DNA of 64,000 bases from Limosilactobacillus fermentum (GTDB lineage Bacteria; Bacillota; Bacilli; Lactobacillales; Lactobacillaceae), in contig NZ_CP040910.1 of the NCBI RefSeq assembly GCF_013394085.1, positions 335,950 to 399,949 of the forward strand, in the 5' to 3' direction. Both the position numbers and the translations under genes were made by a program. Shown in pieces: positions 1 through 64,000 of this stretch; position 1 is the first letter of the stretch; every line of letters begins with the position of its first letter. Below the pieces are notes generated by a model, which worked only from the letters and a program-made list of their open reading frames with translations, ran no database searches and was not told where the DNA came from.

Positions 1-301
1 GCGGTCTAATCCGGGACTGTTTGCCACGTTCTCCGTTTTAGCGACAACATGCGTCGTTAGTAACTGCGACGGTCTACCCCCCGTACCCAAAAAGTTTTGA
101 AAGCTCGTTATCGTGTAAGGCGACGGCTATGTGTGCGCTCTACCTTTTTAGGCGGTAGGGCGGGGGGGTGCTTTTTCGCCACCCTCTATATTTCGCCTCT
201 CTGGTCCGTTTTAAGCCGTTATAACTGCGTGATGGATAAAATTTCCACTATTTACTATTTAAAACGCCTGTACGACTGTTTATCCATAATTGGCGAGAAT
301 A

Positions 302-323
302 CCCCCACTTCGACAAGTGGGGG
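302..323 (+). repeat. Left-end subterminal hairpin of the IS200/IS605 element
   Basis: Perfect 9-bp stem CCCCCACTT/AAGTGGGGG with a CGAC loop, 75 bp upstream of tnpA. Y1 transposases recognise such imperfect palindromes as single-stranded DNA hairpins. The stem matches the right-end hairpin except for one base pair. Bases 1-280 contain no gene I can support; bases 1-45 weakly resemble the intergenic repeats near 18.9 and 20.8 kb. Confidence 0.75.
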
Positions 324-397
324 ATGAATCTCCTCCTTAAAGCACGATAGTGCTTTTTCTTTTGCGCTATGGTATATTTAGTATATGTTAAAGGATC

Positions 398-808
398 GTG
401 GTGATAACAATAGAATTAGATAGAAATCAGCACTCAGTATATTTACTCAATTATCATTTAGTAATGGTTGTTAAATATCGGCGTAAAGTCATTAACGATG
501 AAATATCTGAGTATCTGAAACATCGTTTTGTAGTAGTTGGTCAGTCTTATGGTATTAATCTTCAAGAGTGGAACCATGATATTGACCATGTTCATGTCTT
601 GTTCCGCGCAACACCGCATACGGAGATGGCTAAGTTCCTGAACGCTTATAAATCATCAAGTTCTCGAATGGTTAAGAAACTATTTCCAGAAATTAAGCGT
701 CAGTTGTGGAAATCCGCTTTTTGGACCCAAAGCTATTGTTTAATTAGTACTGGTGGTGCACCGTTAGAAGTAGTAAAAAAGTACATTGAAAGTCAAGGGA
801 GAAAGTAA
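398..808 (+). CDS. tnpA: IS200/IS605 family transposase TnpA (Y1 HUH)
   Basis: Single-strand DNA transposase of 136 aa, the usual size for this family. The HUH motif is H64-V-H66 in the context DHVHVLF, and the C-terminal catalytic tyrosine is Y129 in KKYIESQG. Enzymes of this type cleave one strand at hairpin-adjacent ends and form a 5'-phosphotyrosine link. The start is a GTG at 398, preceded by AAAGGA at 389-394. The stop codon TAA overlaps the ATG of tnpB by one base (TAATG), so the two are translationally coupled. All key residues are present and I see no frameshift. Confidence 0.93.
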   Translation: MVITIELDRNQHSVYLLNYHLVMVVKYRRKVINDEISEYLKHRFVVVGQSYGINLQEWNHDIDHVHVLFRATPHTEMAKFLNAYKSSSSRMVKKLFPEIKRQLWKSAFWTQSYCLISTGGAPLEVVKKYIESQGRK

Positions 809-1983
809 TGGTTCTTAAAGCCGTGAAAATGCGTATATATCCTAATTCCGAGCAACGTGACCGTTTAATGCAAACCTTCGGTTGCGCTCGTTTTGTGTGG
901 AATCAGATGCTTAATATGCAAATTGAGCGGCGAAAGAACAATCCAGACGCCAAGTTTGTCAATGCCTTTGGCATGAACAATCTTCTAAAACGATTAAAAG
1001 AAGAATATCCCTGGTTGAAGCAAGCAGAATCAACATCCTTGCAAAGTGCTAATCGCAATCTAGCCGACGCCTTTCAGCGTTTTTTTAAAGGGCAAAATAA
1101 ATTTCCACACTTTAAGTCACGAAAGTATGCACAGAGCTATAACTCGAAATGTGTTAACCACAACATTAAAGTGATTGATAATCACCATATTAAGTTGCCT
1201 AAATTAGGGGTAGTTTACTTTCGATCAGGACGTTTACCACAAGGCAAAATCAAGAACGTTACTGTTCGCCTAACTGTTGCTAATCAATACTACATTACCG
1301 TTTTAACTGAATGCGAAAACCAAACATTAGCTAAGACTGGTAAGAGCGTTGGTGGTGATTTAGGATTAAAATCATTACTTAATCTATCCGACGGTTACAA
1401 AGAGCCAATTCACCATTTTGAAGATAAGTATCGTAAGAAGCTACACCATTGGGAAAAGTTGCGCAGTCGACGCTACTTATTAGCTAAACAAGCCATTGCT
1501 TGGGATTATCACGATAAGGTCTTAGCTCCACGGCAATTAGACGACTTCAAAAATTACCAAAAAGCTCGTGTCATGGTTGCTAAATATCGTCAAAAAATCG
1601 CCAACCAACGGTTGGATCAGTTACAAAAGTTCACAACCAAGTTAGTTAAACAATATGATATCATTGTGCTAGAGAAACTTAACATTAAGGGTATGTTGAA
1701 AAATCATAAACTAGCTCGAGCGATTACCAACGCTAGTTGGTCTAAGCTAGTTAGTATCTTGCAGTATAAATGTGATTGGTACGGTAAAAAACTCATTCAG
1801 GTTAATCCAGCTTATACTAGTCAAATCTGTATTAACTGTGGGAAAAACAACCATCGGTTAGGTTTAGATAAATCGGAATGGCTAGACGTTCGTGAATGGG
1901 ATTGTCCCAACTGCGGGACCCGCCTAGATCGCGATATCAATGCAGCTCAAGTAATTCTGAAAAAGGGGTTAGCTACCCAATAA
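808..1983 (+). CDS. tnpB: RNA-guided endonuclease TnpB (IS605 OrfB)
   Basis: TnpB proteins are the compact ancestors of Cas12: they use an omega-RNA from the transposon right end to cut DNA matching the flank, which favours retention of the element. This 391-aa copy has an N-terminal OrfB helix-turn-helix region (about 1-60), the RuvC-I aspartate D184 (GGDLGLKSL), the RuvC-II glutamate E289 (IVLEKLNIKGM), a zinc ribbon (C341-x2-C344, C366-x2-C369) and the RuvC-III DRDINAA motif (D374/D376). The complete D-E-D set and finger argue that it is catalytically competent. It starts at the ATG overlapping the tnpA stop. Activity is inferred, not shown. Confidence 0.93.
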   Translation: MVLKAVKMRIYPNSEQRDRLMQTFGCARFVWNQMLNMQIERRKNNPDAKFVNAFGMNNLLKRLKEEYPWLKQAESTSLQSANRNLADAFQRFFKGQNKFPHFKSRKYAQSYNSKCVNHNIKVIDNHHIKLPKLGVVYFRSGRLPQGKIKNVTVRLTVANQYYITVLTECENQTLAKTGKSVGGDLGLKSLLNLSDGYKEPIHHFEDKYRKKLHHWEKLRSRRYLLAKQAIAWDYHDKVLAPRQLDDFKNYQKARVMVAKYRQKIANQRLDQLQKFTTKLVKQYDIIVLEKLNIKGMLKNHKLARAITNASWSKLVSILQYKCDWYGKKLIQVNPAYTSQICINCGKNNHRLGLDKSEWLDVREWDCPNCGTRLDRDINAAQVILKKGLATQ

Positions 1984-2134
1984 TTAAGCTATTTAGGCCT
2001 GGGACGGGCCTTGGTCAATAGTCGTAACCTCTGCTCGAAAGTTCACTTAGAACCGGTAGAGTAAGTATGCGATGTTCCCAGAATCTCCCACTTCAAGCGT
2101 CAAGCCGTAGGCTTAGCTAAGTGGGAGTAGTTCA
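1984..2134 (+). ncRNA. Candidate TnpB omega-RNA (reRNA) scaffold in the IS right end
   Basis: The 150 bp after tnpB hold no gene but are rich in pairing. The terminal hairpin has stem 2085-2093/2119-2127, and within its loop lies a second small hairpin (AAGCC/GGCTT, 2102-2114). In studied IS605 elements the omega-RNA overlaps the 3' part of tnpB, runs through the right end, and takes its guide from the first 15-20 bases beyond it. Here the guide would begin near 2135 in the sequence upstream of the surface-protein gene. The RNA 5' end cannot be set from sequence and may lie inside tnpB. Confidence 0.55.
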
Positions 2135-2137
2135 ACG

Positions 2138-2143
2138 TATAAT
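2138..2143 (+). promoter_or_regulatory. Candidate -10 element for the surface protein gene
   Basis: A perfect TATAAT lies a few bases beyond the IS right end and 44 bp before the surface-protein start. Any -35 element would have to lie within the IS hairpin (about 2115-2120), where no good TTGACA match is seen. The original promoter may have been separated from the gene by the insertion. Confidence 0.35.
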
Positions 2144-2186
2144 AATTGCTAACTTAGCATTGAAAATAGCATCAGGAGACTACGAC

Positions 2187-4412
2187 ATGAATAAGAAGAA
2201 AATGATTCGCCTGACGGCCTTAGTAGGGGTCGCCACGGCAACGGGGGTAGTTGCGGAGGCTAATCAAGCTCACGCAGCTACCACCACAACTACCGAGACT
2301 ACTAACCAAACCACCAACGCTAGCGTTGAAAGTACCCAAGCGGCTGTCGATGCTGCCCAAAGTACGTTTGATACTGCCCAGACTAGTGTGGATAGCGCCC
2401 AAGCTAACGTCACGAGCGCCTCTAACAACGTAACGTCTGCGTCGGCAGCCCTCTCGTCCGCAATTGCCAATAAGGAAGCCGCTACCTCGGAAAACATTGC
2501 GTCGGCAACTAGTGCCGTTTCCTCGCAAGCCGTTGTAGTGGCATCGGCCTCTCAGGCGGTCAGTGAGCAGGCGGGGGTAGTTAGCGCGGCTGCTAGCGTT
2601 CAAGCTAGTGCCCAAGCAGAGGCGACTAGTGCTTCAGCTAGCCTTTCTTCTTCCTCGGCCAACGTCGCTAGTGCTACTAGTGCTCTGAGTGCTGCTGAAG
2701 CTGCTTTGACTAGTGACCAGTCAACCGCCGCTAATAACCTATCAGCCGCTGAGAGTGCGGCCTCATCCGCCAGTGCGGCGGTCTCTTCTGGTCAGGCAGC
2801 AGTTGACAATGCTCAAGCGGCCGTGGCTAGTGCTCAGGCCATTGTGGACGCAGTTGCTGAAGTGCAGTCAAGCGATGTAATCAACATGTCAGTGGCCTAC
2901 ATCACCGCTTTAAAGAACTACTTAGCGAACCCAAGTTCCGCAAACGCAGCCGCCTTACAGGAAGTGGCGAAGGGTGCTGATTATGTAAAAGAGTTACAAC
3001 AAAAGTTCAAATCAGATGCATCCTTAGACGTGGTGGTGGACCCAAGTGACCCAACGGTTCAAGAAGCCCTGTCCGTTTACGCGGTTAATTTAATCAATCA
3101 TCTGCGTAATCAGTACGGGTTGACGACCGCCTTTGGTGCCAGTGCCAACGCTAACGTAGCGGCGATAGACTTTGTCAAAAAGTACTACGATGACGAAGAC
3201 TGGAACATCTTCGGCACCACCGGTAGCGATGGCAAAGGCCACAACAAAAATGGATTAGACGCCTATGCTGATCAGCTCAATACTAGCATTGCCGAAGATG
3301 CGGGTTCAGGGCTGACGACCTGGGTCAACGGTAAGGCAACGATGGCCACCACCACGCTGCACAACTTACTTTACGCTGTCTACTCCGACATCGCCACAAT
3401 GCTCTTTGACGACGGGGGCACCAACAATTGGAGCCACGCCCAGTCAATCTTTGAAGACGGGACGATCCTAGGAACTGGCGGCTTTAACAACGTATACCTA
3501 GGGGTGGCCTTTGATAAGTACGGGTACGCCCACTACGAACTTTACAACGCTACGGAAGGGAACCAATTAGGTAACAATGCCTACAGCTTAGACGTTCAGA
3601 CGGCCGCCCAAGCCCTGCTAACCAACGCCCAGGCTAGCCTAGCGTCCGCTAAAGCGTCCCTCCAGAGGATGACCACCAATTTGATGGTGGCGAAGGCGGC
3701 GGTGGTCGCCGCCCAAAACCAGTTAGCGGCTTTGGAAAATAGTTCAGCCAACGATTTAGTAGCCGTGACGAAGGCGCGGACGCAATTAGCTAGCGCTGAG
3801 ACCAGTTACCAAACCGCCCTGGCTACCTACAAGCAAAAGGAGGAGGCCCTAAAAAAGGCTGGCGATAACTTGGCGGCTGCCCAAGCGTCACTGGAAGCTG
3901 ATCAAGCAACCTTAGCAACCGCCAAGGCCAAGTTAGCCGAGTTAGAAGAAACGGTGGCTAACTTAACCAACGCCGATCAGTTACTGGCAGCCGCCCAAGC
4001 CGCCTACGAGCAAGCGGTTGCTAATTTGACGACTGCGACGGGGAATTTGGGGGCTGCTCAAGTTGACTTAGCTAAGGCCGAGTCACAACTGGCCCTGGCC
4101 GAAGACACAGCTGAACAGGCGAAGGTCCGGGCCGCAATTGCCGCTCAAGTTGATCAACAGCTTAATGGGTCTACCGCAAACGACCGCCAGTCGGCGGGGC
4201 AAGATGCAACAAGTTTAAAGACTAACGGGCGGGCGCTGACGGCAACGGTCGCAACGGCTAGCGCTGCAAAACAGAAGCAGGGCGCCAATCAAGGTCGCCT
4301 ACCGCAAACTGGTAATGACGACCAGGAAGCCTCCGCAATGGCCCTTGTTGGGTTAGGAATGTTGGGGCTCACGACCGGCTTATATGGTTACAAGAAGAAG
4401 ATAACTGAATAG
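2187..4412 (+). CDS. LPXTG-anchored SEC10/PgrA-type surface protein with CAP-like domain
   Basis: Cell-wall protein of 741 aa. The start at 2187 is chosen because AGGAG (2174-2178) precedes it at good spacing and the product then opens with a typical signal peptide (MNKKKMIRLTALVGVA) cleaved near AHA-A at about residue 30. Residues about 35-230 are a long Ala/Ser-rich heptad-like stretch predicted to be coiled coil. The middle (about 290-460) resembles the CAP/SCP-type domain of SEC10/PgrA surface-exclusion proteins. A second Ala-rich coiled coil (about 470-690) follows. The C-terminus has an LPQTG sortase motif (codons 4299-4313), a hydrophobic segment and a basic tail. Family members are linked to aggregation, adhesion or plasmid surface exclusion; the role here is unknown. 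The low-complexity codon pattern differs from its neighbours. Confidence 0.85.
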   Translation: MNKKKMIRLTALVGVATATGVVAEANQAHAATTTTTETTNQTTNASVESTQAAVDAAQSTFDTAQTSVDSAQANVTSASNNVTSASAALSSAIANKEAATSENIASATSAVSSQAVVVASASQAVSEQAGVVSAAASVQASAQAEATSASASLSSSSANVASATSALSAAEAALTSDQSTAANNLSAAESAASSASAAVSSGQAAVDNAQAAVASAQAIVDAVAEVQSSDVINMSVAYITALKNYLANPSSANAAALQEVAKGADYVKELQQKFKSDASLDVVVDPSDPTVQEALSVYAVNLINHLRNQYGLTTAFGASANANVAAIDFVKKYYDDEDWNIFGTTGSDGKGHNKNGLDAYADQLNTSIAEDAGSGLTTWVNGKATMATTTLHNLLYAVYSDIATMLFDDGGTNNWSHAQSIFEDGTILGTGGFNNVYLGVAFDKYGYAHYELYNATEGNQLGNNAYSLDVQTAAQALLTNAQASLASAKASLQRMTTNLMVAKAAVVAAQNQLAALENSSANDLVAVTKARTQLASAETSYQTALATYKQKEEALKKAGDNLAAAQASLEADQATLATAKAKLAELEETVANLTNADQLLAAAQAAYEQAVANLTTATGNLGAAQVDLAKAESQLALAEDTAEQAKVRAAIAAQVDQQLNGSTANDRQSAGQDATSLKTNGRALTATVATASAAKQKQGANQGRLPQTGNDDQEASAMALVGLGMLGLTTGLYGYKKKITE

Positions 4413-4428
4413 CCACTTAATTTAATAA

Positions 4429-4470
4429 TGAAAATCCCGGTAGATACTTAATTATTTATCGGGGTTTTTT
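4429..4470 (+). terminator. Rho-independent terminator after the surface protein gene
   Basis: An imperfect hairpin with CCCGGTAGATA pairing with TTTATCGGGG is followed by a run of six T. Confidence 0.65.
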
Positions 4471-4507
4471 ATCGACTTGAAAATAAAATGAGATTATTTG
4501 CCATAAA

Positions 4508-4537
4508 TTGGCGAGAATTTAAAATTTAGTCTATAAT
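4508..4537 (+). promoter_or_regulatory. Putative promoter of the peptide transporter gene
   Basis: TTGGCG (4508-4513), 18 bp, then TATAAT (4532-4537). The 5' UTR would be about 100 nt. The -35 lies inside an 18-nt segment (4501-4518) almost identical to one in the left end of the IS element (see findings). Confidence 0.6.
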
Positions 4538-4644
4538 GTTAAGTGTTACTTTAAAAGTTAATGAGATCACTTTAACTTTGGATGCGAATTCATTTCTAAA
4601 TCAAACCGATTGCCGGTTGAATCTACAAAATGGGAGGGAAATGG

Positions 4645-6141
4645 ATGAATAAGCAAAAAAATACCGACAAGGCCTTCTTCGGGCAACCCCGGGGTCTGTC
4701 GACGCTGTTCTTTACGGAAATGTGGGAACGGTTCAGTTACTACGGGATGCGTGCCATCCTGTTGTTCTACATGTACTTCGCCGTTACCAAGGGTGGTCTG
4801 GGTATGGACCAAACCACGGCGGCATCGATCATGTCGATCTATGGTTCCTTAGTTTACTTATCCGGGGTGGTCGGCGGTTGGCTGTCTGACCGGGTTTGGG
4901 GTTCACGCAAGACCGTCTTTTACGGTGGGATCTTGATCATGTTTGGGCACATCGCCCTCTCCTTACCATTTGGCGCACCGGCCCTGTACGCTTCAATCCT
5001 CTTGATTGTTTGCGGGACTGGGCTGTTGAAGCCAAACGTTTCCGAAATGGTCGGGAGCCTTTACTCAGAAGACGATAAGCGGCGTGACGCCGGGTTCTCG
5101 ATGTTTGTCTTCGGGATTAACCTGGGGGCCGCCGTGGCACCGTGGGCCGTTCCGTGGGCGGCCAGTGGCTTCGGACTTAACCTCTTCGGGAGTGAACAAA
5201 ACTTCCACGCCGGGTTCTCCCTAGCCGCGATCGGGATGTTCTTTGGGTTAATGCAGTACTACTTCGACGGGAAGAAGTACCTGTCCAAGGACAGCCTGTA
5301 CCCGGACGACCCGATTGACAAGGAAAGCCTGCGCCCAATCATCAACTGGACGATTATCGGCCTGGTAGCCTTAGCAGTCATCCTCGGCTTGATGGCGGCG
5401 ATGGGACAACTCAACGTTACTAACATCATTAACCTGATCACCTTTGTAGCCATCATCTTGCCGATCATCTACTTTATCATGATGATTTCCAGCAAGAAGG
5501 TAACCAAGGTGGAACGTTCCCGGGTGATTGCGTACATGCCGCTGTTCGTTGCGGCCGCCATCTTCTGGGGGATTGAAGAATCCGGTTCCGTGGTCTTGGC
5601 CCTGTTTGCCGAACAACGGACGGTGCTCCACATTGGGGGCTGGCACTTTGCCGCCGCTAACTTCCAGACCTTAAACCCAGTGTTCATCATGATTTTAACG
5701 CCATTCTTCGTTTGGCTGTGGGACCGTTGGAAGAACCAACCAAGTGCCCCTGGTAAGTTCACCGCCGGGCTGATCATCGCCGGGTTATCCTACGTTTGGA
5801 TGGCGATTCCGGGGATGCTGTACGGCACTGATGGCCGGGTTTCCCCGTTCTGGCTGGTCGGTTCTTGGTTCATCGTTGAAATCGCCGAAATGCTGATTTC
5901 ACCAATTGGGCTGTCCGTAACGACTAAGCTGGCCCCGAAGGCCTTCAAGTCACAAATGATGTCAATGTGGTTCCTGGCTGACTCCGCTGGGCAAGCCGTC
6001 AACGCCCAAATCGTTAAGTACTACTCGTCAGCAACCGAAGTTCCGTACTTCTTAGCCGTTGGGTTAGTCTCGATTGTCTTTGGGCTCATCCTCTTCTTCT
6101 TCATCAAGCGGATCCATGGCTTGATGGAAGGGGTCGACTAA
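4645..6141 (+). CDS. dtpT: Proton-dependent di/tripeptide transporter (POT/PTR2 family)
   Basis: Imports di- and tripeptides with protons across the membrane; in lactic acid bacteria it complements Opp and Dpp peptide uptake. The 498-aa product has about 14 hydrophobic segments and opens with the POT signature region ([20 protein letters not shown]-x-x-E-R-F type) followed by the PTR2 motif around [20 protein letters not shown] place the start at ATG 4645 because GGGAGG (4632-4637) sits 7 bp upstream; an in-frame ATG at 4630 would lie before that ribosome site. It is a single-gene unit with its own promoter and terminator. Confidence 0.92.
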
Positions 6142-6148
6142 ATAACAT

Positions 6149-6180
6149 AAAAAGCGCTCTCCAGGTGGGGGCGCTTTTTG
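6149..6180 (+). terminator. Terminator after dtpT
   Basis: AAAAAGCGC and GCGCTTTTT form a strong hairpin ending in a T run; the A-rich 5' side makes it possibly bidirectional. Confidence 0.8.
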
Positions 6181-6234
6181 CTTGTCTAAAAAGGCGGCAG
6201 CGCCCATAATAAAGTCGTTTAAAGGAGCGAAACG

Positions 6235-7080
6235 ATGAAAATTGCCATTAGCAGCGATAACCACTTAGACGTTAACCGGGTGGACGTAGCCGCCATCATG
6301 GAGGCCCAGGCCGCCTGGTTGAAACAACAAGAAGTCGCCCACTATTTTTTCTTGGGGGATTTATTTAACGACTTCACCCGGACCCAGTCCTACTTTAAAG
6401 AACTAGCGGACCAACTACCGGGCGTGGGGATTCATTACCTAGCTGGTAACCACGATATGATTAAGGGGGCGAGCTTTGCAGAAATCGAAGAGAATGACGA
6501 TCCGTGCTACTTTCACCGCCGCTACCTCGATTTGGGTGCTAACTGGCGGGTGGTGGGCAATAACGGTTGGTACAACTATGACTTTTCCGTTTACCACGAC
6601 CAGCCCGCGGAGGTCGCCAAGTGGAAGCGGGTTTACTGGCTGGATTCAACAATCGACCAACCAATCAGTGACCAAGCACGCGAGGATTTGGTGCTAGGGC
6701 AAGTCGCCAGTCAACTTACGGCAGCCAAGCGGGTCGGCAAACAGGTTCTCTTTTTAACCCACTTTGCCCCCCGCCACCAGGCTCTGATGGTTAGGCCAAC
6801 CAAGGTCAAGGGACCGCGAATGGAGCGCTCCTTTCAAATGATTCGGGCCCTGATGGGGGCTGATCAGTTGGGCGACTTACTCGAAGCGAGCGGGGTGGTA
6901 CAAACGGCTTATTACGGCCACCTCCACGGCCTGCATCCGACCTTTACCCACGGCGGGGTGACCTACGTCAACCCCGCGGTCGGCGTCAACAAGAAGCGGA
7001 TGAACGAGTGGCAACGGCCGGCATTTATGGAACAATGGGCCTGGCGAACTAAAATTGTCGATCTGGACAAAAAAGTTTGA
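6235..7080 (+). CDS. Calcineurin-like metallophosphoesterase
   Basis: A 281-aa cytoplasmic protein with all the motifs of the two-metal phosphoesterase fold, in order: D-N-H near residue 8 (SSDNHLD), G-D-L (FLGDLFND, about 42), GNHD (about 78), a lone H (LTHFAP, about 178) and GHLH (about 225). These bind Mn/Fe and catalyse phosphoester hydrolysis, but the substrate (nucleotide, phosphoprotein or other) cannot be told. AAGGAGCG precedes the ATG. It stands between the dtpT terminator and a tRNA promoter, so it is probably monocistronic. Confidence 0.85.
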   Translation: MKIAISSDNHLDVNRVDVAAIMEAQAAWLKQQEVAHYFFLGDLFNDFTRTQSYFKELADQLPGVGIHYLAGNHDMIKGASFAEIEENDDPCYFHRRYLDLGANWRVVGNNGWYNYDFSVYHDQPAEVAKWKRVYWLDSTIDQPISDQAREDLVLGQVASQLTAAKRVGKQVLFLTHFAPRHQALMVRPTKVKGPRMERSFQMIRALMGADQLGDLLEASGVVQTAYYGHLHGLHPTFTHGGVTYVNPAVGVNKKRMNEWQRPAFMEQWAWRTKIVDLDKKV

Positions 7081-7088
7081 AAAAGGTC

Positions 7089-7117
7089 TTGCAATTATCC
7101 GGAAGGTTCGGTAATAT
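7089..7117 (+). promoter_or_regulatory. Promoter of the tRNA-Tyr/tRNA-Gln unit
   Basis: TTGCAA (7089-7094), 17-bp spacer, TAATAT (7112-7117), 40 bp before tRNA-Tyr. Confidence 0.75.
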
Positions 7118-7156
7118 AATATTCGTTGATTGTTACCAAACAGTCATGACCTTTTC

Positions 7157-7239
7157 GGAGGAGTAGCGAAGTCTGGTTAAACGCGACGGTCTGTAAAACC
7201 GTTCCTTTTGGTTCGGTGGTTCGAATCCACTCTCCTCCA
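7157..7239 (+). tRNA. tRNA-Tyr (anticodon GTA)
   Basis: Acceptor GGAGGAG (7157-7163) pairs with CTCCTCC (7232-7238), with discriminator A at 7239. The anticodon loop reads CTGTAAA, giving GTA. The variable arm is long, as expected for bacterial tRNA-Tyr, and the T loop is GGTTCGAATCC. The CCA end is not encoded. Confidence 0.95.
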
Positions 7240-7248
7240 TTTTATTAT

Positions 7249-7320
7249 TGGGCTATAGCCAAGTGGTAAGGCAACGGTTTTTGGTACCGTCATGCGCTGG
7301 TTCGAACCCAGCTAGCCCAA
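7249..7320 (+). tRNA. tRNA-Gln (anticodon TTG)
   Basis: Acceptor TGGGCTA (7249-7255) pairs with TAGCCCA (7313-7319). The anticodon loop is TTTTGGT with TTG, and the T arm is CTGGTTCGAACCCAG. It is 72 nt long, 9 nt after tRNA-Tyr, and probably processed from one transcript. CCA is not encoded. Confidence 0.95.
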
Positions 7321-7326
7321 CTAATT

Positions 7327-7357
7327 AACCGTTCCGGGATTCCGGAGCGGTTTTTTG
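7327..7357 (+). terminator. Terminator after the tRNA pair
   Basis: AACCGTTCCGG and CCGGAGCGGTT form a stem followed by TTTTTT. Confidence 0.8.
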
Positions 7358-7376
7358 TTTCCAAAGGGGGATTTTG

Positions 7377-8018
7377 ATGCCAAAGCAAGGAAAAGTAGCT
7401 AAAGCCAGTCGCCAGGTGCGAATTAAAAACGGCGGGGGGAAGGTCAAGCGACAGGGGCGCTTGATTGACCCGGATCAGTTAGAGAATTTTTTGCTGGTTC
7501 GCTACGCCCTGACCGCCCGGCGTCACATTAATCCTAGTGAGCGGGAGAGTTGCCAACGCTTCCTCCAGGAAGTAGCGAGCCGCCTGAACGGGGGCAACGT
7601 GGTGATGGACCAATTCAGCGCCCGGCTTGTCGGTGACTTATTGCCCCAGCTGCCCTGGCAGTTCTTTATGCAAGTAGCCAACAACTGGCCAACGTTGCGC
7701 CAATTCCTCGGCCGGGAGTTGCCGGCCGTGCCACTACGAGACAGGCTCCGGGTGGCATCCTTACCGACCGAAGCGGAGTTTAACGAACTGCTAGTTGCCA
7801 AGTTGACCCGCCAAATTGCGGCGCTGACCCTGTTAAACAAGGCTAACAGTGCCGACCAGCGGGAGATGCTGGCGACCGCGATGCAACAAACCCTGTATCA
7901 AAACGGGCAAATTAGCTGGGCCCAGGTGCGGGTGCTGTATGCCCCGCTAGGCTATACGGTGCCAGAAAACGTTGATGACGGCACTAGGCAGTGGCTTTTA
8001 GACTTAGTTAAGGTTTAA
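7377..8018 (+). CDS. Unrecognised soluble protein
   Basis: A 213-aa protein that I do not recognise. The ATG at 7377 is chosen because AAAGGGGG (7363-7370) sits 6 bp upstream. Residues 1-30 are strongly basic (many K and R, few acidic residues) and look like an unstructured nucleic-acid-binding tail. The rest is helix-prone, with several Leu-rich amphipathic stretches and no cysteine cluster, membrane segment or signal peptide. It lies alone between the tRNA terminator and the aspartate racemase gene. No function is proposed. Confidence 0.7.
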   Translation: MPKQGKVAKASRQVRIKNGGGKVKRQGRLIDPDQLENFLLVRYALTARRHINPSERESCQRFLQEVASRLNGGNVVMDQFSARLVGDLLPQLPWQFFMQVANNWPTLRQFLGRELPAVPLRDRLRVASLPTEAEFNELLVAKLTRQIAALTLLNKANSADQREMLATAMQQTLYQNGQISWAQVRVLYAPLGYTVPENVDDGTRQWLLDLVKV

Positions 8019-8100
8019 CCGTTCCCGTTTACGGATCCGCGGGGGCTTGTTATCATAGACACAATACACGAATTGATGAGTAGAAAGGATGGCACTTGCC

Positions 8101-8814
8101 ATGCAAAAGTTCTTTACCGTACTTGGTGGGATGGGGACCCTGGCCACCGAAAGTTACATGCGGATTTTAGACCAACGGACGCCAACTAATTGTGACCAGG
8201 ATTACCTCGATTACATCGTAGTTAACCACGCCACGGTACCGGATCGGACCAGTTGGATTTTAGATCACGATCAAGAAAGTCCGGTGCCGGTTTTAGTCGA
8301 AGACGTCAAGCAACAGAGCTTACTGCAACCAGAGTTCTTTGTTTTGATCTGTAACACCGCCCACTACTTTTTTAAGGACTTGCAAGCGGCAACCGAAATT
8401 CCGATCTTAAACATGCTAGAAGAAACGGTTAAGGAGATCAAAAAGATTAAGCCGGATGCTAAAAAGGTGGGGCTGTTAGCCACGCCGGGGACGGTGGAAT
8501 CCGGGATTTACGACCACTACATCCAAGCGGCCGGCTACGAAGAGTTGAAGCCGACCCAAGAGATTTTAGACGCAACCGAAGACCTGATCTACCATGACAT
8601 CAAGGAGGCGGGGCATTCCGATGGTGCCAAGTACCACGAGTTAGTCCGTAAGATGGTGGAAGAACAAGGGGCCGACGTCGTCATTTTGGGCTGCACGGAA
8701 CTATCCTACGCTGAGGAGCTGAACCCGGAAACGACCTACCCGGTGGCCGATTCGCAATCCATCATTGCGGACCGGACCTTAGAGTTGGCCCTCAAGTCGC
8801 AAAAGGGGCGTTAA
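8101..8814 (+). CDS. Aspartate/glutamate racemase family protein
   Basis: A PLP-independent amino-acid racemase using two cysteines as acid/base pair. The 237-aa product has the N-terminal GGMGT motif, the first catalytic cysteine in LICNTAHYF (about residue 84) and the second in ILGCTELSY (about residue 199). D-Asp (or D-Glu) goes into the peptidoglycan cross-bridge in lactobacilli. I prefer ATG 8101 over the in-frame ATG at 8089 because AAGGA (8085-8089) is too close to the latter and homologues begin with a short MKKFFT-like start. Asp rather than Glu specificity is inferred from overall resemblance. Confidence 0.85.
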   Translation: MQKFFTVLGGMGTLATESYMRILDQRTPTNCDQDYLDYIVVNHATVPDRTSWILDHDQESPVPVLVEDVKQQSLLQPEFFVLICNTAHYFFKDLQAATEIPILNMLEETVKEIKKIKPDAKKVGLLATPGTVESGIYDHYIQAAGYEELKPTQEILDATEDLIYHDIKEAGHSDGAKYHELVRKMVEEQGADVVILGCTELSYAEELNPETTYPVADSQSIIADRTLELALKSQKGR

Positions 8815-8830
8815 AACGAGATTAATCAAC

Positions 8831-8888
8831 GGGTAATGGGGAACCGACCACGAAAACGTGAATTTCGGGGCCCCGTTACCCCTTTTTG
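8831..8888 (+). terminator. Terminator after the aspartate racemase gene
   Basis: GGGTAATGGGG (8831-8841) pairs with CCCCGTTACCC (8871-8881), one wobble pair, followed by TTTTT. Confidence 0.7.
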
Positions 8889-8889
8889 T

Positions 8890-8918
8890 TGCCAAATGTT
8901 TGGTAGCCCATATTGACA
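8890..8918 (+). promoter_or_regulatory. Palindrome and -35 element upstream of the GntR gene
   Basis: The 16-nt palindrome TGCCAAATGTTTGGTA (8890-8905) lies 7 bp upstream of a perfect TTGACA (8913-8918). A -10 is less clear (TTGAAT at 8936, or TATTGA at 8934). A palindrome abutting a promoter of a regulator gene fits autoregulation, but the half-site differs from the GTCTAGAC-like operators of known UTRA-type GntR proteins. Confidence 0.4.
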
Positions 8919-8968
8919 GTGTTAAAATGAACATATTGAATTGATTAGCGTAGTAAGGGGGAGCAAGC

Positions 8969-9670
8969 ATGGGATCACCGGTATACATTCAAATTCATAA
9001 CCAACTACGGGAAAACATTGAAGGCGGTAAGTGGCAAGTCGGCGAAAAGATTCCGGCCGAGCGGGAACTGGCGGCCGAGTTTGGGGTCAGCCGCATGACC
9101 CTGCGCCAGGCGATTCAAACCCTTGTTGACGAAGGGGTGTTGGAGCGTCGGGTCGGGTCCGGGACCTTCGTGGCCAGCCGCAAGGTTCAAGAGAAAATGG
9201 CCGGCGTCACCTCCTTTACCGACCTGATGGAGGGGATGGGCAAGGTGCCGTCTAGTAAGACCATTTCCTATCACCTGACCATTCCGTCGCAAAGTGAGAT
9301 GGAAAAGTTACAGTTAAAGGGTGACGAGCAGGTCTTACGGATGGAGCGAATTCGCTACGGGAACGGGATTCCGATCTGCTACGAGGTGGCAACGATTCCC
9401 GCTCAACTAGTGGCGGACTTTTCAAAAGAGGAAGTGACGACGTCTTATTACCGGACCCTGGCTGAGCGCTCGCACCTCTACCCGGGGCACGCCATTCAGA
9501 ACGTTTCGGCAACCAACGCCACCGAAAAGATCGCTGAGTACCTGGATATCAAGCGCGGTGACGCCCTCTTGCGAATGACGCAGATTTCTTATTTGCAGGA
9601 TGGGCGCCCCTTTGAATACGTCCACACCCAGTACGTGGGCAGTCGCTTTGAATTTGTCTTGGAAAAATAA
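8969..9670 (+). CDS. GntR-family (HutC/UTRA) transcriptional regulator
   Basis: A DNA-binding regulator of 233 aa. The N-terminal winged helix (about 1-72) carries the typical GntR text (KIPAERELAAEFGVSRMTLR). Residues about 90-230 form a UTRA ligand-binding domain, ending with the usual F-E-Y-x-H/T segment. HutC-type members sense small metabolites such as sugar phosphates. It is 30 bp upstream of pncB in the same direction, so a link to NAD salvage is possible but unproven. AAGGGGGAG precedes the ATG. Confidence 0.88.
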   Translation: MGSPVYIQIHNQLRENIEGGKWQVGEKIPAERELAAEFGVSRMTLRQAIQTLVDEGVLERRVGSGTFVASRKVQEKMAGVTSFTDLMEGMGKVPSSKTISYHLTIPSQSEMEKLQLKGDEQVLRMERIRYGNGIPICYEVATIPAQLVADFSKEEVTTSYYRTLAERSHLYPGHAIQNVSATNATEKIAEYLDIKRGDALLRMTQISYLQDGRPFEYVHTQYVGSRFEFVLEK

Positions 9671-9700
9671 GGCCAGACTTTAATTTGTGAGGAAAAACAA

Positions 9701-11161
9701 ATGGATTACAACTATCCTGATGATAGCTATACGCTACATACCGACGCATACGAACTCTCGATGATGCAGACCTACTATAAAAAGGGGTTGGCCAACCGGA
9801 AGGCGGTCTTTGAAGCCTTTTTCCGGAAGATGCCCTTTGAAAATGGGTACGCCGTTTTCGCCGGTTTGGAACACATCATCACCTACCTAAAGAACCTCCG
9901 CTTTTCAAAGACGGACATTGACTACCTGAAGACGACCGGGCAGTTTGATGATGACTTTTTGGACTACCTGGCTAACTTCCGGTTTCAAGGGACCCTGCGC
10001 TCGGTAGTTGAAGGGGAGTTGGTCTTTAATCACGAGCCACTCTTACAAGTTGAAGGTACGATTATGGAGGGGACGTTGGTAGAAACGGCCCTGTTAAACA
10101 TCATCAACTACCAAATCATGATTGCTACGAAGGCCGCCCGAATTAAGTCGATCGTCGGCGACCAAACGGTAATGGAGTTTGGCTCGCGGCGGGCCCAGGA
10201 ATTTGACGCAGCCCTGTGGGGAACCCGGGCAGCCTACATTGGCGGGTTTGATTCCACCAGTAACGTCCGGGCCGGTAAGCTCTTTGGCATTCCGATTTCC
10301 GGGACCCACGCCCACGCCCTGGTGCAGACCTACCGGGATGAATACGAAGCCTTCAAGGCCTACGCCGAAACTCACCACGACTGCACCTTCTTGGTTGATA
10401 CCTTTGACACCCTGCGTTCCGGGGTGCCGAATGCCATCCGGGTGGCCAAGGAATTTGGCGACCGGATCAACTTCCAGGGGATCCGGATTGACTCCGGGGA
10501 CATGGCTTACCTGTCCAAGAAGGCCCGGAAAATGCTGGATGAGGCGGGCTTTAAGGACGCCAAGATTGTCTGCTCCAACGGCCTCGACGAAAAGACAATC
10601 CAAAACCTCCAGATGCAGGGGGCAAAAATTGACGTCTGGGGGATTGGCACCAAGCTGATCACCGCTTACGACCAACCAACCCTGGGGGCGGTTTACAAGC
10701 TTACTCTAGTGGAAGACGAAACCGGTAAGATGGTTAACACCATGAAGTTATCCAACAACGTTTCCAAGATGTCCACGCCGGGTAAGCACCAGGTGTGGCG
10801 AATCACCGACCGGGTGGACGGCAAAAGCGAGGGCGATTACGTCACCTTAAGTGGCGAAGATCCGCGCCAACTGGACTCCTTATACATGTTTGACCCGAAC
10901 TATACTTTCTTGCACAAGACGGTTAAGGATTTCGTGGCCCGACCGCTCTTGCAAGACATCTTCGTTGATGGCCAGCTGGTTTACGAGCAGCCAGACTTGG
11001 AGACGATCCGGGCTTCCCGGGCCACCCACTTGGATCGTCTCTGGGACGAATACAAGCGGGACTTAAACCCCGAAGTTTACCCCGTCGACCTCTCCCAAAA
11101 GTGCTACGACAACAAGATGGCAATGATTCAAGAAATCCACGATTACGTCGATAAGATTTAA
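9701..11161 (+). CDS. pncB: Nicotinate phosphoribosyltransferase
   Basis: Converts nicotinate, PRPP and ATP to nicotinate mononucleotide, the entry step of the Preiss-Handler NAD salvage route (EC 6.3.4.21). At 486 aa it has the length of the long Gram-positive form. The phosphohistidine segment is visible in GTHAHALVQ, with the upstream substrate-binding EFGSRRAQ motif. The next gene is nadE, which completes the route after adenylylation, so the pair is a salvage operon in an organism probably unable to make NAD de novo. Confidence 0.95.
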
Positions 11162-11177
11162 GAGGAGTAAAGCAAAA

Positions 11178-12008
11178 ATGCGTCAATTGCAAGAACAAAT
11201 TATTGAAGACCTCAAGGTGATCCCCACCATTGATCCGCAGGTTGAGGTACGACGCCGGATCGACTTTTTAAAGGACTACCTCAAGCAAACTAAGATGGCA
11301 ACCCTGGTGCTGGGGATTTCCGGGGGGCAAGATTCCGCCTTGGCGGGGCGCTTGGCCCAACTGGCGGTCGAAGAACTGCGCAAGGAGTCGGGGAGCGAAG
11401 ACTACCAGTTCATCGCCGTTCGCCTGCCCTATGGGGAACAAGCCGACGAATCCGACGCCATGATGGCGATTGACGATTTCATCCACCCGGACCGTGTGGT
11501 TAAGGTCAACATTAAGCCGGCCACTGACGCGATGGTAATGACACTGGAAGCCGCCGGGACTAAGATTTCCGATTTTAACAAGGGGAACATTAAGGCCCGC
11601 GAACGGATGATTGTCCAGTACGCAATTGCCGGGGAATACCACGGGGCGGTAGTCGGGACCGACCACGCCGCCGAAGCCGTAACCGGGTTTTACACCAAGT
11701 ACGGGGATGGGGGTGCCGACGTGACGCCGCTCTCCCAACTCGATAAGCGCCAGGGGCGGGCCCTGTTAGAGTACCTCGGGGCGCCGGAAAAGCTTTACCA
11801 AAAGACCCCAACGGCCGACCTAGAAGAAGACCGGCCGGCCTTACCGGACGAACAAGCCCTGGGGGTAACCTACAAGGATATCGATGACTTCTTGGAGGGC
11901 CGGGAGGTTGACCAAGCCGCGGCCGAAAAGATCGAGGCCTGGTACCAACGGACTGGCCACAAGCGTCACATGCCGGTTGCTCCCTTAGACACGTGGTGGA
12001 AGGATTAA
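11178..12008 (+). CDS. nadE: Ammonia-dependent NAD+ synthetase
   Basis: Amidates deamido-NAD with ammonia and ATP (EC 6.3.1.5). The 276-aa chain has the PP-loop ATP motif [10 protein letters not shown] (about residues 47-56) and lacks an N-terminal glutaminase domain, so it is the ammonia-dependent type. The downstream motif [24 protein letters not shown] is also typical. GAGGAG precedes the ATG 17 bp after pncB. Its 3' end carries the likely ribosome site (AAGGA, 11999-12003) of tex. Confidence 0.95.
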
Positions 12009-12011
12009 AGA

Positions 12012-14189
12012 GTGGAAACAGAAGTACTAACCCGGGTGCAGGCTAAGCTCACCCAATTCAAGGGCGCCCAAGTGCGGGTGGCCCTTGATTTATTAAACGA
12101 TGGCAACACGATCCCCTTTGTCGCTCGGTACCGCAAGGAGGCGACGGGGGCGTTAGACGAAGTGGCCCTACAAACGATTCAAGAACAGGCTAAAAAAGAG
12201 CAGGAACTCTTTGACCGCAAAAACGCCGTGATTAAGTTGATCGAGGCGGCGGGGAAGTTAACGGCACCGCTACAAGAAAAAATTCAGGGCGCCGATGACT
12301 TAGCCACCGTTGAAGACCTGTACTTACCGTACAAGCAAAAACGGCGGACCAAGGCCCAAGTGGCTAAGGAAAACGGTTTGATGCCGTTAGCCAACTGGCT
12401 GCTCAAGTATGAGACCGCGGACCCGAAAACAGAAGCGGCGCACTACGTTAATCAAGAGGTGCCAGACGCTGAGGCGGCCCTGGCCGGCGCGCACGAAATT
12501 CTCGCCGAGGGGATTGCCGAAATGGCGACGGTGCGCAGCTGGTTGCGTAATTACACCACTGAGCACGGCCGGTTAGAAGTCGCCGTCAAAAAGGACGGGG
12601 AGCAACTTGATGAGCGAGGCGTTTACGAGCAGTACTATGACTTTAGCGAGCAGGTTAGCCAGCTTAGCTCCTACCAGATCCTAGCGATCAACCGGGGGGA
12701 AAAGGAGAAAATCCTGCGGGTTAAGGTGGTGGCCGACCCAACCACGGTAATCAACTACCTGAACTTCCGCCTGGTACGTGGCCACCAGCCAAACGCCGCG
12801 ACCGAGTTGGTGGAAGCGGCGGCCAAAGACGCCTACAAGCGCTTTTTGGGACCGGCGATTGAGCGGGAGGTGCGCGCTAAGTTAACCGAAGGGGCCAGCG
12901 CCCGGGCAATCAAGGTCTTTGGGCAAAACCTCTACCACCTTTTGATGCAAGCGCCGTTAAAGGGCCGGGTGGTGTTAGGTTTTGACCCCGCCTACCGGAC
13001 CGGGTGCAAGTTGGCGGTGTTAGATCCCCACGGGAAGGTGGAACAAATTGCCGTCATCTACCCCCACAAACCCGCCCCGGAAGCTAAGCGGGCCCAGGCC
13101 GAAGCGGAGTTTTTGGACCTGGTGGAACGCTACCAGGTTTCGACGGTCGCAATCGGGAACGGGACGGCCAGCCGTGAATCCGAGCAGTTTGTGGCTACGG
13201 CCCTGCAAAAGCTTAGCCGGCCAGTCTACTACGTAATTGTCAATGAAGCCGGGGCGTCGGTCTACTCGGCCTCGCCAGCCGCCAGAGAAGAATTCCCGGA
13301 CCTGACGGTGGAAAAGCGGAGCGCCATTTCAATTGGGCGCCGCCTCCAGGATCCGTTGGCGGAACTGGTTAAGATTGATCCGCAAGCCATTGGGGTCGGC
13401 CAGTACCAACACGACCTCCCGGAAAAGGAGTTAGCGAGTGAGCTCGACGCCGTTGTTGAACGGGCCGTTAACCGGGTGGGGGTTAATTTGAACACCGCTT
13501 CCTACCAGCTACTAACCCGGATTTCGGGGTTGACCAAGACGATTGCCCAAAACATCGTTGCTTACCGCAATGATAACGGCGCCTACACGAACCGGAATCA
13601 GTTAAAAAAGGTTCCCCGCCTCGGGCCCAAGGCCTTTCAACAAGCGGTCGGCTTTTTACGGATCGTCGGTGGGCAAAACCCGCTCGATAACACCGATGTC
13701 CACCCGGAAAGCTACCCGGTGGCCAAGTCAATTTTGGCGGCGGCCGACGTAACGGTGACCGAGCTGGGCACCGAGCAGGCCAACGCCCGGCTGGCTAAGC
13801 TTCAGCCAGCGGACTTCGTGTCCGAAACGGTCGGCTTAGCAACGGTAAAAGACGTGCTAGAGGCCCTGCAAAAGCCGGGGCGGGACCTACGCGACGGGAT
13901 GCCGGCGCCGTTACTGCGTCAGGACGTAATGACGATGGATGACTTAAAGCCCGGCATGCAACTAGAGGGAACGGTGCGCAACGTCGTCGACTTCGGTGCC
14001 TTTGTTGACATCGGGGTTAAACACGATGGCTTAGTCCACCTATCGCGGATGGCTAAGAAGTACCCGAAGGATCCGCACAGCCTACTGGCGGTTGGCGACA
14101 TCGTCACCGTTTGGGTGCACGCCGTTGATAAACAGCGTGACCGGATTCAGTTGACCATGTTGCCACCAAAGAAGGGTGACAATGACTAA
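12012..14189 (+). CDS. tex: Tex-family RNA-binding protein
   Basis: A 725-aa transcription accessory protein of the YqgF-fold/HhH/S1 type. Seen in order: N-terminal helical region with FVARYRKEATG, a YqgF/RuvC-like domain (GFDPAYRTGCKLAVLD, about 320), tandem helix-hairpin-helix motifs (about 490-560) and a C-terminal S1 domain (GTVRNVVDFGAFVDIGVKHDG, about 645-715). Tex proteins bind RNA and the transcription machinery. It starts with GTG three bases after nadE, and its last 8 bases overlap the sprT start. Confidence 0.93.
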   Translation: METEVLTRVQAKLTQFKGAQVRVALDLLNDGNTIPFVARYRKEATGALDEVALQTIQEQAKKEQELFDRKNAVIKLIEAAGKLTAPLQEKIQGADDLATVEDLYLPYKQKRRTKAQVAKENGLMPLANWLLKYETADPKTEAAHYVNQEVPDAEAALAGAHEILAEGIAEMATVRSWLRNYTTEHGRLEVAVKKDGEQLDERGVYEQYYDFSEQVSQLSSYQILAINRGEKEKILRVKVVADPTTVINYLNFRLVRGHQPNAATELVEAAAKDAYKRFLGPAIEREVRAKLTEGASARAIKVFGQNLYHLLMQAPLKGRVVLGFDPAYRTGCKLAVLDPHGKVEQIAVIYPHKPAPEAKRAQAEAEFLDLVERYQVSTVAIGNGTASRESEQFVATALQKLSRPVYYVIVNEAGASVYSASPAAREEFPDLTVEKRSAISIGRRLQDPLAELVKIDPQAIGVGQYQHDLPEKELASELDAVVERAVNRVGVNLNTASYQLLTRISGLTKTIAQNIVAYRNDNGAYTNRNQLKKVPRLGPKAFQQAVGFLRIVGGQNPLDNTDVHPESYPVAKSILAAADVTVTELGTEQANARLAKLQPADFVSETVGLATVKDVLEALQKPGRDLRDGMPAPLLRQDVMTMDDLKPGMQLEGTVRNVVDFGAFVDIGVKHDGLVHLSRMAKKYPKDPHSLLAVGDIVTVWVHAVDKQRDRIQLTMLPPKKGDND

Positions 14190-14637
14190 CCAAGAGCTCC
14201 AGAACCTAGTGGAACGGTGGTCGCAAGAAAGCTTTGGGCGCCCCTTTTTGCACCAAGCGGTCTTTAACCGGCGCTTGAAAACAACCGGGGGCCGCTACCA
14301 CTTGGGTGACCACCACATTGACATCAACCCCTTGATGCTAGAGGAGTACGACCTAGCAACCCTCAAGCAGGTGGTTCTCCATGAGCTATGTCATTACCAT
14401 CTCCACTTAACGGGACGGGGGTTTGGTCACCGCGATCGCGACTTTAAGGCCTTGCTAATGCAGGTAGGGGGGAGCCGGTACGCCCCGCCGACTTCCAAGG
14501 CCCGGCGCCCGGGGGGAGTGGTAGTTCGTTACCGCTACCGGTGCACGGGCTGCGGTCTGATCATCGGGCGCAACCGGCGCTTTAACCTGGCCTGCTTCGT
14601 CTGCCGCCGTTGCGGACACCGCTTTGAAGAAATTTAA
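14182..14637 (+). CDS. SprT-like zinc metalloprotease-fold protein
   Basis: A 151-aa protein with the HELCHYH zinc motif (HExxH) near residue 67 and a C-terminal zinc ribbon formed by CTGC and CRRC pairs. The family is related to Spartan proteases; the bacterial function is unclear. The ATG at 14182 is preferred to the in-frame GTG at 14176 because GAAGGG (14171-14176) lies 5 bp before it. It overlaps tex by 8 bp, so the two are co-translated. Confidence 0.85.
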   Translation: MTNQELQNLVERWSQESFGRPFLHQAVFNRRLKTTGGRYHLGDHHIDINPLMLEEYDLATLKQVVLHELCHYHLHLTGRGFGHRDRDFKALLMQVGGSRYAPPTSKARRPGGVVVRYRYRCTGCGLIIGRNRRFNLACFVCRRCGHRFEEI

Positions 14638-14645
14638 AAAAGTTC

Positions 14646-14674
14646 TTGCTAACAAGTAGTATCTTTGGTAAGAT
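14646..14674 (+). promoter_or_regulatory. Promoter of tRNA-Leu
   Basis: TTGCTA (14646-14651), 17-bp spacer, TAAGAT (14669-14674), 13 bp before the tRNA. Confidence 0.7.
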
Positions 14675-14687
14675 ATTATTTGTTGAT

Positions 14688-14772
14688 GCGGCGGTGGCGG
14701 AACTGGCAGACGCGCAAGATTAAGGATCTTGTGGTCATTGAGACCGTGGAGGTTCGAGTCCTCTTCGCCGCA
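14688..14772 (+). tRNA. tRNA-Leu (anticodon AAG)
   Basis: 85 nt with a long variable arm. Acceptor GCGGCGG (14688-14694) pairs with TCGCCGC (14765-14771), one wobble. The anticodon stem is CAAGA/TCTTG and the 7-base loop TTAAGGA gives AAG, reading CUU (and CUC after A34 deamination by the TadA encoded at 54.8 kb, if it acts on this tRNA). CCA is not encoded. Confidence 0.92.
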
Positions 14773-14780
14773 CTACTTAA

Positions 14781-14809
14781 GGCTCTCGGCAGATGCTGAG
14801 GGCTTTTTT
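14781..14809 (+). terminator. Terminator after tRNA-Leu
   Basis: GCTCTCGGCA and TGCTGAGGGC pair with wobbles, followed by TTTTTT. Confidence 0.75.
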
Positions 14810-14876
14810 GTTTGCCTAACTAATTAAGCTAATAATATTTACTAAACTTTTACCAAAAACCCTTTTAAGTTCTTGC

Positions 14877-14901
14877 TGAAACCGTTATCATTAATGGTAA
14901 C
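14877..14901 (+). promoter_or_regulatory. cre site and overlapping palindrome upstream of lacL
   Basis: TGAAACCGTTATCA (14877-14890) matches the CcpA cre consensus TGWAANCGNTNWCA at every defined position. It overlaps the near-perfect palindrome GTTATCATTAATGGTAAC (14884-14901), which could bind a second, lac-specific regulator. The lacL start is 22 bp downstream, so CcpA binding here should repress lacLM on preferred sugars. A promoter is not clear. Confidence 0.65.
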
Positions 14902-14923
14902 GAACTTAAGGAGGGTTATTTTT

Positions 14924-16804
14924 ATGGAAGCAGAGCTGAAATGGTTGGACGACCCAGAAGTTTTTCGGGTCAATCAACTGCCGGCCCACAGCGATCATCG
15001 CTTTTACCGGGACCAAGAAGAAGCCGCTTTGGAAAAGAGTAGCTACGTTCAGAATTTAAATGGGCGTTGGGGCTTTAAGTTCTCCAAGAACCCAATGGAG
15101 CGCCCCGTCGACTTTTACAAGCTTGATTTTGATCGTAACGACTTTGGTGAGATTGAAGTGCCAAGTGAAATCGAGCTGAGTAACTTTGCCCAGATCAACT
15201 ACACCAACATCACGATGCCTTGGACTGGGAAAATTTACCGCCGGCCTGCCTACACCCTGGGGGATAACAAGGAAGAGGGTTCCTTTAGCCAGGGGCAAGA
15301 CAATACGGTGGGGTCTTACGTGCGCCACTTCACCCTAGCAGAGGGTCTCAAAAACCACGACGTTCACGTGGTCTTTGAAGGGGTTGAACGGGCGATGTAC
15401 GTGTGGTTAAACGGCCACTTTATCGGTTACGCCGAGGATTCCTTTACCCCGTCCGAATTTGATTTAACGCCGTACTTAGTAGATGGCGATAACCTCTTAG
15501 CCGTTGAGGTTTACAAGCACGCTACCTCTTCTTGGATTGAAGACCAAGACATGTTCCGCTTCTCCGGGATCTTCCGCGACGTCAACTTGGTGGCCCAACC
15601 AAGCATCCACGTCCAAGACTTAAAGATCGACGCCCGGGTGGCCGATGACATGAAGACCGGGAGCCTAGGGCTGGTGTTGAAGATGGTTGGCCAACCGGGG
15701 AGCGTTCAGGTTGAAGTCGCCGATCAAACCGGGGCCGCCGTGCTCAACCGCCAGTTAAACGCCGATGGCAACTGGACAATGGCACCAGTCCAACTGGTGG
15801 GGATTCACCTGTGGGATAACCACCATCCGTACCTTTACCAATTAACCCTGACGGTTCGTGACGCTACGGGCCGGGTCGTCGAAGTAATCCCATATCAGTT
15901 TGGCTTCCGCCGGGTTGAAATCGACCAAGACAAGGTGCTGCGTTTAAACGGTAAGCGCCTCATCATCAACGGGGTCAACCGCCACGAGTGGAATTGCCAC
16001 CGGGGCCGGGCGGTGACCATAGAAGACATGCACACCGATTTGGGCATCTTCAAGGAAAATAACATCAACGCCGTGCGGACCAGCCACTACCCAGACCAAA
16101 TTTCGTGGTATTACCTGTGTGACCGGGAAGGCATCTACATGATGGCGGAAAACAACTTGGAAAGCCACGCTACTTGGCAAAAATTTGGCCAAGACGAGCC
16201 GTCATATAACGTGCCAGGGTCGCTTCCCCAGTGGAAAGAGGCCGTTGTCGACCGGGCCCGCAGTAACTACGAAACCTTTAAGAACCACACCGCCATCCTC
16301 TTCTGGTCGGTGGGGAACGAATCCTATGCCGGTGAAGACATTTTAGCCATGAATAACTACTACAAAGAAGTTGATGATACCCGGCCAGTTCACTACGAAG
16401 GGGTCGTGCACACCAAGGAATACCGTGACCAAATTTCCGACTTTGAAAGCTGGATGTACCTACCGCCAAAGGAAGTTGAAGCCTACCTGAAAAAGAACCC
16501 GGACAAACCATTTATCGAGTGTGAGTACATGCACTCGATGGGGAACTCCGTTGGGGGAATGGGTTCATACATCAAACTCTTGGATAAGTACCCGCAGTAC
16601 TGTGGGGGCTTTATTTGGGACTTCGTTGACCAAGCCATTGAAGTGGTCGACCCAGTAACCGGGCAAAAGTCGATGCGCTACGGGGGCGACTTTGATGACC
16701 ACCACGCTGACAATGAATTCTCAGGTGACGGGATTTGCTTTGCTGACCGGACCCCGAAGCCGGCCATGCAGGAGGTGAAATACTACTATGGATTACACAA
16801 ATAA
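14924..16804 (+). CDS. lacL: Beta-galactosidase large subunit LacL (GH2)
   Basis: Hydrolyses lactose and galacto-oligosaccharides (EC 3.2.1.23) together with LacM. The 626-aa chain contains the GH2 sandwich, immunoglobulin-like and TIM-barrel domains. The acid/base glutamate is in [11 protein letters not shown] and the nucleophile in [12 protein letters not shown]. The start at 14924 is supported by AAGGAGGG (14908-14915); an in-frame ATG further upstream lies before the ribosome site. It overlaps lacM by 17 bp, the usual arrangement in lactobacilli where the single-chain LacZ is split in two. Confidence 0.95.
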
Positions 16805-17750
16805 GCTGCACGTCGTTTACGACGACAACATCTTAGGACTGGACGGCAAGGACTTTCAGTACCTCTTCTCCTATGAACAAGGGGGGCCGGAATCCTTTAA
16901 GATTAAGGGTAAGGAGTGGCTTTACCGGAGCCCGCGCCCCACTTTTTGGCGGGCAACGACCGATAACGACCGCGGGAACGGCTTCAACGTCTCGTCGGTT
17001 CAATGGTTAGCGGCCGACTATGTTTTGCCGTGCCAAGACATCGCCTTACAAGTCGACGGTAAGGATAAGAAGCTACCGCTAGCACCAAAAACCAACCGCT
17101 ATTCTAACCAAGAATTTGCCAAGAAGGTCAAAATCACCTTTACCTACCAGACCCAGACGGTACCGGCGACGACGGTCCAAGTTTCCTACACGGTCAAGGC
17201 TAGTGGTAAGATCAAGGTCAACGTTCACTACACCGGGGCCCAGTTACCAAGCCTGCCGGTATTGGGTTGGCGGATGATCATGCCGACGCCGGCCACTAGC
17301 TTTGATTACGAAGGGCTATCCGGGGAAACCTACCCGGACCGGATGGCCGGGGGGATCGAGGGAACCTACCACGTGGAAGGGTTGCCGGTGACCCCATACT
17401 TGGTTCCGCAAGAAAACGGGATGCACATGGCCAATAAGTGGGTTCAAATTACCCGCGCCACCACCTTGAACAACGCCGACCCGGATGCGGCACCGTTCCG
17501 CTTGAAGTTTGAGGCCCCTAAGAAGGGAAAGTTAAACTTCTCGTGCTTGCCGTACACCAGCGCGGAATTGGAAAACGCCACCCACCCAGAGGAATTACCA
17601 GCTGCCCACCGGACGGTACTGGTGATTGCCGGTGAAGTGCGGGGGGTCGGGGGGATTGACTCCTGGGGCGCCGACGTGGAAGAAAAGTACCACATTGACG
17701 CCACGGTGGATCACGACTTCTCCTTTAAGATCGTGCCCGAGCTTAACTAA
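16788..17750 (+). CDS. lacM: Beta-galactosidase small subunit LacM
   Basis: 320-aa partner of LacL, corresponding to the C-terminal (domain 5) part of LacZ, which completes the active site of the heterodimer. It shows the typical [17 protein letters not shown] segment near residue 50. It begins within the last codons of lacL behind AGGAGGTG (16769-16776), so translation is coupled and equal amounts are expected. A terminator follows. Confidence 0.95.
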
Positions 17751-17762
17751 ATTCAATAACGG

Positions 17763-17802
17763 AGCCCGTCGTTTACTAAGAAAAGCGGCGGGGCTTTTTA
17801 TT
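17763..17802 (+). terminator. Terminator of lacLM
   Basis: AGCCCGTCGTT and GCGGCGGGGCT form a stem followed by TTTTTA. Confidence 0.75.
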
Positions 17803-17891
17803 GTTTTAATCGGATTTTAATATTTGATCAGCAGTGGCCGGGATTTGGGTGTAAAATTTAAGGCATGTTGATAAAGGAGCGTTAATTAACC

Positions 17892-18848
17892 ATGCTGACA
17901 ATCTTTTGGGAAAGCCTGTCCGGGGTGTTGGTGATCTTGATCATGGTGGTGTGCGGATTTGTGATGAACGAACGCCACTGGTTTAGCCCCCAATCCCCGC
18001 AAATCATCTCTAAGGTGGTAACCCAGGTCGCCTTGCCGACCTACATGATCGCCACCATTACCAAGCAGTTTACGACCGACCAGTTAAAAACCCTCTTGCC
18101 GGACCTCCGTTATCCGGTGATTTCAATGCTGATCCTTTTTGCCCTCTCCTTTGCCGTTGCCCGTGCCTTGGCCATCCAAAAGAGCCACCTCGGCCTTTTT
18201 TCGTCGATGTTTTTCAACTCCAACACCGTCTTCATTGGCCTACCAATTAACATGGCTCTCTTCGGGGCGCCCTCGGTTCCTTACGTGCTGGTTTACTACA
18301 TGGCCAACACGACCTTCTTTTGGACGCTTGGGGTGTGGTTGATTCAGCGCGACGGGGTGCACGAAGCCAAAATCAACGTTAAACAGGCCGTGCAAAAGAT
18401 TTTCTCGCCGCCCTTACTAGGCTTCATTGGTGGGGTTTTGCTGGTGGTCTTTAAGATTCACTTACCCAAGTTTATCAGCCAAACCTGTACCTACTTGGGG
18501 AGCTTGACGATCCCTTTGTCGATGCTCTTCATTGGGATTGCGGTTTCCAACGCGGGACTCTCCCGCATCCGCTTTGACCACGACGCCTGGGGGATTTTAC
18601 TAGGGCGCTTTTTGTTTGCCCCGTGCTTGATGGCCCTGCTGGTCTTGCCGAGCCACTCGATGTCACCGTTAATGAAGCAGGTCTTTATCTTACAAGCGGC
18701 GATGCCGGTGATGACCAACGCTCCGGTCGTTTCGCGACTGTACCATGCCGACTCGTCTTACGCCGCCATTATGGTGACGGAAACGACGGTCCTGTCGATT
18801 ATCGTGATCCCAATTTTGATGGTGCTGATCAAAACTTTTGTCTACTAG
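17892..18848 (+). CDS. AEC-family permease (auxin efflux carrier/malate permease type)
   Basis: A 318-aa membrane protein with about 10 hydrophobic segments in the two-halves layout of the auxin efflux carrier family. Bacterial members include malate permeases and other organic-acid carriers. FNSNTVFIGLPI near residue 110 is the conserved N-rich motif of the first half. AAAGGAG (17873-17879) lies 12 bp before the ATG. Substrate is unknown; no malic or citrate enzyme gene adjoins it. Confidence 0.85.
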   Translation: MLTIFWESLSGVLVILIMVVCGFVMNERHWFSPQSPQIISKVVTQVALPTYMIATITKQFTTDQLKTLLPDLRYPVISMLILFALSFAVARALAIQKSHLGLFSSMFFNSNTVFIGLPINMALFGAPSVPYVLVYYMANTTFFWTLGVWLIQRDGVHEAKINVKQAVQKIFSPPLLGFIGGVLLVVFKIHLPKFISQTCTYLGSLTIPLSMLFIGIAVSNAGLSRIRFDHDAWGILLGRFLFAPCLMALLVLPSHSMSPLMKQVFILQAAMPVMTNAPVVSRLYHADSSYAAIMVTETTVLSIIVIPILMVLIKTFVY

Positions 18849-18870
18849 TGTTACGGTGAGTGGGAAAGAT

Positions 18871-19050
18871 TAAGGGAGGCTGGAAAAGCGGGGGGTAACA
18901 GCCTCCCCTTGCAGTTACGAAGGTTAGACTGGAAACGGGGCCAATAACCGCGGGTCTAATACCTAAGTAGGCCGAAGAACGCCGCGTTCCGCATCAACCG
19001 TTCGTCCGTTCTTACATACGACCTACTCCGGAAGTTGCTCACTTTCGTAA
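18871..19050. repeat. Intergenic repeat, copy A (terminator hairpin plus conserved tail)
   Basis: Hairpin GGGAGGCTG...CAGCCTCCC (18874-18909) followed by about 130 bp closely similar to copy B at 20.8 kb: CCTAAGTAGGCCGAAGAACG and GCATCAACCGTTCGTCCG are shared. It fills most of the 288-bp gap between the AEC permease and the phosphoglycerate mutase gene. No open reading frame is conserved in it. Confidence 0.75.
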
Positions 19051-19136
19051 TGATTAACCAGTATTTCCCGGGAAATTAGCAAGAAATTGGGGGGCGTTTG
19101 CGTTATCATGGATAGGGTAAGAGAGGGGGAAATAGG

Positions 19137-19814
19137 ATGACAAAACTGGTGATGGTGCGTCATGGGCAGAGTCAGGCCAACCTAGACAATCGTTTCACGG
19201 GGTGGAGCGATGTACCACTGACGGCCAAAGGGATTGCCCAGGGTAAGGAGGTGGGGGCGGAACTAGCCGCCCGCGAGTTCACCTTTACCGACGTTCACAC
19301 GTCCTACATGAAGCGGGCGATCATGACCGCCGATTACATTTTGGAGGCCCTGGATCAGTTATACCTGCCGATCCACAAAACGTGGCGGCTGAATGAACGC
19401 CATTACGGCGCCCTAAGTGGCCTCAACAAGGAGGCGGTTAAACGAGAAGTTGGCGAACAGCAGTTACACGCTTGGCGCCGGGGCTTCTTTGCCGTCCCGC
19501 CCCAACTTGCTCACCCCGCTCACGACCGGCGCTACGATCGGTTAGGGGTAAAAGAGCCACTGGCCGAAAGCCTGGAAATGTGCCTAGAGCGGATCCTTCC
19601 CTACTGGCAAGACCAGGTGGCGCCCCGCCTCCTTGCCGGCCACGATCAGTTAATCGTGGCCCACGGGAGTACCCTGCGCGCTTTGGTCAAGTACATTGAG
19701 GGGATCAGCGATGACCAAATTGACCAGGTGGAGGTCTTAAACGGGCAACCGATTATTTACCAATTTGACGACCACCTCGTCCCCGTACACAAGGAAATTT
19801 TAATGGAGGAATAA
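19137..19814 (+). CDS. 2,3-bisphosphoglycerate-dependent phosphoglycerate mutase family protein
   Basis: 225 aa. It has the RHG phosphohistidine motif (MVRHGQSQAN, H about residue 9), FTGWSDVPLTAKG, the catalytic-glutamate segment LNERHYGALSG and the second histidine in VAHGSTLRALVKY. These are the residues of the glycolytic dPGM (3-PG to 2-PG). It differs from typical GpmA in several positions (for example HGST for HGNS) and sits away from other glycolytic genes, so it may be a second, divergent mutase or a phosphatase of the same superfamily. Confidence 0.85.
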   Translation: MTKLVMVRHGQSQANLDNRFTGWSDVPLTAKGIAQGKEVGAELAAREFTFTDVHTSYMKRAIMTADYILEALDQLYLPIHKTWRLNERHYGALSGLNKEAVKREVGEQQLHAWRRGFFAVPPQLAHPAHDRRYDRLGVKEPLAESLEMCLERILPYWQDQVAPRLLAGHDQLIVAHGSTLRALVKYIEGISDDQIDQVEVLNGQPIIYQFDDHLVPVHKEILMEE

Positions 19815-19817
19815 CTA

Positions 19818-20693
19818 ATGGCGATTCACGAGTTAAACAATAACCCCACCTTAGCCGGTCAGGTCCGCTTAATTGAAAACGTAGTCTATGGCGCGGCGGA
19901 TGGTGAGGCCCAGCAAATGTCTTTGTTGACCCCCTGGGCCCAGCGTTATCAGGCCGCACAGTTACCCGCCCGACCATTAATCGTTTTTGTCCAGGGGAGC
20001 TCTTGGTGCCTACCAACCCTGGGGGAAGAAATTCCCCAACTGGTCCAGTTTGTTCACCAGGGCTACGTGGTGGCGACGGTTCAACACCGGAATTCACTTG
20101 ATGGCCACGCCTTTCCGGCCTTTTTGACCGACGTTAAGGCCGCCATTCGTTACCTCCGGGCCCACGCAACGGAATATGCCATCGACCCGGCGCGTGTGTC
20201 GGTCTGGGGGACGTCTTCGGGAGCCAACGCCGCCATGTTGGTGGGGTTGACCGGTGACGATCCTAAATACAAAACGGCTGCCGATGCCGACCAGTCGGAT
20301 GCGGTTAACGCAGTGGTAGCCTGCTTCGGTCCTACCGATGTGGTGGCGACCTTTGAACATAGCCAAACCGTCCCCGGTAGCGATGTCTTGCAGTATTCCC
20401 TGTTTGGCACCGATCGGACTAAGTGGGACCAACTCAAGCGGGAAATGAGCCCCCTTTACCAAATCAAGGAGGGAAAATCCTACCCACCGTTTCTGCTCTT
20501 ACACGGGGATGCCGATCAAATCGTGCCCTACCAACAAATGGAGCAAATGTATGACGCCCTGTTAGCCCACCACGTTCAAGTCGACGGGGTACGGGTACAC
20601 GGTGCTAACCACGAACGGGATTTTTGGAGTCAAGCGATCTACGATTACGTAGCGAACTTCTTGAAGCCAATTAACCAACCGGTGGCCGATTAA
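19818..20693 (+). CDS. Alpha/beta hydrolase, esterase-like
   Basis: A 291-aa cytoplasmic hydrolase with the nucleophile elbow GTSSGAN (Ser about 135), the Asp in LHGDADQIVP (about 236) and the His in GANHERDFW (about 272), a complete Ser-Asp-His triad. An oxyanion-type segment (FVQGSSWC) replaces the HGGG of hormone-sensitive-lipase-like esterases. The ATG is three bases after the mutase gene behind GGAGGA, so the two are an operon. Substrate is unknown; carboxylesterase or feruloyl-esterase-like activity is possible. Confidence 0.82.
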   Translation: MAIHELNNNPTLAGQVRLIENVVYGAADGEAQQMSLLTPWAQRYQAAQLPARPLIVFVQGSSWCLPTLGEEIPQLVQFVHQGYVVATVQHRNSLDGHAFPAFLTDVKAAIRYLRAHATEYAIDPARVSVWGTSSGANAAMLVGLTGDDPKYKTAADADQSDAVNAVVACFGPTDVVATFEHSQTVPGSDVLQYSLFGTDRTKWDQLKREMSPLYQIKEGKSYPPFLLLHGDADQIVPYQQMEQMYDALLAHHVQVDGVRVHGANHERDFWSQAIYDYVANFLKPINQPVAD

Positions 20694-20735
20694 AGACGTT
20701 TGACCACGCTTTTTAACATTGATTATAAAAATAAA

Positions 20736-20912
20736 AGAGGCCGGGAAAAACGGAGTTTTACCCGGCCTCTTGCTATATATCCGAAGGCTAGACAGAAAAC
20801 GTGGTCAATAAACCGCAGGCCGTATGCCTAAGTACGGCCGAAGAACGGTGCGTTTCGCATCAACCGTTCGTCCGAGCTTACATGCGACCTGCCGAGGAGA
20901 TTATTTCCCACT
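20736..20912. repeat. Intergenic repeat, copy B (bidirectional terminator hairpin plus conserved tail)
   Basis: Perfect hairpin AGAGGCCGGG/CCCGGCCTCT (20736-20770) with T-rich flank, then about 140 bp matching copy A and, in inverse orientation, copies C (46.0 kb) and D (49.1 kb). It ends in GAGATTATTTCCCACT, which recurs at the far end of copy D. It occupies the gap between the convergent hydrolase and pepC genes and can terminate the hydrolase transcript. Confidence 0.8.
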
Positions 20913-20965
20913 CTCATAGTCCCTGAGGCCATGGACGACCTTAGCTCCATCTGTTAGGGTAACAA

Positions 20966-21000
20966 AAAAGTTCAGAACGAGTAATTTTCGTCCTGAACTA
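20966..21000 (-). terminator. Terminator of pepC
   Basis: On the minus strand AGTTCAGGACGAAAA and CGTTCTGAACT pair and are followed by TTTTTTG. Confidence 0.75.
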
Positions 21001-21009
21001 ATCTTAGGT

Positions 21010-22347
21010 TTAGGCCAAAGTTCCCATTGGGTCCCACGGCTTTAAAACGACTGGTTCCTTTGCTTGGGCGGCTAAGAGGTCGTCGCTCAAGTAAGCCTTG
21101 TTGATGACCACTTGGTAGCAGTACTTATCCATCCAAGCGTCGGACATGACAAAGTAGCCCTTTTCGCCGACCTTGCTTCCCCAGGAGTTTTCAACCTTCC
21201 ACTTGGTTGGCTGGCCGTCAACGATGTCGACCCCGGTCAAAACCATGGCGTGGTTCATCATTGATTCGCCATAGTCTAAGGAGTCGGCCTTTGACATGGC
21301 TAGTTCGGTGTCGAAGAGGTCTTCGTAGGCGTAAGTGTTTAAAGCCATCAAGCCTAGCTTGGTTTCGGAATACTTAGAAACGTCGGAGCCGAACCAAACG
21401 CTCTCACCGTTTTCGAGTTGCTTAACCGCCAAGGCCTTAAATTCATCCATTGGTAGGTTTAAGTGCTTGATTGGCCGGCCCCCGACCACGTTACCCAACA
21501 TGTCAATCGTGTAGGTTTGGTGGTAGGACTTGTCTTTAGTCGGGGCCTGAATGATGGAAACGTAGTCGTCCAAGTTCCAGCCAACGTACTTTTGGAAGAA
21601 TTCGGTCGGCGTTAAGTTAGCGTCACGGTGGAACTCGTGGTCCTTTTTGGTCCGGTACTCAAAATCAAAGGTAGTTACTGGTTCGCCAAAGGCATATGAC
21701 AGCATCCGGTAGACGTTGTTGAGCATCGACCGGCGCTCTTCGTCGATCCGGGTGGGGGCGTAGTTTTGTTGGACCAGTTGCCGTAAAATAACGGCGTCGT
21801 GGCGCAGCTGGTTATTTAAAACGGCGTTAATTTCGCGTGATTGAGAGGAGTTGTAGCTTTCCGGCATTGCGCTTTGCGGAACGACCCCGTACTTTTCGAT
21901 CAGGGCGCACAACATGTCCCACTGACCCCCGTCTTGTTGCGGGGTTTCCATCAGCCAAGCCACCTTCCGATCATCGTGAGGAAGGTTGGCGGTCTGGATG
22001 ACGTTTTCGTAGAAGTAGTTGGCCTTTTCGAACTTGTCCCAGAAGAATTGGTAGGATTGGGAAAGCTCAAAGTCTTCGGGCAGGTTGAACTTTTGTTGCA
22101 TGTCGTGGCGCATCGTGTTTAAGGCCGCAAACATCCAGCAGCGTCCGGATTGCTTTTGGTCGGCAACGTTACCGGTGGAAAGGTCAATCGAAAAGTGTTG
22201 GTCGTTGTCGGCCTTGGAGTGCCAATCAAAGCTAGCGGCCTTGACCCCGTTCTTGGTGACGGCTCGCTCTAAAACGGCGCTGTCCTTACGACCGGCATAG
22301 TCTTCGTGAAAGGCCGCTAAGTCGGCGGCAGAAATTGAAAAACTCAT
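21010..22347 (-). CDS. pepC: Aminopeptidase C (bleomycin-hydrolase family)
   Basis: Cytoplasmic cysteine aminopeptidase (peptidase C1B) that trims peptides imported by transporters such as DtpT. The 445-aa chain has the catalytic cysteine in QSGRCWMFAALN (about 70), the histidine in MNHAMVLTGV (about 364) and the asparagine in VENSWG (about 385). The length matches other PepC proteins. GGAG is 11 bases upstream of the ATG, and TATTATAAT (plus 22382-22390) is a likely -10 of its own promoter. Confidence 0.95.
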   Translation of the reverse strand: MSFSISAADLAAFHEDYAGRKDSAVLERAVTKNGVKAASFDWHSKADNDQHFSIDLSTGNVADQKQSGRCWMFAALNTMRHDMQQKFNLPEDFELSQSYQFFWDKFEKANYFYENVIQTANLPHDDRKVAWLMETPQQDGGQWDMLCALIEKYGVVPQSAMPESYNSSQSREINAVLNNQLRHDAVILRQLVQQNYAPTRIDEERRSMLNNVYRMLSYAFGEPVTTFDFEYRTKKDHEFHRDANLTPTEFFQKYVGWNLDDYVSIIQAPTKDKSYHQTYTIDMLGNVVGGRPIKHLNLPMDEFKALAVKQLENGESVWFGSDVSKYSETKLGLMALNTYAYEDLFDTELAMSKADSLDYGESMMNHAMVLTGVDIVDGQPTKWKVENSWGSKVGEKGYFVMSDAWMDKYCYQVVINKAYLSDDLLAAQAKEPVVLKPWDPMGTLA

Positions 22348-22410
22348 CTAAAAATACGCTCCTTTGTTGATTTAGGACCCATTATAATACGAAATCGGGC
22401 GGCGGGGTGG

Positions 22411-23025
22411 TTAGTAGGGAAAGTTCTCTAAGCGATCGGCGGCCGAGATTATCCGGACAACCCGGCCGGGGACACCAACCACCAGGGCGTCTTTAGGAAC
22501 GTCCTTGGTGACCACGCTACCGGCGCCAATCACGGCGCCGTCATCAATTGTGACCCCGCCCAAGACGGTTACGTTGGCCCCCAGCCAGCAGTTGTTACCG
22601 ATTGTGATCGGGGCGCCCAGTTCGTAGTCGAATAGTTCGCCGTCTTCATTAACCCGGGCGTTACGTTGCTGGTAGCGTAAGGGGTGACTAGCCGTGGTCA
22701 GGGTAACGTTGGGCCCGAACATCACGTTATCGCCGATCGTCACCGGGCAGGTGTCTAAAACGGTTAAGTTGAAGTTGGCGTAAAAATTGTCACCAATCGT
22801 AGTGAAGCGCCCATAGTCGAACTGGATGGGTCCTTGCAAACAACAGTTGTGACCGTGCTGGGGTACCAACTGTTGGAGCAGGGACGCCCGTTTTCCGGTC
22901 TCGGTTTCTAGGGTTTGGTTGTAGGCGGCACACAGCCGGTGTCCCTCGGTGCGAAAGGCGGTTAGTTCCGCACTTTGCGGGGTGTAGGGAAGGCCTTGTA
23001 GCATGTTGTTAGTGTTTTCTTCCAT
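22411..23025 (-). CDS. Sugar O-acetyltransferase (maltose/galactoside acetyltransferase type)
   Basis: A 204-aa left-handed beta-helix acetyltransferase of the LacA/Maa/NodL group, transferring acetyl from acetyl-CoA to sugars. Hexapeptide repeats (I-G-D-N-V-x, I-G-N-N-C-W-x, V-I-G-A-G-S-V-V) run through residues about 65-190. The ATG at 23025 is chosen over one at 23034 because GAAAGGA (plus 23034-23040) is 8 bases upstream of the former and overlaps the latter. It is last in a minus-strand cluster after rpiA. Confidence 0.88.
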   Translation of the reverse strand: MEENTNNMLQGLPYTPQSAELTAFRTEGHRLCAAYNQTLETETGKRASLLQQLVPQHGHNCCLQGPIQFDYGRFTTIGDNFYANFNLTVLDTCPVTIGDNVMFGPNVTLTTASHPLRYQQRNARVNEDGELFDYELGAPITIGNNCWLGANVTVLGGVTIDDGAVIGAGSVVTKDVPKDALVVGVPGRVVRIISAADRLENFPY

Positions 23026-23052
23026 TGTAACCATCCTTTCGAAATGAAGGGC

Positions 23053-23739
23053 TTAGGGAGCGGTGAGGGTGGTAATCCCGGCCTCATTACCGACGATCAC
23101 TTGGTTGACCCGGTTTAAGAAGAGACCGTGTTCAACCACCCCAACCGTGTTAATGAGATCTTCAGCCAGGGCCAGCGGGTCGGTTAACGGCCCCAGTTTG
23201 AGGTCGATGATGTAGTTGTTTTCATCAGTCCGGTATAATTGACCCGCTTCGTCCGTTCGCCATTGTGGCTGGTAACCCTGGTGCTCAAACTTCGCAAAGA
23301 CCTTGCTTGCACCAAACGGGATCACTTCCACCGGGACCCCGAAGGCGCCAATCCGGTCAACCACCTTGGATTGGTCAACAATCCACACGTTATTGGTTGA
23401 GGCGTCGTTGACGATCTTTTCCCACAAGAGGGCACCCCCGCCCCCCTTGATACCATAAAAGTCTCGGTCGACTTCATCGGCGCCGTCAATCGTCAGGTCA
23501 ACGTGGTCGACGTCATCGAGGTCAACGATTTTGATCCCCAGGGAAGTGGCCTGGGCGGTCGTCCGGTTGGAGGTGGTGACCCCAGTAATTGCTAGGCCCT
23601 CTTCTTGGACCCGTTTGCCTAGGGCGTCAACTAAAAAACGAACGGTGGAGCCGGTGCCCAGCCCAACGATCATGCCGTTTTTAACGAGCTTGGCGGCAGT
23701 TTGGCCAACCAATTGTTTTAAAATGTCTTGTTGGTTCAT
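23053..23739 (-). CDS. rpiA: Ribose-5-phosphate isomerase A
   Basis: Interconverts ribose 5-phosphate and ribulose 5-phosphate (EC 5.3.1.6), feeding nucleotide synthesis and the phosphoketolase route. The 228-aa product has the GLGTGSTV loop, the DGADEVD substrate/catalytic segment and the KGGGGALLWEKI motif. The ATG at 23739 follows AAGGAA. It lies 11 bp after the GNAT gene and 27 bp before the acetyltransferase gene, suggesting a three-gene transcript. Confidence 0.95.
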   Translation of the reverse strand: MNQQDILKQLVGQTAAKLVKNGMIVGLGTGSTVRFLVDALGKRVQEEGLAITGVTTSNRTTAQATSLGIKIVDLDDVDHVDLTIDGADEVDRDFYGIKGGGGALLWEKIVNDASTNNVWIVDQSKVVDRIGAFGVPVEVIPFGASKVFAKFEHQGYQPQWRTDEAGQLYRTDENNYIIDLKLGPLTDPLALAEDLINTVGVVEHGLFLNRVNQVIVGNEAGITTLTAP

Positions 23740-23750
23740 AAAAATTCCTT

Positions 23751-24062
23751 TTAATCGGTAAAAGTGGTGGGGAAGCGATCTTCTGGCAAGAGGACCTTTT
23801 GGTATTCGGGGTGGCGCTTGAACTGAGCCACGGCGTATGGGCACATTAGTTTAATCACCCAGCCCTCCTCTTTAGCGTGTTCTACGAAGGTCTTGACTAG
23901 GTCGCTAGCCACCCCGGTGCCCCGGTAAGTGGAAGCGACGAAGACCCGTTCGATAGCGTAACGGTTGTCGTAATCAGGGATGGCCGGGTAGTCAAGTTCG
24001 CCGACGTATTCGCCCTGATCGTTAGTCACGGTTAAAACGTTATTTTCGTATTTGTAGTGCAT
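23751..24062 (-). CDS. Small GNAT-family N-acetyltransferase (YjdJ-like)
   Basis: A 103-aa protein with the minimal acetyl-CoA-binding region (VFVASTYRGTGVASDLVKTF, with R-G-x-G) and the C-terminal CPYAVAQFKRHPEY segment typical of the small YjdJ/Gtn-type GNATs. Substrate is unknown. Start at 24062, preceded by AAGGAGGT. First gene of the minus-strand rpiA cluster. Confidence 0.85.
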   Translation of the reverse strand: MHYKYENNVLTVTNDQGEYVGELDYPAIPDYDNRYAIERVFVASTYRGTGVASDLVKTFVEHAKEEGWVIKLMCPYAVAQFKRHPEYQKVLLPEDRFPTTFTD

Positions 24063-24261
24063 CGTTTTACCTCCTTGTAAAACAAGCGTTAGACGCCTTT
24101 GCCTAAATTGTGCCCGCTTTAAATTCAAATGTCAACTCAGGAGCGAAACCCCTTCCATACCGAACCAAGCTGGGTCTTGAATTTTGATGGTCGTTTAGGG
24201 AGTAACCAAGTCTGAAACCATGGTACAATCGAATAACAAAATTGATTTTGAGGTGAACGAA

Positions 24262-24801
24262 ATGAAACGTGGGTTCCAAGTGGTCTCTACTTATCAAGAG
24301 GCGGGGTTAACCCTTCCTAAGCGGCAAACAAAGCAGGCGGCTGGTTACGACTTTGCGGCGGCAACGGACTTTACCCTTCCTTCAATTTGGAAGGGTAACT
24401 TCATTAGGGCCCTGTACAAGCTTCGCCAAGCTAAGCGCTACTTGACGACAGAAGAGCTTGACCGGGCCGATAAGTCACTAAAGCCGTACTTAGTGCCGAC
24501 CGGAATCAAGGCTTATATGCAACCAGATGAGGTCTTAATCTTAGTCAACCGGTCCAGTGGCCCCCTAAAGCGGCGGTTGATTTTACCAAACGGGGTTGGC
24601 ATCATCGACGCCGATTACTACGATAACCCCGCCAACGAAGGGGAAATCTTTGTTCAGCTGGTCAATTACGGCCTGCGCGATTATCACATTAAAAAGGGCG
24701 AACGCATCGCCCAGGGAATCTTTGTCCCTTACCTGGTGGCCGACCAAGAGGAGGTTCCACAGGCAAAGAGAAGCGGGGGCTTTGGTTCCACGAAACAATA
24801 G
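24262..24801 (+). CDS. dut: dUTP diphosphatase (dUTPase), trimeric type
   Basis: Hydrolyses dUTP to dUMP and PPi (EC 3.6.1.23), keeping uracil out of DNA. The 179-aa protein shows motif 1 (AAGYDF), motif 2 (NRSSGP), motif 3 (GVGIIDADY), motif 4 (KGERIAQ) and motif 5 (RSGGFGST). About 40 residues rich in K and R between motifs 1 and 2 make it longer than the usual 145-150 aa. GAGGTG precedes the chosen ATG 24262. It is 12 bp upstream of radA. Confidence 0.88.
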   Translation: MKRGFQVVSTYQEAGLTLPKRQTKQAAGYDFAAATDFTLPSIWKGNFIRALYKLRQAKRYLTTEELDRADKSLKPYLVPTGIKAYMQPDEVLILVNRSSGPLKRRLILPNGVGIIDADYYDNPANEGEIFVQLVNYGLRDYHIKKGERIAQGIFVPYLVADQEEVPQAKRSGGFGSTKQ

Positions 24802-24813
24802 GGAGGAACCAGG

Positions 24814-26187
24814 ATGGCAAAAGCCAAAACACACTTTGTCTGCCAAAACTGCGGTTACAATTCACCGCGCTATTTAGGGCGGTGTCCCAATTGTGGCCAG
24901 TGGAGTACCTTAGTTGAAGAAGTCGAGCAGGCAAGTACCCCGGCGGCTAAAAACGCTACGGCAACCTTAACCGGGATTGTGGCCCGGCCCCAGCGAATCC
25001 AAGAAATTGACACCAAAAAAACGCCCCGGGTTAAGACCCGCTTAAATGAGTTAAACCGGGTGCTAGGTGGCGGAATTGTACCCGGCTCGTTGGTCTTAAT
25101 TGGTGGGGATCCCGGGATCGGAAAGTCCACCCTGCTCTTACAAGTGTCGGGGCAACTGAGCGTGGAACACCACAAGGTTCTTTACGTTTCCGGGGAAGAA
25201 TCAGCCTCCCAAATTAAATTGCGGGCCCAACGCTTAGACGTTTCCGGCGAGGACTTTTATATCTACCCGGAAACCAACATGGAAGCCATCCGGGCGACGA
25301 TTGATTCCATTCAGCCCGAGTTTGTAATCATTGACTCGGTTCAGACGATGCAGGCGGCCGACGTGACCTCGGCGATTGGGTCGGTCTCCCAAATCCGGGC
25401 GGTCACCGCCCAGTTGATGCAGATTGCCAAGGGGCAAAACATCACGGTCTTCGTGGTTGGTCACGTCACCAAGGGTGGGGTCTTAGCCGGGCCCAAGATC
25501 TTGGAACACATGGTTGACACGGTGCTGTACTTTGAAGGGGACCTCCACCACACCTACCGGATTTTACGGTCGGTCAAAAACCGGTTTGGGTCCACCAATG
25601 AGTTAGGGATCTTCGAAATGAATACCCGCGGTTTGACCGAGGTCGCAAACCCCTCGGAAATCTTTTTGGAAGAGCGGCTTAAGGATGCCACCGGGTCGGC
25701 CGTGGTCGTATCCCTGGAGGGAACCCGACCGATCCTGGTTGAAATCCAGGCCTTGATCACGCCAACCGTCTTTGGAAACGCCCAAAGAACGGCGACAGGT
25801 TTAAACCGCAACCGGGTTTCCTTGATCATGGCGGTCCTAGAAAAACGGGCGAACCTGCTCTTACAAAACCAGGATGCCTACTTGAAGGCGGCCGGGGGCG
25901 TTAAGTTAGACGAGCCGGCCATCGACCTTGCGATCGCGGTGGCAATTGCTTCTTCTTACCGGGATAAGGGGACCCGGCCGACCGACGCCTTCGTCGGTGA
26001 AGTTGGCTTAACCGGGGAGATCCGTCGGGTGAGCCGAATTGAACAGCGGGTGGCCGAAGCCGCTAAACTAGGCTTTAAGCGGATTTTAGTGCCCAAAAAC
26101 AATTTAGCGGGTTGGAACCCGCCGCAAGACATCGAAGTCGTGGGGGTAACGACCCTTGGCGAAGCACTTAAAATTGCCCTTGGATAG
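24814..26187 (+). CDS. radA: DNA repair protein RadA (Sms)
   Basis: RecA-related DnaB-type helicase acting in recombination branch migration. The 457-aa chain has an N-terminal zinc finger (C-x2-C...C-x2-C, residues 10-30), Walker [11 protein letters not shown] (about 95), the RadA signature KNRFG (about 255) and a C-terminal Lon-like domain (about 290-455). It forms the conserved dut-radA-yacL order of lactobacilli. Confidence 0.96.
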
Positions 26188-26219
26188 GGGTAAAATTGGT
26201 AGCGAAGGGGGGTGTAATA

Positions 26220-27353
26220 ATGAAAAAACGGATAATTCGGTTAGCCTTCACGATTGTGGGGGCGGCGATTGGCTTTTACTACCTGCCACTGTTGTGGGCG
26301 GCAATTGGCTTTAAGCTGGCCACTTCGTTGTTGGCAATTGTGGACATGGTAATCGGGGCGGTGCTCTTTTTCTTATTATCGTTATCCCTAGCCGACTGGG
26401 TCGCCAGCCTGATGAAACGAACCGAACAAGCCCTAGCTAAGCAGAACCCGATTTACCTAATCTTTGGGGCGCTGGCCACCATTGTCGGCCTTATTTTAGC
26501 AATTTTAATTTCCATTCCTCTCTGGCGCACGCGAGTACCGGTGGTGAATAATATTTTGCCCCTTTTGTTAATGGTGGTCTTTTCTTATTGGGGGTTTCGG
26601 ATCGGGACGACCCGGCTCGATGATTGGCGAAACCTCTTAGGTATGCGGCGCGATCTCGATAAGGATACGCAGAGTCAAGTTATTAAACGTCAAGACGATA
26701 ACTACCACCACTATAAGATTTTAGATACCAACATCTTGATTGACGGACGGATTTACGACCTAGTTAAGACCGGCTTTTTGGAAGGAACGCTGTTGGTCCC
26801 TAACTTTGTCTTGTATGAATTACAATACATCGCCGATTCCGGGGACTCGATCAAGCGGGTCCGGGGCCGGCGGGGCTTGGACATTTTAAATAAGCTTCAA
26901 GAAGAACGGATTGCCCCCGTTGAAATGTACGAGGGCGACTTTGATGACATCGACGAGGTCGACTCCAAGTTGATTGCCCTGGCCAAAAAGGTGGATGGGG
27001 TAATTGTGACTAACGACTGGAACTTAAACAAGGTCATCCAGTTTCAAAACATTCAGGTTTTAAACATCAACAACCTGGCCAAGTCCCTTCGTCCGCGGGT
27101 AATCCCGGGTGAACACTTAACGGTAACGGTGGTCAAAAAGGGGACCGAGCGCCAGCAAGGGGTGGCGTACTTAGATGATGGCACAATGGTGGTGGTCGAA
27201 GACGGTCGCTACTTCATGAACGAACGGATTGAAGTGGAGGTTACCTCGGCGTTGCAAACCGACGCCGGGCGGATGATATTTGCCCGTCCCCTGCATTCCA
27301 CCAAGGGAATTGATGGTCATCACCACGGTCAAAAGGAACAATCCAAGAAATAG
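26220..27353 (+). CDS. PIN/TRAM-domain membrane protein (YacL family)
   Basis: A 377-aa protein with about four N-terminal membrane segments (residues 5-130), a PIN nuclease-fold domain (DTNILIDGRIYD, about 172 onward; D-E-D residues visible in DTN, ELQ and TNDWN) and a C-terminal TRAM RNA-binding domain (about 300-370). Likely a membrane-tethered RNase. The ATG 26220 is behind AAGGGGGGTG; it lies 32 bp after radA. Confidence 0.88.
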   Translation: MKKRIIRLAFTIVGAAIGFYYLPLLWAAIGFKLATSLLAIVDMVIGAVLFFLLSLSLADWVASLMKRTEQALAKQNPIYLIFGALATIVGLILAILISIPLWRTRVPVVNNILPLLLMVVFSYWGFRIGTTRLDDWRNLLGMRRDLDKDTQSQVIKRQDDNYHHYKILDTNILIDGRIYDLVKTGFLEGTLLVPNFVLYELQYIADSGDSIKRVRGRRGLDILNKLQEERIAPVEMYEGDFDDIDEVDSKLIALAKKVDGVIVTNDWNLNKVIQFQNIQVLNINNLAKSLRPRVIPGEHLTVTVVKKGTERQQGVAYLDDGTMVVVEDGRYFMNERIEVEVTSALQTDAGRMIFARPLHSTKGIDGHHHGQKEQSKK

Positions 27354-27423
27354 CCTTTTCTTTTTAAGGGGGGAAGGCTACACTAGTTAGGAAACACTTA
27401 TTTTTACGAAAGAGGCGGAAATC

Positions 27424-28920
27424 TTGTCAAAGAATGAAATTCGCGTTCGTTACGCTCCTAGTCCGACCGGACACCTACACATTGGGAACGCACGGACCGC
27501 ATTGTTCAACTACTTATTTGCCCGGCACAACCACGGAAAGTTTATCATCCGGATTGAAGACACCGACACCAAGCGCAACATTGCGGACGGGGAACGCAGC
27601 CAGCTCGACAACCTGAAGTGGATGGGGCTGGACTGGGATGAAGGTCCGGATAAGGGCGGCGACTTTGGTCCTTACCGCCAATCCGAACGTAAGGACATCT
27701 ATGCCCAATACATTCAAGAATTAATGGATAAGGGCCTGGCTTACAAGTCCTACATGACCGAAGAGGAACTGGAGGCCCAACGGGAAGCCCAAAAGGCGGC
27801 CCACCAAATGCCACACTATGAATACGAATATGCCGGCATGAGCGATGACCAAATCAAGGCGGCCCAAGAAGCAGCCGAAGAAAAGGGATTAAAGCCGGTC
27901 ATCCGGTTCCGGGTACCTAAGGATGAAGTCTTTGAATGGGAAGACCTGGTTAAGGGACCCATGTCGTTTGAGGCCCAATCAATTGGGGGCGACTTTGTCA
28001 TCCAAAAGCGCGACGGGATGCCAACGTACAACTTTGCCGTTGTCATTGACGACCACCTGATGAAGATCAGCCACGTGTTCCGCGGCGATGACCACGTTTC
28101 TAACACGCCAAAGCAAATGGCCATCTACCAAGCCCTGGGCTGGAAGGTACCGGAATTTGGCCACATGTCCTTGATCATCAATAACGAAACCGGTAAGAAG
28201 CTTTCCAAGCGGGACGAATCGGTGCTCCAATTCATCGAGCAATACCGCGACCTGGGGTACCTGCCGGAAGCAATGGATAACTTCATCATCCTCTTGGGCT
28301 GGTCCCCGGTTGGGGAAGACGAAATCTTCTCCTTAAAGGAATTCGTTAAGATGTACGATGAAAAGCGGCTGTCCAAGTCACCAGCCGCCTTTGACCGCAA
28401 GAAGCTCCAGTGGATCAACAACCAGTACATGAAACTTTCGTCAGCCGATGAGGTCTTCCACGTGGCCATGCCACAGCTGTTGGACGCTGGTTTGATTGAA
28501 AAGAACGCCAACCCATACAAGATGGAATGGATGCGGCGGTTAGTGGAACTCTTCAAGCGCGAAATTTCTTACGCAAGAGAAATTGTCGACTACGTTAAGC
28601 CGTTTGTGAACGGCCCGGAAGACATTTCTGAAGAAGCGAAGGCCGAAATGCAAGAAGACACCGCCCTGGTAGTGATTAAGGCCTTCCGGGACCGGGTCGC
28701 CGCCATGGACTTCATGGACGCAACCGGTGTCTTAGCCGCCATTAAGGACGTGCAAAAGAGTACCAAGGTGAAGGGGCGCAAGCTCTGGATGCCACTGCGG
28801 ATCGCCGTAACCCACGAAACGCACGGGCCGGAGTTACCGGAAAGCATCGAACTTTTTGGGCAGGAAAAGACCTTGGCCCACTTGGATGAGATGATTGCCC
28901 AGTTAGAAGAAAACAAGTAA
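27424..28920 (+). CDS. gltX: Glutamate--tRNA ligase
   Basis: Charges tRNA-Glu and, in bacteria without GlnRS, tRNA-Gln (followed by amidation). 498 aa, class I synthetase with the HIGH-like [10 protein letters not shown] (about 18) and KMSKS-like KLSKRD (about 260) motifs. The start is a TTG at 27424 with GAAAGAGGCGG upstream. A strong terminator follows. Confidence 0.96.
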
Positions 28921-28929
28921 GCACATTGA

Positions 28930-28969
28930 AAAACCGTCCCTTAGCAAGCCAGCAAAGGGACGGTTTTTG
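28930..28969 (+). terminator. Terminator after gltX
   Basis: AAACCGTCCCTT pairs with AAGGGACGGTTT, followed by TT(G)T. Confidence 0.85.
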
Positions 28970-28987
28970 TTCCAAAAGAGGGAGCCT

Positions 28988-29557
28988 ATGGAGTCACTAA
29001 ATCAAATTAAAGCGGCCACCCAAACCGGGGTGACGGAGTTATTAGAAGCCGCCCACTTAAAGCGTGGCGACCTGTTTGTCTTGGGGCTGAGCACCAGTGA
29101 GGTGCAGGGTGAACACATCGGCCAAGATTCCAACATTGAGATTGGAAGGACGGTCGTTAAAGCGATCGTGGAATTATTGGCACCGAGGGGGATTAACCTG
29201 GCCGTGCAGGGGTGTGAACATCTTAACCGGGCCCTGGTGGTGGAACGGGCGGTGGCAGAACAACGGGGCTTGGAGATCGTGACCGTTTACCCGCAGCTGC
29301 ACGCTGGTGGGGCCGGACAGGTGGCGGCCTTTGAACTCTTTGATGATCCCGTTGAAGTTGAACACGTGGTGGCCGAGGCCGGCATTGACATTGGCGACAC
29401 CAGTATCGGCATGCAGGTTAAGTTTGTCCAGATTCCGGTGCGGACCAGCGTCAAAGAAATTGGCCAGGCCCACGTTACTTACTTACGTTCCCGGCCCAAG
29501 TTAATTGGTGGGGCGCGGGCCAAGTACGAATGGGACCCGTTTGATCAAAAGAAATAA
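28988..29557 (+). CDS. UPF0340/TIGR01440 family protein (YwlG-like)
   Basis: A 189-aa conserved protein of unknown function. It carries the family features [10 protein letters not shown], a [13 protein letters not shown] segment and [13 protein letters not shown]. Homologues are widespread in Firmicutes without an assigned activity. The ATG 28988 follows AGAGGGAG, which overlaps the gltX terminator tail, so it probably needs read-through or a weak promoter of its own. Confidence 0.85.
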
Positions 29558-29559
29558 CA

Positions 29560-29607
29560 AACGCCCAGTGGGGTTCGGTTTAACGAAGCTCACTGGGCGT
29601 TATTTTT
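29560..29607 (+). terminator. Terminator after the YwlG-like gene
   Basis: AACGCCCAGTG (29560-29570) pairs perfectly with CACTGGGCGTT (29591-29601), followed by ATTTTT. It faces the minus-strand small-RNA terminator a few bases away. Confidence 0.85.
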
Positions 29608-29610
29608 GGC

Positions 29611-29761
29611 AATAAAAAAGCGGTGGCTTGGGAGGACCACCGCAGAGGAGTATTACGATATCTTGGGGGAGATTTCGTAAAAGTATATTTTTCGGTTACT
29701 ATTGGGAGGAGTAATTGAAAAATAATAGGTTTCGGTTAAATGTAGCTCGTTTCCTTGCTAC
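29611..29761 (-). ncRNA. Candidate small RNA with C-rich (anti-Shine-Dalgarno) hairpin loops
   Basis: Read on the minus strand from about 29761, this gene-free segment folds into consecutive hairpins: GTAGC/GCTAC (29742-29761); TTACT/AGTAA (29696-29714) with loop CCTCCCAAT; an 11-bp stem with one mismatch (29653-29680) with loop CCCCCA; a single-stranded ACTCCTCT; and an intrinsic terminator GCGGTGG/CCACCGC (29620-29643) with loop TCCTCCCAAG and a TTTTTT tail. TATAAA at plus 29764-29769 is a possible -10; the -35 is weak. Repeated CCTCC in loops is the design of sRNAs that pair with ribosome sites. No ORF of note on either strand. The region upstream to cysS (29770-29904) holds only the divergent start area. 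Confidence 0.6.
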
Positions 29762-29904
29762 GGTTTATATAGTATCAGTTGGTTGTGAAGAAAATATGAC
29801 TAAGTGCTTAATAATTATCAAACCCCATTTCTGGGTTCGCCACTGGTCCCGTCCAACTTGTGGTAAGATAGTACTATTCTAGATCGACCACTGGAGGTAA
29901 TCAC

Positions 29905-31323
29905 ATGTTGAAAATATACAACACACTCACCCGGCAAAAAGAAGAATTTCACCCCCAACAAGCAGGGATCGTTAACATGTACGTCTGTGGTCCGACCGTC
30001 TACAATTATATTCACATCGGCAACGCCCGGAGCGTGGTCGCCTTTGATACGGTGCGCCGCTACCTAGAGTTTTCTGGCTACCAAGTTAATTACGTCTCCA
30101 ACTTCACCGATGTTGATGACAAGATGATAAAGGCCGCCAAGGAGCAGGGGATCACGGTGCCAGAGTTGGCGTATAAGTACATCCAAGCCTACATGGAAGA
30201 CACCGCCGCTTTGAACGTCGAACCCGCCACTACCCACCCCCGGGCAACCGAAAACATTGACGGGATTATTTCCTTTATTGAAGACCTGATTGAAAAGGGC
30301 TACGCCTACCAAAGTGGGGGCGACGTGTACTACCGGGCCCGCAAGTTTGCCCACTATGGTCAACTGTCCGGTCAGTCCCTAGACGACCTGGAAGTCGGGG
30401 CTAGCGAACACGTTTCAACAGAAGAGGTGGCAAAAAAAAAGGACCCGCTCGATTTCGCCCTCTGGAAGGCGGCCAAGCCCGGCGAGATCAAGTGGGACTC
30501 CCCGTGGGGGGCCGGGCGCCCGGGCTGGCATATTGAGTGCTCGGTGATGTCAACCAAGTACCTGGGTGATACCCTAGACATTCACGCCGGTGGTCAGGAC
30601 CTCGAGTTCCCCCACCACGAAAATGAAATCGCCCAGAGCGAAGCCAAGACGGGCCACCGCTTCGTTAACTACTGGATGCACAACGGCTTTGTAACGATCG
30701 GTAGGGACAACGAAAAGATGAGCAAGTCCCTGGGCAACTTCGTCACGGTGCACGACTTAATTAAGGAAGTTGACCCGCAGGTGTTACGGTTCTTCATGTC
30801 AACGACCCAGTACCGGCGCCCAATTCAATACAGTCAAGAAAGCTTGGTGGAAGCCCAAGCTAACTTAGAGCACTTAAAAAACACTTACGACAACCTGGCT
30901 TACCGGCTCAAAGACGCTACGTCCGGGACCGATGGCGGCGTGCAACGGCAACTAGCGGACTTCCGGGCCCGCTTTGTGGCAGCCATGGATGATGATATTA
31001 ACGTTCAAAACGGGATTGCCGTGGTTTACGAGTTGATGCGCTTTGCTAACCAGTACGTTGAACAACGCCTGGTGCAGCGCGAACCAATCGTTGCCATTCA
31101 ATTAATGTTAAAACGGTTAGTAGCGGTCTTTGGGGTTGACCTGGCCGTTTCCGCTACTGAAATTAACGACGAAAAAATTAAGGAACTGATCGAAAAGCGC
31201 AACGCCGCCCGGGCGGAAAAAGACTTCGCTTTAAGTGACCAGATCCGCGACCAGTTAAGGGACCAGGGGATCATTTTAGAGGACACCCCCCAGGGGACCC
31301 GTTACAGAAAGGAATCAAATTAG
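29905..31323 (+). CDS. cysS: Cysteine--tRNA ligase
   Basis: 472-aa class I synthetase charging tRNA-Cys. HIGH appears as HIGNARSVV (about 38), KMSKS as KMSKSLGN (about 272). The zinc ligands are present in [19 protein letters not shown] and HHENE. GGAGGT lies 9 bases before the ATG. No T-box is visible in the short leader. It heads the conserved cysS-mrnC-rlmB cluster. Confidence 0.96.
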
Positions 31324-31329
31324 TCACCA

Positions 31330-31743
31330 ATGGAACAAGCAGATTATCAGCAATTGAACGGGATCGCCCTGGCCTATTTGGGCGACGCCGTCTATGAGGT
31401 GTTCATCCGCCAACACCTGTTAGCCCTCGGGATGAGTAAGCCTAACCGCCTGCAAAAAAAGGCCACTAACTACGTTTCGGCTAAGGCCCAGGCGGCCCTA
31501 ATCCTCAAGATGCAAGAAGAAGACTACCTGACCGAAGAAGAGTGGGCCTACTACAAACGGGGGCGTAACGCCAACAGTTACACCCACGCCAAAAATACCT
31601 CGGTCTTAACTTACCGGCAGTCAACCGGGTTTGAGGCCCTGTTTGGCTACTTGCAACTAGCTGGTCAGCAGGAGCGGGTGGCCGAACTGGCGGCGTGGTG
31701 CATCAAGCAAGTTGAACGGGGGAACCTAATCCATGAAGACTAA
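31330..31743 (+). CDS. mrnC: Mini-ribonuclease III
   Basis: 137-aa RNase III catalytic domain without the dsRNA-binding domain; in Bacillus it matures 23S rRNA. The signature [10 protein letters not shown] is at about residue 18. The nearest purine-rich site (AAAGGA, 31308-31313) is 16 bases upstream of the only usable ATG, since an in-frame stop (the cysS TAG) lies at 31321; translation is probably coupled to cysS. It overlaps rlmB by 11 bp. Confidence 0.92.
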
Positions 31744-32488
31744 CGAAGAAAACAGCGAATTTATCATTGGGCGCCACCCGGCGATGGCGGCTTTAAAGTC
31801 CGACCAAGAAATCAACAAGGTGTTTATCCAAAAGGGATTAAAGACCGACGCTATTGCTCAGCTGGTGAAGTCGGCTAAGGAACGGCACCTGGTCATTTCA
31901 AACGTTCCCAAGACGAAGCTGGATCAGATGACGGCCGGGCAAAACCACCAGGGGGTGGCCCTGGCCGTGGCGGCGTACCAATATGCCACCGTGGACGACC
32001 TGTTTGAAAACGCGGCCCAAAAGGATGAGGAACCCTTCTTCTTGATTTTGGATGAATTAGCAGACCCGCACAACTTGGGTTCGATTTTACGGACGGCGGA
32101 TGCGGCCGGGGTTCACGGCATCATTATCCCCAAGCGGCGGTCGGTGGGCCTGACCTCGGTGGTAGCCAAGACGTCAACGGGGGCAATCGAACACGTTCCG
32201 GTCGCCCGGGTGACCAACCTGGTTCAGGTAGCTAAAGAGTTGCAAAAAAGCGGTGTTTGGCTGTTTGGCACCGATATGCAAGGAACTGACTACCGGCGCT
32301 GGGACGCTAAGGGCGCTGTGGCGCTGGTAATTGGTAACGAGGGAAAGGGAATTTCTCCACTACTGAAAAAAACTTGTGACGAGATGCTAACAATCCCGAT
32401 GATTGGGCATGTACAAAGTTTAAATGCTTCAGTTGCGGCTAGTTTACTAATTTATCAGGGCTTTGCCACTCGTCACCCGCTCGACTAA
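31733..32488 (+). CDS. rlmB: 23S rRNA 2'-O-methyltransferase of the SpoU/TrmH family (RlmB type)
   Basis: 251-aa knotted methyltransferase that methylates rRNA from SAM. It has an N-terminal substrate-binding domain (about 1-80) and the three SpoU motifs: [30 protein letters not shown] and the [14 protein letters not shown] knot. A terminator follows. Confidence 0.93.
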
Positions 32489-32517
32489 TCATGACGACAT
32501 AAAAATAAGCGAAAGCG

Positions 32518-32548
32518 ACCCCCCAGTCCAAGTTGGGCTGGGGGTTTA
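32518..32548 (+). terminator. Terminator after rlmB
   Basis: ACCCCCCAGTCC pairs with GGGCTGGGGGTTT. Confidence 0.75.
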
Positions 32549-32575
32549 ATTGTTTGTAAGTTGATTAGCGAGAAA

Positions 32576-32610
32576 GCCAAATTGGCGAAACCAAATTTTC
32601 GCAATTTGGC
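32576..32610. promoter_or_regulatory. Large inverted repeat upstream of sigH
   Basis: GCCAAATTGGCGAAA and TTTTCGCAATTTGGC are near-perfect reverse complements (one bulged G) around a 5-base centre. It is not followed by a T run, so it is unlikely to be a terminator. It lies about 115 bp before the sigma-factor start and could be an operator or an RNA structure in the leader. Confidence 0.5.
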
Positions 32611-32726
32611 TATGAAAATTTACAAAGTGCTAAAACGCGATTTTCAGTATTTGTAAACGCTTCCGGACTTTGATAACGTAATTTATTGCAAGGGAGGAGA
32701 ATAATAAATACGGGGGAGGAAAATTC

Positions 32727-33305
32727 ATGGAAGCCTATCAATTAAGTGATGAAGAGCGGGTGGAGTTAGCTTTGATTAATGGTGCGACTAAGGGTGATAA
32801 TGAGACGTTGGGAGAACTCTTTGACCGCTACCAACCACTGGTGCGTCGGTTGTGGTTAAATTACTCAATCGCCAACCTGGATCGTCAGGACTGGCAACAA
32901 GAGGCCTTCTTGGTTTTAGACCGGGCGGTCCACAATTATCGCCAGGAACAAAGGACGCGTTTTTGCTGGTATTACCGCCAGTTACTCACCAACCGCTTGC
33001 GCGACTTGTACCGGCAAACCCGGGCGGAAAAGCGGATCCCCGCCCAACTGGTTCAAGACCTCAACGCCGAAAACGACGTGACGATGATCCAAGATCCGGT
33101 GCTAACCCCAGAGCAGATCGTAATGTGGCGGGCCAGCTACCAGGAATTTTTGGCCCAGTGTTCGACAAACGAGCGGGAAGCCTACCTACTAGAGAGTGAG
33201 GGCCGAGACTTAACGGAAATTGCGCAGGTAATGGGGTGTTCTGAACGGAAGGTGAAAAACGCCCTCCACCGGGCCCGGGCGAAGTTAAAGAAGCACCTTG
33301 GCTAG
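32727..33305 (+). CDS. sigH: RNA polymerase sigma factor (SigH/ComX-like, sigma-70 family)
   Basis: 192-aa sigma factor with region 2 (about 25-95: LFDRYQPLVRRLW, DRQDWQQEAFLVL, FCWYYRQLLTNRL) and a region 4 helix-turn-helix (about 155-190: DLTEIAQVMGCSERKVKNALHRARAKL). In lactobacilli the gene at this locus, between rlmB and rpmG-secE-nusG, is sigH, tied to competence-like gene sets. GGGGAGG precedes the ATG. Targets here are unknown. Confidence 0.85.
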   Translation: MEAYQLSDEERVELALINGATKGDNETLGELFDRYQPLVRRLWLNYSIANLDRQDWQQEAFLVLDRAVHNYRQEQRTRFCWYYRQLLTNRLRDLYRQTRAEKRIPAQLVQDLNAENDVTMIQDPVLTPEQIVMWRASYQEFLAQCSTNEREAYLLESEGRDLTEIAQVMGCSERKVKNALHRARAKLKKHLG

Positions 33306-33369
33306 GGGACACCGGTTGATCAAACCGGGTGATTCGTGCTAATCTAGAGCAGATAAGGGAGGCGATGGC

Positions 33370-33516
33370 ATGGTGAAAAAAGTGGCCCTCGAGTGCAGCG
33401 AATGCGGGCGCCGGAACTATTCCGTGCCCGCACGTCCTAACCACGAGGAGCGCTTGGAGCTCAAAAAGTTTTGCAAGCACTGCGGAAAAGTGACCGTTCA
33501 CCGGGAAACACGCTAA
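33370..33516 (+). CDS. rpmG: Ribosomal protein bL33 (zinc-binding form)
   Basis: A 48-aa protein of the large subunit, with two CxxC pairs (CSEC, CKHC) that bind zinc. AAGGGAGG (33355-33362) lies 7 bases before the ATG. It begins [17 protein letters not shown] and ends TVHRETR. The placement before secE-nusG is the usual one. Confidence 0.93.
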
Positions 33517-33530
33517 TTTTGGAGGAAAAC

Positions 33531-33707
33531 ATGCACCCATTGAAATTTATCGGAAGCGTTAGGGATGAAATGCACCGGGTGGTGTGGCCAACGGCAAAGG
33601 AAAACCGGCGCGATACCACCATCGTTTTATCAATTACGATCTTTTTCATTCTCTTCTTTGCCCTCTTTGGCTGGCTAATTCATCTTCTGATGTTGTTATT
33701 CGTCTAG
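33531..33707 (+). CDS. secE: Preprotein translocase subunit SecE
   Basis: 58-aa single-span component of the SecYEG channel. The conserved amphipathic segment DEMHRVVWPTAKE is followed by one membrane helix (about 32-56). GGAGG is 7 bases upstream of the ATG at 33531. Confidence 0.95.
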   Translation: MHPLKFIGSVRDEMHRVVWPTAKENRRDTTIVLSITIFFILFFALFGWLIHLLMLLFV

Positions 33708-33731
33708 CTAGTCAGCGGGCCAAAAGTTTGC

Positions 33732-33737
33732 TATACT
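33732..33737 (+). promoter_or_regulatory. Possible -10 of an internal nusG promoter
   Basis: TATACT, with only a weak TAGTCA at the -35 position 17 bp upstream (33709-33714). Confidence 0.4.
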
Positions 33738-33815
33738 AATTGATAAGGACAAAAGCTTCGTTTGCGGACGGGGTTTTTTTATTTTGCCAAAAACACTTCT
33801 AAAAGGAGAGACATC

Positions 33816-34361
33816 GTGGAAACAAACGAAAAACGTTGGTATGTTTTGCATACTTACTCCGGTTACGAAAACCGTGTTAAGAGTAACTTGGAATCCCGGG
33901 CCCAATCAATGGGGATGGAAGACTACATCTTCCAAGTGGTGGTTCCGGAAGAAACGGTTCGCCAAGTCAAGGACGGCCAAGCAAAAGAGGTCGAAGAAAA
34001 GACCTTCCCTGGTTACGTCCTAGTTGAAATGGTGATGACTGACCAAGCCTGGTACGTTGCCCGAAACACCCCTGGCGTAACTGGTTTCTTAGGTTCGCAC
34101 GGTGGGGGATCCAAGCCGACCCCGCTCCTTCCTGAAGAAGTGGATCGGATCCTAGTACGGATGGGCCAAGATGTTGCCCGCACCGATATCAACGTTGCAG
34201 TTGGTGACAACGTTAAGATCATCGCCGGGGCCTTTGCGGACCTGTCCGGGAAGGTGATCGAAGTCGACCGCGACAAGTTGAAGTTAAAAGTTGAAATTGA
34301 AATGTTTGGCCGCTTGACGACGACTGAACTAGACTTCAACCAGATCGATACGGTGGAATAA
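33816..34361 (+). CDS. nusG: Transcription termination/antitermination factor NusG
   Basis: 181 aa: an N-terminal NGN domain (KRWYVLHTYSGYENRVK...PGYVLVEM) that binds RNA polymerase and a C-terminal KOW domain (about 125-180: VGDNVKIIAGAFADLSGKV). Starts with GTG at 33816 behind AAAGGAGAG. Confidence 0.96.
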   Translation: METNEKRWYVLHTYSGYENRVKSNLESRAQSMGMEDYIFQVVVPEETVRQVKDGQAKEVEEKTFPGYVLVEMVMTDQAWYVARNTPGVTGFLGSHGGGSKPTPLLPEEVDRILVRMGQDVARTDINVAVGDNVKIIAGAFADLSGKVIEVDRDKLKLKVEIEMFGRLTTTELDFNQIDTVE

Positions 34362-34364
34362 GAC

Positions 34365-34393
34365 TTGTAATTAGGCGATGGGTGTGCTAGATT
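34365..34393 (+). promoter_or_regulatory. Promoter of rplK-rplA
   Basis: TTGTAA (34365-34370), 17-bp spacer, TAGATT (34388-34393), giving a leader of about 80 nt. Confidence 0.6.
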
Positions 34394-34415
34394 AATACGG
34401 TATGCTATCGTCATA

Positions 34416-34456
34416 CTGTGGGAGGGGCAAATTTCAATCCCCCATCATTACCACAA
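34416..34456 (+). promoter_or_regulatory. Candidate ribosomal protein L1 binding leader before rplK
   Basis: GTGGGAGGGG and CCCCCATCATTACCAC can pair around an A-rich loop. L1 autoregulates the L11 operon by binding such a mimic in many bacteria. A similar GTGGGAGG...ACCAC hairpin recurs between rplK and rplA (34951-34975). Confidence 0.45.
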
Positions 34457-34480
34457 CACGGACTAAGGAGGTTTTGTCTC

Positions 34481-34906
34481 GTGGCAAAGAAAGTAGCAAA
34501 CGTTGTCAAGTTGCAAATTCCTGCCGGTGCAGCTACACCAGCTCCGCCAGTAGGTCCTGCGCTTGGGCAAGCAGGTATTAACATTATGGGCTTCACGAAG
34601 GAATTCAACGCCCGGACCGCTGATCAAAAGGGGATGCTGATCCCAGTTGTAATCACGGTTTACGAGGATCGTTCCTTCGACTTCATTACGAAGACGCCGC
34701 CTGCTGCGGTATTACTCAAGAAGGCCGCTGGTGTTGAACACGGTTCCGGTGAACCTAACACGAACAAGGTTGCAACTGTAACCAAGGACCAAGTTAAGGA
34801 AATCGCCGAAACGAAGATGCAAGATCTAAACGCCGCTGACGTTGAAGCAGCGATGCGCATGATTGAAGGTACTGCTCGGAGCATGGGCTTCGTTGTCGAA
34901 GGCTAA
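34481..34906 (+). CDS. rplK: Ribosomal protein uL11
   Basis: 141-aa component of the GTPase-associated centre on 23S rRNA. Starts [16 protein letters not shown] from GTG 34481 behind AAGGAGG; the Pro-rich [15 protein letters not shown] loop and the C-terminal RNA-binding domain are present. Confidence 0.97.
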
Positions 34907-34999
34907 GACCCAGCAGTCCGGGTCACACGCTAAAACGTGCTGACCTTACGTGGGAGGTAACTCCGTTCGACCACATATTTGCAAGGAGGAAAACACAAG

Positions 35000-35692
35000 A
35001 TGGCTAAAAACCGTGGTAAGAAGTACCAAGACGCCTTAAAGAAGGTTGACAGCAAGAAGGAATACGCTGTTGACGCTGCGGTGGACTTGGTCAAGGAAAT
35101 CGACTTCGCAAACTTTGACGCAACCGTTGAAGTTGCATTTAACTTAAATGTTGACACTAAGCAAGCTGACCAACAACTTCGGGGTGCCATTGTGCTCCCG
35201 AACGGTACTGGTAAGGACCAAACCGTAATCGTTTTTGCCAAGGGTGAAAACGCTAAGGCGGCCCAAGAAGCCGGTGCTGACTTCGTTGGTGACCAAGACT
35301 TAGTTGAAAAGATTCAAGATGGCTGGCTCGACTTCGACGTTGCCATCGCCACTCCAGACATGATGCCACAAGTTGGGCGTCTTGGTCGGGTGCTTGGTCC
35401 TAAGGGCCTGATGCCAAACCCGAAGACTGGGACGGTGACGATGGACGTGGCTAAGGCCGTTTCTGACGCCAAGGCTGGTCAAGTTACTTACCGGACTGAC
35501 CGGGACGGAAACGTTGCGGTACCGTTTGGGAAGGTATCCTTTGACACCGCTAAGTTGGTTGAAAACCTGAAGACGATCGAAGACGTTGTTGTTAAGGCAC
35601 GTCCGGCAGCTGTGCGTGGTACTTACATCAAGCACGCTTCCATCGCTTCAACGTTCGGCCCGAGCGTTACCCTTGACCTGACGACTTTTTAA
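35000..35692 (+). CDS. rplA: Ribosomal protein uL1
   Basis: 230-aa protein of the L1 stalk and probable translational autoregulator. Contains the [21 protein letters not shown] signature (about 123-143). ATG 35000 behind AAGGAGG. In most relatives rplJ-rplL follow directly; here a mobile element and a permease come between. Confidence 0.97.
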
Positions 35693-35706
35693 GTTGTCGT
35701 TCAAGT

Positions 35707-35741
35707 AAAAAAGACGTGGTAACTGTACCACGTCTTTTTTT
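35707..35741 (+). terminator. Terminator of rplK-rplA
   Basis: AAAAAAGACGTGGTA pairs with TACCACGTCTTTTTTT; the IS30-type element begins within a few bases. Confidence 0.85.
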
Positions 35742-35792
35742 GTGCCGGGCGAATTTACAATTGAAATGCAACACAAAGTAAAAAAATAAACC

Positions 35793-35849
35793 CATACCGG
35801 GTAGAATATGTTTAACGACCAAATCAAACAATTCGAGGTATCCGGTATG
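35793..35849 (+). promoter_or_regulatory. Start-codon-sequestering inverted repeat of the IS30 transposase
   Basis: CATACCGG (35793-35800) is a perfect reverse complement of CCGGTATG (35842-35849), whose last three bases are the transposase ATG. Transcripts entering from rplA would fold this and mask the start; a transcript starting inside would not. Confidence 0.4.
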
Positions 35850-36833
35850 AGCTATAAACATCTTACTATAAAAGAACGTGAAATACTTATGTTTTTACGA
35901 GCTAAGGGGTTATCTATCCGGGCTGTCGCGTTACGGCTGGGGCGAAATCCAAGCACTATTTCACGGGAGTTAAAACGTTGTGCAGGTAATTATTCCCCAA
36001 GCAAAGCAGATAATGACTATCATCAAAAGCGGCAGAATTGTCACAAGAAGCGGCTATTAGACAGCCATCCACAATTACGCCGTCAAATTGTTCATTACAT
36101 CTTAGATCTGCACTGGTCACCAGAGCAGATTACCGCTCGCTTTAATAAGGAACATCAATGGTGTGTTAGCTACAACACAATTTACCGTCATATCTATCAA
36201 CACAATTTAGGTGAAAAGTACTCCTCACGTGGTGATACCGGTATTCAGCGCCATCTCAGACATAAACATCGGACCCGGCATTCAAAGAATACTAGACGAC
36301 ATCGAGAAGTACAGACCGACTATATCTCGATCCATGAGCGCCCTGGTTTTATCAACCAGCGTCAACGTATAGGTGACTGGGAAATTGATACTGTGATTGG
36401 TCGAACGGGTCACTCCATCCTTTTAACGGTTGTCGATCGGCTTAGTCGGCTTACGCTTATCAAAAAGGTTGTGCAAAAGGACTCGCAGGAGATAAATAAA
36501 GGCTTAGTTGAACTGTTAGGGGCCATTCCTAAAGAATTTGTTCATTCTATTACACCAGATCATGGGACCGAATTTCTTCATCTTGATGAAATCAGCGAAA
36601 GGTTAGGTGTTACTGTCTATTGGCCCGATCCATATTCGCCTGAACAGCGTGGAACAAATGAGAATACAAATGGATTAATCCGGGAATATTTTCCCAAGCG
36701 AACAGATATTGATAATTATACAGAACAGGACGTTGAACACTGCCAAAAGCAGTTAAATCAACGTCCTCGCAAAGTGTTAAACTATGAAACCCCATATGAA
36801 GTATTTTTTGACAAACCGTTGCACTTAGTTTGA
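35847..36833 (+). CDS. IS30-family transposase
   Basis: 328-aa DDE transposase. It has the N-terminal helix-turn-helix of the family (LTIKEREIL...LRLGRNPSTISREL, about 5-45) and the catalytic residues in GDWEIDTVIG (D), ITPDHGTEF (D) and GTNENTNGLIR (E). ATG 35847 follows GAGGTATCC. No internal stop or shift is seen, so it may be functional. Confidence 0.93.
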   Translation: MSYKHLTIKEREILMFLRAKGLSIRAVALRLGRNPSTISRELKRCAGNYSPSKADNDYHQKRQNCHKKRLLDSHPQLRRQIVHYILDLHWSPEQITARFNKEHQWCVSYNTIYRHIYQHNLGEKYSSRGDTGIQRHLRHKHRTRHSKNTRRHREVQTDYISIHERPGFINQRQRIGDWEIDTVIGRTGHSILLTVVDRLSRLTLIKKVVQKDSQEINKGLVELLGAIPKEFVHSITPDHGTEFLHLDEISERLGVTVYWPDPYSPEQRGTNENTNGLIREYFPKRTDIDNYTEQDVEHCQKQLNQRPRKVLNYETPYEVFFDKPLHLV

Positions 36834-36852
36834 CAATTCGCCCGTTAAAACG

Positions 36853-36900
36853 AAAATAGCTGGGGAGCCGTGGTTAAAGCGGCATGCCCCAGCTATTTTT
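36853..36900. terminator. Bidirectional terminator between the IS30 element and the permease
   Basis: AAAATAGCTGGGG pairs with CCCCAGCTATTTT with A and T runs on both sides; serves the minus-strand permease gene. Confidence 0.8.
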
Positions 36901-36936
36901 GGTTAAAGTTGTGATTCGGTAATTGATTGTTCCTAG

Positions 36937-38265
36937 TTATTCATGGCGCCGGTCGATTTTTTTAACCAGGTAGAAAACGGGGAGGCCAACGACCACGATC
37001 CCGATAAATAAGAGCACCCCTTCTGGATCGTTAAAGATTTCGCTGATTAAAACGAAGATCCCCCCGGCAATGGCGACCAGCGGAACGAACGGGTACCACG
37101 GGGTCGAAAAGGGCCGCTTGACCAGTTTGTTGCGCCGGAGAATGAAGATACCAAAAAAGGCCAGGGTGTAGAAGCAGTAAACCGTAAAGACGCACAGGTC
37201 GGACAGGTGATCGGGGTCAAAGAAGAGCATCATAATAGTGGCCAAGACGATGATGAACAGGGTGGCCACCACCGGGCTCTTTGACTTAGGCGTTAGGTAG
37301 GAAAGGGGGCGGGAGAAGGGGAGGTCGTGGCGCTTAGCCATGGCGTAAACGATCCGCGGAAAGGTCAGGATCTTACCATTGATCGTCCCCATCATTGAGA
37401 CGATAATCCCGATTGATAACAGCTTCCCTCCCATTTGGCCAAAGGCGGCCATGGCGAGGTAGGAAGTGGCGTTATCGCCAAGTTTGTGGATCATTATGGC
37501 CGGTAAGAAACGCAGCACCCCGACCGTGATCAAGGTGTAGATGACGAGGACGGCGGTGATCCCGATCACGATCGCCTTGGGTAGTAACTTTTGGGGGTTT
37601 TTCATTTCCCCACCGAGGTTAGCGATCAAGATCCAGCCGTCGTAACCAAAGAGGGTTGCTAAAACGGCGACCCCGAAGCCGCCCCCGGCCTGGCTAACTT
37701 GACCCACGGTTTGCCCAAAGGCATTGTGGTGTCCCCAAAGCAAACCGAAAATGATGATGGCAGCGATCGGGATTAACTTGCCGGCGGTGGTGATAACGGA
37801 AAAGGCGGCGCCAACCTTGTTTTCGAGCAGGTTTAAGGCCCCGATAAAAAGGATTGTGATCAGGGCGAGGGGAATTCGCCAGTCGCTGGAGAGGCCAAAG
37901 AGGTTGGTCATCATGATTGCCATGAAGCCAGCCACCGAAGCGATGATGGCGGGACCATAAACGATGACTTGCATCCACCCGGCTAAAAAGCCCCAGATTC
38001 GGCCATACAGATTTTCGATGTAGACGTACAGCCCCCCGGTGTAGGGCATTTGCGAACCGATTTCGGCGATGGTAAGCCCGGCGGCCAGGGTGATGACGCC
38101 ACCAAAAATCCAGGCGAAAATAGCCATGGTGGAAGAGCCGGCGGAGTCAAGGACGGCCCCTTGTTTAAAGAAGATCCCGGAGCCGATGATCGTCCCAATC
38201 ACGATTGAAAGGGCCGACCACAAACCGAGGGATCGCTTAAGCTCTTCTTGTGGTTGTTCTTGCAT
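36937..38265 (-). CDS. APC-superfamily amino-acid permease (SteT/LAT-like)
   Basis: 442-aa membrane protein with about 12 hydrophobic segments. The first membrane helix has the substrate-binding GSGIFF motif, and the GGLYVYIENLYG region resembles L-type exchangers such as SteT of Bacillus (Ser/Thr exchange). Substrate is inferred only at family level. Encoded opposite to its neighbours, between rplA and rplJ. An AGGAGG ribosome site precedes the ATG. Bases 38266-38455 are AT-rich and probably hold its promoter; I see no clear boxes. Confidence 0.87.
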   Translation of the reverse strand: MQEQPQEELKRSLGLWSALSIVIGTIIGSGIFFKQGAVLDSAGSSTMAIFAWIFGGVITLAAGLTIAEIGSQMPYTGGLYVYIENLYGRIWGFLAGWMQVIVYGPAIIASVAGFMAIMMTNLFGLSSDWRIPLALITILFIGALNLLENKVGAAFSVITTAGKLIPIAAIIIFGLLWGHHNAFGQTVGQVSQAGGGFGVAVLATLFGYDGWILIANLGGEMKNPQKLLPKAIVIGITAVLVIYTLITVGVLRFLPAIMIHKLGDNATSYLAMAAFGQMGGKLLSIGIIVSMMGTINGKILTFPRIVYAMAKRHDLPFSRPLSYLTPKSKSPVVATLFIIVLATIMMLFFDPDHLSDLCVFTVYCFYTLAFFGIFILRRNKLVKRPFSTPWYPFVPLVAIAGGIFVLISEIFNDPEGVLLFIGIVVVGLPVFYLVKKIDRRHE

Positions 38266-38455
38266 AACCGATGAACCTCCTTATGCGTAATCTGGAAAAA
38301 TTGTTAATATTAGATAAATCTATCCTAACAAAGGTCATAGATAAAAACAATCTAGTGTAGATATTTAATAAAGTTCGCCTTTATTTGTTAGTAAAAGTGA
38401 AGAAATGAAATTTTCACCGCTAGGAAACGAACTTTGCTGAACAATCAAAAAAGAC

Positions 38456-38484
38456 TTGCAATTAAAGGTGAACCTTGGTATCCT
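38456..38484 (+). promoter_or_regulatory. Promoter of rplJ-rplL
   Basis: TTGCAA (38456-38461), 17-bp spacer, TATCCT (38479-38484). Confidence 0.75.
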
Positions 38485-38494
38485 AGGGGAGTTG

Positions 38495-38605
38495 ATTAAA
38501 TATGACTCTGCCTAAGACTCAGGTGGCGCAAGCCTCAATACCCTGCCGAGGAAGAAATGAAATGTTCCTTCTCTATGTCTGCCAGTCATAGGGAATTTTT
38601 TATAA
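38495..38605 (+). promoter_or_regulatory. Ribosomal protein L10 leader with attenuator
   Basis: The leader between promoter and rplJ contains the L10(L12)4-type features (AGGTGGCGCAAGCCTCAATACCC) and a downstream hairpin (about 38565-38596, TCTATG/CATAGG) followed by TTTTTT. In Firmicutes L10 binding favours this terminator and so adjusts L10/L7-L12 synthesis. Confidence 0.75.
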
Positions 38606-38641
38606 ATTCCAATCAAACTAACATGTAGGAGGTGTAATTTC

Positions 38642-39145
38642 ATGAGTGAAGCAGCTATCGCTAAGAAGGCGGAAGAAGTCAAGTCCGTTAACGCCCAACT
38701 GTTGGCCGCTGAATCCGCCATCGTGGTTGATTACCGTGGTTTAACTGTTGAAGAAGTCACTGACTTGCGTAAGCAACTCCGTGACGCCAACATCAAGATG
38801 AGCGTTATCAAGAACAAGATCTTGGAACGGGCCGTTGAAGGGACTGACTACGAAGACCTGAAGGCTACCTTTGTTGGCCCAACGGCCGTTGCCTTTTCTG
38901 ATGAAGACCCGATTGCGCCAGCAAAGATCTTGAAGAAGTTTGCTGATGATCACGATGCCCTTGAAATCAAGGGTGGGATCATCGAAAAGAAGGTCCAAAC
39001 GCTCGACGCCATCAACGAATACGCTACGATGCCTGGTCGCGAAGACTTGCTGTCCATGCTTGCTTCCGCATTGCAAGATCCAATGCGCAAGATCGCACGG
39101 GCTGTCAAGGCCGTTGCCGACAAGGGCGACGAAGAAGCCGCCTAA
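38642..39145 (+). CDS. rplJ: Ribosomal protein uL10
   Basis: 167-aa base of the ribosomal stalk; its C-terminal helix binds L7/L12 dimers. The [23 protein letters not shown] segment is typical. AGGAGGTG is 9 bases before the ATG. Confidence 0.97.
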
Positions 39146-39213
39146 GCGTCATCGTTACGTTATCGTATCGACCATTAACACAATTCATTACCTAAATATT
39201 GGAGGAAAATAAC

Positions 39214-39579
39214 ATGGCTTTTGATAAGGATGCTATCATCGCTTCCCTCAAGGAAGCTTCTATCTCTGACCTTAACGACCTTGTTAAGGCAATCGAAGAA
39301 GAATTCGACGTTTCTGCTGCTGCTCCGGTAGCCGTTGCCGGCGCTGCTGGTGGCGAAGCTGCTGCTAAGGACAGCTTCACTGTAGAACTTACTTCTGCAG
39401 GTTCTGCTAAGGTTAAGGTTATCAAGGTGGTTAAGGACATCACTGGTCTTGGCTTGAAGGATGCTAAGGCTCTTGTTGATGGTGCACCTTCTAACGTTAA
39501 GGAAGACGTTAAGGAAGACGAAGCCAACGACATCAAGGCTAAGCTTGAAGAAGTTGGTGCTTCCGTTACCCTTAAGTAA
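39214..39579 (+). CDS. rplL: Ribosomal protein bL12 (L7/L12)
   Basis: 121-aa stalk protein: N-terminal dimerisation helices, an Ala-rich hinge (about 37-55) and the C-terminal factor-binding domain ([24 protein letters not shown]). ATG 39214 behind GGAGG. Codon use is strongly biased, as expected for a very highly expressed gene. Confidence 0.97.
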
Positions 39580-39592
39580 TCAAGCATCATTT

Positions 39593-39628
39593 AAAACACT
39601 CACTAGCTTTGGTGAGTGTTTTTTTTGT
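39593..39628 (+). terminator. Terminator of rplJ-rplL
   Basis: AAAACACTCACTAG pairs with GGTGAGTGTTTT, followed by a long T run. The following 290 bp, to the cyd promoter, are AT-rich and show nothing I can assign. Confidence 0.88.
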
Positions 39629-39920
39629 TGCCTAAGAAAAGAGGCTTGGTTTTCCTGATCGGTAATCAAAACCGTCAGTTAATTAGAAATAGTGATGACT
39701 ACGATGTTAAATGGGTTAGCGGGTAGTAAAGGGGTGTTGTTGAATAGCTAGCTCGTTTTTGTCTAAAAGTGATATTTGATTATCGAATGATCATTAATAC
39801 AAAAATGAACAAATCGTCCGCTAAACAATAACCGTTTTTATGGTGTCGCTAAGAGAACCTTCAAGGCGTCCCCTTAGCCTTCGTGGTAATTAATTTCGTT
39901 ATATTATGAAAAAACAGTCG

Positions 39921-39949
39921 TTGAAATGATTAGTGATCTGGTGTATTCT
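39921..39949 (+). promoter_or_regulatory. Promoter of the cyd operon
   Basis: TTGAAA (39921-39926), 17-bp spacer, TATTCT (39944-39949); 75 bp before cydA. Confidence 0.7.
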
Positions 39950-39977
39950 TTAGTGGAAGAAGCAATTATTATTAACA

Positions 39978-39997
39978 GGTGATAAGAACTTATCACC
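39978..39997. promoter_or_regulatory. Perfect palindrome in the cydA leader
   Basis: GGTGATAAGAACTTATCACC has two perfect 9-bp arms around a 2-base centre. It lies about 28-48 bp after the -10, within the transcribed leader, and may be a repressor operator. It does not match the Rex consensus or a cre site. Confidence 0.55.
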
Positions 39998-40023
39998 GCC
40001 TATCATTTGGGGAGGAACTGAAA

Positions 40024-41460
40024 ATGACAATTGTTAGTCTTGCACGTTTCCAGTTCGCGATGACGACGATTTTCCACTATTTCTTCGTTCCGTTTTCAAT
40101 CGGAACGGTCTTCGTTGTTGCCGTGATGGAAACGCGCTATGTTCAGACCAAGGATCCAGCCTACCGGAAGATGACCAAGTTTTGGGGGAACATTTTCCTC
40201 TTGAGCTTTGCCGTTGGGGTGGTTACTGGTTTGATTCAAGAATTCCAGTTCGGGATGAACTGGTCGGATTACTCACGGTTTATGGGGGACATCTTCGGGG
40301 CGCCGTTAGCCTTTGAAGCCTTGATGGCCTTCTTCGTGGAATCCACCTTCATTGGACTGTGGATGTTTACTTGGGACCGGGTAAAGAAGGGCTTGCACCT
40401 CTTCTTCATCTGGATGGTCTTCATTGGGACGACCGTTTCGGCCCTGTGGATCTTAACTGCCAACTCCTTTATGCAACACCCAGTTGGTTACACGATCAAA
40501 AACGGCCGGGCCGAAATGGTTAACTTTGGGGCGCTGCTCGCTAACAAGCAATTATTATTCGAATACGGTCACGTTGTATTAGCAGCCCTTTTAACCGGTG
40601 CGACGGTCATTACCGGGTTGGCAGCCTTCCAACTGCTTAAAAAGAAGCGGACGGTTTCCGACGTCAACAAGAAGATCTACCACAAGACGATGCGGATGGG
40701 GATGTGGATGATGCTCATCTTCTCGTTGGGGACGATCTTAGTTGGGGACCTTCAAATGAAGTACCTTGTTAAGGAACAACCAATGAAGTTCGCCGCTACC
40801 GAAGCGGTTTACACGACGACGGGTAAAAAGGCGCCATGGTCCGTGGTGGCCCTGGTTGACCCGAAGACCCACAAGACGGAAGCAAGCATTGACATTCCGG
40901 ACATGTTGTCGCTACTGACTTACGGTAAGACGACTGGTTCCGTTACCGGGATGAAGGAAATCAACGCTCAGCTTGAAAAGAAGTACGGCACCAAGATTGG
41001 CGGCCAAAAGGTTAGCTACTACGTTCCGGTTAACACCCTGTTCTGGAGTTTCCGGGTGATGGTCGGGTTTGGTAGCTTACTCTTCTTGGTATCGCTTTGT
41101 GGACTAATTGCCACCAGAAGGGGCAGGACCGCAATGTACGAGAAGCGTTGGGTAATGTGGCTGTTTGGCCTCTTAACCTTCAGCCCGTTCCTGGCTAACA
41201 CGACCGGGTGGATGATCACTGAATTTGGTCGTTACCCGTGGACGGTGTACGGGCTCTTCACGATTGCCCAATCCGTTTCGCCAAACGTTTCCGTTACGTC
41301 CCTGCTCATTTCTAACATTGTCTACTTCTTACTCTTCACTGGTTTAGCCGCCGTGATGATCGCCTTGGTTTGCCGGGAGCTTCGTCACGACCCGAACGAA
41401 GTTGAAGAAGGACAATTAGAAAAGCTTACCGCCGATCCGTTTGCAAAGGGGGCCTTCTAA
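40024..41460 (+). CDS. cydA: Cytochrome bd ubiquinol/menaquinol oxidase subunit I
   Basis: 478-aa membrane subunit carrying hemes b and d that reduces O2 to water. About nine membrane segments; the N-terminal LARFQFAMTTIFHYFFVPF holds a heme-ligand histidine. The quinol loop is short, as in Gram-positive forms. ATG 40024 behind GGGGAGGA. Lactobacilli lack heme synthesis, so activity should need external heme. Confidence 0.96.
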   Translation: MTIVSLARFQFAMTTIFHYFFVPFSIGTVFVVAVMETRYVQTKDPAYRKMTKFWGNIFLLSFAVGVVTGLIQEFQFGMNWSDYSRFMGDIFGAPLAFEALMAFFVESTFIGLWMFTWDRVKKGLHLFFIWMVFIGTTVSALWILTANSFMQHPVGYTIKNGRAEMVNFGALLANKQLLFEYGHVVLAALLTGATVITGLAAFQLLKKKRTVSDVNKKIYHKTMRMGMWMMLIFSLGTILVGDLQMKYLVKEQPMKFAATEAVYTTTGKKAPWSVVALVDPKTHKTEASIDIPDMLSLLTYGKTTGSVTGMKEINAQLEKKYGTKIGGQKVSYYVPVNTLFWSFRVMVGFGSLLFLVSLCGLIATRRGRTAMYEKRWVMWLFGLLTFSPFLANTTGWMITEFGRYPWTVYGLFTIAQSVSPNVSVTSLLISNIVYFLLFTGLAAVMIALVCRELRHDPNEVEEGQLEKLTADPFAKGAF

Positions 41461-41461
41461 G

Positions 41462-42478
41462 ATGTCAGCATTACAACTCGTATGGTTCATCTTAATTGCG
41501 GTCTTATTCTCCGGCTTCTTTTTCCTTGATGGTTTCGACTACGGGGTCGGAATGGCCGTTAAGACCTTGGCAACCAACGATGAAGAACGTACACAAGTGA
41601 TTCAAACAATTGGACCCGTCTGGGACGGGAACGAAGTGTGGTTAATTACCGCCGGGGGGGCCATGTTTGCCTCCTTCCCGTACTGGTACGCTTCCCTGTT
41701 CTCCGGTTACTACCTGGTGCTCTTGTTCATTTTGGTTGGCCTGATTATTCGGGGGATTTCCTTTGAATTCCGGGCTAAGAGCCCAGCTAAGTACAAGCAT
41801 GTTTGGGACACCACCTTGGCCTTGGGGAGTTTCATTGTGCCCTTCTTATTCGGGACCCTGTTCATCTCGATGATTAAGGGGATGCCAATTGACGCTCAGG
41901 GGAACATGCACGCCACGTTCTTTGACTACTTCAACTGGTTCTCGCTCGTTGGAGGGGTAGCCTTGACACTCTTGACCTACCTACACGGGTTAAACTACCT
42001 AACCTTGAAGACGGTGGGACCAATCCACGAACGGTCCAAGAGTTTTGCTAAGTTGCTTTATTGGGTCCTTTACGCGGGTGAAGTGGTCTTCGCCCTGCTG
42101 TTGATCTTCCAAACCGACTTTATGAAGCTTCACCCGGCCGGCACTCTGATTTGCCTGGTCTTAATCGTGGCCTTCTCCGTGATCGCCCACGTTGGGGTGA
42201 TCACCAACCGGCAGGGAATGGCCTTCATTTCCAGCGGGTTGACGATGGTCGCTTTGGTGGTGCTGTTGTTCCAAGGCCTGTACCCACGGCTGATGGTTTC
42301 TTCCATCTCCTCTTCGTACGACCTGTTAATTAAGAGTGGTTCCTCGTCGCCGTACACGCTGGTGATCATGACGACGGCTGCGGTAATCTTAGTTCCAATC
42401 GTGTTACTTTACACGGCTTGGGCTTACTGGATCTTCCGTAAGCGGATTGAAATGCCAGCCATTGGGGGGAGTAACTAA
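41462..42478 (+). CDS. cydB: Cytochrome bd oxidase subunit II
   Basis: 338-aa partner of CydA, with about eight membrane segments and the N-terminal FFLDGFDYGVGM and WDGNEVWLI motifs of the family. One base separates it from cydA, and its TAA overlaps the cydD ATG. Confidence 0.96.
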   Translation: MSALQLVWFILIAVLFSGFFFLDGFDYGVGMAVKTLATNDEERTQVIQTIGPVWDGNEVWLITAGGAMFASFPYWYASLFSGYYLVLLFILVGLIIRGISFEFRAKSPAKYKHVWDTTLALGSFIVPFLFGTLFISMIKGMPIDAQGNMHATFFDYFNWFSLVGGVALTLLTYLHGLNYLTLKTVGPIHERSKSFAKLLYWVLYAGEVVFALLLIFQTDFMKLHPAGTLICLVLIVAFSVIAHVGVITNRQGMAFISSGLTMVALVVLLFQGLYPRLMVSSISSSYDLLIKSGSSSPYTLVIMTTAAVILVPIVLLYTAWAYWIFRKRIEMPAIGGSN

Positions 42479-44208
42479 TGATTGATCGTGCCCTGTTTAA
42501 ATTACCGGGTGCCCGATCAATGATCATGGGGCTTGTGGGACTCGATGTCCTACAAGCTCTTTTGATTATCGGTCAAGCACTCTTCTTGAGTCAGTCAATA
42601 ACCGGGTTGTGGCAGGGTCACGCCCTAAAGACGGTGGCGGGTCCGATTGCTTACTTTGCACTGTGTTTCATTGGCCGCCAGTTAATTAACTGGTTCAACG
42701 CCCGGCGCCTGGACGATTTTGCCGGGTCCGTGGCCAAGGATATGCGCAAACAACTGCTACAAAAAGTCTTCGCACTCGGTCCCGAAGCGGTGGCCAAGAA
42801 GGGGACCGGGAGTATGGTTACCGTCACCCTCGATGGGATTTCTAACGTTGAAGATTACCTGCAACTGACCCTGTCTAAGATCGTGACGATGATGATCACT
42901 CCTGTCATGATTCTGATTGCAGTAGCCTTTTTAAACTGGCAATCAGCCGCCATCATGTTGGTGATCTACCCACTCATCATCCTCTTTATGATCATCTTAG
43001 GTTACGCCGCCCAGACCCGGGCCGACCGGCAGTACGAAAATTTTCAGCGCCTCTCCAACAACTTTATCGACTCCTTGCGGGGAATTGATACCCTAAAGTA
43101 CTTTGGCTTGTCCAAGCGTTACTCCAACTCGATCTTTAAGTCGAGCGAGTCCTTTCGTAAGTCGACCATGGACGTTTTAAAGGTCGCCATGCTATCGACC
43201 TTCGCCCTTGATTTCTTCACCACCCTATCGATTGCCATCGTGGCCGTGTACCTGGGGTTTGGCTTGATTGACGCCGAAATTCCGCTTTTCCCGGCCCTGG
43301 CCACCTTGATTTTGGCCCCGGACTACTTTTTACCGATCCGCAACTTCGCCAATGATTACCACGCTACCTTGGACGGGAAGAACTCCTTTCGAGACGTGAT
43401 GGAAATCGTTGGTCAAAAGCAAGCCCCCGCACCAGAATTTAAGCTGCACGCCTGGCAAGCTGATGACCAGCTAGAAATTAACGACCTGGCCTTCCGTTAC
43501 CACGAGGGGGGCAAGATCGCCCCGTTGTCCGTTCGGTTGCGTGGCTACCAAAAGGTCGGAATCATCGGGATGTCCGGTTCCGGTAAGACCACCTTAATTA
43601 ACCTCTTGGCGGGATTTTTAACGCCTGAGCAAGGGGAGATTAAGTTTCAGGGCCAAACTAGTGCGACGATGAACATCGCCGATTGGCAACACCAAATCAC
43701 CTACATCCCCCAAAGCCCCTACGTTTTCGCCGCTAGCTTACGGGATAACGTCGCCTTTTATACCCCGGGGGTTTCCGATGAAGAAGTGAAGGATGCCATC
43801 CACGTCGTTGGTCTCGATGACCTGTTGGCTGACCTACCAGCGGGCTTAGACACCATGATTGGGGGCGGGAAACGAGCCCTTTCCGGTGGCCAAGCCCAGC
43901 GGATTGCGTTGGCCCGGGCTTTTTTGGACCACAAGCGGCGGGTGATGATTTTTGACGAACCAACCGCCCACTTGGACATCGAAACCGAGCTAGACTTAAA
44001 GGAACGGATGTTACCGTTGATGGAAAACCGCCTGGTCTTCTTTGCCACCCACCGGTTGCACTGGATGAAGAAGATGGACTACATCTTGGTGATGGACCAC
44101 GGTCAACTGGTCGAGCAGGGGACTTACCAAGAACTGTTGGCCAAGAATGGTTACTTCACCAAGCTGATTCAACAAACGAAGGGAGAGGGGGAGCAAGATG
44201 TTCAATAA
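42478..44208 (+). CDS. cydD: ABC exporter subunit CydD
   Basis: 576-aa half-transporter: a six-helix membrane domain (about 1-310) and an ATPase with Walker A GMSGSGKTT (about 365), signature LSGGQAQR and Walker B MIFDEP. CydDC exports thiols (cysteine, glutathione) and also binds heme; it is needed for cytochrome bd assembly. Overlaps cydB by one base and cydC by 11. Confidence 0.93.
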   Translation: MIDRALFKLPGARSMIMGLVGLDVLQALLIIGQALFLSQSITGLWQGHALKTVAGPIAYFALCFIGRQLINWFNARRLDDFAGSVAKDMRKQLLQKVFALGPEAVAKKGTGSMVTVTLDGISNVEDYLQLTLSKIVTMMITPVMILIAVAFLNWQSAAIMLVIYPLIILFMIILGYAAQTRADRQYENFQRLSNNFIDSLRGIDTLKYFGLSKRYSNSIFKSSESFRKSTMDVLKVAMLSTFALDFFTTLSIAIVAVYLGFGLIDAEIPLFPALATLILAPDYFLPIRNFANDYHATLDGKNSFRDVMEIVGQKQAPAPEFKLHAWQADDQLEINDLAFRYHEGGKIAPLSVRLRGYQKVGIIGMSGSGKTTLINLLAGFLTPEQGEIKFQGQTSATMNIADWQHQITYIPQSPYVFAASLRDNVAFYTPGVSDEEVKDAIHVVGLDDLLADLPAGLDTMIGGGKRALSGGQAQRIALARAFLDHKRRVMIFDEPTAHLDIETELDLKERMLPLMENRLVFFATHRLHWMKKMDYILVMDHGQLVEQGTYQELLAKNGYFTKLIQQTKGEGEQDVQ

Positions 44209-45949
44209 AGTTCGTCTCTTACGGGATTTGAAAAATGACCAATGGGTGCGCCCCTTTTTGCATTACTACAAAAAGACCCTGTGGCTAGCCCTGACGCTCG
44301 GGGTATTAACCTTTGTCTGTGGGGCCGGGTTGATGTTTGACTCCGGTTACCTGATTTCAAAGGCCGCCACCCACCCGGATAACATCCTCTTGATCTACGT
44401 ACCAATTGTCTTGACCCGGGCCTTTGGGATTGGCCGGCCGGCCCTACGTTACGTGGAACGGCTGGTCAGCCACAACTGGGTGTTAAGGATGACCTCGGCC
44501 TTTCGCAAGAAGCTGTATGATTCCTTAGAAGGTGACGCCGTCTTCTTTAACAGTAAGTACCAGCTGGGCGACATCTTGGGGCTCTTGTCCGAAGACGTTT
44601 CCCACATCCAAAACCTCTACTTACGGACGGTTTTTCCGATGATCGTTTCCTGGAGCCTGTACGTCATCATCGTGGTGGGGATTGGCTTTTTGTCACCTTT
44701 GATGGGGCTATGGGTGCTAATCACCTTTGGCCTAATGATCTTTGCGATTCCACTCTGGTCCGTCATCATTAACGGGGCCCGGCAGGCGGTGGAAAAGAAG
44801 ACTAAAAATGATCTCTACACCGACCTAACCGATAACGTAATGGGAATCACCGACTGGGTCCTGGCCGAACGGGGGCAGGAATACGTTAACTTGCATAACC
44901 AACACGAAGAGCAGTTGATGAAGGTGCAACACCGGATGCACCGGTTTGAATTCTTCCGTAACTTCGTTTTGCAAATGCTATTCATCCTAATCGTGGTCAG
45001 CTTGCTCTTGTGGGCCGGGACTTACTTTGGCGGGCAATATGGGGGCCCGGCTAACTGGATCGCCGCCTTCGTCTTAGCGGCCTTTCCACTGGTCGACGCC
45101 TTTGCCGGTTTACCGGATGCGGCCCAGGAAACCAACATTTACGCCGATTCCTTGGAACGGTTAAATAACCTGCCTAAGCCACAAGCTACCCCAGAAACCG
45201 CCGTGGCCCTGAATGGCCCGTTCACGGTCAAGGTTGAAGACGTCCACTACACCTACCCGCAAACAACGCGCGAGGTCTTAAGTGGTATTGATTTAACAAT
45301 CACGCCCGGCCAAAAGCTGGCCATTCTTGGTCGGTCGGGGTCTGGGAAGTCCACCCTCGCCGCCCTGTTGCGGGGGGACCGAACACCAACCAAGGGGCAA
45401 ATCACCTTAAACGGGGTAGCTACGGCCACGTTGGGCGACCAGGTGGCCGATTACGTAGGGGTGATTAACCAGTCACCTCACCTCTTCAATACGACGGTCG
45501 CCAATAACGTCCGGATCGGGAATGAGAACGCCAGTGACGAGCAGGTGTGGGACGTGCTCGAACGGGTGGGGTTAGCCGAGATGATCAAGAAGCTTCCCCA
45601 GGGGCTGGAGACCCAGGTTGACGAAGCCGGCCTCCGCTTCTCCGGTGGGGAACGCCACCGCCTATCTCTGGCCCGGATCCTGCTAAAAGACGCTCCAATC
45701 ATCCTATTGGACGAGCCAACGGTCGGGCTGGACCCGGTTACGGAACAGGAGGTCTTAGACACCTTTATGACCCAGTTACAGGGCAAGACCCTAATCTGGA
45801 TTACTCACCACCTCCAGGGGGTCGCTAAAATGGATCAGGTGGTCTTCATTGAAGATGGTCACCTCGCCATGCAGGGGACCCCGGCAGAATTGGAAGTCAG
45901 TTCCGCACGGTACCGTCACCTACTGGCGGCCGACCGGGGTGAGGAGTAA
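44198..45949 (+). CDS. cydC: ABC exporter subunit CydC
   Basis: 583-aa partner of CydD. The CydC-type segment FDSGYLISKAA and RAFGIGRPALRYVERL are visible, followed by Walker A GRSGSGKST (about 380), signature FSGGERHR and Walker B ILLDEP. Starts at ATG 44198 behind GGGAGAGGGGG. Confidence 0.93.
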   Translation: MFNKVRLLRDLKNDQWVRPFLHYYKKTLWLALTLGVLTFVCGAGLMFDSGYLISKAATHPDNILLIYVPIVLTRAFGIGRPALRYVERLVSHNWVLRMTSAFRKKLYDSLEGDAVFFNSKYQLGDILGLLSEDVSHIQNLYLRTVFPMIVSWSLYVIIVVGIGFLSPLMGLWVLITFGLMIFAIPLWSVIINGARQAVEKKTKNDLYTDLTDNVMGITDWVLAERGQEYVNLHNQHEEQLMKVQHRMHRFEFFRNFVLQMLFILIVVSLLLWAGTYFGGQYGGPANWIAAFVLAAFPLVDAFAGLPDAAQETNIYADSLERLNNLPKPQATPETAVALNGPFTVKVEDVHYTYPQTTREVLSGIDLTITPGQKLAILGRSGSGKSTLAALLRGDRTPTKGQITLNGVATATLGDQVADYVGVINQSPHLFNTTVANNVRIGNENASDEQVWDVLERVGLAEMIKKLPQGLETQVDEAGLRFSGGERHRLSLARILLKDAPIILLDEPTVGLDPVTEQEVLDTFMTQLQGKTLIWITHHLQGVAKMDQVVFIEDGHLAMQGTPAELEVSSARYRHLLAADRGEE

Positions 45950-45954
45950 ACGAA

Positions 45955-46130
45955 TGAAATGATGGCTGAGCGGTTGGGAAGTACCCTCCTGACAAGATTA
46001 TAGGTAAGGTCGGACGAAGACTAAGGCGTTACGTACCATTTTTCGGCCTTCTTAGGCACTTGGCTTGCGATTATAACATTCATGAATAAAGTAAGAGGCC
46101 GGGAGAAGCCTGTTTTCTCCCGACCTTTTT
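45955..46130. repeat. Intergenic repeat, copy C (inverted orientation; also cyd terminator)
   Basis: On the minus strand it reads, from right to left, a hairpin (AGGCCGGGAGAA/TTCTCCCGACCT, 46094-46127), then the conserved tail with GTGCCTAAGAAGGCCGAAAA and CTTCGTCCGACCTTAC, parallel to copy B. On the plus strand the hairpin and its TTTTT end the cyd operon. Confidence 0.75.
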
Positions 46131-46231
46131 TATTTTCTTCCGGGAGCTAGGGGCGGCCCAAAGGTATTTGGTGGGTAAAATTAGACCAATATTTTTTGGT
46201 CAGTAAACAAATTCAATTATTCACATAATCT

Positions 46232-46245
46232 TGAAAACGCTTTCT
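46232..46245. promoter_or_regulatory. cre-like site upstream of adhE
   Basis: TGAAAACGCTTTCT matches the cre consensus except at the last base. It lies about 115 bp before the adhE -35 element. Confidence 0.5.
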
Positions 46246-46276
46246 TACTTACAAGACGGGTTAACGATTTTATGTC

Positions 46277-46294
46277 TTGAAATTTAATTCACAA
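46277..46294. promoter_or_regulatory. Rex-like operator 1 upstream of adhE
   Basis: TTGAAATTTAATTCACAA agrees with the Rex consensus (TTGTGAAWWWWTTCACAA) at about 15 of 18 positions; the right half is perfect. Rex senses NADH/NAD+ and represses fermentative genes. Confidence 0.55.
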
Positions 46295-46342
46295 TCAATC
46301 CAGTAAAAAGCCATTAGACCTTTTTATATAAGGGAAAAAACC

Positions 46343-46374
46343 TTGTTGACTAAATCACAAAAATGGATTAATCT
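46343..46374 (+). promoter_or_regulatory. adhE promoter overlapped by a second Rex-like operator
   Basis: TTGACT (46346-46351), 17-bp spacer, TAATCT (46369-46374). The 18-bp Rex-like sequence TTGTTGACTAAATCACAA (46343-46360) covers the whole -35, so bound repressor would exclude RNA polymerase. Confidence 0.65.
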
Positions 46375-46427
46375 TATAACCGTAAACAAGTTAATTTCTT
46401 CACAAAACCTGAGGAGGAAGCTTTAAA

Positions 46428-49031
46428 ATGGCGAAGCAAAGTGAACCACAAAAGATGACGAAGACCGAAAAGATGGTGGACGACCTGGTCCAAAAGGCCC
46501 ACCAAGCGCTCGATATCATGAGCGAATTCGACCAAAAGAAGGTGGACTACATTACCCACCAAATGGTCGAGGCTGGCCAAGATAAGCACATGGAACTGGC
46601 GATCGAAGCCGTCAAGGAAACCGGTCGTGGGATCGTGGAAGATAAGGCGATCAAGAATATGTTTGCGACTGAAGAAATTTGGCACAACATTCGCAAGGAC
46701 CACACCGTTGGGGTAATTGAAGACAACAAGGCCGATGAGTTAATTACGGTTGCCGAACCGCTCGGGGTCTTAGCCGGAATCACGCCGGTTACCAACCCAA
46801 CCTCAACGACGCTGTTTAAGGCCATCATTGCCATGAAGACCCGCAACCCAATCATCTTCTCCTTCCACCCACAAGCCTTGGAATGCTCCCGTCACGCCGC
46901 TCGAATCGTGCGGGATGCCGCCATCGCCGCCGGGGCACCGGAAGGAGCGATCCAATGGATTGACGAACCAAGTCGGGAATCTTCAACCGCATTGATCAAC
47001 AACCCTGGAATTGCCTGTACCTTAGCTACTGGGGGCCCCGGCATGGTGAGGGCTGCTTACTCCACCGGGAAGCCAGCCCTGGGGGTGGGACCTGGTAACG
47101 GTCCGGTTTATATCGAAAAAACCGCTAAGATTGCCCGGGCCGTCAACGACATTGTTTTATCCAAGACTTTTGATAACGGGATGATCTGTGCCACGGAAAA
47201 CTCTGCCGTTATTGACCACGAAATTTACGATGAAGTGAAGGCCGACTTGAAGGCGAACCGCGTCTACTTCGTTCCCCAAAATGAACACGCTAAGTTGCGC
47301 AAGGTAATGTTTAACGAACAAACCGGTGGGGTTAACGGCCCGATCGCCGGTAAGTCCGCTATGCAAATTGCCGAAATGGCCGACATTAAGGTGCCAGAAG
47401 ACACCCAGGTCCTGGCCGTCGAAGTTAATGCCATTGGTAAGCAAGAACTACTCTCCGGTGAAAAGCTGAGCCCAGTTTTGTCGGTTTACAAGGCCATGGA
47501 TCAACAAGATGCCTTTGATAAGTGTGAAGCCCTACTTAACTACGGGGGACTGGGCCACACGGCTGCCATTCAAACCCAAAACATGGACCTAGCTCGTGAA
47601 TTTGGGGTGGCGATGAAGGCCTCACGGATCATCGTTAACTCCCCGTCCGGACTCGGTGGGATTGGGAACATCTACAACCGGATGACCCCATCTTTGACCC
47701 TAGGGACTGGTTCATGGGGGGAGAACTCGATTTCCCACAACGTGACCGATTACGATTTGCTAAACGTAAAGACAATTGCCAAGAGGCGGAATAACATGCA
47801 ATGGATTAAATTACCACGGATCTACTTCGAACGCGATTCTGTTCGTTACCTCAAGGATATGCCAGGGATCAAGCGGGTCTTCATCGTTACTGGCCCATCA
47901 ATTCAAGCCCACGGCTACGTTGATGTGGTGACCGACCAATTGAGGCTGCGGGAAAACGATGTCCAATACCTGGTCTTCTCCGATGTCGAAGCCGATCCAT
48001 CCACGACGACGGTTGAAAAAGGGGTCGCCCTGATGAAGAGCTTCAAGCCGGACACGATTATCGCTTTGGGTGGGGGTTCGCCGCTGGACGCCGCCAAGGG
48101 GATGTGGATGTTCTACGAGGACGAAAATGCTTCCTTCTTCGGGGCAAAGCAAAAGTTCTTGAACATCCGTAAGCGGGCCTACCGCTTCGACAAGCCGAAG
48201 AAGGCCCAAATGGTGGCGATCCCAACCACTTCCGGGACCGGGTCCGAAGTAACGCCGTTCGCCGTGATTACGGACGCCAAGACCCACGTGAAGTACCCAC
48301 TGGCCGATTACGCTTTGACGCCGGACGTGGCCATCGTTGACCCCCAGTTTGTGGACACGGTACCAAAGGGCAACATCGCCGCTTCCGGTTTGGACGTCTT
48401 GTGCCACTCGATTGAATCCTACGTTTCCAGCATGGCCTCCGATTACACCCGGCCGCTGTCCTTGCAAGCCATCAAGTTAGTCTTTGACAACTTAACCGCT
48501 TCGTACAATGGGGATGAAGAAGCCCGGGCTGCCATGCACAACGCTTCGACCTTAGCCGGGATGGCCTTTGGGAACGCCTTCTTAGGGATCAACCACTCAA
48601 TCGCCCACAAGCTGGGTGGTGAGTTTGGCCTGACCCACGGGATCGCCATCGCCATCACGATGCCACACGTCATCAAGTTTAACGCCACCCTGCCAAAGAA
48701 GTTTAGCACGTGGCCGAAGTACGAAGCCTTCCGGGCCGCCGATGACTACGCAACGATCGCCCGCACGATCGGTTTGACCGGCGACTCCAACGAAGAGTTG
48801 ATCAACAAGCTCTGCGACAAGATCAAGGACTTGGCCCACTCGCTGGGCGTAACCCTGAGCTTGAAGGCCTGGGGCGTCGACAAGGCTCACTTCGACAAGG
48901 TGGTTGACCACCTAGCCGTCTTAGCCTACGAAGATCAATGTACGACGGCTAACCCGCAAGAACCACTGATTGCCGACCTGAAGCAAATCATGATCGACGA
49001 ATACGACGGGAAGGGCGTCGAAACCAAGTAA
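46428..49031 (+). CDS. adhE: Bifunctional acetaldehyde-CoA/alcohol dehydrogenase
   Basis: 867 aa. The N-terminal aldehyde dehydrogenase half (about 1-430; catalytic Cys in NGMICATENSAV) reduces acetyl-CoA to acetaldehyde. The C-terminal iron alcohol dehydrogenase half (about 455-860; GGGSPLDAAKGM and iron ligands in HSIAHKLGGEFGLTHG) makes ethanol. This regenerates NAD+ in heterolactic fermentation. AGGAGGAAG precedes the ATG. Redox and carbon control are suggested by the upstream Rex-like and cre-like sites. Confidence 0.97.
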   Translation: MAKQSEPQKMTKTEKMVDDLVQKAHQALDIMSEFDQKKVDYITHQMVEAGQDKHMELAIEAVKETGRGIVEDKAIKNMFATEEIWHNIRKDHTVGVIEDNKADELITVAEPLGVLAGITPVTNPTSTTLFKAIIAMKTRNPIIFSFHPQALECSRHAARIVRDAAIAAGAPEGAIQWIDEPSRESSTALINNPGIACTLATGGPGMVRAAYSTGKPALGVGPGNGPVYIEKTAKIARAVNDIVLSKTFDNGMICATENSAVIDHEIYDEVKADLKANRVYFVPQNEHAKLRKVMFNEQTGGVNGPIAGKSAMQIAEMADIKVPEDTQVLAVEVNAIGKQELLSGEKLSPVLSVYKAMDQQDAFDKCEALLNYGGLGHTAAIQTQNMDLAREFGVAMKASRIIVNSPSGLGGIGNIYNRMTPSLTLGTGSWGENSISHNVTDYDLLNVKTIAKRRNNMQWIKLPRIYFERDSVRYLKDMPGIKRVFIVTGPSIQAHGYVDVVTDQLRLRENDVQYLVFSDVEADPSTTTVEKGVALMKSFKPDTIIALGGGSPLDAAKGMWMFYEDENASFFGAKQKFLNIRKRAYRFDKPKKAQMVAIPTTSGTGSEVTPFAVITDAKTHVKYPLADYALTPDVAIVDPQFVDTVPKGNIAASGLDVLCHSIESYVSSMASDYTRPLSLQAIKLVFDNLTASYNGDEEARAAMHNASTLAGMAFGNAFLGINHSIAHKLGGEFGLTHGIAIAITMPHVIKFNATLPKKFSTWPKYEAFRAADDYATIARTIGLTGDSNEELINKLCDKIKDLAHSLGVTLSLKAWGVDKAHFDKVVDHLAVLAYEDQCTTANPQEPLIADLKQIMIDEYDGKGVETK

Positions 49032-49039
49032 GTACGAAA

Positions 49040-49155
49040 AGTGGGGAATAATCTCTTGGGCCTGCTTAGACACTAGGCCGTTACCACAATTTCTGTCTAA
49101 CATTCGGGAATACAGCAAGGGGCCGGGAAAACAGAGCTTTTTCCGGCCCCTTTAG
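49040..49155. repeat. Intergenic repeat, copy D (inverted, internally deleted; also adhE terminator)
   Basis: Read on the minus strand: hairpin AAGGGGCCGG/CCGGCCCCTT (49118-49152), then a block matching copy B (GTTAGACAGAAATTGTGG), and ending CAAGAGATTATTCCCCACT. The middle of the tail is missing relative to copies A-C. The hairpin terminates adhE on the plus strand. Confidence 0.72.
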
Positions 49156-49178
49156 GTTAAAGGACTCTAATTTGCTGA

Positions 49179-49207
49179 TTGACATAGCGGCGCCCCTCCG
49201 TTATTCT
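49179..49207 (+). promoter_or_regulatory. Promoter of brnQ
   Basis: Consensus TTGACA (49179-49184), 17-bp spacer, TATTCT (49202-49207). Confidence 0.85.
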
Positions 49208-49213
49208 AGAAAT

Positions 49214-49495
49214 AAGTTAACAACGAAAGAAACACGGTGAACAGGAGAGTAACTCCCGTTATAAACCAGTAAGCGAGCCCCGTTGAGTGGAAGGGGGTCT
49301 GGTTTGAAGGGAGCGAAAGTAGCCTGGGAGTGGTCGATGCGAAGTTTGAGTGTCGAACGGGTGCGCCCGTAATCGCGCCGGCGTATTCCGCGGAGTACGC
49401 GTTGAGGCGGGGCCAGCGATGGTGCCGTAAATCAAGGGTGGTAACACGCTTAGGCGTCCCTTCAGGTTAATGACCTGAGGGGGCGCCTTTTTTCT
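49214..49495 (+). promoter_or_regulatory. T-box riboswitch, probably tRNA-Val responsive, upstream of brnQ
   Basis: Stem I is visible: CAGG/CCTG and CTCCC/GGGAG flank a specifier loop with the AGAGTA bulge (about 49243) and GAA on the 3' side, topped by AAACCAG/CTGGTTT with the GCGAGCC motif. The T-box AAGGGTGGTAACACGC is at 49434-49449, and the terminator GGCGTCCCTTCAGGT/ACCTGAGGGGGCGCC ends in TTTTTT at 49493. The specifier is GTA (Val) directly before a purine and the lower helix; AGT (Ser) is the alternative. The T in TGGT pairs with discriminator A, which fits tRNA-Val and not tRNA-Ser (G73). Confidence 0.88.
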
Positions 49496-49557
49496 TTCGT
49501 TGGGATCTGAACTTAGCTAAGTTCTCTGACGTAAGCATTTATAAGGAGGACCAACTC

Positions 49558-50937
49558 ATGAAACAAACATTATCAATTCGCAAATACCTATTAATCGGCT
49601 CGTTAATTTTCGGGATGCTGTTTGGGGCGGGAAACTTGATCTTTCCGGTTCACCTGGGCCAAATGGCGGGGGCCTACTGGTTGGCGGCTACTGGGGGCTT
49701 TTTGTTCTCCGGGGTGTTGCTACCGCTGATGGCGCTCCTGGCGATTTCCATTACCCGTGCTAAGGGGATTTACGACCTCGCCCGGCCCAACGGACACTGG
49801 TACGCCTTGCTCTTTTTAATCCTGGTGCACGCCACCCTGGGGCCGCTCTTTGCCACCCCGCGGACGGCCACCGTTCCGTACACGATCGGCTTTGCCTCCC
49901 ATATCCCAGCGAACCTAAACTGGGTGGGTCTGTTGATCTATTCGGCAATCTTTTTTGGCCTGGTTTACTACTTCTCCTCAAAGGAAACCAGCATTACGAC
50001 CATCATTGGTAAGGTCTTAAACCCGCTCTTCTTGCTAATGCTGCTGGCCATTTTCTTACTCGCCGACATCAGCCCACTGGGGAAGGCGTCCACCACCACG
50101 ATCACGGCGGCTTACCAACACGCGGCCTGGACGAACGGCTTCTTGCAGGGCTACAACACGATGGACGCCTTGGCCGCACTGGCCTTTGGGGTGACGGTGA
50201 TCACCGCGATCCGGTCCTTTAAGCTTAAAAACGATCGTCAAGTTGCGATTGCCACGGCCAAGGGTGGGGCCGTTGGGATCATCGGGATTGCCCTGATTTA
50301 CATCGGCCTGATTTACTTAGGAGCGACTAGCTTACATCACTTTACAATGGCCGAAAACGGGGGGATCACCCTGGCGCAGATCGCTCACTTTTACCTGGGG
50401 ACCTTTGGCGACGCCCTGTTAGCCACCCTAGCCACGGTTGGCTGTTTGACGACGGCGATGGGGCTGGTGGTGGCCTTTGCCCAGGACTTCCACAAGCGCT
50501 TCCCTAAGGTTTCCTACCAGCGTTTTTTACTCTTTAACTGTGGCCTGTCCTTTGTGGTGGCCAACCTCGGTTTGAACCGGATCATCACCTGGTCGACGCC
50601 GGTGTTGATGTTCCTCTACCCGTTAGCAATCACGCTGATTATCTTGGGAATTGCCTCGCCACTCTTTAATAATGACCGCTTGGTTTACCGGCTGACCACT
50701 GGGTTAACCCTGATCCCGGCCTTCTTCGACATGGTGAACAACTTACCAGCCATCTTACGGGCAACCGCATCAGCTCAATGGTTGATCAACCTAGCCAGTC
50801 ACTTCTTGCCGTTTTTCAACCTCGGCTTTGGCTGGCTGACCTTTGGGATTGCCGGCTTCGGGTTGGGCCTGGCCGGCCACTTCCTGTTGAACCGGCAAGC
50901 TAGTACGGCGCCGACGATGCAGGGGGAACGAGACTAG
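49558..50937 (+). CDS. brnQ: Branched-chain amino acid transporter (BrnQ/LIVCS family)
   Basis: 459-aa cation-coupled importer of Leu, Ile and Val with about 12 membrane segments. The N-terminal FGMLFGAGNLIFPVHLG and the TPRTATVPYTIGF-like segment are family marks. AAGGAGGA precedes the ATG. The T-box upstream should raise expression when uncharged tRNA builds up. Confidence 0.94.
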   Translation: MKQTLSIRKYLLIGSLIFGMLFGAGNLIFPVHLGQMAGAYWLAATGGFLFSGVLLPLMALLAISITRAKGIYDLARPNGHWYALLFLILVHATLGPLFATPRTATVPYTIGFASHIPANLNWVGLLIYSAIFFGLVYYFSSKETSITTIIGKVLNPLFLLMLLAIFLLADISPLGKASTTTITAAYQHAAWTNGFLQGYNTMDALAALAFGVTVITAIRSFKLKNDRQVAIATAKGGAVGIIGIALIYIGLIYLGATSLHHFTMAENGGITLAQIAHFYLGTFGDALLATLATVGCLTTAMGLVVAFAQDFHKRFPKVSYQRFLLFNCGLSFVVANLGLNRIITWSTPVLMFLYPLAITLIILGIASPLFNNDRLVYRLTTGLTLIPAFFDMVNNLPAILRATASAQWLINLASHFLPFFNLGFGWLTFGIAGFGLGLAGHFLLNRQASTAPTMQGERD

Positions 50938-50965
50938 GTGGGATCCAATTCATTTAACCATAATA

Positions 50966-51003
50966 AAACACCCGTCATGGCCGTGACCATGGCGGGTGTT
51001 TTT
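50966..51003. terminator. Bidirectional terminator between brnQ and nrdF
   Basis: AAAACACCCGTCATGG pairs with CCATGGCGGGTGTTTT around a short loop, with A and T tracts on the two sides; it serves both convergent units. Confidence 0.88.
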
Positions 51004-51011
51004 ACTTGAAA

Positions 51012-52013
51012 TTAGTCCTTAGCGTTAATGTCCTTGCCGGCGTTCGGGTCGGCCACGTGGTAGTCGCTGTCGCTCATTGCTTCAACGGCCCCCAAGCGGT
51101 AACCATTCCCAACTTGGCTGAAGAAGTCGTGGTTGGACGTGGTCGTGGAGATCCCGTTCATGACCACTGGGTTGACATCGGAAGCCGTGTCAGGGAAGAG
51201 TGGGTCTTGACCAAGGTTCATTAAGGCCTTGTTAGCGTTGTAGCGGATGAAGACCAAGACGTCATCGGTCCAGCCGATTTGGTCGTATAAGACGTGAGTG
51301 TACTTCTCTTCGTTGTCGTAAAGTTCGTACAAGAAGTCGTACATCCAACGCTTCATGTCTTGTTGTTGCTTTTCGGTCAGTTGGTTCATGCCAACTTGGA
51401 ACTTGTAGCCAATGTAAGTGCCGTGGACGGATTCGTCCCGCAAAATCAACTTGATGATTTCAGCAACGTTGTTAAGCTTGTTGTGCCCCAAGTAGTACAG
51501 CGGGGTGTAGAAGCCGGAGTAGAATAAGAAGGTTTCCAAAAAGACGTTAGCCACCTTTTTCTTCAGCGGGTCTTCTTGGGCGTCCAAGTAGAGGTTACCA
51601 ATTTTAACGGCCTTGTTTTGCAGGTATTCTTCACTATCGGACCATGAGAAGATTTCATCGATTTCGTCTGGCGTGTTTAAGGTGGAGAAAATCGTTGAGT
51701 AAGACTTGGCGTGAACGGATTCCATGAATTGGATGTTGTTTAAGACCGCCGTTTCGTGAGGGGTCTTAACGTCTTGTTTCAAAGCGGTCAGCCCAGCTTC
51801 TGATTGCAAGGTATCCAGCAGGGTCAAGCCACCGAAGACGTGGCCAACCGTCCACTTGTGGTCGTCGTCTAATTCGCGCCAGTCATCCAGGTCGTTTGAA
51901 ACCGGGATCCGGGTGTCTAGCCAGAATTGTTCCGTCAACTTCTCCCAGGTCGCCTTGTCAATCATATCGGACACTTGGTTCCAATTGATTGCTTTATAAT
52001 TCTTAATTGCCAT
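51012..52013 (-). CDS. nrdF: Class Ib ribonucleotide reductase beta subunit
   Basis: 333-aa radical-generating subunit with a Mn2 or Fe2 centre. The helix with the first Glu (FGGLTLLDTLQSE) and the metal-binding E-x2-H type segments (ESVHAKSYS, DESVHGTYIG) are present. ATG 52013 behind GGGAGAT. A stand-alone nrdI flavodoxin gene, normally needed for Mn loading, is not in this cluster. Confidence 0.95.
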   Translation of the reverse strand: MAIKNYKAINWNQVSDMIDKATWEKLTEQFWLDTRIPVSNDLDDWRELDDDHKWTVGHVFGGLTLLDTLQSEAGLTALKQDVKTPHETAVLNNIQFMESVHAKSYSTIFSTLNTPDEIDEIFSWSDSEEYLQNKAVKIGNLYLDAQEDPLKKKVANVFLETFLFYSGFYTPLYYLGHNKLNNVAEIIKLILRDESVHGTYIGYKFQVGMNQLTEKQQQDMKRWMYDFLYELYDNEEKYTHVLYDQIGWTDDVLVFIRYNANKALMNLGQDPLFPDTASDVNPVVMNGISTTTSNHDFFSQVGNGYRLGAVEAMSDSDYHVADPNAGKDINAKD

Positions 52014-52074
52014 TCGATTAATCTCCCTATCAATTAATTTGTTAATGTGAACGATTTAATTATGACTGATCAGC

Positions 52075-54246
52075 TTAAATTACGCAAGATTCACATTGGT
52101 TGGCGCCGACTTCTTCGTTATCATCCGTGAAGGTCCGGATGTAGTAAATCGACTTAATGCCCTTTTGGTGGGCGTAGTGACGAAGGATGTTTAGGTCGCG
52201 GGTGGTCATCTTTTCCGTCCGCCCGTCCTTCCATTCGTACATGCCGGCTGGAATGGTCGAGCGCATGAACAGGGTCATCGACAGGGACTGGTCGACGTGT
52301 TCCTGGGCGGCGGCGTAGGTATCAATGACGCTACGCATGTCCGTATCGTAAGCGGAGCGGTAGTACGGCATCGTGTCGTTGGATAGGTATGGGGCCGGGT
52401 AGTAGACCTTACCAATCATCTTTTCTTGCCGTTCTTCGATCCGGTTGATGATGGGGTGTAGGCTAGACGTGGAGTCCCCAATGTAAGAGGTCGAGCCGTT
52501 CGGTGCCACGGCGAGGCGGTAGGCATTGTAGAGACCGGATTCTTGAACCCGTTGCTTGAGTTCTTGCCAGTCGTCTGGGGTTGGGATAAAGAAGCCGGCA
52601 AAGAGTTCCTTAACGGCGGCGGACTTTGGCCCCCAGTCCTTAGTCAGGTACTTGTCAAAGTAGGAACCGTCAGCGTAGGCAGACCGTTCGAAGTTGGCAA
52701 AGTTTTCACCCTTTTCCTGGGCGATTTCGTTAGAAGCCACTAAGGTCCAGTAGTTTAAAAGCATGAAGTAAACGCTGGTGAACTCAAGGGCAACCGGAGA
52801 ACCGTACATGATGTGGTGCTTAGCTAAGAAGCCGTGTAGCCCCATCGCTCCTAACCCAACCGAGTGGAAAAGGTCGTTGCCGTGCTTGATGGATGGGACT
52901 ACGGTTAAGCTTTCAGCATCGGAAATGTGGGTCAGACCACGCATCATCGCCCGAACGGAGCGTCCGAGGTCTGGTGTTTCCATCAGGTTAGCGATGTTTG
53001 TGGAACCGAGGTTACAAGAAACGTCGGTGCCGAGGGTTTCGTAGGTTTGGTCATCGTTGACCCGGGACGGAATCTGAACTTGGGCAATTTCGGAACAGAG
53101 GTTAGACATTACGATTGTTCCTTCAATTGGGTTGGCCTTGTTAACCGTATCGACGTTAACAATGTATGGGTAGCCAGATTCTTGTTGTAACTTGGAGATT
53201 TCGTCTTCCAACTCACGGGCGTTGACCTTCTTCTTGGTGATTTCAGGGTTAGCAACCAGGTTGTCGTATTCCTTGGTGATGTCAACGTAAGAGAAGGGCT
53301 TACCGTAGATTCGTTCCACGTCGTACGGGGAGAAGAGGTACATTGGGGCGTCTTCTTCCACTAACTGGTAGAACTTGTCCGGCACCGTTACCCCCAGGGA
53401 AAGGGTCTTTAAGCGAACCTTTTCGTCGGCGTTTTCCTTTTTGGCCCCCAAAAAGTCAATGATGTCGGGGTGGAAGACGGAGAGGTAAACAACCCCCGCT
53501 CCTTGGCGCTGCCCCAGTTGGTTGGAGTATGAAAAGGCGTCTTCTAAGAGCTTCATGACCGGGACAACCCCGGAAGCGGCCCCCTTGATCTTCTTGATTG
53601 GGGCGCCGGCTTCGCGGAGGTTATTTAAGTTGATGCCGACCCCGCCACCGATCTTGGATAGTTGCAAAGCGGAGTTGATCGTCTGCCCGATCGTGTTCAT
53701 GTCATCGGTAGCTTGGATTTCAAAGCAGGAAACGAATTCCCCGCGCCGCTTGCGACCAACGTTTAAGAAGGTTGGCGTGGCCGGTTGGTAGCGTTGGTGG
53801 ATTAACTCATCAGCCAGGTCCATGGCCAGTTGTTCGTCCCCGTTGGCTAGGTACAAGGCGTTCATAGCCACCCGGTCGATGTAGTTTTCCAGGTAGTATT
53901 CCTTGTCGTTGGTCCGCATGGCGTATTGGGCGTAAAATTTGTAGGCGGCCATAAAGGAGTGGAAGTGGAAGTCTTGTTCCTTTAAGTATTGGTAGAGTCG
54001 ATCTAAAAAGGCGGGCGTATATTGGCGAATAAAGTCTTCTTCGAGGTAGTCGTTTTCGATTAACCAGTTTAGCCGTTCCATTACGGAGGAGAACTTCTTG
54101 GTGTTTGGTTCCACGTTTTCCTTAATAAAGTCGTCTAGGGCTTCTTGATCGAGGTTCAACTGGATTTGACCATCCTTGGGGATGTTGATCTCGTTGTTTA
54201 GGTCGAAGTACTTCACCTTGGTCATATCAATTTCTGAAAGAGCCAT
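52075..54246 (-). CDS. nrdE: Class Ib ribonucleotide reductase alpha subunit
   Basis: 723-aa catalytic subunit reducing ribonucleoside diphosphates. It lacks the N-terminal ATP cone of class Ia and ends with the redox pair CESC, which NrdH reduces. The NLCSEI and NLGSTNIA segments around the active site are seen. AGGA lies about 11 bases before the ATG. Confidence 0.95.
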   Translation of the reverse strand: MALSEIDMTKVKYFDLNNEINIPKDGQIQLNLDQEALDDFIKENVEPNTKKFSSVMERLNWLIENDYLEEDFIRQYTPAFLDRLYQYLKEQDFHFHSFMAAYKFYAQYAMRTNDKEYYLENYIDRVAMNALYLANGDEQLAMDLADELIHQRYQPATPTFLNVGRKRRGEFVSCFEIQATDDMNTIGQTINSALQLSKIGGGVGINLNNLREAGAPIKKIKGAASGVVPVMKLLEDAFSYSNQLGQRQGAGVVYLSVFHPDIIDFLGAKKENADEKVRLKTLSLGVTVPDKFYQLVEEDAPMYLFSPYDVERIYGKPFSYVDITKEYDNLVANPEITKKKVNARELEDEISKLQQESGYPYIVNVDTVNKANPIEGTIVMSNLCSEIAQVQIPSRVNDDQTYETLGTDVSCNLGSTNIANLMETPDLGRSVRAMMRGLTHISDAESLTVVPSIKHGNDLFHSVGLGAMGLHGFLAKHHIMYGSPVALEFTSVYFMLLNYWTLVASNEIAQEKGENFANFERSAYADGSYFDKYLTKDWGPKSAAVKELFAGFFIPTPDDWQELKQRVQESGLYNAYRLAVAPNGSTSYIGDSTSSLHPIINRIEERQEKMIGKVYYPAPYLSNDTMPYYRSAYDTDMRSVIDTYAAAQEHVDQSLSMTLFMRSTIPAGMYEWKDGRTEKMTTRDLNILRHYAHQKGIKSIYYIRTFTDDNEEVGANQCESCVI

Positions 54247-54285
54247 TGATCACGTTCCTACTTTCTTTTATACCTGAGTTAATAA

Positions 54286-54325
54286 CAATAAAAAGGGCGG
54301 GCACCTAGAACAGGTGTCGCCGCCC
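54286..54325 (-). terminator. Terminator/attenuator between nrdH and nrdE
   Basis: On the minus strand GGGCGG...AGGTGCCCGCCC forms a long hairpin (54295-54325) followed by TTTTTATT. It lies inside the nrdHEF unit and would let only part of the transcripts pass into nrdEF. Confidence 0.7.
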
Positions 54326-54345
54326 GTAAAATTTTTGCAGCGCCC

Positions 54346-54567
54346 TTAGGCCAAGGCTGAAAGGCGATCCGGTCGAAAACCGGTGAAGGCGTTACCGTCG
54401 GGAAGTTTAACGACGGGGGTTGCCAAAAAGCCTTCTGCCTTTAAGTTTTCGATGAATTCAGGTTGTTCATCGATGTTGTGTTCAATGAACGCTACATTGT
54501 GTTCCTCTAAGAAACGCTTGGTCATTTTGCATTGAATGCAATTATTCTTGGAAAAGACGGTTACCAT
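54346..54567 (-). CDS. nrdH: Glutaredoxin-like protein NrdH
   Basis: 73-aa redoxin that supplies electrons to NrdE, itself reduced by thioredoxin reductase. The active site is NNCIQCKMT (residues 7-15). The ATG at 54567 is chosen because GGGAGG is 8 bases upstream; an ATG two codons earlier is too close to it. First gene after the NrdR boxes. Confidence 0.93.
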   Translation of the reverse strand: MVTVFSKNNCIQCKMTKRFLEEHNVAFIEHNIDEQPEFIENLKAEGFLATPVVKLPDGNAFTGFRPDRLSALA

Positions 54568-54603
54568 GAGCATTTCCTCCCTTACCAATATTTGATGTTT
54601 TCT

Positions 54604-54609
54604 AGTATA
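54604..54609 (-). promoter_or_regulatory. Probable -10 element of nrdHEF
   Basis: TATACT on the minus strand, 36 bases before the nrdH ATG; the -35 position is close to the nearer NrdR box. Confidence 0.6.
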
Positions 54610-54630
54610 GCCGATCAATCATAAAAAGAC

Positions 54631-54675
54631 CACCATATCTCGTGCTGGTCGAAAACGATAACACAAGATATGGTG
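54631..54675 (-). promoter_or_regulatory. Tandem NrdR boxes upstream of nrdHEF
   Basis: CACCATATCTCGTG (54631-54644) and CACAAGATATGGTG (54662-54675) match the palindromic NrdR box (CACWATATATWGTG) at 11 and 12 of 14 positions. Their starts are 31 bp apart, about three helical turns, which is a standard NrdR spacing. They abut the -10 and start of nrdH. NrdR represses RNR genes when (d)ATP is plentiful. Confidence 0.8.
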
Positions 54676-54823
54676 GTTGATGGGACGTGGTTAGGACCGA
54701 ATCAAAAAAAGTTGAAAAATTTTTAGCCGATGATTGAACAGTCATATCGACAGATTTGAAAGTAACTAAGAGCATATTGTACACTGAAGAGCGATAAAAA
54801 ACTAGCCAAAAGGGGGGCAAAGA

Positions 54824-55348
54824 ATGGAAGAAAAAATAACGGAGCGTGGTTATATGAAGGAGGCCTTCAAGGAGGCTAACCAAGCGGCCTTGCTGGGCGA
54901 AGTTCCAATTGGGGCGGTCGTCGTTTATAAGGGGAAAATTATCGGACGAGGACACAACATGCGGGAAAAATTCCAAGATGCCACCTACCACGCCGAAGTA
55001 TTAGCAATCATGGAGGCCTGCCAAGCGTTGGGTTCGTGGCGACTAGAAGAATGTGATCTTTACGTCACCCTTGAACCGTGCATCATGTGTTCCGGGGCGA
55101 TCATCAATTCACGGATTAAACGAGTCTTTTTTGCGGCCCCGGATGAAAAGGCGGGGGCGGTATCCTCCCTTTACCACCTATTAGAAGATACCCGCTTGAA
55201 CCACCAAGTTGAAGTTCACCAGGGCCTAATGCAAGAAGAAGCCAGTCAAATGCTCAAGGAGTTCTTTCGGGCGATCCGTAAGCGGCAAAAGACGGCGAAG
55301 AAAAAACGGCGCCAGGAAGAAAATGCGGCTCAAAAGGCTGGTCAGTGA
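54824..55348 (+). CDS. tadA: tRNA adenosine(34) deaminase
   Basis: 174-aa zinc deaminase that makes inosine at the wobble position of tRNA-Arg(ACG). It has HAE (TYHAEVLAIMEA, about 53) and PCxxC (EPCIMCSGAI, about 84), and a basic C-terminal tail. GGGGGG precedes the ATG. It sits just before the SRP RNA, as in many Firmicutes. Confidence 0.94.
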   Translation: MEEKITERGYMKEAFKEANQAALLGEVPIGAVVVYKGKIIGRGHNMREKFQDATYHAEVLAIMEACQALGSWRLEECDLYVTLEPCIMCSGAIINSRIKRVFFAAPDEKAGAVSSLYHLLEDTRLNHQVEVHQGLMQEEASQMLKEFFRAIRKRQKTAKKKRRQEENAAQKAGQ

Positions 55349-55373
55349 CCGAAAAATAGTGTATGATTGTTTT

Positions 55374-55467
55374 TGCCGTTAGGCCTTAGGGCAAGGGCGT
55401 CCTTACGAACCGTGTCAGGCCTGGAAGGGAGCAGCACTAAGTTTGCGATTTCTTGTGCCCTAAGTTT
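55374..55467 (+). ncRNA. ffs: Signal recognition particle RNA (small bacterial 4.5S-like type)
   Basis: The conserved domain IV is exact: TGTCAGGCCTGGAAGG, then GAGCAGCACTAAG (55413-55441). The outer stem CTTAGGGCAAG pairs with CTTGTGCCCTAAG (to about 55463). A TATGAT -10 lies at 55362-55367. It forms the SRP with Ffh. The ends are approximate. Confidence 0.92.
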
Positions 55468-55481
55468 GAATGAAATTAACC

Positions 55482-55521
55482 AGGAGGCTGGGAGAAACAT
55501 TGTTTTCTCCCAGCCTCTTTG
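55482..55521 (+). terminator. Terminator after the SRP RNA
   Basis: AGGCTGGGAGAAA pairs with TTTCTCCCAGCCT then CTTTG. The hairpin is of the same type as those in the intergenic repeats B-D, but without the tail. Confidence 0.8.
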
Positions 55522-55603
55522 AATTTTGAGATATCTCTTTTGGTAGATGATTAAAAGCTAGTATAATGGATAAAGATATCTTCAAAAGCAGGGAGGAACA
55601 GAG

Positions 55604-57295
55604 ATGAGTTATCAGGCGCTCTACCGGGTTTGGCGACCCCAGCGGTTTAGTGACCTCGTTGGTCAGCAGATCGTTTCGACCACCTTAAAAAACGCCATCA
55701 TCACCAAAAAAATTAGTCACGCCTACCTCTTTGCCGGTCCACGGGGAACGGGGAAGACATCGGCGGCGAAAATTTTTGCCAAGGCGGTAAACTGCCACCA
55801 CCAAACGGATGGGGAACCCTGCAACGAGTGCGAACTCTGCCAAGCAATCACGGCGGGGCAACTAAATGACGTAATTGAAATCGACGCCGCTTCCAATAAC
55901 GGGGTTGAGCAGATCCGTGACATTAGAGATAAGGTCAAGTACGCCCCCACCCAGGCTGACTATAAGGTTTATATCATTGACGAAGTCCACATGTTATCGA
56001 CCGGGGCCTTCAACGCCCTCTTGAAAACCTTGGAGGAACCGCCAGCCAACGTGATCTTTATTTTGGCTACTACGGAACCGCACAAGATCCCGCTGACGAT
56101 CATTTCCCGGGTTCAGCGCTTTGATTTTAGACGAATTAGCGCAAAGGACGCCTTTGAGCGGATGAAATACATCCTGGATCAAAAAAAGGTCGCCTACCAA
56201 GAGGACGCCCTATGGGTGATTGCCAACGCCGCTGAGGGGGGGATGCGGGACGCCTTAAGTATTCTCGACCAGGCACTGTCCTTTGGCGATGAGCAGGTGA
56301 CCATTGATGACGCCTTATTGGTGACCGGGAGTGTGACCAAGCAGCTGGTGCAGGAATATTTCCTGCAAGTAGCCAAGGGTGATAGCGCCCCGGCCTTAGA
56401 GACCCTTACTAAGATCACCGGGGCGGGCAAGGACGGTCAGCGTTTCATTGAGGACCTGATCTCCTTTATTCGCGACGTCCTCTTGTACCAGGAATCACCA
56501 AGTTTGATTGACCTGCCGGCGACGGGCCTGCGTAAGGAAGATTTTGATCAACTGAGCGGCGCCGCAGGTTCGACGGCTCTGTATCAAATGATCGATACCC
56601 TAAACGATATCCAACAGGAGATGCGCTTTACGACGCACCCGGACGTCTACCTAGAAGTGTTAACCGTCCGGTTGTGCCAGATTAGAGGGGACGAAAGAAC
56701 CCAGCCAGGTGCTGACCAAGCGGAACTTACGCAGCTTCGCCAGGCGGTAGCTGCCTTACAACAAGAGGTTAATCAGCTACGCCAAACCCCACCAGCAGAG
56801 GTGAAAACACCGGCGCCAAGGCCGAGCCGGTCGACTAGCAATAAACAGGCGTTGCGGATTAACTTAGCCCAGGTTAACTTGATCTTGACCAACGCAACCC
56901 GGCCTGAGTTAGAGAATTTAAAGGGCCTGTGGGGAGACATGCTTTCCTTATTAGATAACGCTCAGAGCTCGTTGATCAATAATTCTGAGCCGGTGGCTGC
57001 CAGTCCGGCGGGGGTCGTGGTATCCTTTGATAATAACTTCCTCTTTGAACAGGCCAACGGGGGCAACCTAGGTAACGCAATGGGGGCGGCCCTACAACAG
57101 TTGACCGGTAGCGAACGCCAAGTGGTCTTCGTGCCTAAGGACAAGTGGCCCCAAATGCGCCAAGACTTCTTAGTGGAAAATGGTTACTTAAAAAAGGGAA
57201 CCGCTAAAAAGGAGGCCCCCAAGGCAACTGATCCGGTAGTCAGTCAGGCCGAAAAGTTGTTTGGCCCGGACGCAATTGAAGTAAAAAACGATTAA
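55604..57295 (+). CDS. dnaX: DNA polymerase III gamma/tau subunit
   Basis: 563-aa clamp-loader ATPase. Walker A GPRGTGKTSAAK (about 45), a four-cysteine zinc site (C-x8-C-x2-C-x2-C, about 64-79), Walker B/DEVHM and sensor-1 TTEPHK follow in order. The C-terminal part (about 380-560) corresponds to the tau region. First gene of the conserved dnaX-ebfC-recR cluster. Confidence 0.95.
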   Translation: MSYQALYRVWRPQRFSDLVGQQIVSTTLKNAIITKKISHAYLFAGPRGTGKTSAAKIFAKAVNCHHQTDGEPCNECELCQAITAGQLNDVIEIDAASNNGVEQIRDIRDKVKYAPTQADYKVYIIDEVHMLSTGAFNALLKTLEEPPANVIFILATTEPHKIPLTIISRVQRFDFRRISAKDAFERMKYILDQKKVAYQEDALWVIANAAEGGMRDALSILDQALSFGDEQVTIDDALLVTGSVTKQLVQEYFLQVAKGDSAPALETLTKITGAGKDGQRFIEDLISFIRDVLLYQESPSLIDLPATGLRKEDFDQLSGAAGSTALYQMIDTLNDIQQEMRFTTHPDVYLEVLTVRLCQIRGDERTQPGADQAELTQLRQAVAALQQEVNQLRQTPPAEVKTPAPRPSRSTSNKQALRINLAQVNLILTNATRPELENLKGLWGDMLSLLDNAQSSLINNSEPVAASPAGVVVSFDNNFLFEQANGGNLGNAMGAALQQLTGSERQVVFVPKDKWPQMRQDFLVENGYLKKGTAKKEAPKATDPVVSQAEKLFGPDAIEVKND

Positions 57296-57317
57296 TAATA
57301 AAGGATGGTAATGAATT

Positions 57318-57626
57318 ATGATGCGCGGAATGAACATGCAAAAGATGATGAAGCAAGCCCAAAAAATGCAAAAGCAAATGATGGCCGAACAAGAAGAATT
57401 AGCGGCCATGGAATTTGTTGGCCAAGCGCCGGACGAAATGGTAACGGCGACTTTAACCGGGGACAAGAAGCTCAAGGATTTGAAGATTAACCCAGAGGCG
57501 GTGGACCCAGATGACGTGGATATGTTAAGCGACTTAATCGTAGCGGCGGTTAACGATGGCTTAGACAAGGTTGAACAGGCCACCCAAGCTAAGATGGGTA
57601 AGTACACCCGCGGGTTAGGAATGTAA
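57318..57626 (+). CDS. Nucleoid-associated protein, YbaB/EbfC family
   Basis: 102-aa DNA-binding dimer of the YbaB type. The Met/Gln/Lys-rich N-terminal helix ([17 protein letters not shown]) and the conserved [19 protein letters not shown] segment are seen. Always found between dnaX and recR. Confidence 0.93.
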
Positions 57627-57641
57627 GGTTTAGGTGAGCAA

Positions 57642-58241
57642 ATGCAGTACCCAGAACCGATTGCCCGTTTAATCGATAGCTACATGAAGCTGCCGGGAAT
57701 CGGGGAGAAATCTGCCACCCGGCTCGCCTTTTACACCTTGGGCATGTCCGATGCGGACGTGGATAACTTTGCCAAGTCGTTAAGGGCCGTTAAGCGCGAC
57801 TTGCACTACTGCAGCGTGTGCGGGAACATTACCGAAGACGACCCGTGTCCCATTTGTAAGGATAAGACCCGTGACCAAAGCCGGGTCTTGGTGGTGGAAC
57901 GGTCCAGAGACATTATGGCCATGGAACGGATGAAGGAATACCACGGCCTTTACCACGTCTTACACGGGACGATATCGCCAAGCGAAGGGACGGGCCCCCA
58001 AGACATTAACTTGGAGAGCCTCTTAAAGCGCCTTGAAGCGCATAAGGAAATCCAAGAGGTGATCGTGGCCACCAACGCTTCTTTAGACGGGGAAACCACC
58101 GCCCAGTACTTGGCCCACTTGATTAAGCCAGCTGGGATCAAAGTAACCCGCTTAGCCCATGGTTTATCAGCGGGGGCGGACATTGATTACACTGATGAAG
58201 TGACCCTCTTCCGGGCGGTTCAAGGGCGAACGGAGATGTAA
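57642..58241 (+). CDS. recR: Recombination mediator RecR
   Basis: 199-aa ring-forming protein loading RecA with RecF/RecO. Helix-hairpin-helix [14 protein letters not shown] (about 16), a four-cysteine zinc finger (CSVCGN...CPIC, about 57-72) and a Toprim domain ([14 protein letters not shown], about 80) are present. Confidence 0.96.
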
Positions 58242-58242
58242 G

Positions 58243-58491
58243 ATGTTTTTCAAACGACCACAACATCAAGTTGAACAGGAAGGTAACCAACGCTTGTTAA
58301 ACTTGATTTACCAAACCAAGGCCAGCTGGGATCACGCAAAGGAAACGGAGCAAGCTGTTTACGAAAGCCATGTTAATAACGAGCTCAAGGAGCGAACTAA
58401 GCTGCAAGAGCGTAAGTACTTATACTTGTACGAACGGGCACGTAAGCGAGGCTTGCACGGTAAGACCAACGCTGGTGTAATTATGCAATAA
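58243..58491 (+). CDS. YaaL-family protein (DUF2508)
   Basis: 82-aa charged, helical protein of unknown function. Conserved in this position between recR and tmk in Firmicutes. Starts one base after recR. Confidence 0.85.
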   Translation: MFFKRPQHQVEQEGNQRLLNLIYQTKASWDHAKETEQAVYESHVNNELKERTKLQERKYLYLYERARKRGLHGKTNAGVIMQ

Positions 58492-58510
58492 GATAGGGGC
58501 GCACCAAGAG

Positions 58511-59155
58511 ATGAGCGGACGATTTATTAGTTTTGAGGGGCCAGACGGGGCCGGGAAGACAAGTGTCTTAACCGCGATCCGGACGGGCCTAGTTAACCAG
58601 TTGGGTGATCAAGTTGTCTATACCCGTGAACCCGGGGGAAACCCAATCGCCGAACAAGTACGGGCGGTCTTGTTAGATAAGCAAAACGGGGCGATGGATG
58701 ACTGGACGGAGGCCTTATTATACGCGGCTTCCCGGCGCCAACACGTGGTTGAAACCCTTAAACCGGCACTTGAAGCGGGGAAGCTAATTTTGTGCGACCG
58801 CTACTTGGATAGTTCAATTGCCTACCAGGGTGGGGGACGTGAGTTAGGGATCGACCGAATCTGGGAGTTAAACCAGTACGCCATTGACGGTCTCTTGCCG
58901 GACCTAACCATTTTTTTGGACCTCCCCGTGGAAACCGGGTTAGCCCGGATTGAAAAGGGACGGGCGGAGACAATTAACCGCTTGGATGAGCAAACCACCA
59001 ACTTCCACCGGCGGGTCCGTCAGGCCTACTTAACCCTGGCCGAGCGCTTCCCAGAACGAATTGTGAAGGTAAACGCCGATCAGGAATTAGCGCGGGTAAT
59101 TGAAGACGTACGAAGCGCAATTCACGCACGTTACGCAGACCTATTTACCAACTAA
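58511..59155 (+). CDS. tmk: Thymidylate kinase
   Basis: 214-aa kinase phosphorylating dTMP to dTDP. The P-loop is FEGPDGAGKTS (about 8-18), DR in CDRYLDSS is the DRY/H motif, and the lid region follows LPVETGLARI. Confidence 0.96.
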   Translation: MSGRFISFEGPDGAGKTSVLTAIRTGLVNQLGDQVVYTREPGGNPIAEQVRAVLLDKQNGAMDDWTEALLYAASRRQHVVETLKPALEAGKLILCDRYLDSSIAYQGGGRELGIDRIWELNQYAIDGLLPDLTIFLDLPVETGLARIEKGRAETINRLDEQTTNFHRRVRQAYLTLAERFPERIVKVNADQELARVIEDVRSAIHARYADLFTN

Positions 59156-59167
59156 GGAGGAACCGTC

Positions 59168-59488
59168 ATGAAGATGATTATGGCCATTGTGCAACCAAAA
59201 GACAGCAACCGCCTTCGCGACGCCTTTAACGACGCCAAGATTGGCGCCACCAAACTTTCGAGTACCGGGGGCTTTTTGCGGGAAGGGAACACGACCTTTT
59301 TGATTGGGGTCGCCGACGATCGTGTTGACGATGTCTTAGAGATCATCAAGAAAAACGCCGAGTCCCGGGAGCAATACATGACGCCGCCTACCCACATGGA
59401 TAACGGGGCGGGCGCCATGCCAATTAACGTGCAAGTCGGGGGCGCGACCGTCTTCGTCTTACCGGTTGAGCAGTTCTTACACTTCTAG
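59168..59488 (+). CDS. Cyclic-di-AMP receptor, PII-like (PstA/DarA)
   Basis: 106-aa trimeric PII-like protein that binds c-di-AMP; downstream partners are not settled. The conserved STGGFLREGNTTFLIGV (about 35-52) and the C-terminal GGATVFVLPVEQFLHF are typical of the YaaQ family. AAGGAGGA precedes the ATG. Confidence 0.92.
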   Translation: MKMIMAIVQPKDSNRLRDAFNDAKIGATKLSSTGGFLREGNTTFLIGVADDRVDDVLEIIKKNAESREQYMTPPTHMDNGAGAMPINVQVGGATVFVLPVEQFLHF

Positions 59489-59505
59489 GACGGAGGGAAG
59501 AGAAC

Positions 59506-60546
59506 ATGGAGCGTGAGCTAACCGCCACCGCACTACAACCTGAAATCACGGCGCGCTTTGCCAGCCTAATTGAGCGGGGGACGCTGGCTCACGCCTACCT
59601 CCTAGTGGGCAACGTCAACATGGGAACGGTCGCGTTAGCAACGGAGGTCGCATTACGCTTGTTTTGCCCCCATCAAGACGACCAGGGGCATCCCGATCGG
59701 ACGTGCCCAGAGTGCCAGCGGGTTCTTTCGGGGAACCACCCGGACGTGGTGGTTGCCCGTCCCGAGGGGCGTCAGATTAAGGTTGATCAGGTCCGCTATC
59801 TAAAGGCTGAATTTTCCAAAACCGGGGTTGAAGGGGAGAAAAAGGTGTTCATCATCGAGGGGGCCGAAACCTTAACCGGCTCGGCTGCTAACTCCTTATT
59901 GAAATTTATCGAAGAACCCGGACCGGGGGTCTACATCTTTTTGTTAACTCCTAACAAAAATGCCGTTTTGCAGACGGTTCAATCCCGGTGCCAAGTAATC
60001 GAATTACGCCCCTTGCCAAGTGAAATGGTTAAAGAGCAGCTGCAAGAGGCGGGGGTACCAGAATACCTGGGCCCCCTGGCCGCGGGGCTGGGACTAAGCG
60101 CCAAGCAGGGGGCCTCTTTGATGGAAGACGACTGGCTCCCCACCAGCGTGAAACTAGTTTTCGACTGGTTTAAGGAGGTAGCTAGTGGCGATCCGCTCAG
60201 CTTTGTGGACGTCCAAACTGGTTTTTTAAAGCAGGGTAGCGACCGGGCAAAGCAACTAGTCTTGTTGGACCTAGTGACGATGGTTTGGCGCGACGCCCTC
60301 TTGTTAAAGAACCGGGTGACCGAACCAGAGCGGCTTCACTTTCGTCAGTGGCAAGCAGAAGTGGCCCAACTGATCATGCCAAGTTCGGCCCAGCAAGTTC
60401 TCGTGGCCAGTGAACTAACCTTAGAGGGGCGCCACTTGCTTGATCAAAACATAAGCTTTCAAAATGTGGTGGAGCAATTAACGCTCCGCCTCCTCTTGGT
60501 GATGAAGGGTGACTTTAGTGAGGAAAGGGGCAGCAACCGTGAGTGA
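59506..60546 (+). CDS. holB: DNA polymerase III delta-prime subunit
   Basis: 346-aa clamp-loader subunit with a modified AAA+ fold. The P-loop position is not a functional Walker A (VGNVNMGTVA), as usual for delta-prime, while the SRC arginine finger region (VQSRCQVIEL) is kept. Zinc cysteines (CPECQ) are seen near residue 65. It overlaps yabA by 8 bp. Confidence 0.92.
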   Translation: MERELTATALQPEITARFASLIERGTLAHAYLLVGNVNMGTVALATEVALRLFCPHQDDQGHPDRTCPECQRVLSGNHPDVVVARPEGRQIKVDQVRYLKAEFSKTGVEGEKKVFIIEGAETLTGSAANSLLKFIEEPGPGVYIFLLTPNKNAVLQTVQSRCQVIELRPLPSEMVKEQLQEAGVPEYLGPLAAGLGLSAKQGASLMEDDWLPTSVKLVFDWFKEVASGDPLSFVDVQTGFLKQGSDRAKQLVLLDLVTMVWRDALLLKNRVTEPERLHFRQWQAEVAQLIMPSSAQQVLVASELTLEGRHLLDQNISFQNVVEQLTLRLLLVMKGDFSEERGSNRE

Positions 60547-60874
60547 ACACCTTGATAAGGGCAACCTGTATGATCGCTTGAACCAGGCCATTCAGCAGAC
60601 CAGGGAACTAGTGGTCAGCATGGAGGGGTTGCAAAAGATGATGACGCAGGTATTAGAAGAAAACGCCGCCTTGTCAATTGAAAATGACCACCTAAGGCGC
60701 CTATTGGAATCACAGAGCCAAAAGGATGCCGGTGGGCTGACGGCTTCACAAAAGAAGCTCCAAAAGATCTACGAGGAGGGCTTTCACATCTGTCACGAAT
60801 ACTACGGAAAGCGTCGCGATGATGAGTGCCTCTTTTGTCAATCGGCGTTAAACCCGCGTAAGAAAGGAAAATAG
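60539..60874 (+). CDS. yabA: Replication initiation control protein YabA
   Basis: 111-aa regulator that binds DnaA and DnaN to limit initiation. N-terminal coiled coil (about 5-60) and a C-terminal zinc domain (HICHEYYG...DDECLFCQ). GTG start at 60539 behind GAAAGGGG. Confidence 0.92.
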   Translation: MSEHLDKGNLYDRLNQAIQQTRELVVSMEGLQKMMTQVLEENAALSIENDHLRRLLESQSQKDAGGLTASQKKLQKIYEEGFHICHEYYGKRRDDECLFCQSALNPRKKGK

Positions 60875-60876
60875 GG

Positions 60877-61737
60877 ATGCAAAGACAGGCAAGTTTTCAA
60901 GCAACCGAAACGGGGCGGCTGTACTTAGTACCCACTCCCATTGGTAACTTAGACGACATGACCTTCCGGGCGATTAAGGTGCTAAAAGAGGTTGACCTGA
61001 TTTGTGCCGAGGATACCCGCCACACCCGGCAGCTACTAAACCACTTTGAGATTACCACCAAGGCGATTAGCTTTCACGAACACAACACTGAACAGCGGCT
61101 GCCAGAGCTGGTGGCCCGCTTAAAGCAAGGGGAAAACTTGGCCCAGTGCAGTGACGCTGGGATGCCATCGATTTCAGACCCCGGCAAGGAGCTAGTGGCG
61201 GCCTGCGTTAAAGAAGGGATTCCGGTGGTCCCCCTCCCCGGGGCCAACGCCGCGCTCACCGCTTTGATTGCTTCAGGACTTTCCCCCCAGCCCTTCTACT
61301 TTTACGGTTTCTTGGAGCGCAAGCACCAGCAACAGGTGACAGAATTAACGGCCTTAAGGAACCGGGGCGAGACGATGATTTTTTACGAGGCGCCCCACCG
61401 GTTGGCTAAAACCTTAACCACGATGGCTGAGGTTTTTGGAGAGGAGCGCCAAGCCGTTTTGGCCCGGGAATTGACCAAGCGCTACGAAGAGTTTGAGCGG
61501 GGCAGCCTAGCGGAACTCGTGGCGTGGGCAAAAGAAGGGGTCCGGGGCGAGTTTGTGGTGATGGTGGCCGGCAATGACCACCCCCAAGAAGATGAACAAC
61601 GCCCCTCGGGAACGCCCTTAGAACAAATTCAATCCGCCGTGGATGGCGGTCAAAGTCCTAACGCCGCGATTAAGCAGGTCGCCAAACGGCTCGGCTTGAA
61701 CCGTCAGGACTTGTATAAGCAGTACCACCAATTATAG
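60877..61737 (+). CDS. rsmI: 16S rRNA (cytidine1402-2'-O)-methyltransferase
   Basis: 286-aa tetrapyrrole-methylase-fold enzyme. It shows LVPTPIGNLDDMTFRA, CAEDTRHTRQLL and the SDAGMPSISDPG SAM-binding motif. Two bases separate it from yabA. Confidence 0.95.
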   Translation: MQRQASFQATETGRLYLVPTPIGNLDDMTFRAIKVLKEVDLICAEDTRHTRQLLNHFEITTKAISFHEHNTEQRLPELVARLKQGENLAQCSDAGMPSISDPGKELVAACVKEGIPVVPLPGANAALTALIASGLSPQPFYFYGFLERKHQQQVTELTALRNRGETMIFYEAPHRLAKTLTTMAEVFGEERQAVLARELTKRYEEFERGSLAELVAWAKEGVRGEFVVMVAGNDHPQEDEQRPSGTPLEQIQSAVDGGQSPNAAIKQVAKRLGLNRQDLYKQYHQL

Positions 61738-61756
61738 GAAGGATCGAACGAGCAGG

Positions 61757-62512
61757 ATGGCAACGGAATTTGAAATGCACCACCACGTTAAGTACTACGA
61801 ATGTGACACCAGTGGTCACCCCACCCTGGCCATGATCGTTGCAATGCTGATCCTCGCTTCCGAAGCCGATAACAAGGAAAACGGGGTCGGCCTAAAGCGG
61901 GCGGGCCAGTACGGTGGTGGCTGGGTGATCATCAACTACGAAGGAACCCTAGCTGAAAAGCAACCGGTGAAGGGTGAAGAGGTAATCTTAGGGACTCGGG
62001 TCCGGGCGTACAACCGCTTCTTTGTGATTCGTGACTTTTGGGTCAAGGATTTAGCGGGCAACTACTACGCTAAGGTGAGTGGGACCTTTGTCTTCATGAA
62101 CCTGGCCAAGCGTAAGATTATGACGATTCCCCAGGAGATGATTGATACCTTCCAGATGGACGAAACCAAGCGCTTACCACGCCTGGAAAAACCCAGCCTG
62201 CCAGAAGACCAAGCCGGCTGGGCGAAACGGGACTACCGTGTTCGTTACTTTGACATCGATGGTAACCAACACGTCAATAACGCCCACTACTTTGAGTGGA
62301 TGATGGACGTCTTGGACGGCGACTTTTTGCGCACCCACCAGGTAGTTAAGATGCAGACCGAGTTTGCCCACGAAGTTCGCTACGGGCAAACGGTTACGAG
62401 CACCGGGTCGACCCCGGTTGAAAAAGAGGGGCTAATGGTGACCCATCACCAAATCACCTGCCAAGGACAAGAGAGCGCCCGGGCGACCTTTTACTGGCAA
62501 CCACGGAATTAA
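61757..62512 (+). CDS. Acyl-[acyl-carrier-protein] thioesterase (FatA/FatB type)
   Basis: 251-aa double-hotdog thioesterase that releases fatty acids from ACP. The second half has the catalytic D-x-N-x-H segment (FDIDGNQHVNNAHYFEW, about 172-187). Common in lactobacilli at this position. Terminator follows. Confidence 0.9.
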   Translation: MATEFEMHHHVKYYECDTSGHPTLAMIVAMLILASEADNKENGVGLKRAGQYGGGWVIINYEGTLAEKQPVKGEEVILGTRVRAYNRFFVIRDFWVKDLAGNYYAKVSGTFVFMNLAKRKIMTIPQEMIDTFQMDETKRLPRLEKPSLPEDQAGWAKRDYRVRYFDIDGNQHVNNAHYFEWMMDVLDGDFLRTHQVVKMQTEFAHEVRYGQTVTSTGSTPVEKEGLMVTHHQITCQGQESARATFYWQPRN

Positions 62513-62517
62513 ATGAA

Positions 62518-62572
62518 ACGGGATCAGACCTTACGGGAGTCGGAAACGACTTTGGGGGCTGATCCCGTTTTT
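62518..62572 (+). terminator. Terminator after the thioesterase gene
   Basis: AACGGGATCAG pairs with CTGATCCCGTT, followed by TTT. An inner hairpin (AGTCGGAAACGACT) lies in the loop. Confidence 0.8.
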
Positions 62573-62640
62573 GATCAACAGAAAAGTAATAATCGTGCTA
62601 TCCTAAAGGAAGAACTTAATTATGATGGGGAGTGGTGAAC

Positions 62641-64000
62641 GTGGCAAAGCAACGGTACGGTGGGATCATGTTTTTGGAGCCCGATCAAGTGGGACTCCGG
62701 ATCATTGATCGCCAGGAGAAACGACCGGTGACAACCGTCGAATCGGGGAACCTAAACGTGGGGACTAGCATGGTGGCCAACTATGCCGAAAATATGGATG
62801 CGATTGTCGACAACCTGATTGGGTTTCAACGGGTCCTCAAGGAGTACCAAGTAGACGAGGTGGAATTTTACGGGGCCCTAGAGGACCTAGATGAGGTAAC
62901 GGCCCGTTACGTGGCCGATCAATTAAGCGTCCGCTGCGGGCTGGAAGTTAACTGGCTTAGTGACAACCAGCTTATCGCTCGGACCTTAGTTGCAATTAAG
63001 CATCAGCACAAACGCCAAGGGATCAAAGAAGGGGCGGACACCTTTGTTCTGTTAGTGGGACTATCGACTAGTACCCTCGCTTACTTTAAAAAGGGCGTCT
63101 TTGAGACCTCTTGGAACATCGACTTAGGGAAGGCCAAAATCAGTCAACTCGCCGAGAACCTACGGCAGACCACGGCCACGCCGAGTGACATCATATTCGA
63201 CTACATTAGTAGCAAGGTCGAATACCTAGTGGGGGAACTGGGCGACGTTGAAAACGCCACGCTGATCGTCCAGGGGGTCTCGGTGTTAGCGGACGCCTAC
63301 TTGGAGCGTGGGCAATTCCTAGGGGAAGTGGCCTTGGATGACTTTGACACCAGCTACCGACGGATTACCGACTCGACCGACCAGTACGTTATCAACCACT
63401 ACCAAGTGGATGAACAAAGCGTGGGTTGGGTGTTACCAAGCTTTTTAATTATCTCCCAAACGTTGCGGCTCCTACACGCTAAGCAGCTTTACGTAACTGG
63501 GGTGACCCCCTTTGAAGGCTTAATCGCCGTCCGTGAAGGGCAGGAATCCCAAATTAGCCAGATGATTCGGACGTCGGCGGACAACATTGCCCGTCGCTAC
63601 GGGGTCAAATTGGCCCACCGCGCTTTTGTAACCAAGGTGACCTTGGAACTGTTTGACGCTCTCGCCCCGATCCACCGCTTGGACGAGCACTACCGCTTGT
63701 TAGTTGAGATCGCCAGCAAGGTTGATGACATCGGTAACTTCATCAGCCCCCAGGGGCACTACCGGCACTCCGCTTACATTTTAGAGGCCAACCCCCTGAT
63801 CGGCCTTTCGGATCAAGATAACCGGGTGATTGCGGAGGTTTCTCGCTACCACTCGTCGGAAAGCCCGGACGTTGATGAACACCACTACCGGAACATGGAT
63901 GACGAAATTCAGCTACCGGTGGCCAAGTTGGCGGCTATTTTACGGGTGGCCGATTCGCTAGACGACTCCCGCCAGCAAAAGATTAGTAAGTTAGAACTCG
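62641..64000 (+). CDS. Ppx/GppA-like protein with degenerate active site, partial (runs off window)
   Basis: Open to the window end (453 codons seen). GGGGAG (62627-62632) precedes a GTG start. The first half (about 1-300) has the size and general pattern of the actin-like Ppx/GppA fold, but the usual D-x-G-S-N motif near the N-terminus is replaced by IMFLEPDQVGL, and the second phosphate loop (DIGGGS) by LLVGLSTST. The C-terminal part (about 320 on) has an HD-type pattern (HYRHSAYIL, VSRYHSS). Lactobacilli often carry ppx-type genes next to polyphosphate kinase. This copy may be regulatory or inactive. Confidence 0.75.
   Translation, partial: MAKQRYGGIMFLEPDQVGLRIIDRQEKRPVTTVESGNLNVGTSMVANYAENMDAIVDNLIGFQRVLKEYQVDEVEFYGALEDLDEVTARYVADQLSVRCGLEVNWLSDNQLIARTLVAIKHQHKRQGIKEGADTFVLLVGLSTSTLAYFKKGVFETSWNIDLGKAKISQLAENLRQTTATPSDIIFDYISSKVEYLVGELGDVENATLIVQGVSVLADAYLERGQFLGEVALDDFDTSYRRITDSTDQYVINHYQVDEQSVGWVLPSFLIISQTLRLLHAKQLYVTGVTPFEGLIAVREGQESQISQMIRTSADNIARRYGVKLAHRAFVTKVTLELFDALAPIHRLDEHYRLLVEIASKVDDIGNFISPQGHYRHSAYILEANPLIGLSDQDNRVIAEVSRYHSSESPDVDEHHYRNMDDEIQLPVAKLAAILRVADSLDDSRQQKISKLEL

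Follow-up and report, generated by a model that had tools for sequence, protein, structure and literature searches.

An unannotated, conserved small RNA gene with C-rich anti-Shine-Dalgarno loops upstream of cysS in Limosilactobacillus

Small RNAs that carry C-rich segments complementary to ribosome sites have been described in several Gram-positive bacteria. LhrC of Listeria is described as using three UCCC sites, located in loops and linker, to bind the ribosome-site region, and as being multicopy, placed under two-component control and induced by envelope stress (passages of PMC4132741). The streptococcal csRNAs likewise present loops or a linker complementary to ribosome sites (passages of PMC3091779 and PMC8186281). 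Their promoters are reported to contain the CiaR repeat TTTAAG-N5-TTTAAG, with ten bases to the -10 element, and CiaH homologues are reported to be missing in Lactobacillus (passages of PMC3091779).

We analyzed a locus of this general design in a 64,000-nucleotide stretch of the Limosilactobacillus fermentum genome (hereafter the window). The small RNA gene is unannotated. It occupies the minus strand of the interval flanked by cysS and a TIGR01440-family gene, and consists of a promoter, a hairpin at the 5' end, a pair of C-rich hairpins, a linker containing CTCC, and an intrinsic terminator that is also C-rich. The features, in the order of the minus strand, are as follows.

29905 to 31323, plus strand: cysS, divergent neighbour (open reading frame; homologues named as relatives of its protein)
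29784 to 29800, minus strand: direct repeat GTCATA-N5-TTCACA, putative response-regulator site
29769 to 29777, minus strand: extended -10 element TG-A-TACTAT
29614 to 29761, minus strand: small RNA gene, about 148 nt (model match, 46-sequence alignment, covariation)
29742 to 29761, minus strand: 5' hairpin (5 of 8 pairs changed on both sides)
29686 to 29724, minus strand: hairpin 1, loop CCTCCCAAT (fold; loop and stem invariance, see below)
29653 to 29680, minus strand: hairpin 2, loop CCCCCA (5 of 9 counted pairs changed on both sides)
29645 to 29651, minus strand: single-stranded linker ACTCCTC
29614 to 29643, minus strand: intrinsic terminator with C-rich loop TCCTCCCA, then six T (terminator scan; 9 of 9 pairs changed on both sides)
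28967 to 29557, plus strand: TIGR01440-family gene, convergent neighbour (open reading frame; TIGR01440 at 255.5 bits against a cut-off of 145.3)

A first-pass annotation of this DNA had placed a minus-strand RNA at 29611-29761, which differs by at most 3 nt from the model match at 29614-29761, and the fold and terminator scan recovered the loops and the intrinsic terminator that it described. The 5' hairpin (29761-29742) is an addition to its list. The probable transcript start, 29761, lies seven bases past the conserved extended -10 element. By DNA search, the gene is single-copy in the source genome (1.89 Mb, one contig). An encoded peptide was considered and rejected: the RNA of the window contains no complete open reading frame from ATG, GTG or TTG, and those in other alignment rows reach up to 38 codons, so that no reading frame is kept throughout. 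Next to the gene, a long plus-strand inverted repeat with T-runs (29558-29607) ends the TIGR01440-family gene and abuts the terminator of the small RNA, placing two convergent terminators back to back.

Folding of the minus strand from 29770 to 29600 gave -37 kcal/mol (z = -5.44), a value as low as which was found in none of 200 shuffles. Clusters of three C-rich hairpins within 110 nt occurred once on the minus strand of the window, never on the plus strand, and never in 100 single-base shuffles of the window. The two strands of the window carry 22 and 15 individual C-rich hairpins, above the shuffle mean of 10.96, so the unusual feature is the cluster rather than the single hairpin.

Matches at E <= 0.1 were found in all 50 Limosilactobacillus genomes, source genome included, and 49 of these were strong (E 3.9e-18 or better), the genome G034 reaching E 0.047. 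Examples of named species with the RNA in front of cysS are Limosilactobacillus kribbianus, gastricus, avistercoris, balticus, mucosae, rudii and alvi as well as Paucilactobacillus suebicus. Its structure was assessed on an alignment of 46 distinct sequences, from which RNAalifold alone derived 21 pairs, 14 of them with double changes, and missed hairpin 2. A 39-pair, four-helix structure, written by hand on the basis of the fold of the window sequence and a visual check of the alignment, was paired in 90.7% of cells, compared with 39.8-58.0% for slid controls, and 19 of its 39 pairs showed changes on both sides. Five structure measures were equalled by 0, 2, 0, 0 and 0 of 500 shuffles, a significance that is overstated because the shuffles ignore relatedness. 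Compensatory changes occur in three of the four helices. Hairpin 1 is the exception, with no double change and 9 of 13 pairs that never vary, and its structure therefore rests on folding and invariance. Hairpin 2 is paired in 79.3% of cells, its innermost counted pair failing in 35 of the 46 sequences. As for the unpaired segments, every one of the 46 sequences has CTCCTCCC in the loop of hairpin 1 and CCCC in that of hairpin 2; the terminator loop keeps CCC in 40 of them, and the linker keeps ACTCC in 36. The pattern is thus the opposite of loops that vary freely over stems that are not kept: the loops are fixed, and the stems of three helices change in compensation. Conservation, covariation, promoter and terminator strongly support the unannotated small RNA with repeated anti-Shine-Dalgarno loops proposed initially, and at the level of sequence they establish a conserved structured gene with a promoter, a terminator and fixed C-rich loops.

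The position of the element upstream of cysS across the genus, together with a plus strand that also folds (z = -3.45), could point to a plus-strand leader or attenuator of cysS. We rejected this reading as extremely improbable, given that the scan found a T-run terminator on the minus strand only and that no T-box or other leader reached threshold. When three poorly aligned pairs of hairpin 2 are left out, the remaining 36 of 39 pairs contain 62 G-U cells and 24 A-C cells, which favours the minus strand. Furthermore, none of 40 loci of other genera has a match beside cysS, and the homologues in those genera are located elsewhere.

The minus-strand RNA gene seems, from sequence comparison, to have been lost in G034 and would therefore not be essential. 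In this genome, a single contig rated 100% complete, the gene order is rlmB-like, mrnC-like, cysS, with cysS starting right after the stop of the mrnC-like gene, whereas in the window those genes follow cysS. Since cysS directly follows the mrnC-like and rlmB-like genes, its usual upstream region is missing, and model R3 found no match at the G034 cysS locus (L220, G034:C1 around 1239356). The G034 gene order around cysS may reflect a rearrangement or an assembly effect.

No Rfam family reached its threshold at the small RNA locus, no paper naming this RNA was found in the open literature, and the accessible portions of PMC3166299, PMC7724050 and PMC5603721 contain nothing on it. The likeliest relative is Ref84 (Enterococcus sRNA 84, RF02846), which is not named in any of 15 open papers listed by a literature search. 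Of the 295 genomes of the order, 94 contain Ref84, in 40 of them above threshold; none of those belongs to the family of the source organism. A shared core is detectable in both directions. The Ref84 model scores these RNAs at 25.4-37.1 bits (E 0.09-8.3) in strand and register, matches that are singly not significant, and at the window it reaches 25.4 bits (E 0.29), below the gathering score of 52. Conversely, of 30 Ref84 loci, 28 are matched at the Ref84 site by model R2, which was made without Ref84 members (E 6.4e-5 to 0.34), and all 30 by R3 (E 4.1e-5 to 0.016), for which the best match off the site in these loci had E 0.046 and the best in 48 other sources E 0.14; the 30 loci are related to each other and not independent. 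Both RNAs have a CTCC hairpin after a T-rich stretch, an ACTCC linker and a terminator. Multiple copies per genome, as in some of the homologues described below, are the rule in many Ref84 members, and four of 21 members inspected read ATTTTTCATTTTACTCCTCC-AGAGTAAAAT-AACTCC-terminator. However, Ref84 is the shorter RNA, at 87 positions, with neither the 5' hairpin nor hairpin 2, and the promoters inspected looked different by eye. Remote common descent, rather than membership, therefore appears likeliest from these comparisons.

Like LhrC (RF00616), the RNA carries several UCCC-type sites in loops and linker, but unlike LhrC it is present in only one copy in the source genome. The LhrC model scored 29.0 bits at the homologue L208 and 24.1 bits at another homologue, below its gathering score of 110, and gave no match at the window at E <= 10; the accessible text of PMC4132741 offered no LisR consensus for comparison. 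As in csRNA promoters, two hexamers stand 5 bases apart and 9-10 bases before the -10 element, but these are GTCATA and TTCACA instead of TTTAAG, and a CiaR repeat was not recovered. The csRNA model (RF02379, gathering 57) reached 29 bits at the homologue L203 and gave no match at the window at E <= 10. The initial comparison with csRNAs is consequently apt for how the RNA may work and fails as a statement of membership, since the repeat differs and the Rfam csRNA model is not reached. The lowest E value at the window belonged to ar14, an alphaproteobacterial RNA with C-rich loops (E 0.0048, 25.5 bits, gathering 58.8; 33.5 bits at the homologue L210). Sub-threshold matches of ar14, OmrA-B, MicF, CyaR and rli32 were judged to be look-alikes because their sources, in contrast to that of Ref84, are distant bacteria or single loci, and ar14 was taken as a case of convergence. 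The RNA has the unpaired C-rich segments complementary to ribosome sites that mark C-rich anti-Shine-Dalgarno small RNAs. Judged by its sequence, it is a new family of this known kind and a member of neither LhrC nor the csRNAs.

Beyond the genus, R2 matched at E <= 0.01 in at least 11 of the 295 genomes of the order, a lower bound because ten candidates were scored per genome. Eight of these 11 genomes lie outside Limosilactobacillus. Judged by the similarity of their CysS, three of the eight resemble Lactiplantibacillus, one is near Paucilactobacillus and Secundilactobacillus, and four are less clear. Two or three copies within about 6.5 kb were found in five of the eight, some of them weak (E up to 0.41). 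Inspected by eye, the region before the first copy holds a full TTCACA-type repeat in five of these genomes; in another the repeat is partial, and the remaining two have none. Double changes were seen at all 22 RNAalifold pairs when 31 matches were aligned across genera, an alignment that was fitted to the model and is so biased toward its structure. At L209/L214 (G087:C1 around 1139000), three C-rich RNA-like units stand in tandem between genes that by eye are leucyl-tRNA-synthetase-like and serine-dehydratase-like; the nearest named locus to the CysS of G087 is from Cytobacillus. A cysS match in another genome (L227, G166:C24:104979-106385) carries one internal TAA.

The promoter of the RNA reads, in order, the repeat (29800-29784), six bases, the extended -10 element (29777-29769) and seven bases to 29761, the 11-bp direct repeat GTCATA-N5-TTCACA sitting nine bases before the -10. 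Both half-sites are kept in 38 of 38 distinct promoters, where they fit [GAT]TCA[CT]N-N5-TTCANA, and TG-N-TANNAT is present in 37 of the 38, these patterns having been composed after viewing the alignment. From this geometry, we infer an OmpR-family regulator as the putative binder of the repeat. The source genome has seven matches to the OmpR-type DNA-binding domain. With a position matrix that gives the RNA's own promoter 49.6 bits, no box above 6 bits was found in the scanned regulator loci of the source genome; matches to a simple box pattern barely outnumbered those to its reverse (23 versus 17), and the regulators beside two homologues indicated no single source-genome regulator. PhoP control was rejected, the source pst region having, by eye, TTTACA/TGTAAA-type repeats unlike TTCACA. 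A resemblance of the repeat to the YclJ box of Bacillus subtilis was considered; the literature search returned no documentation of it. For the regulator at L165, PieR is the closest model (303.8 bits, below the cut-off of 450), and the accessible part of the PieRS paper gave no binding motif. Two further loci of the source genome were noted. At L163:5720-6424 (G000:C1 around 1308719), a protein of 234 aa that contains an OmpR-type DNA-binding domain is encoded divergently from pst-like genes; the majority of its best NCBIfam matches align chiefly to the C-terminal half, and its receiver half may be unusual. At L180 (G000:C1:881378-881409, minus strand), a gene whose hydrophobic 59-aa product matches no Pfam family is preceded by TCACCCCTTCTTCAAATTCGCCGTGCTATAAT, which is much like the promoter of the RNA with one base more before the -10 element, and this gene is possibly under the same regulator as the small RNA.

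On balance, we lean toward a trans-acting RNA gene that is activated by a two-component regulator and blocks the translation of envelope genes. An OmpR-family response regulator would bind GTCATA-N5-TTCACA and activate the extended -10 promoter, as the geometry suggests. The transcript of about 148 nt would fold into the 5' hairpin, two hairpins presenting CCTCCCAA and CCCCC, the CTCC linker and a terminator with a CCTCCCA loop, a structure backed by covariation except in hairpin 1. Through its C-rich segments it may then base-pair with TTGGGAGGA and similar G-rich ribosome sites, keeping several mRNAs from being translated. The favoured targets, on statistical grounds, would be lipoproteins, secreted proteins and membrane proteins, so that the RNA would reduce the output of envelope proteins, probably when the envelope is under stress. 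LhrC (passages of PMC4132741) and the csRNAs (passages of PMC8186281 and PMC3091779) are described as working in this manner.

Candidate targets were collected as occurrences of the loop complement TTGGGAGG with an ATG 3-10 bases on, of which there were 62 in ten genomes. All 58 distinct loci were examined; 46 had an open reading frame of at least 60 aa, falling into 37 families, and 12 were dropped. A membrane segment was present in 22 of the 37 families, a hydrophobic N-terminus in 19 and a lipobox in 4. The control motif TTAGGAGG (70 loci examined of 286 matches in the same ten genomes) gave 53 families, with 14, 10 and 0, respectively, and the control AAGGGAGG (70 loci of 116 matches, same genomes) gave 50 families, with 14, 14 and 0. 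Against TTAGGAGG and AAGGGAGG, respectively, enrichment gave one-sided Fisher p values of 0.0017 and 0.0031 for the membrane segment, and p values of 0.0013 and 0.023 for the hydrophobic N-terminus and of 0.026 and 0.030 for the lipobox, all uncorrected for multiple tests; the membrane trend was noticed before the classifier was written, and the controls were sampled by hand and unevenly over genomes.

This enrichment against two control motifs bears on a second reading, in which a trans-acting C-rich RNA would have no envelope bias and would act as a brake on many G-rich ribosome sites in response to a metabolic or growth signal. C-rich small RNAs of Gram-positive bacteria serve metabolism too, and 15 of the 37 candidate families have no membrane segment; with the enrichment set against these points, we regard this reading as unlikely. 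It is still less probable, to the point of being improbable, that the RNA binds a protein or acts as a sponge for another RNA, with the CTCC hairpins as binding sites. The stem of hairpin 1 is as fixed as its loop, with its 9 invariant pairs of 13, beyond the needs of leader pairing, as such a role might explain. However, several separate C-rich segments are kept, and the same kind of segment in LhrC is described as pairing with mRNA (passages of PMC4132741).

Under the envelope-directed reading, the recurrent candidates are an amino-acid permease (4 loci), a GdpP-type c-di-AMP phosphodiesterase and an HlyD-like adaptor (3 loci each), and a DUF4097 protein and a lipoprotein (2 loci each); none of these recurrent families is among the candidates of the source genome. 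The source genome also encodes a lipoprotein (gene near 1310237) whose ribosome site contains TTTTGGGAGGA. Just upstream stands GCAGAGGAGT, the exact complement of ACTCCTCTGC (the linker plus two bases of the terminator stem), a linker match that was noticed post hoc. Predicted duplexes with this leader reach -22.5 kcal/mol for the terminator segment, -18.0 for hairpin 1 and -18.3 for the linker, energies that omit the cost of opening the hairpins.

If the proposed mechanism is true, widely used gut and food bacteria own a conserved post-transcriptional regulator, the cell envelope is tied to a two-component signal via an RNA, as reported for Listeria and streptococci, and separately named RNA families are bridged. 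More tentatively, and in our view rather doubtfully, this RNA and Ref84, perhaps with LhrC and the csRNAs, may share one ancestral Lactobacillales RNA, fast-evolving and variable in copy number, that kept the CTCC hairpin, CTCC linker and terminator while exchanging response regulators, and that would throttle envelope protein synthesis order-wide. The alignment and models could serve to build an Rfam family. Elsewhere in the window, two other RNAs scored above their Rfam thresholds, a ribosomal L10 leader at 38493-38609 and a small signal-recognition-particle RNA at 55377-55474.
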